Assembly (NCBI RefSeq): GCF_020176715.1
Contig: NZ_JAIVMF010000024.1
Coordinates: 1 to 35,303, forward strand
DNA from: Stappia stellulata
GTDB lineage: Bacteria; Pseudomonadota; Alphaproteobacteria; Rhizobiales; Stappiaceae
Length of the DNA stretch: 35,303 bases
Direction: 5' to 3'
A model generated the notes under the pieces. That model was not told the DNA's origin, searched no databases, and saw only the letters and a list, made by a program, of their open reading frames with translations. Positions 1 through 35,303 of the stretch are shown piece after piece. The position numbers and the translations under genes were made by a program. Positions within the stretch are counted from its first letter, which is position 1; each line of letters begins with the position of its first letter.

Positions 1-114
1 CAACGACTTGTCGAAAGCGGAAAGAAGAAGCTCGTCGCTCTAACAGCCGTCATGCGAAAGATCGTCGTCATCCTCAATGCACGCATGAGAGACGAATTCA
101 ACGCAATGAGTTGA
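1..114 (+). CDS. 3' end of an IS110-family transposase gene (cut by window edge)
   Basis: Reading frame 1 is open from the first base and ends at TGA 112-114, giving 37 C-terminal residues. It contains the stretch KKLVALTAVMRKIVVILNA followed by RMRD, which matches my memory of the C-terminus of IS110/IS116/IS902 transposases (GK-K-VAL-A-MRKLL-ILNA-L-D). These enzymes have a RuvC-like DEDD domain upstream, outside the window, and a C-terminal transposase_20 region with a catalytic serine. Whether the complete gene is intact cannot be seen. IS110 elements often lack terminal inverted repeats, so the right end cannot be placed. Family call is from recall, not a search. Confidence 0.7.
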   Translation, partial: QRLVESGKKKLVALTAVMRKIVVILNARMRDEFNAMS

Positions 115-401
115 TGACGGCGGAGGAAAACGGCGACGCCTTGCGCGACCTCAGCTTCTTGATGTTGCGTTTTCAAGTATCCAACTTCCGGGCTGACAGA
201 GACGCTCTCAACCTACCCCTCACACCGCGGCCAGCGAGCCGCGATCCATTCCACGTCGCCATGCACGCGAACGAACAAAGAAGACGAAGCGGCTTCCCCC
301 CCTCGAAAGACCAAGACTGCAAAGGGTAGCAGTCGGACACGGATCTCCGCGCGTGTTTCGTCGGGAAAATCAAAACCAGAATAGGCACCTTGTTAAAACA
401 A
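115..401. other. Non-coding stretch between IS110 remnant and IS1595 element
   Basis: Short open frames exist here on both strands, but none has a convincing ribosome-binding site or a protein I recognise. The DNA is moderately GC-rich and is probably the 3' flank of the IS110 element plus the boundary of the next insertion. I see no promoter, tRNA or repeat in it. Confidence 0.4.
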
Positions 402-425
402 GGGAGTTATCCCCTTGACGCAAGT
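402..425 (+). repeat. Left terminal inverted repeat of the IS1595 element
   Basis: The 24 bases starting GGGAGTTATCCCCTTGAC pair with the reverse complement of 2532-2555, differing only at positions 5, 18 and 19. The repeat overlaps the -35 hexamer of the transposase promoter (415-420). Confidence 0.85.
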
Positions 426-443
426 AAGGAATGAACCTATATT
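415..443 (+). promoter_or_regulatory. Transposase promoter inside the left end, probably giving a leaderless mRNA
   Basis: TTGACG (415-420) and TATATT (438-443) are separated by exactly 17 bases, close to the sigma-70 consensus. Transcription would begin about 7 bases after the -10 box, at or next to the ATG at 450. No Shine-Dalgarno sequence lies between the -10 box and the ATG, so a leaderless transcript is expected. The -35 box lies within the terminal repeat, so transposase bound at the end could repress its own gene; that last point is inference. Confidence 0.65.
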
Positions 444-449
444 GGGTTC

Positions 450-1337
450 ATGAGCAAGAGCAAAGCACCCACCTTTTCAGTCCGCGACTTCTTCGCCCGC
501 TTTCCAGATGATGAGGCTTGCCTCACCCACATCATGGAAGTGCGTTTCGGCATGAAGCATGTTTGCCGCAAGTGCGGTGTCGACAGCACGTTTCACCGCA
601 TGACAGAACGCCGTGCATTTGCATGTGCGGCTTGCGGCGATCATGTTTACCCGACTGCTGGCACCGTGTTTGAGGATACCCGCACACCCCTCCAGATTTG
701 GTTCTATGCCATATATCTCTTAGTCACGACCCGCCACGGCGTTTCGGGCAAGGAACTCCAGCGTCAGCTTGGCGTCACCTATAAGACGGCATGGCGCATA
801 GGCATGAAAATCCGGGAACTGATCGGATCGGTTGACAGCTTCGAAATGCTGACCGGACATGTGGAGATGGATGAAGCCTATGTAGGTGGTCGCCGCCCCG
901 GCAAACGTGGCCGCGGTGCGGAAGGAAAGACGATTGTCATGGGCATGAAAGAGCGCGGCGGCAAGCTTCGAACCGAAGTGATCCCGAACGTCAAGAAGGA
1001 CACGCTTCGCGGCGTAACGCTGGCAAATGTTGAAAAGGGTGCAGCCGTCTCCACAGACGAACTGGTGTCCTACGGCTTACTGAATGGTGACGGTTACAAG
1101 CACGGTCGCGTGAAACACGCCGCAAAGGAATGGACCTATTTCGATTACCGGACCGGTGAAACGCACTCGACAAACAATGTCGAAAGCTTCTGGAAACTGT
1201 TCAAGGCGTCGGTTCGCTCAACTCACATTCATGTGTCGAGCAAATACATGGATCGGTACCTTAACGAGTTTGCTTTCCGCTCGAACCATCGCGAGATGAA
1301 CAATGCGATGTTTGATCTGATTGTGTCCCGCGTATGA
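450..1337 (+). CDS. IS1595-family transposase (ISXO2-like)
   Basis: This 295-aa protein begins with a transposase zinc ribbon (C39-x2-C42 and C59-x2-C62), followed by a helix-turn-helix-like stretch near 95-125 (GVSGKELQRQLGVTYKTAW) and an ISXO2-like DDE domain. Likely catalytic acids are D141 in EMDEAYVGG, D203 in STDE, and E245 in NNVESFW; the last is the usual position of the third acidic residue. The EMDE-YVGG motif is the main family marker. It would cut at the 24-bp ends and move the whole 2.15-kb unit. Length is typical and I see no frameshift, so it is probably active or recently so. The ATG at 450 has no ribosome-binding site but sits at the predicted transcription start. Confidence 0.9.
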   Translation: MSKSKAPTFSVRDFFARFPDDEACLTHIMEVRFGMKHVCRKCGVDSTFHRMTERRAFACAACGDHVYPTAGTVFEDTRTPLQIWFYAIYLLVTTRHGVSGKELQRQLGVTYKTAWRIGMKIRELIGSVDSFEMLTGHVEMDEAYVGGRRPGKRGRGAEGKTIVMGMKERGGKLRTEVIPNVKKDTLRGVTLANVEKGAAVSTDELVSYGLLNGDGYKHGRVKHAAKEWTYFDYRTGETHSTNNVESFWKLFKASVRSTHIHVSSKYMDRYLNEFAFRSNHREMNNAMFDLIVSRV

Positions 1338-1455
1338 CGCGAGATGCAGCGGACAAAAACTGATCTTCGCGGATAGGGCCAATCTCAGCCGCTTCCTGCT
1401 GATCTATGAACTCAGCTAACCGGTTTTCTTTGATGGCTGTTGCTAACGATAACAT
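1261..1455 (-). CDS. Possible small protein antisense to the transposase 3' end
   Basis: An open frame of 64 codons starts at ATG 1455 (MLSLATAIKENRLAEFIDQ) and runs back over the last 77 bases of the transposase gene. Its first 30 residues look like a normal protein with a helical, charged sequence ending in IGPI-ED-F. I recall similar short hypothetical proteins antisense to the 3' ends of ISXO2-like transposase genes in rhizobial genomes, but cannot verify this. The C-terminal part is constrained by the transposase on the other strand. It may be a genuine small gene of the element or an annotation habit caused by conserved overlap. Confidence 0.3.
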   Translation of the reverse strand: MLSLATAIKENRLAEFIDQQEAAEIGPIREDQFLSAASRVIRGTQSDQTSHCSSRDGSSGKQTR

Positions 1456-1660
1456 GGCAAAGACTCTAGACGGAATCACGGGGAGTTGCTACATTCATGC
1501 ACAAGGGTGCCATGGTTTTGGAGACCACAGCACCCTTGATCTTACCCCTTTTGGAAGGGGGCAGGAAGTTAAGCCGCCGTTAAGCGGCTACCGGTAATCT
1601 CCGGGTGATATGCCAAGTCACGCTTCTATCCTTTCCATTGTGCGCTTGGAGACGCGGGGT
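1338..1660. other. Hairpin-rich spacer between the two convergent genes of the element
   Basis: Four hairpins lie in a row: 1502-1538 (9-bp stem, with an inner TGGT/ACCA pair), 1545-1560 (CCCCTT/AAGGGG), 1572-1589 (AGCCGC/GCGGCT) and a CCGG/CCGG pair at 1591-1604. None has a clear run of T on the plus strand. The arrangement may stop transcription from both convergent genes or form a structured RNA. Apart from the antisense ORF at its left, no convincing gene was found. Confidence 0.45.
1502..1560. terminator. Tandem hairpins downstream of the transposase gene, possible terminator
   Basis: Two hairpins, 1502-1538 (CAAGGGTGC/GCACCCTTG) and 1545-1560 (CCCCTT/AAGGGG with TTGG loop), follow the transposase gene by about 165 bases. 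There is no T tract, so intrinsic termination is only a guess from position between convergent genes. Confidence 0.35.
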
Positions 1661-2455
1661 TCAACCGACCACCTTTAGGCTGGCTCGGTTATCGTCAGAT
1701 AGGGTGCCAGCCCTATCAGTTTCTGAACCGCCCGCCACGGCGGGCGGTTCATTATCTCCATAAGGATAGAGCTTTTTGTCCTCCTTACGGATGTGTTTTT
1801 GCTCAGATAGTCGCGCAATCATGTTGTAGAGGGAGGTCTTGCTCGGAGGATGATCACCTTCGTGCGCGGCCCAAATTGCATCAATCACATCTGATGAGCT
1901 ACAACCAGGGTTTTCGCTGATATAGCGAACAGCCAAAACGGCAGCCGGCGAACCAAACTCACTAACATCGGCAACGTCATCGACTTCTCCTTTTTCCAGT
2001 TTGCTCATGTAATCGCGATACTGGGCAGGAGTGAAAAGATGATCACCTCGCTTTTTCAGCAGTCCACGCCTAAGCAACTTTTGAATGCCATTGTAGTAGC
2101 CAGATTCACTGCTTTTCAGGCGATCACCGAACGGGCCGCTGCGCATCTTCGCGAGCAACTCCCGTTGCATTACGCCTCCGTTTGAAGACCTAACCTGCTC
2201 TTCAATTACCCCAGTCCACGTTGCGCGACCTTTGCGGGTCTTAACCAATCCGGGACTCTCGCTCTTGCGCGCCGTTCCGTCCCCCAAGAAAAGTGACGGA
2301 GCAAGAAGGCGAACAGCATCGATCTTTTCGCGCAGGGATGCCTGCCGCTTCCGGAGATTTTCGATCTTCAGATCAATCTCCGAGCACTCGGCTTCCCAGC
2401 TGCGCACTTCCGCACCTGAAATACTAAAGCCAGAATCATGTGGGCTCTGTGACAT
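1661..2455 (-). CDS. IS1595 passenger protein: coiled coil plus two winged-helix-like segments
   Basis: I do not recognise this 264-aa protein. Residues 16-50 form a charged heptad-like coiled coil. Residues 78-140 read like a winged helix (helical segments, then LLRRGLLKKRGDHLFTP, typical of recognition helix plus wing). Residues 165-232 repeat the theme, with PSKTSLYNMIARL as a candidate recognition helix. A DNA-binding role, perhaps regulation or target choice for the element, is inferred. No catalytic motif was seen. The start is ATG 2455; no strong Shine-Dalgarno lies before it. The gene lies inside the inverted ends, convergent with the transposase, so it travels as passenger. Its base composition differs from the host. 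The last 30 residues are encoded across a strong hairpin and look poorly constrained. Confidence 0.7.
   Translation of the reverse strand: MSQSPHDSGFSISGAEVRSWEAECSEIDLKIENLRKRQASLREKIDAVRLLAPSLFLGDGTARKSESPGLVKTRKGRATWTGVIEEQVRSSNGGVMQRELLAKMRSGPFGDRLKSSESGYYNGIQKLLRRGLLKKRGDHLFTPAQYRDYMSKLEKGEVDDVADVSEFGSPAAVLAVRYISENPGCSSSDVIDAIWAAHEGDHPPSKTSLYNMIARLSEQKHIRKEDKKLYPYGDNEPPAVAGGSETDRAGTLSDDNRASLKVVG
1725..1750. repeat. Perfect 12-bp-stem hairpin inside the passenger gene's 3' end
   Basis: GAACCGCCCGCC (1725-1736) and its complement GGCGGGCGGTTC (1739-1750) are separated by two bases. A second hairpin, ATAGGG/CCCTAT, lies at 1699-1716. Both fall inside the last codons of the passenger gene. 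They could form a terminator for transposase transcripts, or suggest that the original reading frame ended earlier. Confidence 0.6.
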
Positions 2456-2531
2456 TCACGACTCATCGCACGACACACTGGGGAGATCAAGTGAAAAGTG
2501 TGGTCGCGTGACCTAGCAGTGAATCTGGATG

Positions 2532-2555
2532 ACTTGTCTCAAGGGGATAATTCCC
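2532..2555 (-). repeat. Right terminal inverted repeat of the IS1595 element
   Basis: The reverse complement of these 24 bases matches the left end at 21 of 24 positions. It contains TTGAGA, a possible -35 box reading toward the passenger gene, but no good -10 hexamer is present 17 bases away. Host sequence resumes at 2556, 32 bases from the stop codon of the next gene. Confidence 0.85.
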
Positions 2556-2587
2556 ATTCATTATAAGAAATTTACTTAGACTACAGA

Positions 2588-3178
2588 TCACCCCTCCTCC
2601 GGCCCCTCCCCCGGCCAGTCGACGACGAAATTCTCGTAGTCTTCCAGCTCGATGCCGTCTTCGGGAAAGGTGCGGCCGCGCACGGAGATGCCGGCGGCGT
2701 GGACGGTTTCGGGATCGCCGGAGACGAGCGGGTGCCACCAGTAGAGGTCGTGGCCCTCGGAGATCAGCCGGTAGCCGCAGGTGGGCGGCAGCCAGGTGAG
2801 CTGCGGCACGGTTTCTGGCGTCAACGGCAGGCAGTCCGGCACTTTTTCAAGACGGTTGTGATAATCGCCGCAGCGGCAGGAGTGCTGGTCGAGCAGCGTG
2901 CAGGAGAGCGAGGTCCACACCACCTCGCCGGTGTCCCAGTCCTCCAGCTTGTTGAGGCAGCAGCGGCCGCAGCCGTCGCACAGGGATTCCCATTCCGTGG
3001 CGGTCATCTCGGCGAGCGACTTGGCGCGCCAGAACGGCACGGTCTCGACCGGCCCCTCGGCTGAAGGCGCCGCACCGTCGGCGCGGGCCGGACCGCCGCC
3101 ATCTGCCGTTACGTCAGCGGTGCGCACGTCTGTAGCCCCGGCATCGGGGGTCTTTGCGCCGGTATCGCGCGCGCTCAT
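2588..3178 (-). CDS. YcgN/UPF0260-family cysteine-cluster protein
   Basis: This 196-aa protein matches the YcgN (UPF0260) family, small cytosolic proteins with a CxxCxxCC cluster thought to bind zinc or iron; their biochemical role is not established. The cluster is C67-x2-C70-x2-CC (73-74) within [19 protein letters not shown]. The conserved core VPFW...EMTATEWE to the WLP-TCGYRL-EG-DL and WHPL segments follows E. coli YcgN closely. The first 45 residues are an Ala/Gly-rich extension not found in the E. coli protein (153 aa). I chose ATG 3178 because AGGGAAGGA lies 8 bases upstream; an open frame extends further to 3253. The IS1595 element ends 32 bp beyond the stop, so it may have cut off the natural terminator. 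Confidence 0.88.
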
Positions 3179-3298
3179 TGGCTGTCCTTCCCTCACCTTT
3201 CTTGAAACGCCGGCCGGATCGGGAGTACAACTGGGCGCGCGGGGCACGCGCATGCGGCGGCGTCAAACCCGACCGCCATAGCAGAACGGACGGACAAG

Positions 3299-5512
3299 GT
3301 GAACAAGGGATCAGCTCCCCCCGACGGCACGGAGCCGGATACGCCGAAGGCTCAGGGAGGGGCACGGCCGAAGGGCGGGCGCCTCAAGGCCGGCCTTCTC
3401 TCCGCCGATGCCTGGGTCGACACCGCGCTGTGGCGGCTCGGATCGGGCCTGCGCGGTGCGATCGAGGGCTATTCCGCCTGGCTGCGCCGCTTCCGGGTGC
3501 GCGGACCCGGGCGCGTGGCGGCCGAGCTTGCCTCAGACGGGGTGACCTTCGGCGTTCTCGGCCTCGTGGTCATGCTGGCGCTGGCCCAGGACGCGATCGA
3601 CAAGACCGCCCGGGCCGACTGGCGCACGACGGAGGATTTTTCCGTCACCTTCCTCGACCGCTTCGGCAACGAGATCGGCCATCGCGGCATTCTGCTGAAT
3701 GACACCGTGCCGCTGGAGGAAATTCCCGACCACATGATCAAGGCGGCGCTCGCCACCGAGGACCGGCGCTTCTTCCACCATTTCGGCATCGACGTGGTCG
3801 GCACCTTCCGCGCGATGATGGAGAACGTGCGCGCGCGCACCGTCGTCCAGGGCGGCTCGTCGCTGACCCAGCAGTTGGCCAAGAACCTGTTCCTGTCCAA
3901 CGAGCGCACGCTGGAGCGCAAGATCAACGAGGCCTTCCTGGCGCTGTGGCTGGAGATGAACCTCTCCAAGCGCGAGATCCTCAAGCTCTATCTCGACCGC
4001 GCCTATATGGGCGGCGGCACCTTCGGCGTCGCGGCGGCGTCGGAATTCTATTTCGCCAAGAACGTGCGCGAATTGAGCCTTGCCGAGGCGGCGATGCTCG
4101 CCGGCCTGTTCAAGGCGCCGAGCAAATACGCCCCGCACATCAACCTGCCGGCGGCGCGCGCGCGCGCCAATGAGGTGCTGACCAACATGGTGCAGGCCGG
4201 CTTCATGACCGAGGGCCAGGTGATCGGCGCAAGGCGCAATCCGGCGGTCGCCGTCGACCGCAGCCGCGAGCGCTCGCCGGACCATTTCCTCGACTATGCC
4301 TATGACCGGCTCAAGGAGCTGGCGCGCGAATATCCGGCCCTCGCCAACGACCGCATCCTGACGGTGCGCACCTCGCTCGATCCCGGCCTGCAGCGCCAGG
4401 CGGAACGTGCGATCCTCGACACGCTGCGCCAGCACGGCAACCGCTACCGGGTGGAGGAAGGCGCCGTCACCGTCATCGTACCGGAGACGGGTGCCGTGCG
4501 CGCCATGGTCGGCGGCAAGGATTATGGCGCCAGCCAGTTCAACCGGGCGGTCGACGCCCTGCGCCAGCCCGGCTCCTCCTTCAAGCCCTTCGTCTATATC
4601 ACCGCCTTCATGAACGGCTATTCGCCGGCCTCCGTCGTGCCGGACGCGCCGATCAACATCGGCGGCTGGAGCCCGCGCAACTACGGCCGCAGCTACCGCG
4701 GCCCGGTCACGCTGAAACTTGCCCTCACCAAGTCGATCAACACCATCCCGGTGCGCCTGTCGCAGGCGCTGGGGCGCGACAAGGTCGTGGAAAACGCCCA
4801 TGCGATGGGCATCAACACCGAGCTGAAGATCACCCGCGCGCTGCCCCTCGGTGTTGCCGAGGTTACCGTGCTGGACATGAGCGCGGCCTATGGGTCGTTT
4901 GCCAGCGGCGGGCTCAAGGTGGTGCCGACGCCGATCCTTGAGGTGAAGAATTCCGCCGGCGAGACCGTCTATGAGCTCAGCCGCCACCGCCGCCCGCCCG
5001 AACGCCTGTTTCCGCCGGAAAAGGCCGCGGAAATGAACGACGTGCTGGTCAATGTGGTGGAGGCGGGCACGGGCCGCCGCGCGCAGGTCCCCGGCGTCAC
5101 CGCCGCCGGCAAGACCGGCACCACCCAGGCCTATCGCGACGCGTGGTTCGTCGGCTACACCGGCAATTACGCGGCGGCCGTCTGGTTCGGAAACGACGAT
5201 TTCAGCACCACCGCGCGCATGACCGGCGGCAGCCTGCCGGCCATGGCCTGGCAATCGATCATGGAATACGCCCACAAGGGCATCGAGCTGAAGCCGATGC
5301 CGGGCGTCGACCGTCCGCCGCAGCCGGCCGAGGCGCTGGTCGCCGATGGCGGGGCGGGGTCCGCCGCCGGCCGTCCGCGCCTGTTGCGCGAACAGTCGAT
5401 CGCCGTGCTTGAAGAAATCGGCGCGCGGCTCGATGCCATCGGCAAGCGCGCGGATCTGCCGGGCGGCGCGCCGGCCGCGAGAGAAGACGGCGTGGAGTCC
5501 ATCACGCAGTGA
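3299..5512 (+). CDS. Penicillin-binding protein 1A, bifunctional glycosyltransferase/transpeptidase
   Basis: This 737-aa class A PBP polymerises lipid II into glycan strands and cross-links peptide stems at the inner membrane. A cytosolic tail (1-80) precedes one membrane anchor (about 83-98). The GT51 domain (about 120-310) has catalytic E154 in ATEDRRFFHHFGID, and the GGSSLTQQLAKNL motif. The transpeptidase domain carries S426-SFK-429 (nucleophile Ser in SxxK), S479-I-N481, and K605-TG-607. An OB-type insert typical of long PBP1A forms is not evident. Start is GTG 3299, preceded by a purine-rich GGACGGACAAG. Its stop overlaps the next start (GTGA), indicating an operon with the DUF1214/DUF1254 pair and perhaps cfa, all envelope genes. 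Named mrcA or pbp1A in relatives; symbol left blank as several paralogues are usual. Confidence 0.95.
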   Translation: MNKGSAPPDGTEPDTPKAQGGARPKGGRLKAGLLSADAWVDTALWRLGSGLRGAIEGYSAWLRRFRVRGPGRVAAELASDGVTFGVLGLVVMLALAQDAIDKTARADWRTTEDFSVTFLDRFGNEIGHRGILLNDTVPLEEIPDHMIKAALATEDRRFFHHFGIDVVGTFRAMMENVRARTVVQGGSSLTQQLAKNLFLSNERTLERKINEAFLALWLEMNLSKREILKLYLDRAYMGGGTFGVAAASEFYFAKNVRELSLAEAAMLAGLFKAPSKYAPHINLPAARARANEVLTNMVQAGFMTEGQVIGARRNPAVAVDRSRERSPDHFLDYAYDRLKELAREYPALANDRILTVRTSLDPGLQRQAERAILDTLRQHGNRYRVEEGAVTVIVPETGAVRAMVGGKDYGASQFNRAVDALRQPGSSFKPFVYITAFMNGYSPASVVPDAPINIGGWSPRNYGRSYRGPVTLKLALTKSINTIPVRLSQALGRDKVVENAHAMGINTELKITRALPLGVAEVTVLDMSAAYGSFASGGLKVVPTPILEVKNSAGETVYELSRHRRPPERLFPPEKAAEMNDVLVNVVEAGTGRRAQVPGVTAAGKTGTTQAYRDAWFVGYTGNYAAAVWFGNDDFSTTARMTGGSLPAMAWQSIMEYAHKGIELKPMPGVDRPPQPAEALVADGGAGSAAGRPRLLREQSIAVLEEIGARLDAIGKRADLPGGAPAAREDGVESITQ

Positions 5513-6168
5513 CCCTGACGTTCGACAGAAACCCCGAGACCGACGGGCTGGCCCCCGACCGCGTGCCCGCGATCCTGCGCCGCGGGCGCATGCCGGGCTG
5601 GCCGAAACTCGCCGCCATCCTCGTCATCGGCCTCGTCACGGGGCTGGGCAGCGCCTATCTCGCCGTCGACAACGCGCCCGCCTTCGACACTCTGGAGCTC
5701 GGCGTGTGGGAGGCCCGCCCCTTGCAGGGCACCGGCGAGGCCGACCCCTATTCCGCCGCCACCCATGCCCGCACCGGACGCGTGCCGCTCGCCTCTGGCG
5801 AGGGCCTGATCTTCCTGGCCCGCACCGACACGGCCGGCGCCACGCTGTCGCCGGCCTGCGACTACACGCTGGAGGGGCAGGCAGCGCCCGCGCGACTGTG
5901 GACGCTGACGACGCTCGACGAAAACCTGCGGCTGACCGAAACGGATGCCGAACGCACCGGCCTGCACAGCCGCCAGATCCTGAGGCGTCCCGACGGAAGC
6001 TTCACCGTGCAGGTCGCGGCGCGGGCGCGGTCGGGCAACTGGCTTCCGGGCGGGCGCGACGCCAACGGTCTGGTGCTGGCGCTCAGGCTCTACGACACGC
6101 CGCTGACGACCGGCACGGGCGTTGCCAATGTGCCGATGCCCGAGATCACGCGGGGGGATTGCCGGTGA
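5509..6168 (+). CDS. DUF1214 domain membrane-anchored protein
   Basis: A 219-aa protein with one N-terminal membrane segment (about 34-55, LAAILVIGLVTGLGSAYLAV) and a periplasmic DUF1214-like domain. Family markers are the segment near 150 (LHSRQILRRPDGSFTVQV) and NWLPGG-DANGL-L-LRLYDTPL near the C-terminus. The molecular role of DUF1214 is unknown. In rhizobia it is commonly found next to a DUF1254 protein, while other bacteria have both in one chain; here they are two overlapping genes, so the products probably form a complex. Start is GTG 5509 overlapping the PBP1A stop by 4 bases, so translation is likely coupled. Confidence 0.8.
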   Translation: MTLTFDRNPETDGLAPDRVPAILRRGRMPGWPKLAAILVIGLVTGLGSAYLAVDNAPAFDTLELGVWEARPLQGTGEADPYSAATHARTGRVPLASGEGLIFLARTDTAGATLSPACDYTLEGQAAPARLWTLTTLDENLRLTETDAERTGLHSRQILRRPDGSFTVQVAARARSGNWLPGGRDANGLVLALRLYDTPLTTGTGVANVPMPEITRGDCR

Positions 6169-6773
6169 GCGCGGCGGACCGGGTTCTGAACAGGCTTCGC
6201 GGGATCGAGGCGCTGGACGTGGCGCGCGCGGGCGCGGTGCTGCTGGCCGGGCTGTTGCTCGGCGGCATCATCCATGTCGTTGTGGTGATGAGCGTGCCGC
6301 ATTTTGTGCCGGTCACGGCCTATGCACGGGTCGCGGCCTTCGGGCCGGACGGTATGTTCAACCGCCTGCCGGACACGCGCGCCGGGGCGGAGCCGCTGCC
6401 GATGCTCGATCCGATGATGCTGCATGCCGCCTGCCGGTTCGACCTCACCGACGGCCCGCTGAAGATCGTCGCCGCCCTGCCGCCGCCGTTCTGGTCGTTC
6501 GCGCTGTTCAATGCGCGCGGCGAGGCAATCTATTCGCTGAACGACCGCACCTCCGGCAACGACGGCATGCTCGACGTGCTGGTGATCACCACCGAGCAGT
6601 TGAGCGTGCTGCGCGAGGATCCGCCGCCCGGACTGGAGGACCTCATCGTGATCGAAACCACAGAGACCCTCGGCTATGCGTTGCTGCGCTCCTTCGACGG
6701 CGATCCGCTGCGCCGGGACGTGAAGGAAGCCGCGCTCGCGCAAGCCACCTGCCGCACTCTCGACCAGGAATGA
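6165..6773 (+). CDS. DUF1254 domain membrane protein, partner of the DUF1214 protein
   Basis: A 202-aa protein with an N-terminal membrane helix (about 19-42) and a periplasmic part resembling the DUF1254 half of DUF1254/DUF1214 proteins, including MLDPMMLHAACRFDL and PFWSFALFNARGEAIYSLND. Start is GTG 6165, inside GTGA shared with the previous stop, with GGGGGATT just upstream; the open frame extends much further 5' but that part is antisense-like noise over PBP1A. No function is established. Its position after a peptidoglycan synthase and before cyclopropane fatty acid synthase suggests an envelope role, by inference only. Confidence 0.75.
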   Translation: MSAADRVLNRLRGIEALDVARAGAVLLAGLLLGGIIHVVVVMSVPHFVPVTAYARVAAFGPDGMFNRLPDTRAGAEPLPMLDPMMLHAACRFDLTDGPLKIVAALPPPFWSFALFNARGEAIYSLNDRTSGNDGMLDVLVITTEQLSVLREDPPPGLEDLIVIETTETLGYALLRSFDGDPLRRDVKEAALAQATCRTLDQE

Positions 6774-6831
6774 GCCGTCCGACTGCCCGAATGCCGTTTC
6801 AAGACATTTCCTCAGACCGAAAGACATTTGC

Positions 6832-8172
6832 ATGACCCAAAGCGGCGCCCCCGAGACTGCCCCGCGCGACGCCCGCACGCTGGCGGCGACCCGCAAGGCC
6901 ATCGGCGTGTTGCGCCCGCATATGGACGCGCATTTTTCCGTGCGCCTGTGGGACGGCTCGGTCGAGCCGCTCGGCGACAACGTGGTGCCGGGCCTGATGC
7001 TGGAGATCAACGAGCCGGGGGTGCTGCCGTCGCTCATCCGCCGGCCGTCGCTCGACCGGCTGATCCGCCACTATGCGCATGGGCACATCGATATCTCCGG
7101 CGGCACGATCATCGACATCGGCCGCCCCTATGCGGTCGACAAGGCGGCGCGGCGGCGGCTGCGGAAAGTCGGAAAGCTGGCGCTTGCAAAGGCCGCCTGG
7201 CCGCTCTTGACGGCGCCGGCGATCTCGCCGGACGCGACCCGCGGCTTTTCCGGCGACGCGGACGGACGCGCGCGAAAGGGCGCCAGCGACAACAAGCGCT
7301 TCATCGGCTTCCACTACGATGTCGGCAACGACTTCTACACCCTCTTCCTCGATCCGGAGATGCAGTATTCCTGCGCCTGTTTCCCGCATGAGGACGCGAC
7401 GCTGGAAGAGGCTCAGCAGACCAAGCTCGAGGTCACCTGCCGCAAGCTGCAGCTGACGCCCGGCGACCGGCTTCTCGACATCGGCTGCGGCTGGGGCGGG
7501 CTGTTGTGCCATGCGGTGCGCCACCACGGCGTCATAGGTCACGGCGTCACGCTGTCGGAGGAGCAACTGGCCTTCGCCCGGGCCAAGGCGGAGGCGCTCG
7601 GCATCGCCGACCGGGTCACCTTCGAACTGAAGGACTACCGCGACCTGACCGGGACCTTCGACAAGATCGTGTCGGTCGGCATGTATGAGCACATCGGCCT
7701 CGACAATATCCCGGCCTATTTCTCGACCGTGCAGCGGCTGCTCGCGCCGGGCGGCCTGTTCCTCAACCACGCGATCTCGCGCCGTGCCAAGAAGCGCCGC
7801 CACCGGCTGATCAAGCGGCCCGAGCAGCGCGCGCTGCAGAAATACATCTTCCCGGGCGGCGAACTCGACGACATCGGCCATACGGTCGCGGAGATGGAGC
7901 GTGCCGGCTTCGAGGTGCAGGACGTGGAAAACTGGCGCCAGCATTACGAACGCACGACGCAGGTCTGGTGCGAGCGGCTGACGGCGCGCCGCGCGGAGGC
8001 CGAAGCGCTCGCGGGACCCGAACTCTACCGGCTATGGGTCGCCTATCTCGGCGGCTGCGCGCTTACGTTTCACCGGGGCTCGGCGCGCATCTACCAGACG
8101 CTTTGCGGCAAGTCGGCCAAGGGCAGGCCGGCGATCCCGCTGACGCGGGCGGATCTCTACCGCAAGGACTGA
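6832..8172 (+). CDS. cfa: Cyclopropane-fatty-acyl-phospholipid synthase
   Basis: A 446-aa SAM-dependent enzyme that adds a methylene bridge to double bonds of membrane phospholipid acyl chains. The N-terminal lipid-binding region (to about 150) precedes FHYDVGNDFYTLFLD (159-173), the MQYSCACF motif (177-184), SAM site LDIGCGWGG (215-223), and MYEHIG (284-289), which corresponds to the active-site Glu region of E. coli Cfa. It is about 60 residues longer than E. coli Cfa, partly from an Arg-rich insert at 105-150. Start is ATG 6832, 58 bases after the DUF1254 gene, so it could share a transcript. Its 3' end overlaps the convergent adenylate cyclase gene by 16 bases. Confidence 0.93.
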   Translation: MTQSGAPETAPRDARTLAATRKAIGVLRPHMDAHFSVRLWDGSVEPLGDNVVPGLMLEINEPGVLPSLIRRPSLDRLIRHYAHGHIDISGGTIIDIGRPYAVDKAARRRLRKVGKLALAKAAWPLLTAPAISPDATRGFSGDADGRARKGASDNKRFIGFHYDVGNDFYTLFLDPEMQYSCACFPHEDATLEEAQQTKLEVTCRKLQLTPGDRLLDIGCGWGGLLCHAVRHHGVIGHGVTLSEEQLAFARAKAEALGIADRVTFELKDYRDLTGTFDKIVSVGMYEHIGLDNIPAYFSTVQRLLAPGGLFLNHAISRRAKKRRHRLIKRPEQRALQKYIFPGGELDDIGHTVAEMERAGFEVQDVENWRQHYERTTQVWCERLTARRAEAEALAGPELYRLWVAYLGGCALTFHRGSARIYQTLCGKSAKGRPAIPLTRADLYRKD

Positions 8173-9509
8173 CGCCCCGCCGGCCAGCGGCGCACCTGCA
8201 GGGCGTGGGAGCGGCCTTTTACCGAGACCGTTTCGGCCGCTCCGAAGGCCGCGTCGGCCAGCGTATCCGTTGCGACGATCTCGCCGCCAAGCGCGACATC
8301 CGACAGGCGGGCGGCGATATTGACCGTATCGCCGATCACGGTGAAATCGCGCCGGTCGGGCGCGCCGACAACACCCAGGATCACCTCGCCGCGGCACAGG
8401 CCGATGCCGATACGCGGTCCCGGCGTGCAGCCGACCATCCGGGCCTGAATGGCGCGTGCCGCCGCGATCGCCCGCGCGGACCCGTCCTCGCCGTCGAATC
8501 GCGCCAGCACCGCATCGCCGATCAGCTTGTCGACATCCCCGCCGTGACGGGAGATCTCCTGCACCTGCAGCGTCATCACCTCGTTCAGATAGGCGACGAC
8601 GTCTTCGGGCGCATGCGTCTCGGAGAAGGCGGTGAACCCGCGCAGGTCGGAATAAAACAGCGTGGTGACATATTTGCGCGAGGCGATGTCGGCCGCGTCG
8701 CCGACCGAATGTTCCGCCGCCGTGACGGTGGAGCGCGACAGAAACGTGGCCATGCGCCGCCGCAAGGCGTTCAGCGCGCGTGTGCGGACGTCGATCTCGC
8801 CCTGCGCGCGCTTGACCAGCCGGGTCAAGATGACGGCAAGCAGCAGGAGCAGCAGTCCGGGAACCGCAAGCGCGGGGATCGTGGCGCGGCGCAACAGCGC
8901 ATCCAGATAGGTCACCGGTTCGTAGAGCTCGAAGACGGCCCGCAACCGCCCCGTATCGTCCAGGAAGGGCACATAGAGTTCGTAGCGCGGGCTGCCGTCC
9001 TGCGTTTGCGTGACGGCGACGACGGGCCCCTCTCCGGCCAGCACGCGGCGCAGGGGCGCGCCGCTCTCGCGTGCGCCGATCTCGTCGGCCTTGCTGGAAA
9101 ACAGCACCCGGCCCGCGAGGTCGTAGACCTTAAGATCGCCAAGGGCGAGTTCGCGCATTTCGCCGGCGAACGCCTGCGCCAGATCGGGCGAGGCATCGCC
9201 CCTGCCCGACAACAGCGCCGCCCAGGCCTCGGGCGCGACGGTCGCAACGCCCCGGGCGATCGTCGCGGCGCGACGCTCGGCAAGCTCCAGATAGATCGAT
9301 TTCGCCACCCGGTTCGCGCTGTAGGACACCAGCACCAGAAGCACGACGAGAAACACCGCAAAACCCGGCAGGACGCGGCGCAGGAATTGCCGCATCAGCG
9401 GGAAAGGCTGTTCGATGCGCTCCAGCGCATCGATCTCGGACGGTTCGGGCTTCTGCAACGGGGCACACACGCTTGTTGTCCGCAGAAAATCATACGTGAA
9501 TGGCAGCAC
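8157..9509 (-). CDS. Membrane class III adenylate cyclase
   Basis: A 450-aa protein with membrane helices at 47-66 and 210-230 enclosing a periplasmic sensor region (67-209), then a linker and a class III cyclase domain (about 278-440) that would make cAMP from ATP. Metal-binding aspartates are D288 (FYSDLRGFT) and D332 (KLIGDAVLARF). K328 before the GD is the adenine-specifying lysine, and N397 and R401 (DTVNIAARL) fit the transition-state residues, so the enzyme appears complete. The sensed signal is unknown. Start is TTG or ATG-like at 9509; ATG at codon 39 (before RQFLRR) is a plausible alternative. It lies 51 bases after the lipoprotein gene and may be its operon partner. Confidence 0.9.
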   Translation of the reverse strand: MLPFTYDFLRTTSVCAPLQKPEPSEIDALERIEQPFPLMRQFLRRVLPGFAVFLVVLLVLVSYSANRVAKSIYLELAERRAATIARGVATVAPEAWAALLSGRGDASPDLAQAFAGEMRELALGDLKVYDLAGRVLFSSKADEIGARESGAPLRRVLAGEGPVVAVTQTQDGSPRYELYVPFLDDTGRLRAVFELYEPVTYLDALLRRATIPALAVPGLLLLLLAVILTRLVKRAQGEIDVRTRALNALRRRMATFLSRSTVTAAEHSVGDAADIASRKYVTTLFYSDLRGFTAFSETHAPEDVVAYLNEVMTLQVQEISRHGGDVDKLIGDAVLARFDGEDGSARAIAAARAIQARMVGCTPGPRIGIGLCRGEVILGVVGAPDRRDFTVIGDTVNIAARLSDVALGGEIVATDTLADAAFGAAETVSVKGRSHALQVRRWPAGRQSLR

Positions 9510-9560
9510 GGCACCTTGATCTGGGACAAGCCGGAGCCGTCCGGCGGTGCGCCCGTCCGG

Positions 9561-10436
9561 CTATTTTACCGGCGCGGCGCGTTCCGTGCCCCAGTTGTCG
9601 TAGATGCGCGAGCGCCGCTCCACCTCCGGCTGGCCATAGCGGTTGGACGTGTCGCAGCCCTTTTGCAGGCGCACGATCTCAGCCGCCAGACGCTTCCAGG
9701 CGACATTGGCGTCCCAGACCTTGTCGCTCGACGGGGTCTCGATTTCCAGCGAGTCGATTGCCTGACGATAGGCGGTCAGCCGGTGGCGCAGCGCCTGCAC
9801 GGCCCAGTCGATGTAGCGGCGGTTTTCCCAGACGCGCGCCTGGGCGCCGGCAAGTTCCTCCTGGGTGGAGAGGTCCCGCCGCCCGAGCGCCCGCAACCGC
9901 TCCTGATCCGCGGCATCCACCCGCGCCACCACCCGGCAGAACGGCTCGACGAGGGCTGCATCGGCATTGGCGTCGGCGGCAACACGGTCGTAGCGCACCT
10001 GACTGGAGGAATAGCGGTCGGAGCGCAGATAGGCGTAATAGCGGTCCGGGTCGGCCTGGCCGCCGATTTCGGGAATGATGCGGGTGCGGATCAGCTCGGT
10101 GCGCGTGCCCTCGATCCAGTCCTTCGAGGCGGGCGGGCGGATCAGCGTCCAGGCGCGGTCGCGCAACTCCCGCTCGTCGTCGGTGAGATTGAACTTGGAC
10201 ACCGGCTCGCCGCGCTCGGCCGCGAGTTCGTCACCGGCAAGCGGCATGATCTTGTCGTGCACGACGGAAGGGGCCGCGCGGCCGAAATCGCCGGTCGGAC
10301 GCTGGCAGGCGGCAAGCGCGAGACACACGGCGGCAAGCCCCGCAAAGCGCAGGAGTGCCCGGCGTCGCCCCGCCGAATTGCCGATACTGCCAGTCTTCAC
10401 CCCGGGGGCCTTTCCCGTCGCGGAACCTGAAAGCAT
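9561..10436 (-). CDS. Putative lipoprotein of unknown function
   Basis: From ATG 10436 the protein has 291 residues. A basic N-terminus (GRRRALLRF) leads into a hydrophobic stretch and a lipobox LALAAC with C44 as the lipidated cysteine. The mature part is charged and mostly helical, with many Arg and Glu (for example DDERELRDRAWTLIRPP), and no motif I recognise. An open frame extends to 10577, but the longer N-terminus would bury the signal peptide and run over the small gene next door, so 10436 is preferred. Downstream, the adenylate cyclase follows in the same direction; the lipoprotein might act in the same envelope signalling route, which is only inference. Confidence 0.7.
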   Translation of the reverse strand: MLSGSATGKAPGVKTGSIGNSAGRRRALLRFAGLAAVCLALAACQRPTGDFGRAAPSVVHDKIMPLAGDELAAERGEPVSKFNLTDDERELRDRAWTLIRPPASKDWIEGTRTELIRTRIIPEIGGQADPDRYYAYLRSDRYSSSQVRYDRVAADANADAALVEPFCRVVARVDAADQERLRALGRRDLSTQEELAGAQARVWENRRYIDWAVQALRHRLTAYRQAIDSLEIETPSSDKVWDANVAWKRLAAEIVRLQKGCDTSNRYGQPEVERRSRIYDNWGTERAAPVK

Positions 10437-10485
10437 CGACGCGCGCACCCGAGGCCCACCCCGACACATCCAAGGCCGTCTGCCT

Positions 10486-10698
10486 TCAGAGCGGGCGGCC
10501 AGGCTCCCGATCCGCGCCAAGTTGCGGACCATTCTCTCGTTTGCGCCCGATTCGGGCCGCAAGATCAAGCGTATCACGTTCCATGCGCACGCCTGGAAAG
10601 ATCACGACCTCGGCTTGATGACCGGGTCGGTACGACGCGCAACGACCGCCTGCGCGATCGAAACGACGGGATGAAGTGAAACTCAGCACGGTGCCCAT
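10486..10698 (-). CDS. Small conserved-looking protein with EVVIFPGVR motif
   Basis: A 70-aa protein starting at ATG 10698, with GGAGG six bases upstream. The core AEVVIFPGVRMERDTLDLA resembles short hypothetical proteins I recall from rhizobia with the pattern VVIFPGVRIER; no function is known. The C-terminal third (GRKRENGPQLGADREPGRP) is basic and disordered. It ends 49 bases before the preferred start of the lipoprotein gene and could be first in that operon. The good ribosome-binding site and motif outweigh its short length. Confidence 0.55.
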   Translation of the reverse strand: MGTVLSFTSSRRFDRAGGRCASYRPGHQAEVVIFPGVRMERDTLDLAARIGRKRENGPQLGADREPGRPL

Positions 10699-10923
10699 TG
10701 CATCCTCCATGAGCCCAGCGGCGCGGCGGGAGGCCGAGCCTGGAACCCTGGCAGGTCACGCGAAACCATCTGCCGTCTTTGAAGTAGGCGCGAGTCACGG
10801 TTAACAAGTCGCTAACGGTTTTCTGTCAATTCTATGCAAGTGGGCCGTTCGTGCGCGATGGTCCGGCGTGTGTGTTGAGTCCGGGGCGCGTGTCTGTCCC
10901 GTGTAGAGTGACAAGTCCGCCCC

Positions 10924-12135
10924 GTGTCCAAAACCGACAAGCACCCGTCCAGTTCTCACCTGCCGCAGGGCTCCCGGCCGGCGGCCTACAAGCCGTTGGA
11001 TGGCGTCGTGGATCTCTCTCTCGATACGCAGACCAAGCGCAAGGAACACCTGCTGCTCGCCGCGAGCGAACTCTATGTCGCGACGCCCTCGCATCCGCGC
11101 CAGGAGCAAAGGGTGTTTGAAGAGCTGTTTCGACAGTTGCTGCCCGAAACGCCCGCAGCCCACCGGCTGACCATCGCCCGGTTGCTGGCACCTTATGGCG
11201 ACGCGCCGATCGATTGCCTCGCGCTCCTGACCTTCGACACCGACGCCAAGGTCGCTGCCGCGGCCCTTGCCACGCCGCTCGCCCTGCCGGAAGCGGGCCT
11301 GATCAACCGTGCCGCGCGCGGTCCCGAGATCGTGCGCCGGGCGATCGCGGCCCGGTCTCCGCTTTCGGCCCGCGTCGTCTTTGCGCTGTTCCGCCACGGC
11401 GAGGCCGAAACCCTTCGCGGCCTCCTGCTACGCGACGACATCGAGCTCGGCGACGATCTGCTCGACGTGCTCGCCGCCCGCCCCGAGGTGCTGGCGCCGC
11501 TGGCCTCCAGCCTTGCCCGGCGCAAGGCCCTGCCGTCCGCCATGCTGTTCCGGCTGTTTCTCGATCTGGACACGACCGGGCGGATGGAGGCGATCGCGGC
11601 GGCGGAAACCCGCACGCTGTCGGAACTCGCCCAGAAAGGCGATCCGCGCATTCTGTCGGCGCATTTCAAGCCGGCGGTCCTCAAGTCGCTGGTCAATGCC
11701 GCCCTGTCCGGCGGCGTGGCCGTCTTCGCCGCCCATCTCGCCTATACGCTCGACCTGCCGGGCGATGTCGCCGCCCGCATTGTCGATGATCCCGGCGGCG
11801 AGGCGCTGGTCGTCTGCCTGCGCGCGCTCGGCACCAGCGACACGGAAAGCGGCCGCATCCTGGTGCGCCTGCTGGGTGCCCGCCTGCCCCTTGACGAGCT
11901 GCGGGTGCTGATCAGGCTGCATGAAACGATCACCCCGCGCGCCGCGATGATCCTTGCCCAGGGCTGGCGCAAGGCGCCGGCGGAGGAGACGCGGGCACCG
12001 GACAGACCCGCCGTGCACGCGCCGCTGCAGGAAGGCGTTGCCCATGCGGAGCGCCGGGCGGTCGGCGTGCCCGCGCAACCGGGCCGCGCCGGGTCGCCGC
12101 TTCCCCAGCGCACGGTTCGCCGCGACGCCGGCTGA
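10924..12135 (+). CDS. DUF2336 domain protein
   Basis: This 403-aa protein resembles alphaproteobacterial DUF2336 proteins: mostly helical, HEAT-like, with repeated motifs such as DTDAKVAAAALATPLAL and RLTIARLLAPYG-AP. No signal peptide or membrane helix was seen, so it is probably cytosolic. DUF2336 has no established biochemical role. The last 60 residues are Pro/Ala/Arg-rich and look disordered. Start is GTG 10924; a clear Shine-Dalgarno is not visible and a start at a later codon is possible. It is transcribed away from the lipoprotein cluster, with a 225-base shared upstream region (10699-10923). Confidence 0.7.
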   Translation: MSKTDKHPSSSHLPQGSRPAAYKPLDGVVDLSLDTQTKRKEHLLLAASELYVATPSHPRQEQRVFEELFRQLLPETPAAHRLTIARLLAPYGDAPIDCLALLTFDTDAKVAAAALATPLALPEAGLINRAARGPEIVRRAIAARSPLSARVVFALFRHGEAETLRGLLLRDDIELGDDLLDVLAARPEVLAPLASSLARRKALPSAMLFRLFLDLDTTGRMEAIAAAETRTLSELAQKGDPRILSAHFKPAVLKSLVNAALSGGVAVFAAHLAYTLDLPGDVAARIVDDPGGEALVVCLRALGTSDTESGRILVRLLGARLPLDELRVLIRLHETITPRAAMILAQGWRKAPAEETRAPDRPAVHAPLQEGVAHAERRAVGVPAQPGRAGSPLPQRTVRRDAG

Positions 12136-12266
12136 AGCCCTCTTCCCCGGACGGACCCTTGATTGAAAGCGGTGCCCCCCGCTTTTGCTTCTCCCGGCGG
12201 ACGGGACGTGCCAAGCTCCCTGCTATCGGTGATGTCATGCGATTTTACGATGCGGGGAAACAGGCG

Positions 12267-12755
12267 ATGACGGAACACCAGGGCGGATGCCTTTGCGGGG
12301 GCATTCGCTACGAAACGCGCGCGATGCCGACCCGCGTAACGGTCTGTCACTGCCGTTTCTGCCAGAAGGCCACAGGCTCGGCCTATATGGTGGAGCCGAT
12401 CTTCAACAGCGACGATTTCGCCGTCCTGACCGGAGCGCCCGAAACCTTCGACCTGACATCGACGGGATCGGGAAAAACCGTACACGTCCATTTCTGCGCG
12501 GAGTGCGGAACGAAACTCTGGCTCAGCTTCGAACGGTTTGCGGATGCCGTCGGCGTCTACGCCGGAACATTCGACAATCCGTGCTGGTTCCCGATGGATC
12601 CCGCCAATTCGAAGCATATCTTCCTCGGCGCGGCCCGCGGCGACACGGTCATCCCGCCCGGGGTGCCGACCTACGACGCGCACGTAACCACCCGCGACGG
12701 ACACCCGCTGCCGGCAACGGTGTTCGAGACCTGCCACCGGATCAAAAAAGCCTAG
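12267..12755 (+). CDS. GFA/CENP-V family zinc-binding protein
   Basis: A 162-aa member of the glutathione-dependent formaldehyde-activating (Gfa)/CENP-V fold, whose members bind zinc through clustered cysteines. Visible ligands are C8 and C10 (GGCLCGG), C27, C29 and C32 (CHCRFC), and C77 and C80 (CAECGTKLW). Many members are not true Gfa enzymes, so substrate is unknown. Start ATG 12267 has GGGGAAA upstream and places the family's usual HQGGCLCG motif at the N-terminus; the frame stays open back to 12159. It is the last gene before a lower-GC upstream region preceding the accessory block. Confidence 0.88.
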   Translation: MTEHQGGCLCGGIRYETRAMPTRVTVCHCRFCQKATGSAYMVEPIFNSDDFAVLTGAPETFDLTSTGSGKTVHVHFCAECGTKLWLSFERFADAVGVYAGTFDNPCWFPMDPANSKHIFLGAARGDTVIPPGVPTYDAHVTTRDGHPLPATVFETCHRIKKA

Positions 12756-12995
12756 GCCGCGGCAAGGGACGAGCGGAACCTGACCAGACGGCCCGGCCTC
12801 TTGCTCTGATTGCATATTATTACATCACGCCCTTTATACGGGAATCGTTGTAGTCTCGGCCCGGCTGGCCCTCCACCGAAAGCACTTCGGCCGGGAGCCG
12901 GCCGGACCGCCGGCACGCCCCCATCGGGCGCGCGGCCGCGTGCGGTCGTGGAACCGTCCCGGCGCGCTGCGGGGACGACACCGGAGGGGCACGAC

Positions 12996-14414
12996 ATGAC
13001 CCGGATCACCCATGGCACTTTCCCGATCGCCAAGCCGCCGCATCTTGAAACACGGGCCGATGCGACCCCGCCGCTCCTGCCGGCGGCCTGGGAATGCACC
13101 GCGCTGCTGCACGCCTACAGTCCGCCGCCGCGCAACGACCCCAAGACCACGCCGTTCTACCAGATGTGCCTCGCCTTCATCGGCTATGTCGCCGGAGAGA
13201 CCATGTCGATCCGGGTCGTCGGGCTCGACTATGGCACCTGGTGGTATGTGATCACTCCCTCCGGCACCAAGGTCTCGACCGACAAGGGGCTGACCTTCAC
13301 GGATGTCGACATGGGCTGGACCTTGCCGACGCAGACCTGGCTTCCGAGCACCGCGAGCTATTTCCAGACCGGCTATCTCAACTGGATGGAGGCGCAGGAG
13401 GTCGACTGGTGGAAACAGCCGGTGGAAAATTCCAATGCCGCGACCTGGACCTGGTTCGACAGTGCGACGTCGCTGCCGTTCCGCATGATGTTCGGCGCGC
13501 CGCCGCCGTCGCCGACCATGGGCGATCCGGCGCAGCTCGCCTTCTTCCAGAATTTCTCCTTCACCTATTTCCCGACGTTCGAGGCCACCGCCTCGCCCAA
13601 TGTCAGCACATGGGTCACCCCCGTCATCGAGGGGTTCCAGCCGGGAAATCCGAACAATCTCAAACTGGTGGTGTGGAACGACTGTTTCTACATGACCACC
13701 TTCATGACACCGGTGGATTCCGCGAGCCTGCCGCTGCCGACCGTTGTGCTCTACCAGTGGAAGCCGGATGCCGACTACCGGGTCGTGACCGACCGGGCGC
13801 AGGCGACCATCATGTCCTATGAGTACAATCCAAGCGCCGGCTTCCAGGATCAGGTGGCGCTGCTCTATGGCGTCGCGCCGACGGGCACCACGCCGCCGCC
13901 CTGGGCGGGAAACGGCTTCATCTACAACGAGATCTATTTCCTGACCCGGGGCTATCCGACCCCGGTGGTGCTTTCCTGCGACAACATCGGCCTCGGCCAG
14001 CAGCCGCCGGACTGGGCCCGGATTCCGGCCGTCGAAGGCAAGATCCACGCAACGGTCACCGACAACTCCGCCCTGTCGCCCGGTCAGGCGACCAACATCA
14101 TCTCGGTGCTCTTCCCGCCGACCAGGGAGTATCCGCAAGGCCGCTATCTGTGGACCTGGTACTCGCTGCTGCCCGGCTCCGATGGAACCAATGCCCGGCC
14201 CGTCACCTTCATGGAATCGGCGTCGAATATCGCCGAGGGCGGCACCAGCCTGGCGCTGGCGGATTACTACGACTATGTCGAATCCCCGAGCTGGTTCCCG
14301 GCCGAATATTACGCGCTGCCCGAGCTTTGCACGGTCTCCGGCGCAGGCGGCAAGGCAACGGACAAACCGACCGGCGCAGCGCTCCATCACACCGCGCCCG
14401 CCCCCAAGGCGTGA
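12996..14414 (+). CDS. Unknown tryptophan- and proline-rich protein
   Basis: I do not recognise this 472-aa protein. Start ATG 12996 has GGAGGGG 8 bases upstream. It lacks a signal peptide and membrane helices. It is rich in Trp, Tyr, Phe, Pro and Thr and poor in Lys, suggesting a beta-rich fold, with phrases such as GTWWYVITPSG, EVDWWKQPVEN and RYLWTWYSLLPG. There is no catalytic motif I can name. The next gene starts 25 bases after its stop and encodes a secreted beta-propeller-like protein, so the two are likely one operon. It opens the accessory block that also holds the JmjC oxygenases and mini-proteins. Confidence 0.75.
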   Translation: MTRITHGTFPIAKPPHLETRADATPPLLPAAWECTALLHAYSPPPRNDPKTTPFYQMCLAFIGYVAGETMSIRVVGLDYGTWWYVITPSGTKVSTDKGLTFTDVDMGWTLPTQTWLPSTASYFQTGYLNWMEAQEVDWWKQPVENSNAATWTWFDSATSLPFRMMFGAPPPSPTMGDPAQLAFFQNFSFTYFPTFEATASPNVSTWVTPVIEGFQPGNPNNLKLVVWNDCFYMTTFMTPVDSASLPLPTVVLYQWKPDADYRVVTDRAQATIMSYEYNPSAGFQDQVALLYGVAPTGTTPPPWAGNGFIYNEIYFLTRGYPTPVVLSCDNIGLGQQPPDWARIPAVEGKIHATVTDNSALSPGQATNIISVLFPPTREYPQGRYLWTWYSLLPGSDGTNARPVTFMESASNIAEGGTSLALADYYDYVESPSWFPAEYYALPELCTVSGAGGKATDKPTGAALHHTAPAPKA

Positions 14415-14439
14415 TGCCCGAGCCATGGAGACCGGGACG

Positions 14440-15558
14440 ATGACCAACCTCTTCGACACGACCCTGCCGGGCCGCCGGCACTCGCCCCTGGCCCGTTGTG
14501 CCAGTGCCGGCGCCCTCTTCCTTCTTGCCGGCATCGCCGCCCCCGCCTCCCATGCGCAGGAGGTCGAGGCCTATGCGCTCGATCCTGATTTCCCGCAGGC
14601 GGGAAGCTTCGACTTCCAGAACGTGAGCTGGACGACGCTGTCGCCGGACGGCGAGCGGCTTTTCATGGTGCAGCGGGGCAATCCGGCGGTTTCCGTGTGG
14701 AGCCTCGACGGCGCGTTGCTCTCCACCTGGTCGACGAGCGACCTCGGCGAGCCGCATTCGCTGACCTTCCAGAGCGCCGACGGCACCCATTACGCCTGGA
14801 TCACCGACATGGCGCCGCCAGTGACGGCGAGCGAGAGCTACGGCCACTGCCTCAAGAAATTCAGCCTCGACGGCGCCTATCTCGGCAGCATCGGCACCTG
14901 CGGCGAGACCAGCCAGGGCACGGGCCTCGACCCGGTGCAATTCGACAAGGTGACCGACATCGCCTTCGACAGCAGCGGACTGATGTGGGTGACCGACGGC
15001 GATCTCGACGGTCTGAACAACCGGGTTCTGTCCATCGATCCGGCAACCGCCACCGTCCTGAGCCACTGGTCGGCGCCCGACAACCAGCCCGGATCGGGCG
15101 AGCGGGAGTTCAACCTGCCCCATGCCATTGCCGTCGATGCCTGCGACCGGGTCTATGTCGCCGATGCCCTGAACCACCGCGTCCAGATCATCCGCACGGA
15201 CGGCACCTTCCTGCAGGAGCTCGCCTGTTTCGGCGACCTCGGGGTCTACGGCCTGTCGCTGGCGCGCGCGCCCGGCTCATCGAGGCTGCAAATGTTCGTG
15301 ACCGCAAGCACCACCACCTTCACCGGCAAGGGCATCGCCTCGGTGTTCGATGTCGACCCGCTCTGCACGGCGGCGCTTCCGGTTCCGTCGGGCTGCGATG
15401 CGGCGGCAAGCTGGGAGATCTCGCTCCCGCAAGGGTCCAGCGGCGAGGCGCTGCATGCCGCCGAGGCGACGGCCGACGGGGCTGCGCTCTTCATCTCGCC
15501 GCTCGGCGGCGACCTGCTTCCGCAAAAATGGACCCGCTCGGCGGCCGGTGGCAAGTAG
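14440..15558 (+). CDS. Secreted NHL-repeat/beta-propeller-like protein
   Basis: A 372-aa protein with a signal peptide ending at SHAQ (about residue 36) and a series of NHL- or SMP-30-like blades: WTTLSPDGERLFMVQRGN, HSLTFQSADGTHYAWITD, DIAFDSSGLMWVTDGDLDG and HAIAVDACDRVYVADALNHRVQII. The last is the classic NHL pattern (R-YVAD--NHRVQ). Such propellers act in binding or, in peptidyl-hydroxyglycine lyases, in catalysis; catalytic residues were not identified. Several cysteines suggest periplasmic disulfides. ATG 14440 is preferred because GGAG lies 10 bases upstream; ATG 14425 is possible. It probably shares a transcript with the 472-aa gene and ends 200 bases from the convergent oxygenase gene. 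Confidence 0.8.
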   Translation: MTNLFDTTLPGRRHSPLARCASAGALFLLAGIAAPASHAQEVEAYALDPDFPQAGSFDFQNVSWTTLSPDGERLFMVQRGNPAVSVWSLDGALLSTWSTSDLGEPHSLTFQSADGTHYAWITDMAPPVTASESYGHCLKKFSLDGAYLGSIGTCGETSQGTGLDPVQFDKVTDIAFDSSGLMWVTDGDLDGLNNRVLSIDPATATVLSHWSAPDNQPGSGEREFNLPHAIAVDACDRVYVADALNHRVQIIRTDGTFLQELACFGDLGVYGLSLARAPGSSRLQMFVTASTTTFTGKGIASVFDVDPLCTAALPVPSGCDAAASWEISLPQGSSGEALHAAEATADGAALFISPLGGDLLPQKWTRSAAGGK

Positions 15559-15758
15559 GATATCGGGACAGGTCGCGCCTGTCGCAGTGGATCGCGACCC
15601 GTCCGCCGCAAAACCCGTTTCCCCCTTGCGAGCGTCATTGTCATTGCGGCCGTGCGCTCTTTCTGCCGAGCAGGAACGATCTGGCCGGTGACGTCTCCGC
15701 CGGAACAGTCCCTGGAGCAACCGATCGGGAAAGCCTGAAGGCGCGAACCGGCAACGTG

Positions 15759-16757
15759 TCATGTCCGACGTTCGAGCCGGCCTGCGATGTCGTCGAGGCT
15801 TCCGCCGGATGGATTTGGATCGTAAGCGCGCGCGCCGTCAATTGCACCGTCCAACCCCGCCACGCGTGCGGCAAGGTCCTCGACAAAAGCCTCGAACTGC
15901 GTCTCGACGATCGCCGCCACCTGTGCGCTCTCGTCGGGAAAGGCCGAGGCACCGGCCGCGCGCACGCACCGGCGCAGGTCGTAACGCCCCTTGTAGGTCT
16001 CCAACAGCCGCTCGGCTTCCGTCTGCACCACATCATGGGTTCGGACCGGATCGACGCTCACCGCCACGTGCAGCGAGGGACGGCAGTCGGCATTGGAATA
16101 GGTCACATGGGTGAACCCGCGCGGCAGATAGAGCACATCGCCCGGCCTGAGAAGGAAGCTGTGGTCCGGGGGGCGCGCCGCCACCTGGCGCCGCACGGTC
16201 TCGGGATCGTAGCCGCGGGTGCGCAACGCGAGACGATTGCAGTCTTCGACCCAGACGTCCCAACGCTTCTCTCCCGACACCTGCAGCATGAAGGCGTCGA
16301 TGAGATCGTAATGCGGGCGCAATCCGTGACTGCGCGGCGGCGTCAGGAAGGCGCTGGCATGACTTGCGCTCGCGAAGACGGTCGCGCATTCGCGACACAA
16401 CGCGGCCAAGGCCGCAGACCGGCGTTCGACGAAACGCAGGTTGATGGTCGCTCCATTGAGATGCTGGTCCACCACCGCATCGTAGTCAATGAAGTCGCGG
16501 TGGCGCTCGCCGGCCAGGCGCCGCACCCTTTCGTAGTCCTTCCGCGCGACCGGTTCGCCGTTTCGATAGAGCCGCACCAATGCGGAGCGCGTCGTCAGCG
16601 ACGACAGCATTTCATCGACCCGCTCGATCCCGAACAGACCATCGAAAGCCCGCCCGCGCGCCTCGAACAGCATCGGGCGCACCTCGAAGACCTCCCGGAC
16701 AAAGCGGTCGGGCGACAGCGGAGACAGCAAATCCGCCAGCGTCACTGTCGCCGTCAT
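15759..16757 (-). CDS. JmjC/cupin_4-type Fe(II)/2-oxoglutarate oxygenase (second of pair)
   Basis: A 332-aa protein of the cupin_4/JmjC superfamily, whose characterised members (E. coli YcfD/RoxA, human MINA53 and NO66) hydroxylate Arg or His in ribosomal proteins. The iron triad is H149-x-D151 (PHYDLIDAFMLQVSGEKRW) and H217 (GDVLYLPRGFTHVTY). The QVSGEKRWDVW strand and LRPGDVLYLPRG turn are family hallmarks. The N-terminal 140 and C-terminal 90 residues are helical and lack recognisable motifs. Its ATG overlaps the stop of the upstream oxygenase (ATGA), so translation is coupled. Its linkage to three mini-protein genes suggests a small-protein or peptide substrate instead of the ribosome, by inference. 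Confidence 0.85.
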   Translation of the reverse strand: MTATVTLADLLSPLSPDRFVREVFEVRPMLFEARGRAFDGLFGIERVDEMLSSLTTRSALVRLYRNGEPVARKDYERVRRLAGERHRDFIDYDAVVDQHLNGATINLRFVERRSAALAALCRECATVFASASHASAFLTPPRSHGLRPHYDLIDAFMLQVSGEKRWDVWVEDCNRLALRTRGYDPETVRRQVAARPPDHSFLLRPGDVLYLPRGFTHVTYSNADCRPSLHVAVSVDPVRTHDVVQTEAERLLETYKGRYDLRRCVRAAGASAFPDESAQVAAIVETQFEAFVEDLAARVAGLDGAIDGARAYDPNPSGGSLDDIAGRLERRT

Positions 16758-18049
16758 GCCGTGCCTCGCTGGACATCGGCCAGATCGCTTTGCAGCAGCG
16801 CAATCACCCCGGTCCGGGCACTGCCATGTCCCAGGTCCGCAACAAGTGCCTTGAAAGCGATACCGGACCGGCAGTCCCCGCTAGTGAGAACAGCCAACAC
16901 CTGCGCGGCCTCCACTGCCAGGTGGTGCGGCTCAATGGCGGCGCCGGCCGGACCGACGAGAAGGACGCGATCCGCGCACTCAGGATCGTCAAGGCGCAGG
17001 CTCAGTTCCAGCAAGCGCCCGCTCCAGGCCGATCGCCCCGTCCCGGGATTGCACGAAACCGGCGTTCCCGCGTTCCTGGGGCTTGCGTCCGACGCGCGGA
17101 TTTCCCGTCCCGCCGCCCGGATCAGGTCACTCAGCGCGTTGCGCCCGTCGGGACCCGCCAAGACCTGCCGGGCGCTGCGGCGCATCGACTGGTCGTCGGC
17201 GAGACGCGCAAGAAGACGCTCGACGCGACGTTCCAGAACCCCGTGAATGCGCTCGACCAGAAGGCCAACGGTGAGATGGAGGGAGTGCTCGGCCCGTGCC
17301 TCGGCACAATGCACATAGCCGCGCGGTATGTAGAGAACGTCGCCCGGGCGAACTTCCCCGTCGAAGATCAGCGGTGCCCCGCGCACGCGCCGCTCCACGG
17401 ACGCGGCGTGGCGCGCCTTGTCCGGCCGCCGCAGTGGCAGCGGAACGGGATCGCCCCAGATTCGCCAGTGCTTGCGGCCGCTCAATTGAACAACGAACAC
17501 GTCGTGCATGTCGTAGTGGATGTGCAAGGTTTGCGTGTTCGGGAAGGTCAGGTAGGAATTCGCCTGGCAATCAACGCCGATCTCGCGTTCCAAATCCGCA
17601 CAGAACCGGCGGATCGCAGGCCGGATCTTCTCCAAGAACTGCAAGGCAAGGCTGTCGCCGCGCGCAAGCCGTTCATAGATGCGTGCCGGAAGCGCGACGC
17701 CGGAAACGCTATCGGACCCGATCTTGAGCGGCGCGATCAGTTCGCGTTCCGGAACGGCCTGCCCAGCGGAAAACACACGAAAGTGCGGTGCCTTCAGCCC
17801 TTCGAACTGGAGAATCCGGTCGATTTCGGTGAGCGAGAGCAAATCGGGAGGCGTTCGGCCCTTGCCGTCCACAACCAGAGGTTTTTTCTCCCAATGCGCC
17901 GCAAAGAACCGCGTCGCGTCCATCCCCCCGATGCAATACGCCAGCGGCGAAACAGCGCCGGTGTCGTCGGGTTCGGCAGGATTTTTCTGCCTTTCCACAC
18001 CCGGCTCGGCGGCGGTCTGCGGCGCGTCGGTGCGCTTGAGTTGGCGCAT
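16754..18049 (-). CDS. JmjC/cupin_4-type Fe(II)/2-oxoglutarate oxygenase (first of pair)
   Basis: A 431-aa protein of the same superfamily as the next gene but clearly diverged. The iron triad is H178-x-D180 (HIHYDMHDVFVVQLSGRKHW) and H247 (GDVLYIPRGYVH), laid out as in YcfD. An N-terminal region with FFAAHWEKKPLVV (49-61) is the typical cupin_4 opening. The C-terminal 160 residues are helical, as in ribosomal oxygenases where this part forms a dimer and winged-helix region. A 30-residue polar N-terminal tail precedes it. The gene begins 4 bases after the stop of the nearest mini-protein gene and overlaps the second oxygenase, so all form one operon. Substrate unknown. Confidence 0.87.
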   Translation of the reverse strand: MRQLKRTDAPQTAAEPGVERQKNPAEPDDTGAVSPLAYCIGGMDATRFFAAHWEKKPLVVDGKGRTPPDLLSLTEIDRILQFEGLKAPHFRVFSAGQAVPERELIAPLKIGSDSVSGVALPARIYERLARGDSLALQFLEKIRPAIRRFCADLEREIGVDCQANSYLTFPNTQTLHIHYDMHDVFVVQLSGRKHWRIWGDPVPLPLRRPDKARHAASVERRVRGAPLIFDGEVRPGDVLYIPRGYVHCAEARAEHSLHLTVGLLVERIHGVLERRVERLLARLADDQSMRRSARQVLAGPDGRNALSDLIRAAGREIRASDASPRNAGTPVSCNPGTGRSAWSGRLLELSLRLDDPECADRVLLVGPAGAAIEPHHLAVEAAQVLAVLTSGDCRSGIAFKALVADLGHGSARTGVIALLQSDLADVQRGTA

Positions 18050-18053
18050 ACGT

Positions 18054-18278
18054 TCAGCCGCCGTCGGCTTTCACGTTGCGATCGTGATCCGGCTCCGGAT
18101 CGACATCACCCGTAACGTCATCAAAATCGCGGAGCGGATCTTCGCGAGCATGATCCGCATCCATATACGGACCGACCGGACTGCGCTTGAGCGCGGCACG
18201 CAGGTCCATCACTTCCTTGCGCAAATCGAGAATGTCGGCGCGCAGACTCAGCACCAGCGATTTCAGATCGTCGGACAT
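18054..18278 (-). CDS. Mini-protein A (74 aa), nearest to the oxygenases
   Basis: Start ATG 18278 has GGGGGAA upstream. Residues 1-33 form an amphipathic coiled-coil-like helix (SDDLKSLVLSLRADILDLRK then EVMDLRAAL). Then come KRSPVGPYMDADHARE and an acidic segment with DVTGDVD near 54-60. Unlike its two paralogues it continues past that motif with 14 polar residues (PEPDHDRNVKADGG). The first 46 residues equal those of mini-protein B except L26 for V. There is no cysteine, signal peptide or metal motif. The stop is 4 bases from the first oxygenase start. A substrate or partner of those enzymes is the simplest reading; a small regulatory subunit is the alternative. Confidence 0.8.
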   Translation of the reverse strand: MSDDLKSLVLSLRADILDLRKEVMDLRAALKRSPVGPYMDADHAREDPLRDFDDVTGDVDPEPDHDRNVKADGG

Positions 18279-18367
18279 CGGTTCCCCCAGTTGCCAGGTC
18301 GAAATGCCCCTCCACTCCCGGCGTCTCCGCTCGCGCCGGCAACGGACGGGACCGGGCTATCCCGGAT

Positions 18368-18559
18368 TCAGGTGTTTTCCTGATCGACGTCGCCGGTCAC
18401 GGGATCAAGATCGCGCATCGCTTCGCGAGCATGATCCGCATCCATGTAAGGGCCGACCGGACTGCGCTTGAGCGCTGCGCGCACGTCCATCACCTCTTTG
18501 CGCAAATCGAGGATGTCGGCGCGCAGGCTCAACACCAGCGATTTCAAATCGTCGGACAT
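18368..18559 (-). CDS. Mini-protein B (63 aa)
   Basis: Start ATG 18559 follows AAGGGGGAG. The frame is open back to 18613, but paralogy with the two sisters fixes this start. The N-terminal 46 residues match mini-protein A at 45 positions although the DNA differs at 12 of 138 positions, so change has been almost entirely synonymous: good evidence of a translated, constrained gene. The C-terminus ends LDPVTGDVDQENT; the last ten residues (VTGDVDQENT) are shared exactly with mini-protein C. An 89-base spacer separates it from mini-protein A. No known family was recognised. Confidence 0.82.
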   Translation of the reverse strand: MSDDLKSLVLSLRADILDLRKEVMDVRAALKRSPVGPYMDADHAREAMRDLDPVTGDVDQENT

Positions 18560-18591
18560 CGGCTCCCCCTTTTCCTTTGTTCTCTGTGATC

Positions 18592-18608
18592 CCGGCGCTC
18601 CGCGCCGG
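18592..18608. repeat. Intercistronic hairpin between mini-protein genes C and B
   Basis: CCGGCGC (18592-18598) and GCGCCGG (18602-18608) form a 7-bp all-GC stem with a 3-base loop. No T run follows on the minus strand, so it is more likely an attenuating or RNA-processing/stabilising element than a full terminator. It could set the ratio of the first mini-protein to the rest of the operon. Confidence 0.5.
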
Positions 18609-18649
18609 TGCATCTTCCGATCTGTTTTCGGCGGGCAGCGCCGATGCGA

Positions 18650-18829
18650 TCAGGTGTTTTCCTGATCGACGTCACCGGTCACGTTGTCCGGATCCTTCAT
18701 CTCGGAATCGGCATCCACATCGACGGCCCCGCTCTTCGCGATTGCATCACGCAGATCCATCACCTGCTTGCGCAGGTCGAGCACGTCGCTGCGCATGCTC
18801 AGGATCATCGCCTTTATGTCGTCCGACAT
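18650..18829 (-). CDS. Mini-protein C (59 aa), first gene of the operon
   Basis: Start ATG 18829 has a strong AGGAGGCGGG seven bases upstream. The sequence begins MSDDIKAMILSMRSDVLDLR, continues KQVMDLRDAIAKSG, and lacks the KRSPVGPYM segment of its paralogues, having instead a short Asp-rich stretch (AVDVDADSEMKDPDN) before the common VTGDVDQENT end. It is the most diverged copy, so the triplication has two ages. Upstream DNA (18830-18990) is AT-rich next to the start and contains a perfect TTGACA on the minus strand (18891-18896), though a -10 hexamer at normal spacing was not found. Probably the promoter-proximal gene. Confidence 0.8.
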   Translation of the reverse strand: MSDDIKAMILSMRSDVLDLRKQVMDLRDAIAKSGAVDVDADSEMKDPDNVTGDVDQENT

Positions 18830-18921
18830 GAAACCCGCCTCCTATGGATGTAAGAAATTATTATTGCACTCAATTTGAAATTGCAGAAATTGTCAACTAT
18901 CAAAGGTCCCGGCGGACCGCA

Positions 18922-18974
18922 AAGGTCCGCAGGCTCCATCCGCTCGACAGAACCTGCGGGCCTTGCTCTTTTTT
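18922..18974. terminator. Long hairpin between the SGNH hydrolase gene and the mini-protein operon
   Basis: AAGGTCCGCAGGCTC (18922-18936) pairs with GAACCTGCGGGCCTT (18950-18964) over 15 positions, allowing G-U pairs, and is followed on the plus strand by CTCTTTTTT (T run 18969-18974). As RNA from the minus strand it is a stem of 15 with one mismatch, just after the SGNH hydrolase stop, where it would separate that gene from the mini-protein operon. The better T run is on the plus strand, where no gene is upstream. Confidence 0.55.
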
Positions 18975-18987
18975 CCGACGGCCCGGA

Positions 18988-20349
18988 TCAGTTCGGAAAG
19001 GTGTAGATCGCGGCGCGCCATTCATAGGACATGATCTGCGCACCCCAGAGACTGGGATGAAGCCCGTCCTGCAGCGCCGCCTGCGGCTGGTTGCCGGTCC
19101 ATTTGAAGAACGCCTGATACATATCGACCATCTTCACCCGCGAACGCCAGTACCACGCGGTCGATGGGTCGGCCTGCTTCTGGGCAACCATCTGGGCGAG
19201 CGACTTGTTATATTCGATGACATTGGGATTGTACTGAGCCGATCCGCCGGTTTGCGGGATGAGCTGCGCCACGATGATCTTGGAGGTGGAGTATTGCAGG
19301 ATGCCCTCCATCAACTGCACGGTGCGCATCGCCACGCGCTCGCCCAGCACATTGGCCGGCTCACGGGTGTTCCTGAGATCATTGGTTCCCGCATGCATCA
19401 GCACATAGTCGACCGATGCCGTGACCGTGCGGCACTTCCAGTAGTTCTGGATGATGGAGGTCGACGGATTGCCGCCGTACCCGTCCATGGTGGCGCCGCT
19501 CCAGCCGCAATGGAAGCGCTGGTCCCAGGGCATGTCCCAGGGCGACGGCGAATTCGAGTACTGATAGACGCCGTAGCTGCCGATGAACTGGAACACCCGG
19601 GCGAAGGTCGCGTCATTGGCCATGTCCTTGCGGTAGCCGCCCCAAGCCGCGCCCATGTTGTCGGGCATGTCGGTGATGGAATCGCCCAGCGGCATCACCA
19701 TCTTGCGCGCGGCAAGATCACGCTCGGCAAGCAGCGCTTCGGTTTCCGGCGGCAGGGCATTTGCCGGTTCGCCCGGATCGGCGGGCGGCGGCAACGTGAC
19801 CTCGGCGTCCGCCGCCGCAGTGGAGGGCGTTCCCTCGACCCTGAACGCAAAATCGGTCGCCGGATCGAGGTCCTCCGCGCCGGGGCGATAGGCGCGCCCG
19901 CCGTCATGGCTCTCTGCGCATTGCGCCAGCGTGCCCCCGGACGGCGAGCGGGGGACGACCACGAAGGTGTAGCTCTCCCCTGCCGCCAAGGCGACGCCGT
20001 CGAAGGCAAACGCCTGCCATCCCGCAGCGCCGCCACCGGCGGTCGTCACCGTTTGCGAAAGACCGAGCGGCCGGGACGACGGGCCCGCGCCCTGCAGCAG
20101 GAACATGTCATGACCGCTGTCGCCGTCTCCCGGCGTCATCCAGACGGAGACGGATTGCAGATCAAGCCCCCCCTCCGGGGTGAAGCTTTGAGCGAGCGCG
20201 CCGCCGATCGCGACCTGTTCCGCGCATCCCTCCGGGCCAACCTCCAGCAGGGTTTCCGCATGCGCCGGCGCAAAGGGTATAAGCGTAGCGGCGGATGAGA
20301 CCGTTGCGAATACCAAGGCCCGACCAGCCGCGTTCATTCGTGTAAACAT
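18988..20349 (-). CDS. Secreted SGNH/GDSL-type hydrolase
   Basis: A 453-aa exported protein. Start ATG 20349 has GGGAGGCGG upstream and gives a good signal peptide cut after AHA (about 31); the frame extends to 20388. Residues 40-175 form a beta-rich region like an accessory carbohydrate-binding or jelly-roll domain, then a Pro-rich linker (180-200). The SGNH domain carries S224 (PLGDSITD), N323 (HAGTND), and D428 and H431 (DGLHPSLW), the expected catalytic set; the block II Gly lies in the GWSGATMDGYGG stretch. Such enzymes cleave acyl or carbohydrate esters; the substrate is unknown. It is transcribed toward the mini-protein operon but separated from it by a hairpin. Confidence 0.88.
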   Translation of the reverse strand: MFTRMNAAGRALVFATVSSAATLIPFAPAHAETLLEVGPEGCAEQVAIGGALAQSFTPEGGLDLQSVSVWMTPGDGDSGHDMFLLQGAGPSSRPLGLSQTVTTAGGGAAGWQAFAFDGVALAAGESYTFVVVPRSPSGGTLAQCAESHDGGRAYRPGAEDLDPATDFAFRVEGTPSTAAADAEVTLPPPADPGEPANALPPETEALLAERDLAARKMVMPLGDSITDMPDNMGAAWGGYRKDMANDATFARVFQFIGSYGVYQYSNSPSPWDMPWDQRFHCGWSGATMDGYGGNPSTSIIQNYWKCRTVTASVDYVLMHAGTNDLRNTREPANVLGERVAMRTVQLMEGILQYSTSKIIVAQLIPQTGGSAQYNPNVIEYNKSLAQMVAQKQADPSTAWYWRSRVKMVDMYQAFFKWTGNQPQAALQDGLHPSLWGAQIMSYEWRAAIYTFPN

Positions 20350-20700
20350 GTTGCCGCCTCCCGTTATCATTGAACAAAATCCTGCCATCCGCGGAAGTTT
20401 TTTCGACTCCCACGGCCAATAACCGCGTAGATTCAGATAAGTCGGCCGACATCAAAAGATGCGCGACCTGAAACTCTTCCACCGAAGAACTAAATAATTT
20501 TCACAGTGTATTTAATTCATATATTCACGAAATTATCAATCTGGAAACGAGATAAATTTATTTACAACCAATTGGTCGCGAAACCACACACCTTGTACAT
20601 TATCAGGATTGCATTTCGGGAAATTCGGTTGCGTCGACGTTGCGCGGCGCGGCGTCTTTGGGAGAGGACACCGGCGTCAGCCTCACCCGGCTGGCAGGCG
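20350..20700. other. AT-rich intergenic region upstream of the SGNH hydrolase gene
   Basis: About 350 bases without a gene; 20490-20600 is strikingly AT-rich against the host background (runs such as AAATTTATTTACAA). It probably holds the SGNH promoter and marks a boundary of transferred DNA. No inverted ends, tRNA or integrase was found. The left part, to 20490, is of ordinary composition. Confidence 0.4.
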
Positions 20701-21060
20701 TCAGCCGGAGGCACGGCTGACCGGAACGGTCTCGCCCGGGGTCAGCCGTTGGCGCAGATGCGGGTCGAGATTGGCCAGCGGCTCGTCCATCAGCACCGTC
20801 CCGGCCGCCCGGGCCAGGCAGCGCGCCACTGCCACCCGCTTGCGTTGCCCGCCGGACCGGGACGCGGGCTTGCGCTGGCGAAACCGTCGAACCCCGCCAT
20901 CTGGAGACTGCCTTCCACCCGGCTCCTGCGGTCGCGCCGACGGTCCGAGGATGACGAAGAAGCTGCCGGTTCCGATCCCGCGCGACACGTCGCCAAGCCC
21001 CGCATGGGCGCCGAAGCGTTTGGACAGGGAGCGAAGAGGAACAGGTATCGGCCTATTCAG
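20701..21060 (-). pseudogene. Remnant of an ABC transporter ATP-binding protein gene
   Basis: On the minus strand the sequence starts like a MalK/UgpC-type sugar ABC ATPase: VPLRSLSKRFGAHAGLGDVS followed by FFVILGPSA, where the Walker A GxxGxGKST should follow but the frame changes to unrelated residues. About 30 residues later ABC homology resumes with the signature SGGQRKRVAVARCLAR, then VLMDEPLANLDPHLRQRL (Walker B and D-loop). Normally about 90 residues lie between these blocks, so a deletion removed the rest of Walker A and the Q-loop. The nucleotide-binding domain cannot work and the C-terminal regulatory part is missing. No permease or binding-protein genes are nearby. Confidence 0.75.
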
Positions 21061-21197
21061 GCCTGTCGCGGGCCGCTCCACCGGGGCGGTCGCACGGAGG
21101 CACGCAGCGCGTCGGCGCCTGTCCGACGCGGCACTTTGAAAGGGGTTTGTGAAGCCGGGGGGACGCAGCGAGCGCGAACCGCACCGCACGCGGGCCG

Positions 21198-21539
21198 TCA
21201 GCCGTCCGCAAGGTCCCAGAACACGCGGCCCTCGCGGTCCTCGATCTCGACGATCCAGACATCCGGGTCCATGCGCCGCTCGGAGGCAAGCCGGCGGTCG
21301 AGGTCTTCCTTGGGAGCTGCCGTCAACAAGGCCTCGAACAGCCGGCCGCCCGGCGTCGTCTCGTCAAAGGCCGATTGCGGTGCCGGGCCGTAGAGATCGA
21401 ACGACCCGTCGCGCCGGTCGACGATGATATAGATCGCCCCCGCCTCCAGCGCGCCCTTGGAGGCAACGCTGGCATAGGCGTTTTCCGAAAAGCAGCGGCG
21501 CAGCAGTGCGGAAACGAAGAAGTCGGATGTCAGGCGCAT
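21198..21539 (-). CDS. DUF1491 family protein
   Basis: A 113-aa protein from ATG 21539, with GGAG about 10 bases upstream; the frame is open to 21722 but the extension overlaps the neighbouring gene and is not protein-like. It begins MRLTSDFFVSALLRR and contains KGALEAGAIYIIVDR, both typical of alphaproteobacterial DUF1491 proteins, then a GPAP-SAFDE segment and a C-terminal IVEIEDREGRVFWDL. DUF1491 has no known function. It follows the peptidoglycan-binding protein gene by 52 bases and is often found next to that gene in relatives, as I recall. Confidence 0.8.
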   Translation of the reverse strand: MRLTSDFFVSALLRRCFSENAYASVASKGALEAGAIYIIVDRRDGSFDLYGPAPQSAFDETTPGGRLFEALLTAAPKEDLDRRLASERRMDPDVWIVEIEDREGRVFWDLADG

Positions 21540-21591
21540 TGGGGGCTCCGGCGGCACGCTCGTCAGGAGCGCGAATCGCGCCCCAGCATAC

Positions 21592-22383
21592 TCACCTCGC
21601 CAGCGGCCGGCCCAGAACGTTTTCCAGTTCCGTCGCGATGCGCTCTGTGATGGCACCGTTGATCGGAAGACCACGGTCCAGCTCGAAGCGCCGGATCGCA
21701 TTGGAGGTCTGCTCGCCGGCATAGCCGTCGATCTCGATCGGACCGTAGCCCAGTTCCGCCAGTGCGGACTGGATGCCGACGATCCGCGCGCGCTCCGGCG
21801 ACAGCGCCGCGGATGGCGCCGCAGAGGGTGTCACGGAAGGTGGCGCGGAGGAGGCTCCCGGGACGGAGGCCGGCGGCACGGGCGGCAGCGGCGGCGCATC
21901 GGGCCCGTTGACCCCGTCGCCGGTGTCGAGGGCCAGCCGTGCCATCAAGGCCTCGTTGACACGGCCGGTTTCGGCCAGGCCGCGGGCGCGCTGATAGGCG
22001 CGCACTCCGCGCTCCGTCGCCGGGCCCTTGAGGCCGTCGAGCGGCCCCTCGTACATGCCGAGGCGGCGCAATTCGACCTGGATGTCGCGCACCAGCTTCT
22101 GCGCCTGCAGCGTCGCCCGGTCGGGAGTGGCCGGCGCAGCTTGCGCGGGCGGTGACGCGCGGTCCCTGGTTGCGACCAACGGCGCCGGATGACGGCCCGA
22201 CTGAAACGCCGTCGCATTGGCGATGATCAAAAAGCCGGTCAGCACCATGACCAGCCAGCCGCCGGCGGCGACCGGATTGTCGAGCGCGGCCGCGCCGAGC
22301 CCGCCGCCGGAGCTTGAGGTGTCCTGCTCCGCCGCCCGGGTCCTGACCTGCGGTGCCCTGGTCTTGCGCCGTCCCTCGCTCAT
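21592..22383 (-). CDS. Membrane-anchored peptidoglycan-binding protein
   Basis: A 263-aa protein. Residues 42-60 (GWLVMVLTGFLIIANATAF) are a single membrane helix after a basic cytosolic tail. Two PG_binding_1-type modules follow: about 96-150 (DIQVELRRLGMYEGPLDG...ATERGVRAYQRARGL) and 200-260 (IQSALAELGYGPIEIDGYAG...NAIRRFELDRGL), joined by a Pro/Ala/Ser linker. It would bind peptidoglycan in the periplasm without catalytic activity of its own. Start ATG 22383 has GGGGGCTGGA just upstream. It lies 13 bases after the histidine kinase stop, so the two are co-transcribed. Confidence 0.83.
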   Translation of the reverse strand: MSEGRRKTRAPQVRTRAAEQDTSSSGGGLGAAALDNPVAAGGWLVMVLTGFLIIANATAFQSGRHPAPLVATRDRASPPAQAAPATPDRATLQAQKLVRDIQVELRRLGMYEGPLDGLKGPATERGVRAYQRARGLAETGRVNEALMARLALDTGDGVNGPDAPPLPPVPPASVPGASSAPPSVTPSAAPSAALSPERARIVGIQSALAELGYGPIEIDGYAGEQTSNAIRRFELDRGLPINGAITERIATELENVLGRPLAR

Positions 22384-22396
22384 TCCAGCCCCCGGG

Positions 22397-24232
22397 TCAT
22401 GCAATCCGCCTCACCGCGTCCTGCGCGGGGTCGGCTGCGACACGGACGCCGGGGGCGGATGCGGCCACAGGCCTGGCATCCGCCGGGTCCGCCTTCGCCG
22501 CCAGCGGAGCCTGGCCGACCGGCAGATAGACCGTCACGCAGGTTCCCGCGCCGACGCGGCTTTCAAGCGAGATCCGCCCGCCGTGCAACTCGGCCAGGCC
22601 CTTGACCACCGACAGTCCGAGGCCGGCGCCGTCGTGGGCGCGCGCGGTGCCGTCGCTTGCCTGCACGAAGGGCTTCGTCACGCGTGCCAGATCGGCGCCG
22701 GAAATACCGACGCCGGTGTCGCGCACGCCGAAGACCAGCCCCGAGGCTTCCTTGCGGGCAAAGAGCACGATCCGTCCACCGGAAGGTGTGAACTTCACCG
22801 AATTGGCAAGCAGGTTCAACGCGATCTGCCGGCAGGCGCGAGGATCGGCGGTGAATTCGCCAAGATCGAGCGGAATATCGGAGGACAGGCGCAGGCCGGC
22901 CTGTTCGGCTTCCGCCGCCATCATCCGCCGGCAGCCGTCCAGACAGTTGCGCATGTCGACGGGTTCGACCGTGATGCGGAACTGGCCCGCCTCGATACGG
23001 GCCATGTTCAGCATGTCATTGACCAGCTGCAGCAGGTGGCTGCCCGACTGGTGGATCAGGCCGGCGTAGTCCTGCACCTTCCGGGTGTCGGCGGCTGCCT
23101 GCGGCAGCTTGCGCATCAGCTCGGAGAAGCCGAGAATCGCGTTGAGCGGCGTGCGCAGTTCGTGGCTGACGGTCGCCAGGAACCGCGAGCGCGCCTCCTG
23201 CGCCGCGTCCGCCGCTTCGCGGGCCGCATCGCGGTCGGCTTCCATCTCGCGGCGCGTGTCGATGTCACGGATCACCGAGACGACGCGCCCGCTTTCGGCA
23301 TCGTTCATCACCTCGAAGTCGATCCAGCCGAAATCGGAGACGCCGGTTTCGCCCGGCCGGCTGCCGCCCCGGCGCAGCCGCAGCTCAAGCCGGCGCGTGG
23401 CGCCGTCGGCGTCCGTGTCGGAGACCGCCTTCAGATAGGCCGGCCGGTCGCCGACATGCAGGCGCTGGAAAAAGCCGTCACCTGCGAATTCGGCCGGCGC
23501 GAGGCCGAACAGGCCGCGCACCGTGGGTGAAATGCTTGCAATCCGCCCGCCGCTCTCATGCACGGCGACCGCATCGCGGGCATGGAGCGCGAGCAGCCTG
23601 TGACGTCCCGCCTCGCCCCGCGCCTGCCCCTCGGCGGCGCGCAGGTCCGCGACGAAGGCAAGTGCGAGAAGGCTTGCAAGCATCAGGGCCATCGCGGTCG
23701 CGACGGCGCCGGCGGGCAGCAGCCCGAAGAGCGGTTCCGGCGCGGCCGGCAAAAGGGCGGCGGCATCGGCGCCCGCGAGGGCTGCGACCAGGACAAGGCA
23801 GACGAAAAGCGTCAGGACGACCGGGCCGCGCCGGCGGGTGAGCGCGGCTTCGAGCGGGGCCAGCACCAAAAAGGGCAGCGCCGGCGAGGCAAGGCCGCCG
23901 CTCAGCGCGGCCAGTCCGGCGACGAAGCCGGCGGATGTGACGGCGGAGCCAAGCTGCCCGCGGGCGAGCGCGCCGCTGCGCGAGACATACATCGCCAGCG
24001 GCAGCTGCGTCAGGGCCCAGGCGAAGACCAGAATGGCGGTGAGCGACAACGGTCCGTGCAAGGCAAGCAGCATCGGCAGCACGGCAAGCGCCAGCGCGCC
24101 GCATGCCAGATGCGCGCCGATGAAGGCCCGGTGTCTGGAGAGGCCGGCGGCATCACGCGCCGCCGACGGGTGGACCAACTGGTCGACGAGCGCAAGCCCG
24201 CGCCGAAGCCGATCCCGATACTCTGGCATCAT
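22397..24232 (-). CDS. Membrane PAS-domain sensor histidine kinase
   Basis: A 611-aa kinase with about five to six membrane helices (40-195), a PAS-like domain (about 211-325), a HisKA dimerisation domain and a HATPase domain. The phosphorylated His is H357 in FLATVSHELRTPLNAILGFS. The N box is near N477 (LLANSVKFTPSGG), the G1 box DTGVG at 505-509, and the G2 box GAGLGLSVV near 535. The arrangement and H-box resemble the PleC/DivJ/PdhS cell-cycle kinase group of alphaproteobacteria, which act on DivK, but no response regulator gene is adjacent. Start is ATG 24232, with a second ATG immediately after. It is followed by the peptidoglycan-binding and DUF1491 genes, hinting at an envelope or division link. 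Confidence 0.9.
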   Translation of the reverse strand: MMPEYRDRLRRGLALVDQLVHPSAARDAAGLSRHRAFIGAHLACGALALAVLPMLLALHGPLSLTAILVFAWALTQLPLAMYVSRSGALARGQLGSAVTSAGFVAGLAALSGGLASPALPFLVLAPLEAALTRRRGPVVLTLFVCLVLVAALAGADAAALLPAAPEPLFGLLPAGAVATAMALMLASLLALAFVADLRAAEGQARGEAGRHRLLALHARDAVAVHESGGRIASISPTVRGLFGLAPAEFAGDGFFQRLHVGDRPAYLKAVSDTDADGATRRLELRLRRGGSRPGETGVSDFGWIDFEVMNDAESGRVVSVIRDIDTRREMEADRDAAREAADAAQEARSRFLATVSHELRTPLNAILGFSELMRKLPQAAADTRKVQDYAGLIHQSGSHLLQLVNDMLNMARIEAGQFRITVEPVDMRNCLDGCRRMMAAEAEQAGLRLSSDIPLDLGEFTADPRACRQIALNLLANSVKFTPSGGRIVLFARKEASGLVFGVRDTGVGISGADLARVTKPFVQASDGTARAHDGAGLGLSVVKGLAELHGGRISLESRVGAGTCVTVYLPVGQAPLAAKADPADARPVAASAPGVRVAADPAQDAVRRIA

Positions 24233-24542
24233 ATTCCTGGTCCCGGCACGCCTGCCGTTTGTTCGCCAATCTTGTCTGCAATGGTCACAGGAACGGCTTA
24301 AGGAACCGTGAAACCATCGCTTTTCGGATTTGCACGCGGCCCGGCGGCGGGCGCGTCAATTTCGCTAAAATTTGATGCAAATTTTGCGAAAACTCGTCGC
24401 GAATTTGATGAAAATGCAGGTTTGGGCCGCAACCGCTTTTTTGAACGTGCCTGCTAATGTGCGGGCATAACGGTTCCCGACGACCCGTCTGCGGCGATCG
24501 GAACCGACCTTGAACAGGACGACTGAACGAAGGGCGGCAAAC
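24233..24542. other. Divergent promoter region between histidine kinase and DUF5330 genes
   Basis: This 310-base region serves two divergent genes. Its middle (24361-24420) is AT-rich with an inverted repeat and a related direct repeat, listed separately. No small gene was convincing. No hexamers clear enough to name a promoter were found. Confidence 0.5.
24364..24417. repeat. AT-rich inverted and direct repeat, possible operator
   Basis: AAAATTT (24367-24373) and AAATTTT (24379-24385) flank GATGC as an inverted repeat with GC at both outer ends. A related copy of ATTTGATG follows at 24403-24410 (AATTTGATGAAAATGC), 32 bases from the first. Spacing of about three helical turns would put two proteins on one face of the DNA. 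The bound protein is unknown. Confidence 0.4.
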
Positions 24543-24992
24543 ATGTTCTTCTTGCTGAGATGCGCATTCTGGATCGGTCTGGTGCTGCTGCTCCTGCCGA
24601 TCGACACAGGCCCGGACGAAAGCTCGACCGCCGGAATATCCCCGGTGAAGGCCTTCTTCGCGGCGCAATCGACCATCAGCGACCTTTCCGGCTTTTGCGA
24701 CCGCAATCCGGAGACCTGCGCGACCGGCGGGCAGGCCATCGCCCGGATCGGCGAAAAGGCGAAGGTCAGCGCCAAGATCCTCGTCGACTATATGGATGCC
24801 GACGGCACGCTGGTCACCGGCGCGACCGGGACGCTTTCGCCGTCCGATCTGGAACCGGCATGGGCGCTCGACCTGCCCTCCGCCGCGACGCGGTCGCAGG
24901 CCCCGGCGGCCGTGGCCCCGCCTGCAGCCGAGACCGTCGACCTCTCGCCGAACGCGGCATTCCCGCTCCCGCGGCCCCGCCCCGGAGCCTGA
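24543..24992 (+). CDS. DUF5330 family protein
   Basis: A 149-aa protein from ATG 24543, preceded by GAAGGGCGG. It opens with a hydrophobic segment (FFLLRCAFWIGLVLLLLPID) that could be a signal anchor, then GISPVKAFFAAQSTISDLSG and FCDRNPETCATGGQA, with two cysteines likely to form a disulfide outside the membrane. These features match rhizobial DUF5330 proteins as I recall them; function is unknown. The C-terminal 40 residues are Pro/Ala-rich. A strong intrinsic terminator lies about 90 bases downstream, so the gene is monocistronic. Confidence 0.75.
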   Translation: MFFLLRCAFWIGLVLLLLPIDTGPDESSTAGISPVKAFFAAQSTISDLSGFCDRNPETCATGGQAIARIGEKAKVSAKILVDYMDADGTLVTGATGTLSPSDLEPAWALDLPSAATRSQAPAAVAPPAAETVDLSPNAAFPLPRPRPGA

Positions 24993-25080
24993 TCAGCGCA
25001 ACCGCAAGATTTTTCACACATACTCCCGGCGCGCTCCACAAACAGACGTTTGCGCCAACACTTGGCGGGTCTTTCCGCCA

Positions 25081-25126
25081 GCCGCAGGCGAATTGCTGCC
25101 CTTTTCGCCTGCGGCCTTTTCTTTTT
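25081..25126 (+). terminator. Intrinsic terminator downstream of the DUF5330 gene
   Basis: GCCGCAGGCGAA (25081-25092) and TTCGCCTGCGGC (25104-25115) form a perfect 12-bp stem with an 11-base loop, followed at once by CTTTTCTTTTT. This is a textbook Rho-independent terminator reading on the plus strand. Confidence 0.9.
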
Positions 25127-25270
25127 CCCCGGATCCACAAGGCCACGGCCCGGCCAAAAACCCCGCCTTTGCGCGCCCGATCCGGCGCACAGGTGCCGGG
25201 CAACGGTTTTCTTGGACAGGGATGCGGACTATATACGGGTGCGAGTTCTCCCCCCGACCCGACAGGCGCC

Positions 25271-25702
25271 ATGATCCCTCCGCTTTCAGAAATCCTCGAC
25301 AACTTCGAATTCCTCGACGAGTGGGACGACCGCTACCGCTATGTCATCGAGCTTGGCCGCACGCTTCCCGACTTTCCCGAAGCGGAGCGCACGGAGGCCA
25401 ACAAGGTGCGCGGCTGCGTTTCCCAGGTCTGGCTGTCGAAAACCGCGACGCAGGATCCCGACGGGACGATCCGCCTGAGCTATGACGGCGACAGCGACGC
25501 CCATATCGTCAAGGGCCTCGTCGCCATCGTGCTCTCCACCTACAACGGCAAGAGCGCCGCCGAGATCGTGGAGACCGACATCGATGGCGTCTTCGGCCGG
25601 ATCGGGCTGAAGGAACACCTCACGCCCCAGCGCGCCAACGGGTTGAAATCCATGGTGGAACAGATCCGCCACGACGCGCGCGCGGCCCTCGCCGAGGCCT
25701 GA
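25271..25702 (+). CDS. sufE: SufE-family Fe-S cluster assembly sulfur acceptor
   Basis: A 143-aa protein that accepts persulfide sulfur from the SufS cysteine desulfurase and passes it to the SufBCD scaffold. The acceptor cysteine is C49 in KVRGCVSQVWL, the family's defining motif. The N-terminal ILDNFEFLDEWDDRYRYVI and later IVKGLVAIVLSTYNG and FGRIGLKEHLTPQR also fit. Length matches E. coli SufE (138 aa). Start is ATG 25271; the DNA just upstream contains TATATACGGGTG, possibly part of its promoter. It stands alone here, away from the suf operon, as is usual in alphaproteobacteria. The next gene is convergent. Confidence 0.93.
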   Translation: MIPPLSEILDNFEFLDEWDDRYRYVIELGRTLPDFPEAERTEANKVRGCVSQVWLSKTATQDPDGTIRLSYDGDSDAHIVKGLVAIVLSTYNGKSAAEIVETDIDGVFGRIGLKEHLTPQRANGLKSMVEQIRHDARAALAEA

Positions 25703-25744
25703 GGCAAGATCGGTCCCGGAGCAAGGGCCCCGGGCGCGACGCCT

Positions 25745-26623
25745 CTAGCGCCGGCCGTCCTCCGGTGGCATCAGCCCGTAGTGGCGGGCAAGCCGCGCCA
25801 GCCCCATCATCAACACCACCTTGGCGGAGCGCGGCGGCCAGCGGCGGGCCTTTTCCACCTCGCCGAGCCCTTTCAGCTCGCAGCAGACGTCGATCAAGAC
25901 CGGCGCCAGTTCCGGCCCGACCGCTGCAAGCGCGCGGTCGACCCGCAGGCGGGCGGCCACCGCCGCATCGGACAGATCGGCAATGCCGGAGGCCGCCGAC
26001 CGCCGCGCGCCGGAGGCGCCAAGCCCGTCCCAGCTTTGCGTGGCAAGCCCCGGAACGATCCGCCCGAAGGTGACATCGGCCCGCAGCCGCTCGCCGGCCT
26101 CGAACCGGGCCGCATCGATCAGCGCGGCGCCATCCGGCCCCTTGCGGTTGCGCAGCCAGGCAAGCGGGCTTTCCCCGTGATCGACCGCAAGAAGCGCGAC
26201 CGAGCCGTCCGGCCCCGGCTGGCGCCGCGTGCCGCGATGCTGATGCTGGCGGCGAAACCCGTCGTCGCCACAAGAGATCCGGCGCAGCCGCGCCTGTCCC
26301 GCCTGCGACATGCGCAGCGCGCCGCTGTCCCTGTCGCAGCGCTCGACCAGATCCCGTGCCCGCGCCGCCCGCAAGAGGGCGGCCGACACGACAACGCCCT
26401 GGGCCTGGGCTTGGGCCTCGGCCTCGGCCTCGGCGCCGCGTCCGGTGCCGGACGCCGGAACCAGCCGCAACAGCTCCGAGCCGTCACCCTCCGCGGCATC
26501 CGCCTTGCCGGCGGGCCGGACCCGCCAGGCTTCGGCCCGGCCCAGCCGGGTCAGCAGCCGGTCGATCGCCCGCTGCGTCGGAGCGCCCGCCGGCGACGGG
26601 GCGTGCAAGGAGGCGCCCGCCAT
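25745..26623 (-). CDS. DUF6456-type protein, downstream partner of the DnaA-like protein
   Basis: A 292-aa protein from ATG 26623. The C-terminal 150 residues (from about FRRQHQHRG to the end) fit the DUF6456 region: SPLAWLRNRKGPDG, ERLRADVTFGRIVPGLA, and VDRALAAVGPELAPVLIDVCC-LKGL followed by RWPPRSAKVVLMMGLARLARHYGL. The last part reads like a helix-turn-helix and is the most family-like. The middle has a low-complexity EAEAEAQAQAQ tract. A role in DNA binding or replication/cell-cycle control is plausible but not established. Its start overlaps the stop of the DnaA-like gene by one base (TGATG), so translation is coupled. Confidence 0.75.
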   Translation of the reverse strand: MAGASLHAPSPAGAPTQRAIDRLLTRLGRAEAWRVRPAGKADAAEGDGSELLRLVPASGTGRGAEAEAEAQAQAQGVVVSAALLRAARARDLVERCDRDSGALRMSQAGQARLRRISCGDDGFRRQHQHRGTRRQPGPDGSVALLAVDHGESPLAWLRNRKGPDGAALIDAARFEAGERLRADVTFGRIVPGLATQSWDGLGASGARRSAASGIADLSDAAVAARLRVDRALAAVGPELAPVLIDVCCELKGLGEVEKARRWPPRSAKVVLMMGLARLARHYGLMPPEDGRR

Positions 26624-27096
26624 CACCCCTGCCCACGCGGCGAGCGGCGAAGCGGTCCAATCGCGCCCTGGATGGCCCGTTCGATCGCGTCCAGACACTC
26701 CTCGAAGGCCGGATCGTCGCGACGGTCCTCGACCACCCGACAGGCATGCGCCACGGTCGTCCTGTCGCGCGCAAACCGCCTTGCGACCGCCGTCAGGGTC
26801 TGACGCAACACCACATGATGCAGGTACATCGCGACCTGACGGGCGAGCGCCACATGCGCCAGTCCCCGGCTGCGGCCGGCGATCTCCCTTGGCGATACCC
26901 CGAAGGCGGACATCACGCAGGCAAGGACGATCAACTCCGCGCCCTTGGGGTTTTCCGCAAGCAGCAAGGCGTCGCCGCCAGCGGCCGTTCCGATGCGCGA
27001 CCTCCGGTTTGCCGCCTCGCTCCCCTCGCCGGCCTGCCAGCCAACGCCAGACGCAATGGCAGACCGGTTCCCTGTTTCCCTCTGGTTGACCTGCAT
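26623..27096 (-). CDS. DnaA domain IV-like helix-turn-helix protein
   Basis: A 157-aa protein; the C-terminal half looks like the DNA-binding domain IV of the replication initiator DnaA: ALARQVAMYLHHVVLRQTLT then AVARRFARDRTTVAHACRVVE, matching the DnaA pattern ARQ-AMYL-RELT--S---IG---GR-HTTV-HA. It lacks the AAA+ ATPase domain, so it may bind DnaA-box-like sites without ATP control. The first 55 residues are low in motifs. Start ATG 27096 is preferred for GGGAG 8 bases upstream; ATG 27120 is possible. It is coupled to the DUF6456 gene. This pair is common in Hyphomicrobiales. Confidence 0.82.
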   Translation of the reverse strand: MQVNQRETGNRSAIASGVGWQAGEGSEAANRRSRIGTAAGGDALLLAENPKGAELIVLACVMSAFGVSPREIAGRSRGLAHVALARQVAMYLHHVVLRQTLTAVARRFARDRTTVAHACRVVEDRRDDPAFEECLDAIERAIQGAIGPLRRSPRGQG

Positions 27097-27310
27097 GTTC
27101 CAACTCCCGACAACAATCATAGGTTTATATTCCTATATCATTACGGGAGAAATACACGCACGGGGATAAATCGCCCGGCCGCTGTGCCTGGCCGGCACGG
27201 GCGCAGCGACTTTCCTCCCGCCGTCGGCACCGGCCTCATACTCGGGCTTTCCCCCAAGCGCGGCTGCGGGGCAACCGCAGGCGTGACAGGTGCAGACGGA
27301 GGGATGCGGG

Positions 27311-27745
27311 ATGATCCCGGGACACCGACAGGACGGGCATGCGGCCTGCCCGATGGCAGGTCGTGGCGGCGGGGTCGTGCAGCGTCCGACATTGCCCGCT
27401 GATGCCTGCTCGCCGGCCTGCACGGAGCTCTACCGACGGCTTTGCGAACGACTGGCGGTTCCCTCGCGAACTCCGCCAAGAGAGAGCCCGGAAGGGTGCG
27501 AGACCGGATGCGAGACCGGGGCCGCGCTCCTTGAGATCCAGGCGCAATGGCTCGAGCGCGCGGTTGCCCATGAGAAAGAGCGCGGACGTGCCGGGTCCTG
27601 GCTCCACGACCGGCACCGGCTGGTGGCGCTGCGACAGCTGCGCGCCATGGCGCTGTGTCTGGCCCGGGGCAGCCCGCACAAGAGGGAGGCTGGAGCCGCA
27701 CCCCCGAACGCAAACGACCGCCGCGAGATCTCGCGGCGGTCGTGA
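27311..27745 (+). CDS. Doubtful small cysteine-rich protein
   Basis: A 144-codon frame from ATG 27311 with GGAGG upstream. The middle reads like a real helical protein (ELYRRLCERLAV; ALLEIQAQWLERAVAHEKER; RLVALRQLRAMALCLARG), and eight cysteines are present with a CETGCETG repeat. Against it, the last nine codons run through the perfect palindrome that terminates mucR on the other strand, and I recognise no family. It could be an orphan gene or a chance frame in GC-rich DNA. Confidence 0.35.
   Translation: MIPGHRQDGHAACPMAGRGGGVVQRPTLPADACSPACTELYRRLCERLAVPSRTPPRESPEGCETGCETGAALLEIQAQWLERAVAHEKERGRAGSWLHDRHRLVALRQLRAMALCLARGSPHKREAGAAPPNANDRREISRRS
27715..27742 (-). terminator. Perfect 28-bp palindrome terminating mucR
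   Basis: CGACCGCCGCGAGA and its exact complement form a 14-bp palindromic stem (loop formed from the central bases). Read on the minus strand it lies 40 bases after the mucR stop and is followed by TTTGCGTT. The short T run makes it a moderate intrinsic terminator; the palindrome could also act on plus-strand transcripts. Confidence 0.75.
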
Positions 27746-27782
27746 GGATCCGGCAGAGCCGGACAAAGGCAGTTGGACGCGC

Positions 27783-28199
27783 TTACTTGGTGCGCTTGCG
27801 CTGCTGGCCGAGGCCCATCTTCTTGGCGAGTTCCGAACGGGCGGCCGCATAGTTCGGCGCAACCATCGGATAGTCGCTCGCAAGGCCCCATTTCTCGCGG
27901 TATTCCTCGGGAGACATGTCGTAATGCGTGCGCAGGTGACGCTTCAGCGACTTGAACTTCTTGCCGTCTTCCAGGCAGATGATGTAGTCCGGCGTCACGG
28001 ACTTCTTCACCGCGATGGCGGGCTTCAGCGGCTCCGGCTCCGGCTCGACAGCGGCCGTGCTGGTGCGGTGCAGCGCGTTGTACACCTCGTTGATCAGCCC
28101 CGCGAGATCGGTCGCGGCGACCGTGTTGTTGGCAACATAAGCCGAGACGATATCGGCGGTCAGGTCGATGAGATTGTCGTCGGCGACCATTTCAGTCAT
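27783..28199 (-). CDS. mucR: Ros/MucR-family zinc-finger transcriptional regulator
   Basis: A 138-aa protein from ATG 28199, with GGTGGAAA upstream. Its C-terminal half holds the prokaryotic zinc finger: C75-x2-D78-x9-H88-x3-H92 ([21 protein letters not shown]), followed by [12 protein letters not shown] and [14 protein letters not shown], which are nearly invariant in MucR. The CxxD ligand pair instead of CxxC is known in this family. The N-terminal region (about 8-45) mediates oligomerisation in homologues. MucR proteins are H-NS-like global regulators of exopolysaccharide, motility and symbiosis or virulence genes that bind AT-rich DNA. The AT-rich tracts in this window could be targets, by inference. 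Confidence 0.93.
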
Positions 28200-28520
28200 T
28201 TTCCACCCACTAGTTATGTCGGTACACATCGGAAATAGATCGGCAGAATAGCCTTTCCAAAGCGATCAACGTACTGTCACGATATTGCGACTTCACCCGA
28301 ACCGACTTCGATTCTGCCGTCGTAAAAGCATGAAAACCGTATATATCGCGAAAAATGAGATCACAAGAAAAAACTTGGAAGAATCTATGACCCGATCCTG
28401 CTTCATCGCAGGAACTCGTGACTAAACGCTAGATTTCGTGTCCCGGAAAAGAAGCAGATCACGAATATTCAGGCTGAAAACCGTCCCGCCACGCACCCGA
28501 GTGACGTCACGGCACCGGCT
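28200..28520. other. mucR upstream region
   Basis: About 320 bases upstream of mucR on the minus strand and downstream of mnhG. No gene was found. The part from 28310 to 28480 is AT-rich for this genome (for example CGTATATATCGCGAAAAATGAG), consistent with the known self-regulation of mucR genes through AT-rich sites; specific operators cannot be called. Confidence 0.5.
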
Positions 28521-28856
28521 TCACTCGCTTCCTTTGCCCATCTCGTCGATCTTGGTATCCGCACACGGCCGGTAACCGGCTTCATAGGCGGCCTTGGCCA
28601 GAAGATGCGCGGCAACCGGAGCCGTCAGCAGGAAGAACACCACCCCCGCAAAGGCACGGGTGATCACGTCGATCTGATGGGCATGCACGGCGAGCGCGAC
28701 AAGCATCAGGCCCGACCCGAGCGTGCCGGCCTTGGAGCCGGCGTGCATGCGCATATAGACGTCCTTGAGGCGCAACAGGCCGATGGACGCAATCAGCGCA
28801 AAGATGGAGCCGGTCACCAGCACGATGCCAACGATGATTTCGTAAACCGGGTTCAT
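28521..28856 (-). CDS. mnhG: Na+/H+ antiporter subunit G (Mrp/Mnh)
   Basis: A 111-aa membrane protein with three helices. Markers are [20 protein letters not shown] and [13 protein letters not shown], both typical of MnhG/PhaG. It is the smallest accessory subunit of the seven-part Mrp antiporter and has no homologue in complex I. Last gene of the operon; its start overlaps the mnhF stop (ATGA). The charged tail ([11 protein letters not shown]) is cytosolic. Confidence 0.95.
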
Positions 28857-29209
28857 CGGCCTGCCTCTCGATCCGCGATGCTTCGTTTCACTTCCTCGAC
28901 GATGGTCGCATCCTTGGCCAGTCCGCGGTTCAGAACGAAGCGGGCAAAGGCGACCGTGGCGAGGAAGCCGACAAGGCCAAGCGCGATGGCGATGTCGACA
29001 TAAAGGTAATAGTCCGTCTGGATGCCGATGGCGGCGATGAAGCCGATGCCGAGCGCGACCAGCATGTCCAGCGCCACCACACGGTCCGGCAAGGTCGGCC
29101 CCTTGATGATCCGCGCGACGGTCAGAAAAAAGGCGACGGTCAGGATCGCCAGCGAGATGTTCACGCAGACATCCAGAAACTCGCTTGCGAATTGTTCCAG
29201 TCCGCTCAT
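28853..29209 (-). CDS. mnhF: Na+/H+ antiporter subunit F (Mrp/Mnh)
   Basis: A 118-aa protein with three membrane helices. The segment [19 protein letters not shown] is the family signature (G-P---DR--ALD), containing the conserved Asp. I chose ATG 29209 since it overlaps the mnhE stop by 4 bases, as in the other junctions; the open frame further upstream lies over mnhE. Slightly longer than B. subtilis MrpF (94 aa) because of a charged C-terminal tail ([15 protein letters not shown]). Confidence 0.94.
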
Positions 29210-29682
29210 CGGAACGCCTCCAGGATCTTGCGTTCGAACCCGTTCTTGATGTCGTCGATGGTCGCCTGCGGATCGGGAACGTCGATGCAATGGACGAAAA
29301 GCGTCTTGCGGTCGTCCGAGACGTCCACGGACAGCGTGCCCGGCGTCAGGGTGATCAGATTAGCCAGCATGGTGATCTCGAAATCCCGGTCGACGGTCAG
29401 CGGATAGGCGATGATGCCGGGCTGAAGCACGATCTTCGGACGCAGCACGATCCCCGCCACGCGCAGGGCCGACAGGACAAGCTCATAGAGAAACAGCAGC
29501 GCCAGGCTGACGATCTGCCAGGTGCGCGTGAGATAGCCGCGGGTTCCGACCTGTTCGCGGATGATGTAGAGCGCGCCCGCACCCAGCACGAAGCCGAAGA
29601 CCAGATTGACCTCGGCGAAGCTTCCCGTCACCGCGCCCCAGGCGAGCGCGAGCAGGATGTTGATCAGGAACAAGCTGGTCAT
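29206..29682 (-). CDS. mnhE: Na+/H+ antiporter subunit E (Mrp/Mnh)
   Basis: A 158-aa protein with two or three N-terminal membrane helices ([15 protein letters not shown] and [16 protein letters not shown]) and a cytosolic C-terminal domain carrying [16 protein letters not shown], the MnhE signature. It stabilises the assembled antiporter complex. Its start overlaps mnhD and its stop overlaps mnhF, each by 4 bases. Confidence 0.95.
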
Positions 29683-31262
29683 CGCGCGACCTCCCCAAAG
29701 ACCGACCGGAGATAGCCCATCGGCTCGCTCAGGGTCGACGCCCCGCGACCCGACACCTGCATCATGAACTCAGGCTGCACGCCGAGCAGCACGACAAGCC
29801 CCAGAAGCACGCCGATCGGCAGCCAGACATTGGCCCCGACCGCGGAGGGCGCCGGAACGGCGAAGGCGACAAGCTGGCCGTCGGCCGTCCCCTCCGGGCC
29901 GCCCCGCCAGAAGGCGTAGATCCACACGCGCCCGACCGCGATGGTGGTCAGCAGGCCGGTGACGAGGATGGAGCCGGCGATCCAGCCGTGACCGCCGACG
30001 AGGGCGGCATCGACCAGGATGACCTTGGGCCAGAAGCCGGAGAACGGCGGCAGTCCGGCGACCGCGAAACCGAGCATCAGGAACACCGCGGCAAAGGCCG
30101 GGCTGGCGCGGTAAAGCCCGCCCAGCTCGCGCAGCGAATAGGACCCGCCGAGCGCCCGCATCATGCCGGCAGCCATATAGAGCGCGGTCATCACCAGGAT
30201 CGAATGCACCGCGTAGAAGATCGCCCCGGCGAGCGCCGGCGTGGTGCCGATGGCGAGGCCGGCGAGCATCGAGCCGATGCCGGAGATCACCAGATAGCCG
30301 AGCAGCCGACGCACGTCGGTCTGGGCGAGAGCGCCGAGCACGCCGGTCAGCATGGTGGCGATCGCGACCAGCGCGATGATATCGGCGAGCGCGATCCGCG
30401 CCTCGGGCAGAAGCAGCGCGAAGATGCGCAGCAGCGCATAGACGCCGACCTTGGTCAGCAGGCCGGCGAAGACGGCGGCGATGACGATGCGCGGCGTGTG
30501 GTAGGAGGCCGGAAGCCAGAAGTTCACCGGGAAGGCGGCGGCCTTCATGGCGAAGGCAAGGAAGTAGAGCACCGCCACGGTCATCAGCGGACCGTTCGCG
30601 TCGGCGCCGCGCGCCTTGATCGCGATATCGGCCATGTTGAGCGTGCCGAGAATGCCGTAGAGCAGGCCGGTGGCGATCAGGAAAAGCGTCGTCGCGATGA
30701 TGTTGAGCAGTGCGTATTTGACCGCGCCGTCCAGCTGCGCGCGCTCGTTGCCGAGCACCAGGAGGCCGAAGGACGAGATCAGCAGCACCTCGAACCAGAC
30801 GTAGAGGTTGAAGATGTCCCCGGTCAGGAAGGCGCCGCAGACACCGGTCATCAGCAGGAGCAGAAAGGGATAAAACCCGTAGCGCCGGCCGGAATTGTCG
30901 ACGTCGGTCATGCCGTAGACGGCGGCGCAGAGCGCCACGATGGACGACGTCAGCGCCAGGGTCGCTCCCAGCGCATCGACCGTGAAGGCGATGCCGAAGG
31001 GCGGCAGCCAGCCGCCGGCGACCATGGTCACCACGCCCTTGTCCAGCACATGCGCCAGAAGCCCGGCGCAGGCAAGGACCAGCAACGTCAGGAAGATGAT
31101 CGCGACCTTGGGCTGGGCGGCCGTGTTCTTGCGCGTCATCAGGCAGAGCGCGCCGCCCAGGATGGTGATGATCAGCGGCGCGACCAGCAGCCAGTCGGCC
31201 GGCAAGACCGGCTCCAGGCGCATTGCCTGCGACAGGTCCACGGCGGAATCGGTAGCGGCCAT
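29679..31262 (-). CDS. mnhD: Na+/H+ antiporter subunit D (Mrp/Mnh)
   Basis: A 527-aa polytopic membrane protein of about 14 helices, homologous to the proton-pumping subunits NuoM/NuoN of respiratory complex I (proton_antipo_M domain). Characteristic segments are NLYVWFEVLLISSFGLLVLG, with the conserved Glu in the fifth-helix region, AMKAAAFPVNFWLPASYHTP with the conserved Lys, and FSGFWPKVILV. With MnhA it forms the ion-translocating pair. The start is ATG 31262, 2 bases after the mnhC stop, so translation is coupled; its stop overlaps mnhE. Confidence 0.96.
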   Translation of the reverse strand: MAATDSAVDLSQAMRLEPVLPADWLLVAPLIITILGGALCLMTRKNTAAQPKVAIIFLTLLVLACAGLLAHVLDKGVVTMVAGGWLPPFGIAFTVDALGATLALTSSIVALCAAVYGMTDVDNSGRRYGFYPFLLLLMTGVCGAFLTGDIFNLYVWFEVLLISSFGLLVLGNERAQLDGAVKYALLNIIATTLFLIATGLLYGILGTLNMADIAIKARGADANGPLMTVAVLYFLAFAMKAAAFPVNFWLPASYHTPRIVIAAVFAGLLTKVGVYALLRIFALLLPEARIALADIIALVAIATMLTGVLGALAQTDVRRLLGYLVISGIGSMLAGLAIGTTPALAGAIFYAVHSILVMTALYMAAGMMRALGGSYSLRELGGLYRASPAFAAVFLMLGFAVAGLPPFSGFWPKVILVDAALVGGHGWIAGSILVTGLLTTIAVGRVWIYAFWRGGPEGTADGQLVAFAVPAPSAVGANVWLPIGVLLGLVVLLGVQPEFMMQVSGRGASTLSEPMGYLRSVFGEVAR

Positions 31263-31264
31263 CT

Positions 31265-31642
31265 TCAGTACCCTTGCGGCGGAGACGCTTCGCCCGTCGG
31301 CTCGGCCACCCGCATCTCATTGGTGTCGTCGGTGCCCAGTTCCTGATAGGCGCGGAACGCCAGCACCAGAAGGAAGGCGAAAAACGAGAAGGAAATCACG
31401 ATCGCGGTCAGGATCAGCGCCTGCGGCAGCGGATTGGCGATCGGTCCGGGCGGCACCTGGAAGGCCTCCGGAATCACCGGCGGCACCTCCCGCATCAGCC
31501 GTCCCGAGGTGAAGATCAGAAGATTGACCGAATTGCCCAGGATGGCGATGCCGAGCAGGATGCGCACCAGCTGGCGCGACATCAACAGATAGGTGGCAAC
31601 CGCGAAGAACAGACCGATCAGGATCGAAAGGGCGGCTTCCAT
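31265..31642 (-). CDS. mnhC: Na+/H+ antiporter subunit C (Mrp/Mnh, NuoK-like)
   Basis: A 125-aa protein with three membrane helices, homologous to complex I subunit NuoK. Family segments are LLGIAILGNSVNLLIFTSGR and PLPQALILTAIVISFSFFAF. The C-terminal 20 residues are polar and specific. Start overlaps the mnhB stop by one base (TGATG). Required for assembly and activity in characterised Mrp systems. Confidence 0.96.
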   Translation of the reverse strand: MEAALSILIGLFFAVATYLLMSRQLVRILLGIAILGNSVNLLIFTSGRLMREVPPVIPEAFQVPPGPIANPLPQALILTAIVISFSFFAFLLVLAFRAYQELGTDDTNEMRVAEPTGEASPPQGY

Positions 31643-32061
31643 CAGTCACTCTCCCTTTCTTCCAGCGCCAGCGCGATGGAGCTGATCGAGCCCACCACGA
31701 CGAGATAGACCCCGATGTCGAAGAACAGCGGCGTCGACAGCGGGATCTCGACGCCGAAGGCATGGACGTACCACCACTGGCTGGTCATGAAAGGCTGCGC
31801 CAGGAACAGCGACGGCAGGCCGGACAGGCCCGCAATGAACAGGCCCCAGGCCGAGATCGTCATCGGATGCAGGGTGATCGCGCGGCGCACGGCGGCGACG
31901 CCGCAGGCGATGCCGTAGATGGCGAAGGCGGAGGCGGCGATCAGGCCGCCGATGAAGCCACCGCCCGGCTCATTGTGCCCGCGCAGCAGCACGAAAATGG
32001 AAAACAGCACCATCAGCGCGGCCAGATAGGGCGCAATGGTGCGGAAGATGATCGTTCTCAT
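31642..32061 (-). CDS. mnhB: Na+/H+ antiporter subunit B (Mrp/Mnh)
   Basis: A 139-aa protein with four membrane helices. The segments [20 protein letters not shown] and [18 protein letters not shown] are MnhB hallmarks. It is a separate gene, overlapping mnhA by 4 bases; in group 2 Mrp operons (for example Sinorhizobium meliloti pha) A and B are fused, so this operon is of the seven-gene group 1 kind. Confidence 0.95.
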
Positions 32062-34448
32062 ACCTGCACCTCCTCACGCTTGGACAGCGCCTCGTCGCCG
32101 GACGCCTTGTCGAGCGCCCCCTCCGCCGCGCGTTTCGGGCGCACCCGGATCAGCGCCAGCACGCAGAGGCCGGTGATCATGACGACCGCGATCTCGCCGA
32201 AGGTGTCAAAGCCGCGGAAGTCGACCAGGATCACGTTCACGATGTTGCGGCCATGGGCGATGGTGCGGCTGTAGGCCTCGAAGAAGTCCGACAGCGAGCG
32301 GTCGAAGGTGAGCTGGGTCACCCGGATCAGCAGCGTGGCGAAGCCGACGCCGAGCGCCGTCGCGATCAGGCCGTGGACCACCCGGTAGCCCATCGGCCGG
32401 TGATCGCGCGGCTGCAGGTTGAGCCGTGTCATCACCAGCGCCAGGATCACCACCGAGAGGGTTTCCACCATGAACTGGGTGAAGGAGAGATCCGGCGCGC
32501 CGAACAGCATGAAGATCAGCGCCACCGCGAAGCCCTGGATGCCGAGCGAGACAATCGCCGTCAGCCGCGTGCGGGCGGTGAGCACCGCGATCAGACCGAC
32601 GGCGGCAATCGCCAGCACCCCCCATTCGTAGAAGCGGAAGTCCGGCATCTCCAGCGCGGCCGGCCAACTGCCGGTCAGCAGCGGCGGGGCCAGCAGCGCG
32701 ATCGCCGCGACCAGGAAGGTCAGCGTCATGTAAATGTCCATCCGCCCGCTCTGCAGGCGATGGGTGACGGCGGCGGAAAAGCGCACCAGACCGGCGATCG
32801 CCTGGTCGAAGCCCTTGTCGGGCCCCCAGCCGATGGCGGCAAGCGTGCCCGCCATCGCCGCGCGCAGGGCATCGAGCTTCAGGTAGAGCACGATGCCGAG
32901 CAGCACCGTCAGCCCCGACAGGATCAGTGGCGCACCGACATAGCCCGGCACCAGATGCACGTCGACCGTGCTCTGGACCCCGGTGATGGAGGTGATCACC
33001 GGCTGGATCAGATACACGCCCGTGGAATGGGCCAGAAGCGCGGTGGCCAGACCCGTCAGCGACAGGGCGACGGGACCGGCGAAGAGCAGCAGCGGACCCT
33101 CATGGGCGTGTTTCGGGGTCTCGACCTTGGCGCCGAGGAAGGGCTTCAGCGCGACAGCGGCGGCGATCACCAGCATGAGCGCGTTGCCGATCACGGCGGT
33201 CGCCGTCAGCGCGTAATAGATGCCGCCGTCACCCCAGATCCCGGCGTAGAGATATTCCTTGGCGATAAAGCCGACGAAGGGCGGCAGGCCCGACATCGAC
33301 AGCGCGGCGAGACAGGCGGCGACAAAGGTTACCGGCATGGCGCCGCGCAACCCGCCGAGCCTGGTCACGTCGCGGGTGCCGGCCTCGTGGTCGATGGTGC
33401 CGGCGACCATGAAGAGCGCGCCCTTGAACAGCGAATGCGCCAGGAGGTAGAGCGCCGCGCCCTCGATGGCCTTTTCCCAGCTGGTGCCGGTCAGCATCAC
33501 CAGCAGGCCGAGCGAGGCGACCGTCGTATAGGCGAGCATCAGCTTGAGGTCGGTCTGGCGCACGGCAAGCAGCGTGCCGACGATCAGCGTCGCGCCGCCG
33601 AAAACGGGGAGGATCGTCGTCCACAGCGCCGTGTCGCCAAGCACCGGGTGCATGCGCATCAGGAGATAGACGCCGGCCTTCACCATGGTGGCGGAATGCA
33701 GGAAGGCGGAGACCGGCGTCGGCGCTTCCATGGCGTTCGGCAGCCAGAAGTGGAACGGAAACTGCGCCGACTTGGTGAAGGCGCCGCCGAGCACCAGCAG
33801 CAGGATCAGCGGATAGAGCGCATGCTCGCGCAGCACGTCGCCGCCGGCGAGCACCTGCGACATGGAGGCTTCGCCAGTCACGCTCATGATCACCAGGAAG
33901 CCGGCGAGCAGCGACAGGCCGCCGCCGCCGGTGATCACCAGCGCCTGGATCGCGGCGCGGCGCGAGGCCGCGCGCAGGTGATCGAAGCCGATCAGCAGGA
34001 AGGACGTGATCGAGGTCAGTTCCCAGAACACGAAGAGCGTCAGCAGGTCGTTGCCGAGCACCAGACCCAGCATCGCCCCCATGAACAGGAACAGGAACGA
34101 GAAGAACCGCCCCTGATGGGCGTGGCCCTTCAGGTATCCGCCGGCATAGAGAATGATGAAGGTGCCGATGCCGGAGATCAGCAGCGCGAACATCGTCGAC
34201 AGGCCGTCGATGAAGAAGGAGAAGCTCACACCATAGGCGGGCGCCCATGCAATGCCCGGGGTGAAGCTCTCGCCGCCGGCGACCTGGGGCACAAGCCCTG
34301 CGAAAAACACGAAAACCGCAGCCGGCACGAGAGCCAGCGGCCAGGCGGCGTTGTGGCCCATTGCCCGCGTCAGCGCCGGAGCGACAATCGCGGCGGCAAA
34401 CGGCGCCAGTACGGCGAAGAAGGTCGCCTCGGGTCCGAACAGCGGCAT
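32058..34448 (-). CDS. mnhA: Na+/H+ antiporter subunit A (Mrp/Mnh)
   Basis: A 796-aa, roughly 20-helix membrane protein. Residues 1-500 are NuoL-like (proton_antipo domains) with [40 protein letters not shown] and [15 protein letters not shown]. The C-terminal part (about 570-780) carries the MbhD- and MbhE-like regions ([37 protein letters not shown]). First gene of mnhABCDEFG, which exchanges cytosolic Na+ for external H+ and supports pH and salt tolerance, fitting a marine or saline habitat (inference). Start ATG 34448 has GGGGAGG upstream. The upstream 235 bases are shared with divergent msrB. Confidence 0.96.
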
Positions 34449-34682
34449 GGGCCTCCCCAGGAAGATGTTCCGGCCAGAACAGCCGGCGTTGAATACGAAT
34501 CGACGTTTTCTATCGAGTGTTCGTTAAGATTTGCTCCACATACATGCAGGTCCAAACCGGGGGCAAGCGTTTTAGGCGCCCGGCCGAAAGCTTTCGTCAA
34601 TCGACCGCGAAGGCATTGTCGCATGGCCGATCCGGTCCTATTTGAGAGTGTCGCCGACAAAACGCGAAGCGGGACCTTTTCC
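34449..34682. promoter_or_regulatory. Divergent promoter region between mnhA and msrB
   Basis: This 234-base gap must hold the promoter of the antiporter operon (minus) and probably of msrB (plus). The middle (34495-34550) is the most AT-rich part. No hexamer pair, inverted repeat or riboswitch was clear enough to call. Confidence 0.5.
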
Positions 34683-35093
34683 ATGACCGATACATCCGTG
34701 CGCCCCAGGGTTCGAAAGTCCGATGCCGAGTGGCAGGCGGAGCTGACGCCGGAGCAGTTTCACGTGCTCAGGCGCGCGGGCACGGAACGCCCCTTTACCG
34801 GTCCTTATTGGGACACCTTCCGGGGCGGGCTCTATTCCTGCGCGGGCTGCGGCACGCCGCTGTTTCGCTCCGATACCAAGTTCGACGCCGGCTGCGGCTG
34901 GCCGAGTTTCTTCGAGACGCTCACCCCCGACGCGGTCACCGAGATCGAGGACCGCTCGCACGGAATGCTGCGCACGGAAATCCGCTGCGGCACCTGCGAC
35001 GGCCACCTCGGCCACGTCTTCCCGGACGGCCCGCCGCCGACCGGCCTGCGCTACTGCATGAACGGCACGGCGATGACGTTTGAGGAAGAATGA
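34683..35093 (+). CDS. msrB: Peptide-methionine (R)-S-oxide reductase
   Basis: A 136-aa MsrB that reduces the R-form of methionine sulfoxide in proteins using thioredoxin. Zinc ligands are C53 and C56 (CAGC) and C102 and C105 (CGTC). The catalytic cysteine is C125 in GLRYCMNG, a position held by selenocysteine in some animals; the GCGWPSF motif (70-76) contains C71 as a possible resolving cysteine. [10 protein letters not shown] is also invariant. ATG 34683 has a GCGGGACC stretch upstream and gives the usual length; an in-frame ATG at 34623 has no ribosome-binding site. No msrA is adjacent. Confidence 0.96.
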
Positions 35094-35223
35094 CAAGGAA
35101 CACCTGACCGCGCGGGGCCGCCGCCTCGGACCACCTCGTGTGCCGAAGTTGCCAATGGATCCCCGATCAAGTGTTCAGACTTGAGAGATGGTTGACACCT
35201 GTTCGGAGACATAGGTGACAAGT
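35094..35223. other. Spacer with a short inverted repeat, probable outer end of a mobile element
   Basis: After msrB the base composition falls and an imperfect inverted repeat is seen (TGACACCT near 35194 and AGGTGACA at 35213-35220, 7 of 8 paired). The phrase resembles the 3' flanks of IS481-like transposase genes I recall, but this was not verified. No gene was found. Confidence 0.35.
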
Positions 35224-35303
35224 TTATAGCGCAGAGAGATCGATGTTTGCGACACGATTTGCGCCGAAGTAGATGCCTAGGATGTCGTGGTTTGAGGTTG
35301 GCC
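35224..35303 (-). CDS. C-terminus of a possible transposase/integrase (cut by window edge)
   Basis: On the minus strand the frame entering at the right edge is open for 25 residues and ends at TAA 35224-35226. The tail (HDILGIYFGANRVANIDLSA, then L) reads like a real protein end and is followed by an inverted repeat that may be an element end. The family is uncertain (IS481/IS3-like integrase-core transposase is the best guess); too short to be sure it is coding. Confidence 0.35.
   Translation of the reverse strand, partial: PTSNHDILGIYFGANRVANIDLSAL

Follow-up and report, generated by a model that had tools for sequence, protein, structure and literature searches.

A candidate RiPP-like modification operon of three small acidic proteins and two JmjC-type oxygenases in Stappia stellulata

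The window analyzed here is one whole contig of Stappia stellulata (NZ_JAIVMF010000024.1; 35,303 nucleotides). Its antiporter protein has its best matches, at 61–63%, on plasmids of Shinella and Sinorhizobium, which points to an alphaproteobacterial source. According to the list of open reading frames (ORFs), its minus strand carries five genes in the order mini59, mini63, mini74, OxyA and OxyB, encoding three small proteins (the minis) and two oxygenases (Table 1). The intergenic distances are 90, 89 and 4 bases, followed by a 4-base overlap of OxyA and OxyB; these coordinates bear out the arrangement and spacing described in an earlier reading of the DNA letters (the sequence-only reading), whose range of 16754–18829 covered the minis and OxyA and left OxyB outside. 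The 158 bases upstream of mini59 likely represent the operon promoter region, with a GC content of 0.51 next to 0.64 and 0.70 in the gaps between the minis; because a sigma-70-type scan gave no minus-strand site there, we infer this location from base composition. Downstream of OxyB lies a convergent NHL-repeat gene. The five-gene operon contains no protease or exporter gene, which could be located elsewhere, and no modifying enzyme beyond OxyA and OxyB, and none of the five proteins matched a PADLOC defence profile at E 0.01.

Table 1 Features of the five-gene operon and the evidence behind each assignment
Feature	Position	Strand	Basis
mini59, first small acidic protein	18650..18829	-	ORF; coiled-coil-like helix at the N-terminus; VTGDVD in the acidic tail
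mini63, second paralogue	18368..18559	-	ORF; identity; purifying selection against mini74
mini74, third paralogue with longer acidic tail	18054..18278	-	ORF; identity; selection
OxyA, JmjC_2/cupin_4 oxygenase, 431 aa	16754..18049	-	Pfam PF08007; triad; model; fold match
OxyB, second JmjC_2 oxygenase, 332 aa	15759..16757	-	Pfam; triad; model; fold match
Likely operon promoter region	18830..18987	-	158 bases; base composition

Compared with mini63, mini74 is 87% and mini59 61% identical, which confirms that the three minis are paralogues, as had been proposed. Between mini63 and mini74, 12 of the first 46 codons differ, and 11 of these differences are synonymous and one is nonsynonymous (P 9e-7 against random single-base change), revealing purifying selection. 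Given this synonymous bias and the Shine-Dalgarno-like purine-rich stretches seen by eye upstream of all three starts, the minis look like real genes. Each begins with MSDD[IL] (SDDI or SDDL at residues 2–5), shows a hydrophobic heptad pattern with 3-4 spacing at residues 5–30 and carries an invariant VTGDVD block in its tail; tandem repeats and a Tat signal are absent from all three on inspection. Profile searches returned no useful match for mini59 (Pfam, NCBIfam, PADLOC) and a single match of 12 bits, at chance level, for mini63 (NCBIfam) and for mini74 (Pfam), and the NHLP leader profile TIGR03793 matched none of the minis at E ≤ 1. A search for the minis found no convincing homologue outside the source genome in 385 genomes of the class and 87 of the family, where three weak matches (E 0.002–0.008) lie inside frames of 306–593 aa; the count of the mini motif beside oxygenases suggested by the sequence-only reading therefore has nothing to tally. 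DxD richness of the minis was considered as evidence and dropped, since their counts of 4, 3 and 4 are reached by shuffled sequences in 23, 23 and 39% of cases, and the six-frame translation of the window holds five further places with three DxD within 30 aa.

Both oxygenases belong to the Pfam family JmjC_2 (PF08007), with 91 bits for OxyA and 78 bits for OxyB at a cut-off of 22, and are 27% identical in a local alignment. Their HxD...H triads (H178/D180/H247 in OxyA and H149/D151/H217 in OxyB) fall on invariant columns of the oxygenase alignments, so that the earlier assignment of complete iron triads and JmjC/cupin_4 identity holds; OxyA presumably uses 2-oxoglutarate and iron, as members of the family do. 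The OxyA model (mean pLDDT 78) ends in a winged-helix-like part of strands followed by helices (pLDDT about 58–77), and this part is missing from the OxyB model (mean pLDDT 83). The closest solved folds are NO66, which is the best match of OxyA and is also matched by OxyB, and MINA53, with YcfD-type enzymes and YxbC further down. A tandem pair is unusual, as a second JmjC_2 gene was present in 0/135 other stretches, which include seven longer refetches (128 distinct places) and in many cases extend to only 1.5 kb of flank. For the earlier suggestion that two enzymes imply two sites we found no evidence, and the missing winged-helix-like part of OxyB would equally allow an OxyA–OxyB complex. 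A comparison of OxyA alone with genome contigs yielded 82 pattern stretches with no relatives by tblastn, and a plasmid search gave 131 records with best matches at no more than 36% identity.

We analyzed the gene neighborhoods of 80 named loci, the best 80 of at least 576 confirmed relatives ranked by similarity to OxyA and mostly from Actinobacteria. A block of D[GSA]GA repeats on the same strand lies in the upstream 1-kb bin at 84% (63/75) of those with a full bin, and no such block was found in the other 1-kb bins or on the opposite strand of the 80 loci. This restriction to one side and one strand is as a substrate relation predicts. The pattern was picked after viewing the sequences and replaced two cruder Asp counts, by density (19/80 loci positive upstream) and by fraction (52/80, chance frames included), which were rejected as too blunt. 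Closer to the window, among 48 loci of its family, order and class, 24 have a [TS]DxD-repeat neighbor, four another Asp-rich protein, four an NHLP-like precursor and 16 none; this count includes L055, L056 and L057, for which the script gave no oxygenase frame and which are outside the tree, and L029, which attains two [TS]DxD matches only if its leader is included. In the tree, 10/16 of the partner-less loci form a single clade. Asp-rich partners also adjoin such enzymes in Actinobacteria, Chloroflexi (L093, L144), an acidobacterial bin (L140) and genomes taken to be Alphaproteobacteria. Homologous enzymes are linked in general to small Asp-rich genes.

The [TS]DxD partners contain a twin-arginine-like motif and, in many cases, recurrent GRG motifs. 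Upstream of the repeats, a DD[DE][IM]-like motif occurs in 48/88 partner entries, compared with at most 6 in shuffles; the entries include L027, which is in the wrong frame, and L029, L058, L061 and L066, where the test stretch ends before the leader motif. The minis match this pattern at residues 2–5, with a shuffle chance of 2–4% over the first ten residues, and as they are paralogues their matches count as one event.

Sequence comparison places OxyA nearer to the partnered enzymes. Among the sequences of the tree, OxyA scores highest against L069 (162 bits), an Asp-partnered enzyme, versus 99 bits for the best member of the partner-less clade. Likewise, the best judged match of OxyB, L048 (112 bits), is partnered, versus 84 bits for that clade; its top match, L072 (120 bits), has too little upstream DNA to judge a partner. 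The tree took in 34/80 named loci, and the alignments A3 and A4 cover 38/80 and 28/80; L036, with a cut frame, was omitted from the tree. OxyA groups weakly with Asp-partnered clades (support 83/92), on a long branch. OxyB has L045 as its sister, which adjoins a large frame, NRPS-like by eye, with no precursor seen; this join is unsure owing to long branches. The name “RoxA-like” for the 10-member partner-less clade was dropped because E. coli RoxA falls outside that clade in the tree and is no closer to it by BLAST; the branch of RoxA itself is very long (4.04) and its position unsure.

To our knowledge, the JmjC_2 family has so far been known mainly for ribosomal hydroxylases. RoxA/YcfD, NO66 and MINA53, whose substrates are ribosomal proteins (also named in PDB titles), have their fold and catalytic triad in common with OxyA and OxyB; in E. 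coli, roxA is flanked by pepT and phoQ, and the annotation shows no small precursor gene there. In a literature search covering mostly papers outside subscription, the pairing of JmjC_2 with a small Asp-rich gene was not found described, and five Asp-repeat strings were absent apart from one, in two papers unrelated by title. The earlier statement that no such system is described thus stands for the layout, but has precedents in the accessible parts of three reports: BipG is a JmjC hydroxylase acting on a RiPP precursor, in which ornithine is hydroxylated (PMC12707348), PbsQ is a related cupin-like hydroxylase of a RiPP precursor (PMC12257519), and PF08007 homologues in RiPP-like contexts have been remarked upon (PMC12710340). 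As far as these accounts go, the biphenomycin-type clusters of BipG and PbsQ resemble the window in joining a JmjC or cupin-like enzyme to a small precursor, whereas their ornithine step is one among several enzymes (MNIO, B12-rSAM, arginase) that the operon lacks. Within the same genus (L013–L016), an NHLP-leader RiPP-type cluster also places a PF08007 enzyme beside a small precursor: in the source genome, a gene for a 100-aa NHLP-like precursor is followed, 15 bases on, by the start of a third JmjC_2 gene, and in sister genomes the cluster adds Trp_halogenase, DUF4135 (LanM-type) and a 2OG oxygenase. In contrast to the minis, it has the NHLP leader. The operon also resembles the JmjC_2 pairs with D[GSA]GA or TDxD repeats, where a small Asp-rich gene, often with the N-terminal motif, likewise lies directly upstream on the same strand. 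Those pairs have one JmjC_2 gene and tandem-repeat partners, unlike the operon, and at 39/73 named loci a Suc_Fer-like gene comes next, whereas the convergent NHL-repeat gene comes after OxyB.

We consider it probable (roughly 0.6) that the locus is a RiPP-like modification operon in which the minis are precursors and OxyA, perhaps with OxyB, hydroxylates their Asp-rich tails. In RiPP terms, small candidate precursor genes adjoin a modifying enzyme, and the minis are probably what the oxygenases modify, because related oxygenases in many bacteria adjoin small Asp-rich proteins; the window would then probably be a divergent two-enzyme member of this widespread pairing. The earlier proposal of the minis as substrates gains from these neighbors but not from the minis themselves, for want of convincing homologues. 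The helix with its SDD[IL] start may serve in recognition or oligomerisation, and the tail including VTGDVD may be the part modified; this division, also proposed earlier, fits all three minis, if indirectly. Using Fe(II), O2 and 2-oxoglutarate, OxyA would most likely place a hydroxyl group on the C-beta of Asp (or Asn), yielding 3-hydroxyaspartate, and such tails could bind metal; we infer substrate, site and metal binding alike.

An overlapping reading, somewhat unlikely as we judge it, keeps the minis as precursors but puts the modification on a residue other than Asp, for instance an Asn, His, Arg or Pro close to VTGDVD, or takes the chemistry to be other than hydroxylation, such as oxidative crosslinking. 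Arg, His, Asn and Lys are modified by known JmjC enzymes, and the GRG motifs of many [TS]DxD partners would suit this reading, as would the ornithine reported in the accessible text of PMC12707348; against it, a share of 3% or more in each of the eight repeat types is reached by D and G alone. It is unlikely that the minis are coiled-coil adaptors or scaffolds bringing OxyA and OxyB to another target: their regular heptads, their three copies and the absent tandem-repeat core would fit, but no such heptad helix was seen by eye in the Asp-rich repeat partners of homologous enzymes, and the tail block is identical in all three minis. That OxyA and OxyB are ordinary ribosomal-protein hydroxylases with the minis as unrelated operon cargo agrees with their nearest solved folds and is nevertheless improbable, given the Asp-partnered nearest sequences (where a partner can be judged), the unusual tandem, the third JmjC_2 gene beside its NHLP-like precursor and the unsure placement of E. 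coli RoxA.

More tentatively, and at somewhat less than even odds, JmjC_2 enzymes of several phyla may constitute an undescribed class making 3-hydroxyaspartate-rich proteins, probably metal ligands, out of small Asp-repeat proteins. The operon of the window would be a reduced form of this class, in which two oxygenases co-operate and the three coiled-coil precursors are not exported. With the minis, a large orphan branch of JmjC_2 oxygenases gains a concrete candidate substrate, and a pair of mini and oxygenase genes is amenable to expression and weighing. If Asp hydroxylation holds true, bacteria would have a short route to proteins rich in 3-hydroxyaspartate.

The operon runs along the minus strand as mini59, mini63, mini74, OxyA and OxyB, with spacings of 90, 89 and 4 bases and then a 4-base overlap, exactly as the sequence-only reading had described them; its interval for the operon, 16754..18829, leaves OxyB outside. 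The window comprises an entire contig of the 4.55 Mb genome. Across the first 46 codons, mini63 and mini74 differ at 12 codons, 11 of them synonymously (P 9e-7), and both have therefore been selected as proteins. All three minis share a heptad pattern of hydrophobic residues (positions 5, 9, 12, 16, 19, 23, 26 and 30) and end in an acidic tail that contains VTGDVD unchanged. The number of DxD motifs in the minis is what their composition would lead one to expect. For the minis, comparison with Pfam, NCBIfam and PADLOC gave no family match better than chance level. Both oxygenases match Pfam JmjC_2 (PF08007) with the metal triad kept, in line with the residues initially pointed out.

A search for the minis across genomes, as proposed in the sequence-only reading, returned convincing matches only in the window's own genome among 87 family and 385 class genomes; weak matches elsewhere (E 0.002–0.008) sit within frames of 306–593 aa. 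OxyA-like genes were found in 4/87 family genomes at E 1e-20 and in 27/397 order genomes at E 1e-15, the latter with at most 36% identity outside the window; OxyB-like genes were present in 17/385 class genomes at E 1e-15. It follows that, across the genomes searched, the operon is uncommon or else a recent acquisition. Among 135 other stretches, representing 128 distinct places, not one shows two JmjC_2 genes, so within that set only the window has such a tandem pair.

Inspection of the DNA flanking homologous oxygenases revealed small genes for Asp-rich proteins, many of which begin with a twin-arginine-like stretch and carry repeats of the TDSDPYD...GRG kind. The family, order and class searches together gave 48 loci outside the window; a count of [TS]DxD blocks in their flanks found such a partner in 24, and a further four (L032, L035, L037, L039) encode a DNDPYDD-like or similar Asp-rich protein. 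Four loci are NHLP-type clusters (L008, L009, L010, L012), ten form a partner-less clade (tree support 100/100), and the flanks of the remaining six (L030, L038, L043, L045, L055, L057) yielded no such partner. In L043 (970-3358), one of these six, the JmjC_2 gene overlaps a radical SAM gene, and no precursor gene was recognised there. A loose RR-type motif occurs in 24/24 [TS]DxD partner frames, taken from stop to stop, and 2/9 scanned Asp-rich partners pass the threshold set for the Tat-signal profile TIGR01409; export is therefore predicted to be likely for many partners. Locus L151 (5910-6746) holds two tandem Tat-like precursors with the leaders LSESDI and LGEDDI, divergent from a JmjC_2 gene.

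Named genomes were scanned with 20 aligned JmjC_2 proteins, headed by OxyA, and the best 80 of at least 576 confirmed relatives, mostly from Actinobacteria, were kept. Within these best 80 of at least 576, blocks of three or more D[GSA]GA lie on the same strand in the first 1-kb bin upstream in 63/75 loci with that bin complete, compared with 0 of 72–75 loci in each remaining 1-kb bin between -3 and +3 kb; the opposite strand has none. This contrast by distance and strand serves as the control for a count whose loci are mutually related and picked by OxyA similarity, and whose pattern was settled on once the sequences had been seen. With a simple threshold on Asp density, the upstream contrast was much weaker in the same best 80 of at least 576 (18/75 in the same-strand upstream bin; 11/72, 5/75, 1/73, 4/73 and 7/73 in the remaining same-strand bins). 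With a wider upstream window, 68/80 of these best of at least 576 relatives show the block. Among the other 12, three (L144, L093, L140) have different small Asp-rich genes upstream, four (L072, L099, L114, L122) have hardly any DNA upstream or none, and five (L075, L115, L117, L118, L135) showed no upstream Asp-rich gene, the oxygenase start being doubtful in the first four of these five. Directly 3' of the oxygenase, tblastn detected Suc_Fer-like relatives in 39/73 named loci, confirmed by Pfam (PF06999) in all four scanned (L114, L124, L144, L148); the product is perhaps a redox partner of the JmjC_2 enzyme. In the window, by contrast, OxyB is followed by a convergent NHL-repeat gene.

An 81-row tree places OxyA alongside the D[GSA]GA group and one TDxD group (83/92 support; its long branch measures 1.59) and OxyB beside L045 (96/96, long branches); E. 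coli RoxA, on a branch of 4.04, has no firm place. By BLAST, OxyA is nearest to the partnered L069 (162 bits, versus 99 for the best of the partner-less clade), with the caveat that the named set was itself picked by OxyA similarity. OxyB matches L072 best (120 bits; too little upstream DNA to judge a partner), followed by the partnered L048 (112 bits), with the partner-less clade reaching 84. By sequence, the family alignment has NO66, MINA53, B. subtilis YxbC and YcfD/RoxA as its solved relatives, and fold comparison ranked NO66 first for both enzymes. Both models show the JmjC fold; that of OxyB ends in helices, and that of OxyA has a C-terminal part in which strands precede helices (pLDDT about 58–77). 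As a guess, labour might be divided between the oxygenases, with OxyA bearing the recognition part for both.

The partners' repeat types differ: in eight hand-picked types, one example each, only D and G reach at least 3% in all, which makes Asp the sole common residue with a side chain. Ahead of the repeats, the motif [DENS][DE][DEQN][ILM] occurs in 48/88 partner entries (300 shuffles: mean 1.9, maximum 6). The minis match it at residues 2–5 (SDDI, SDDL, SDDL; shuffle chance 2–4% within the first ten residues), which counts as one event because they are paralogues.

The third JmjC_2 gene of the genome, on another contig (L016), starts 15 bases after a gene for a 100-aa NHLP-like precursor, whose sister copy (L009) scores 36.9 bits against TIGR03793 (E 2e-9), below the cut-off of 50.9. 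Domain scans of the sister-genome cluster found Trp_halogenase and a LanM-type DUF4135 (L014) and a 2OG oxygenase (L015). L013–L016, from same-genus genomes and this contig, represent a RiPP-type cluster combining the NHLP-like precursor with JmjC_2 and these further enzymes. Taken with the operon, JmjC_2 enzymes in this genus thus occur beside small precursors in two different kinds of setting. Elsewhere in the window, the NHL-repeat protein after a 510-aa frame matches ScyF far under the cut-off.

Further features of the window
Feature	Position	Remark
510-aa frame	12882-14414	no match in Pfam or NCBIfam
IS1595-family transposase gene	450-1337	near contig end

Ornithine in biphenomycin-type precursors is reported to be hydroxylated by one JmjC enzyme and by a cupin-like relative (PMC12707348, PMC12257519); a third paper describes bacterial homologues of eukaryotic RRE-JmjC (PF08007) fusions, at about 30% identity, in RiPP-like contexts (PMC12710340). 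Searches of the open literature turned up no account of a pairing between Asp-repeat proteins and JmjC_2. Gene context suggests, as the best reading, that the minis are substrates of the oxygenases, an initial proposal strengthened by the homologues' neighbourhoods; Asp as the modified site, and metal binding, are guesses from composition. On this reading the operon would be a variant of enzyme-plus-precursor systems with JmjC hydroxylases.
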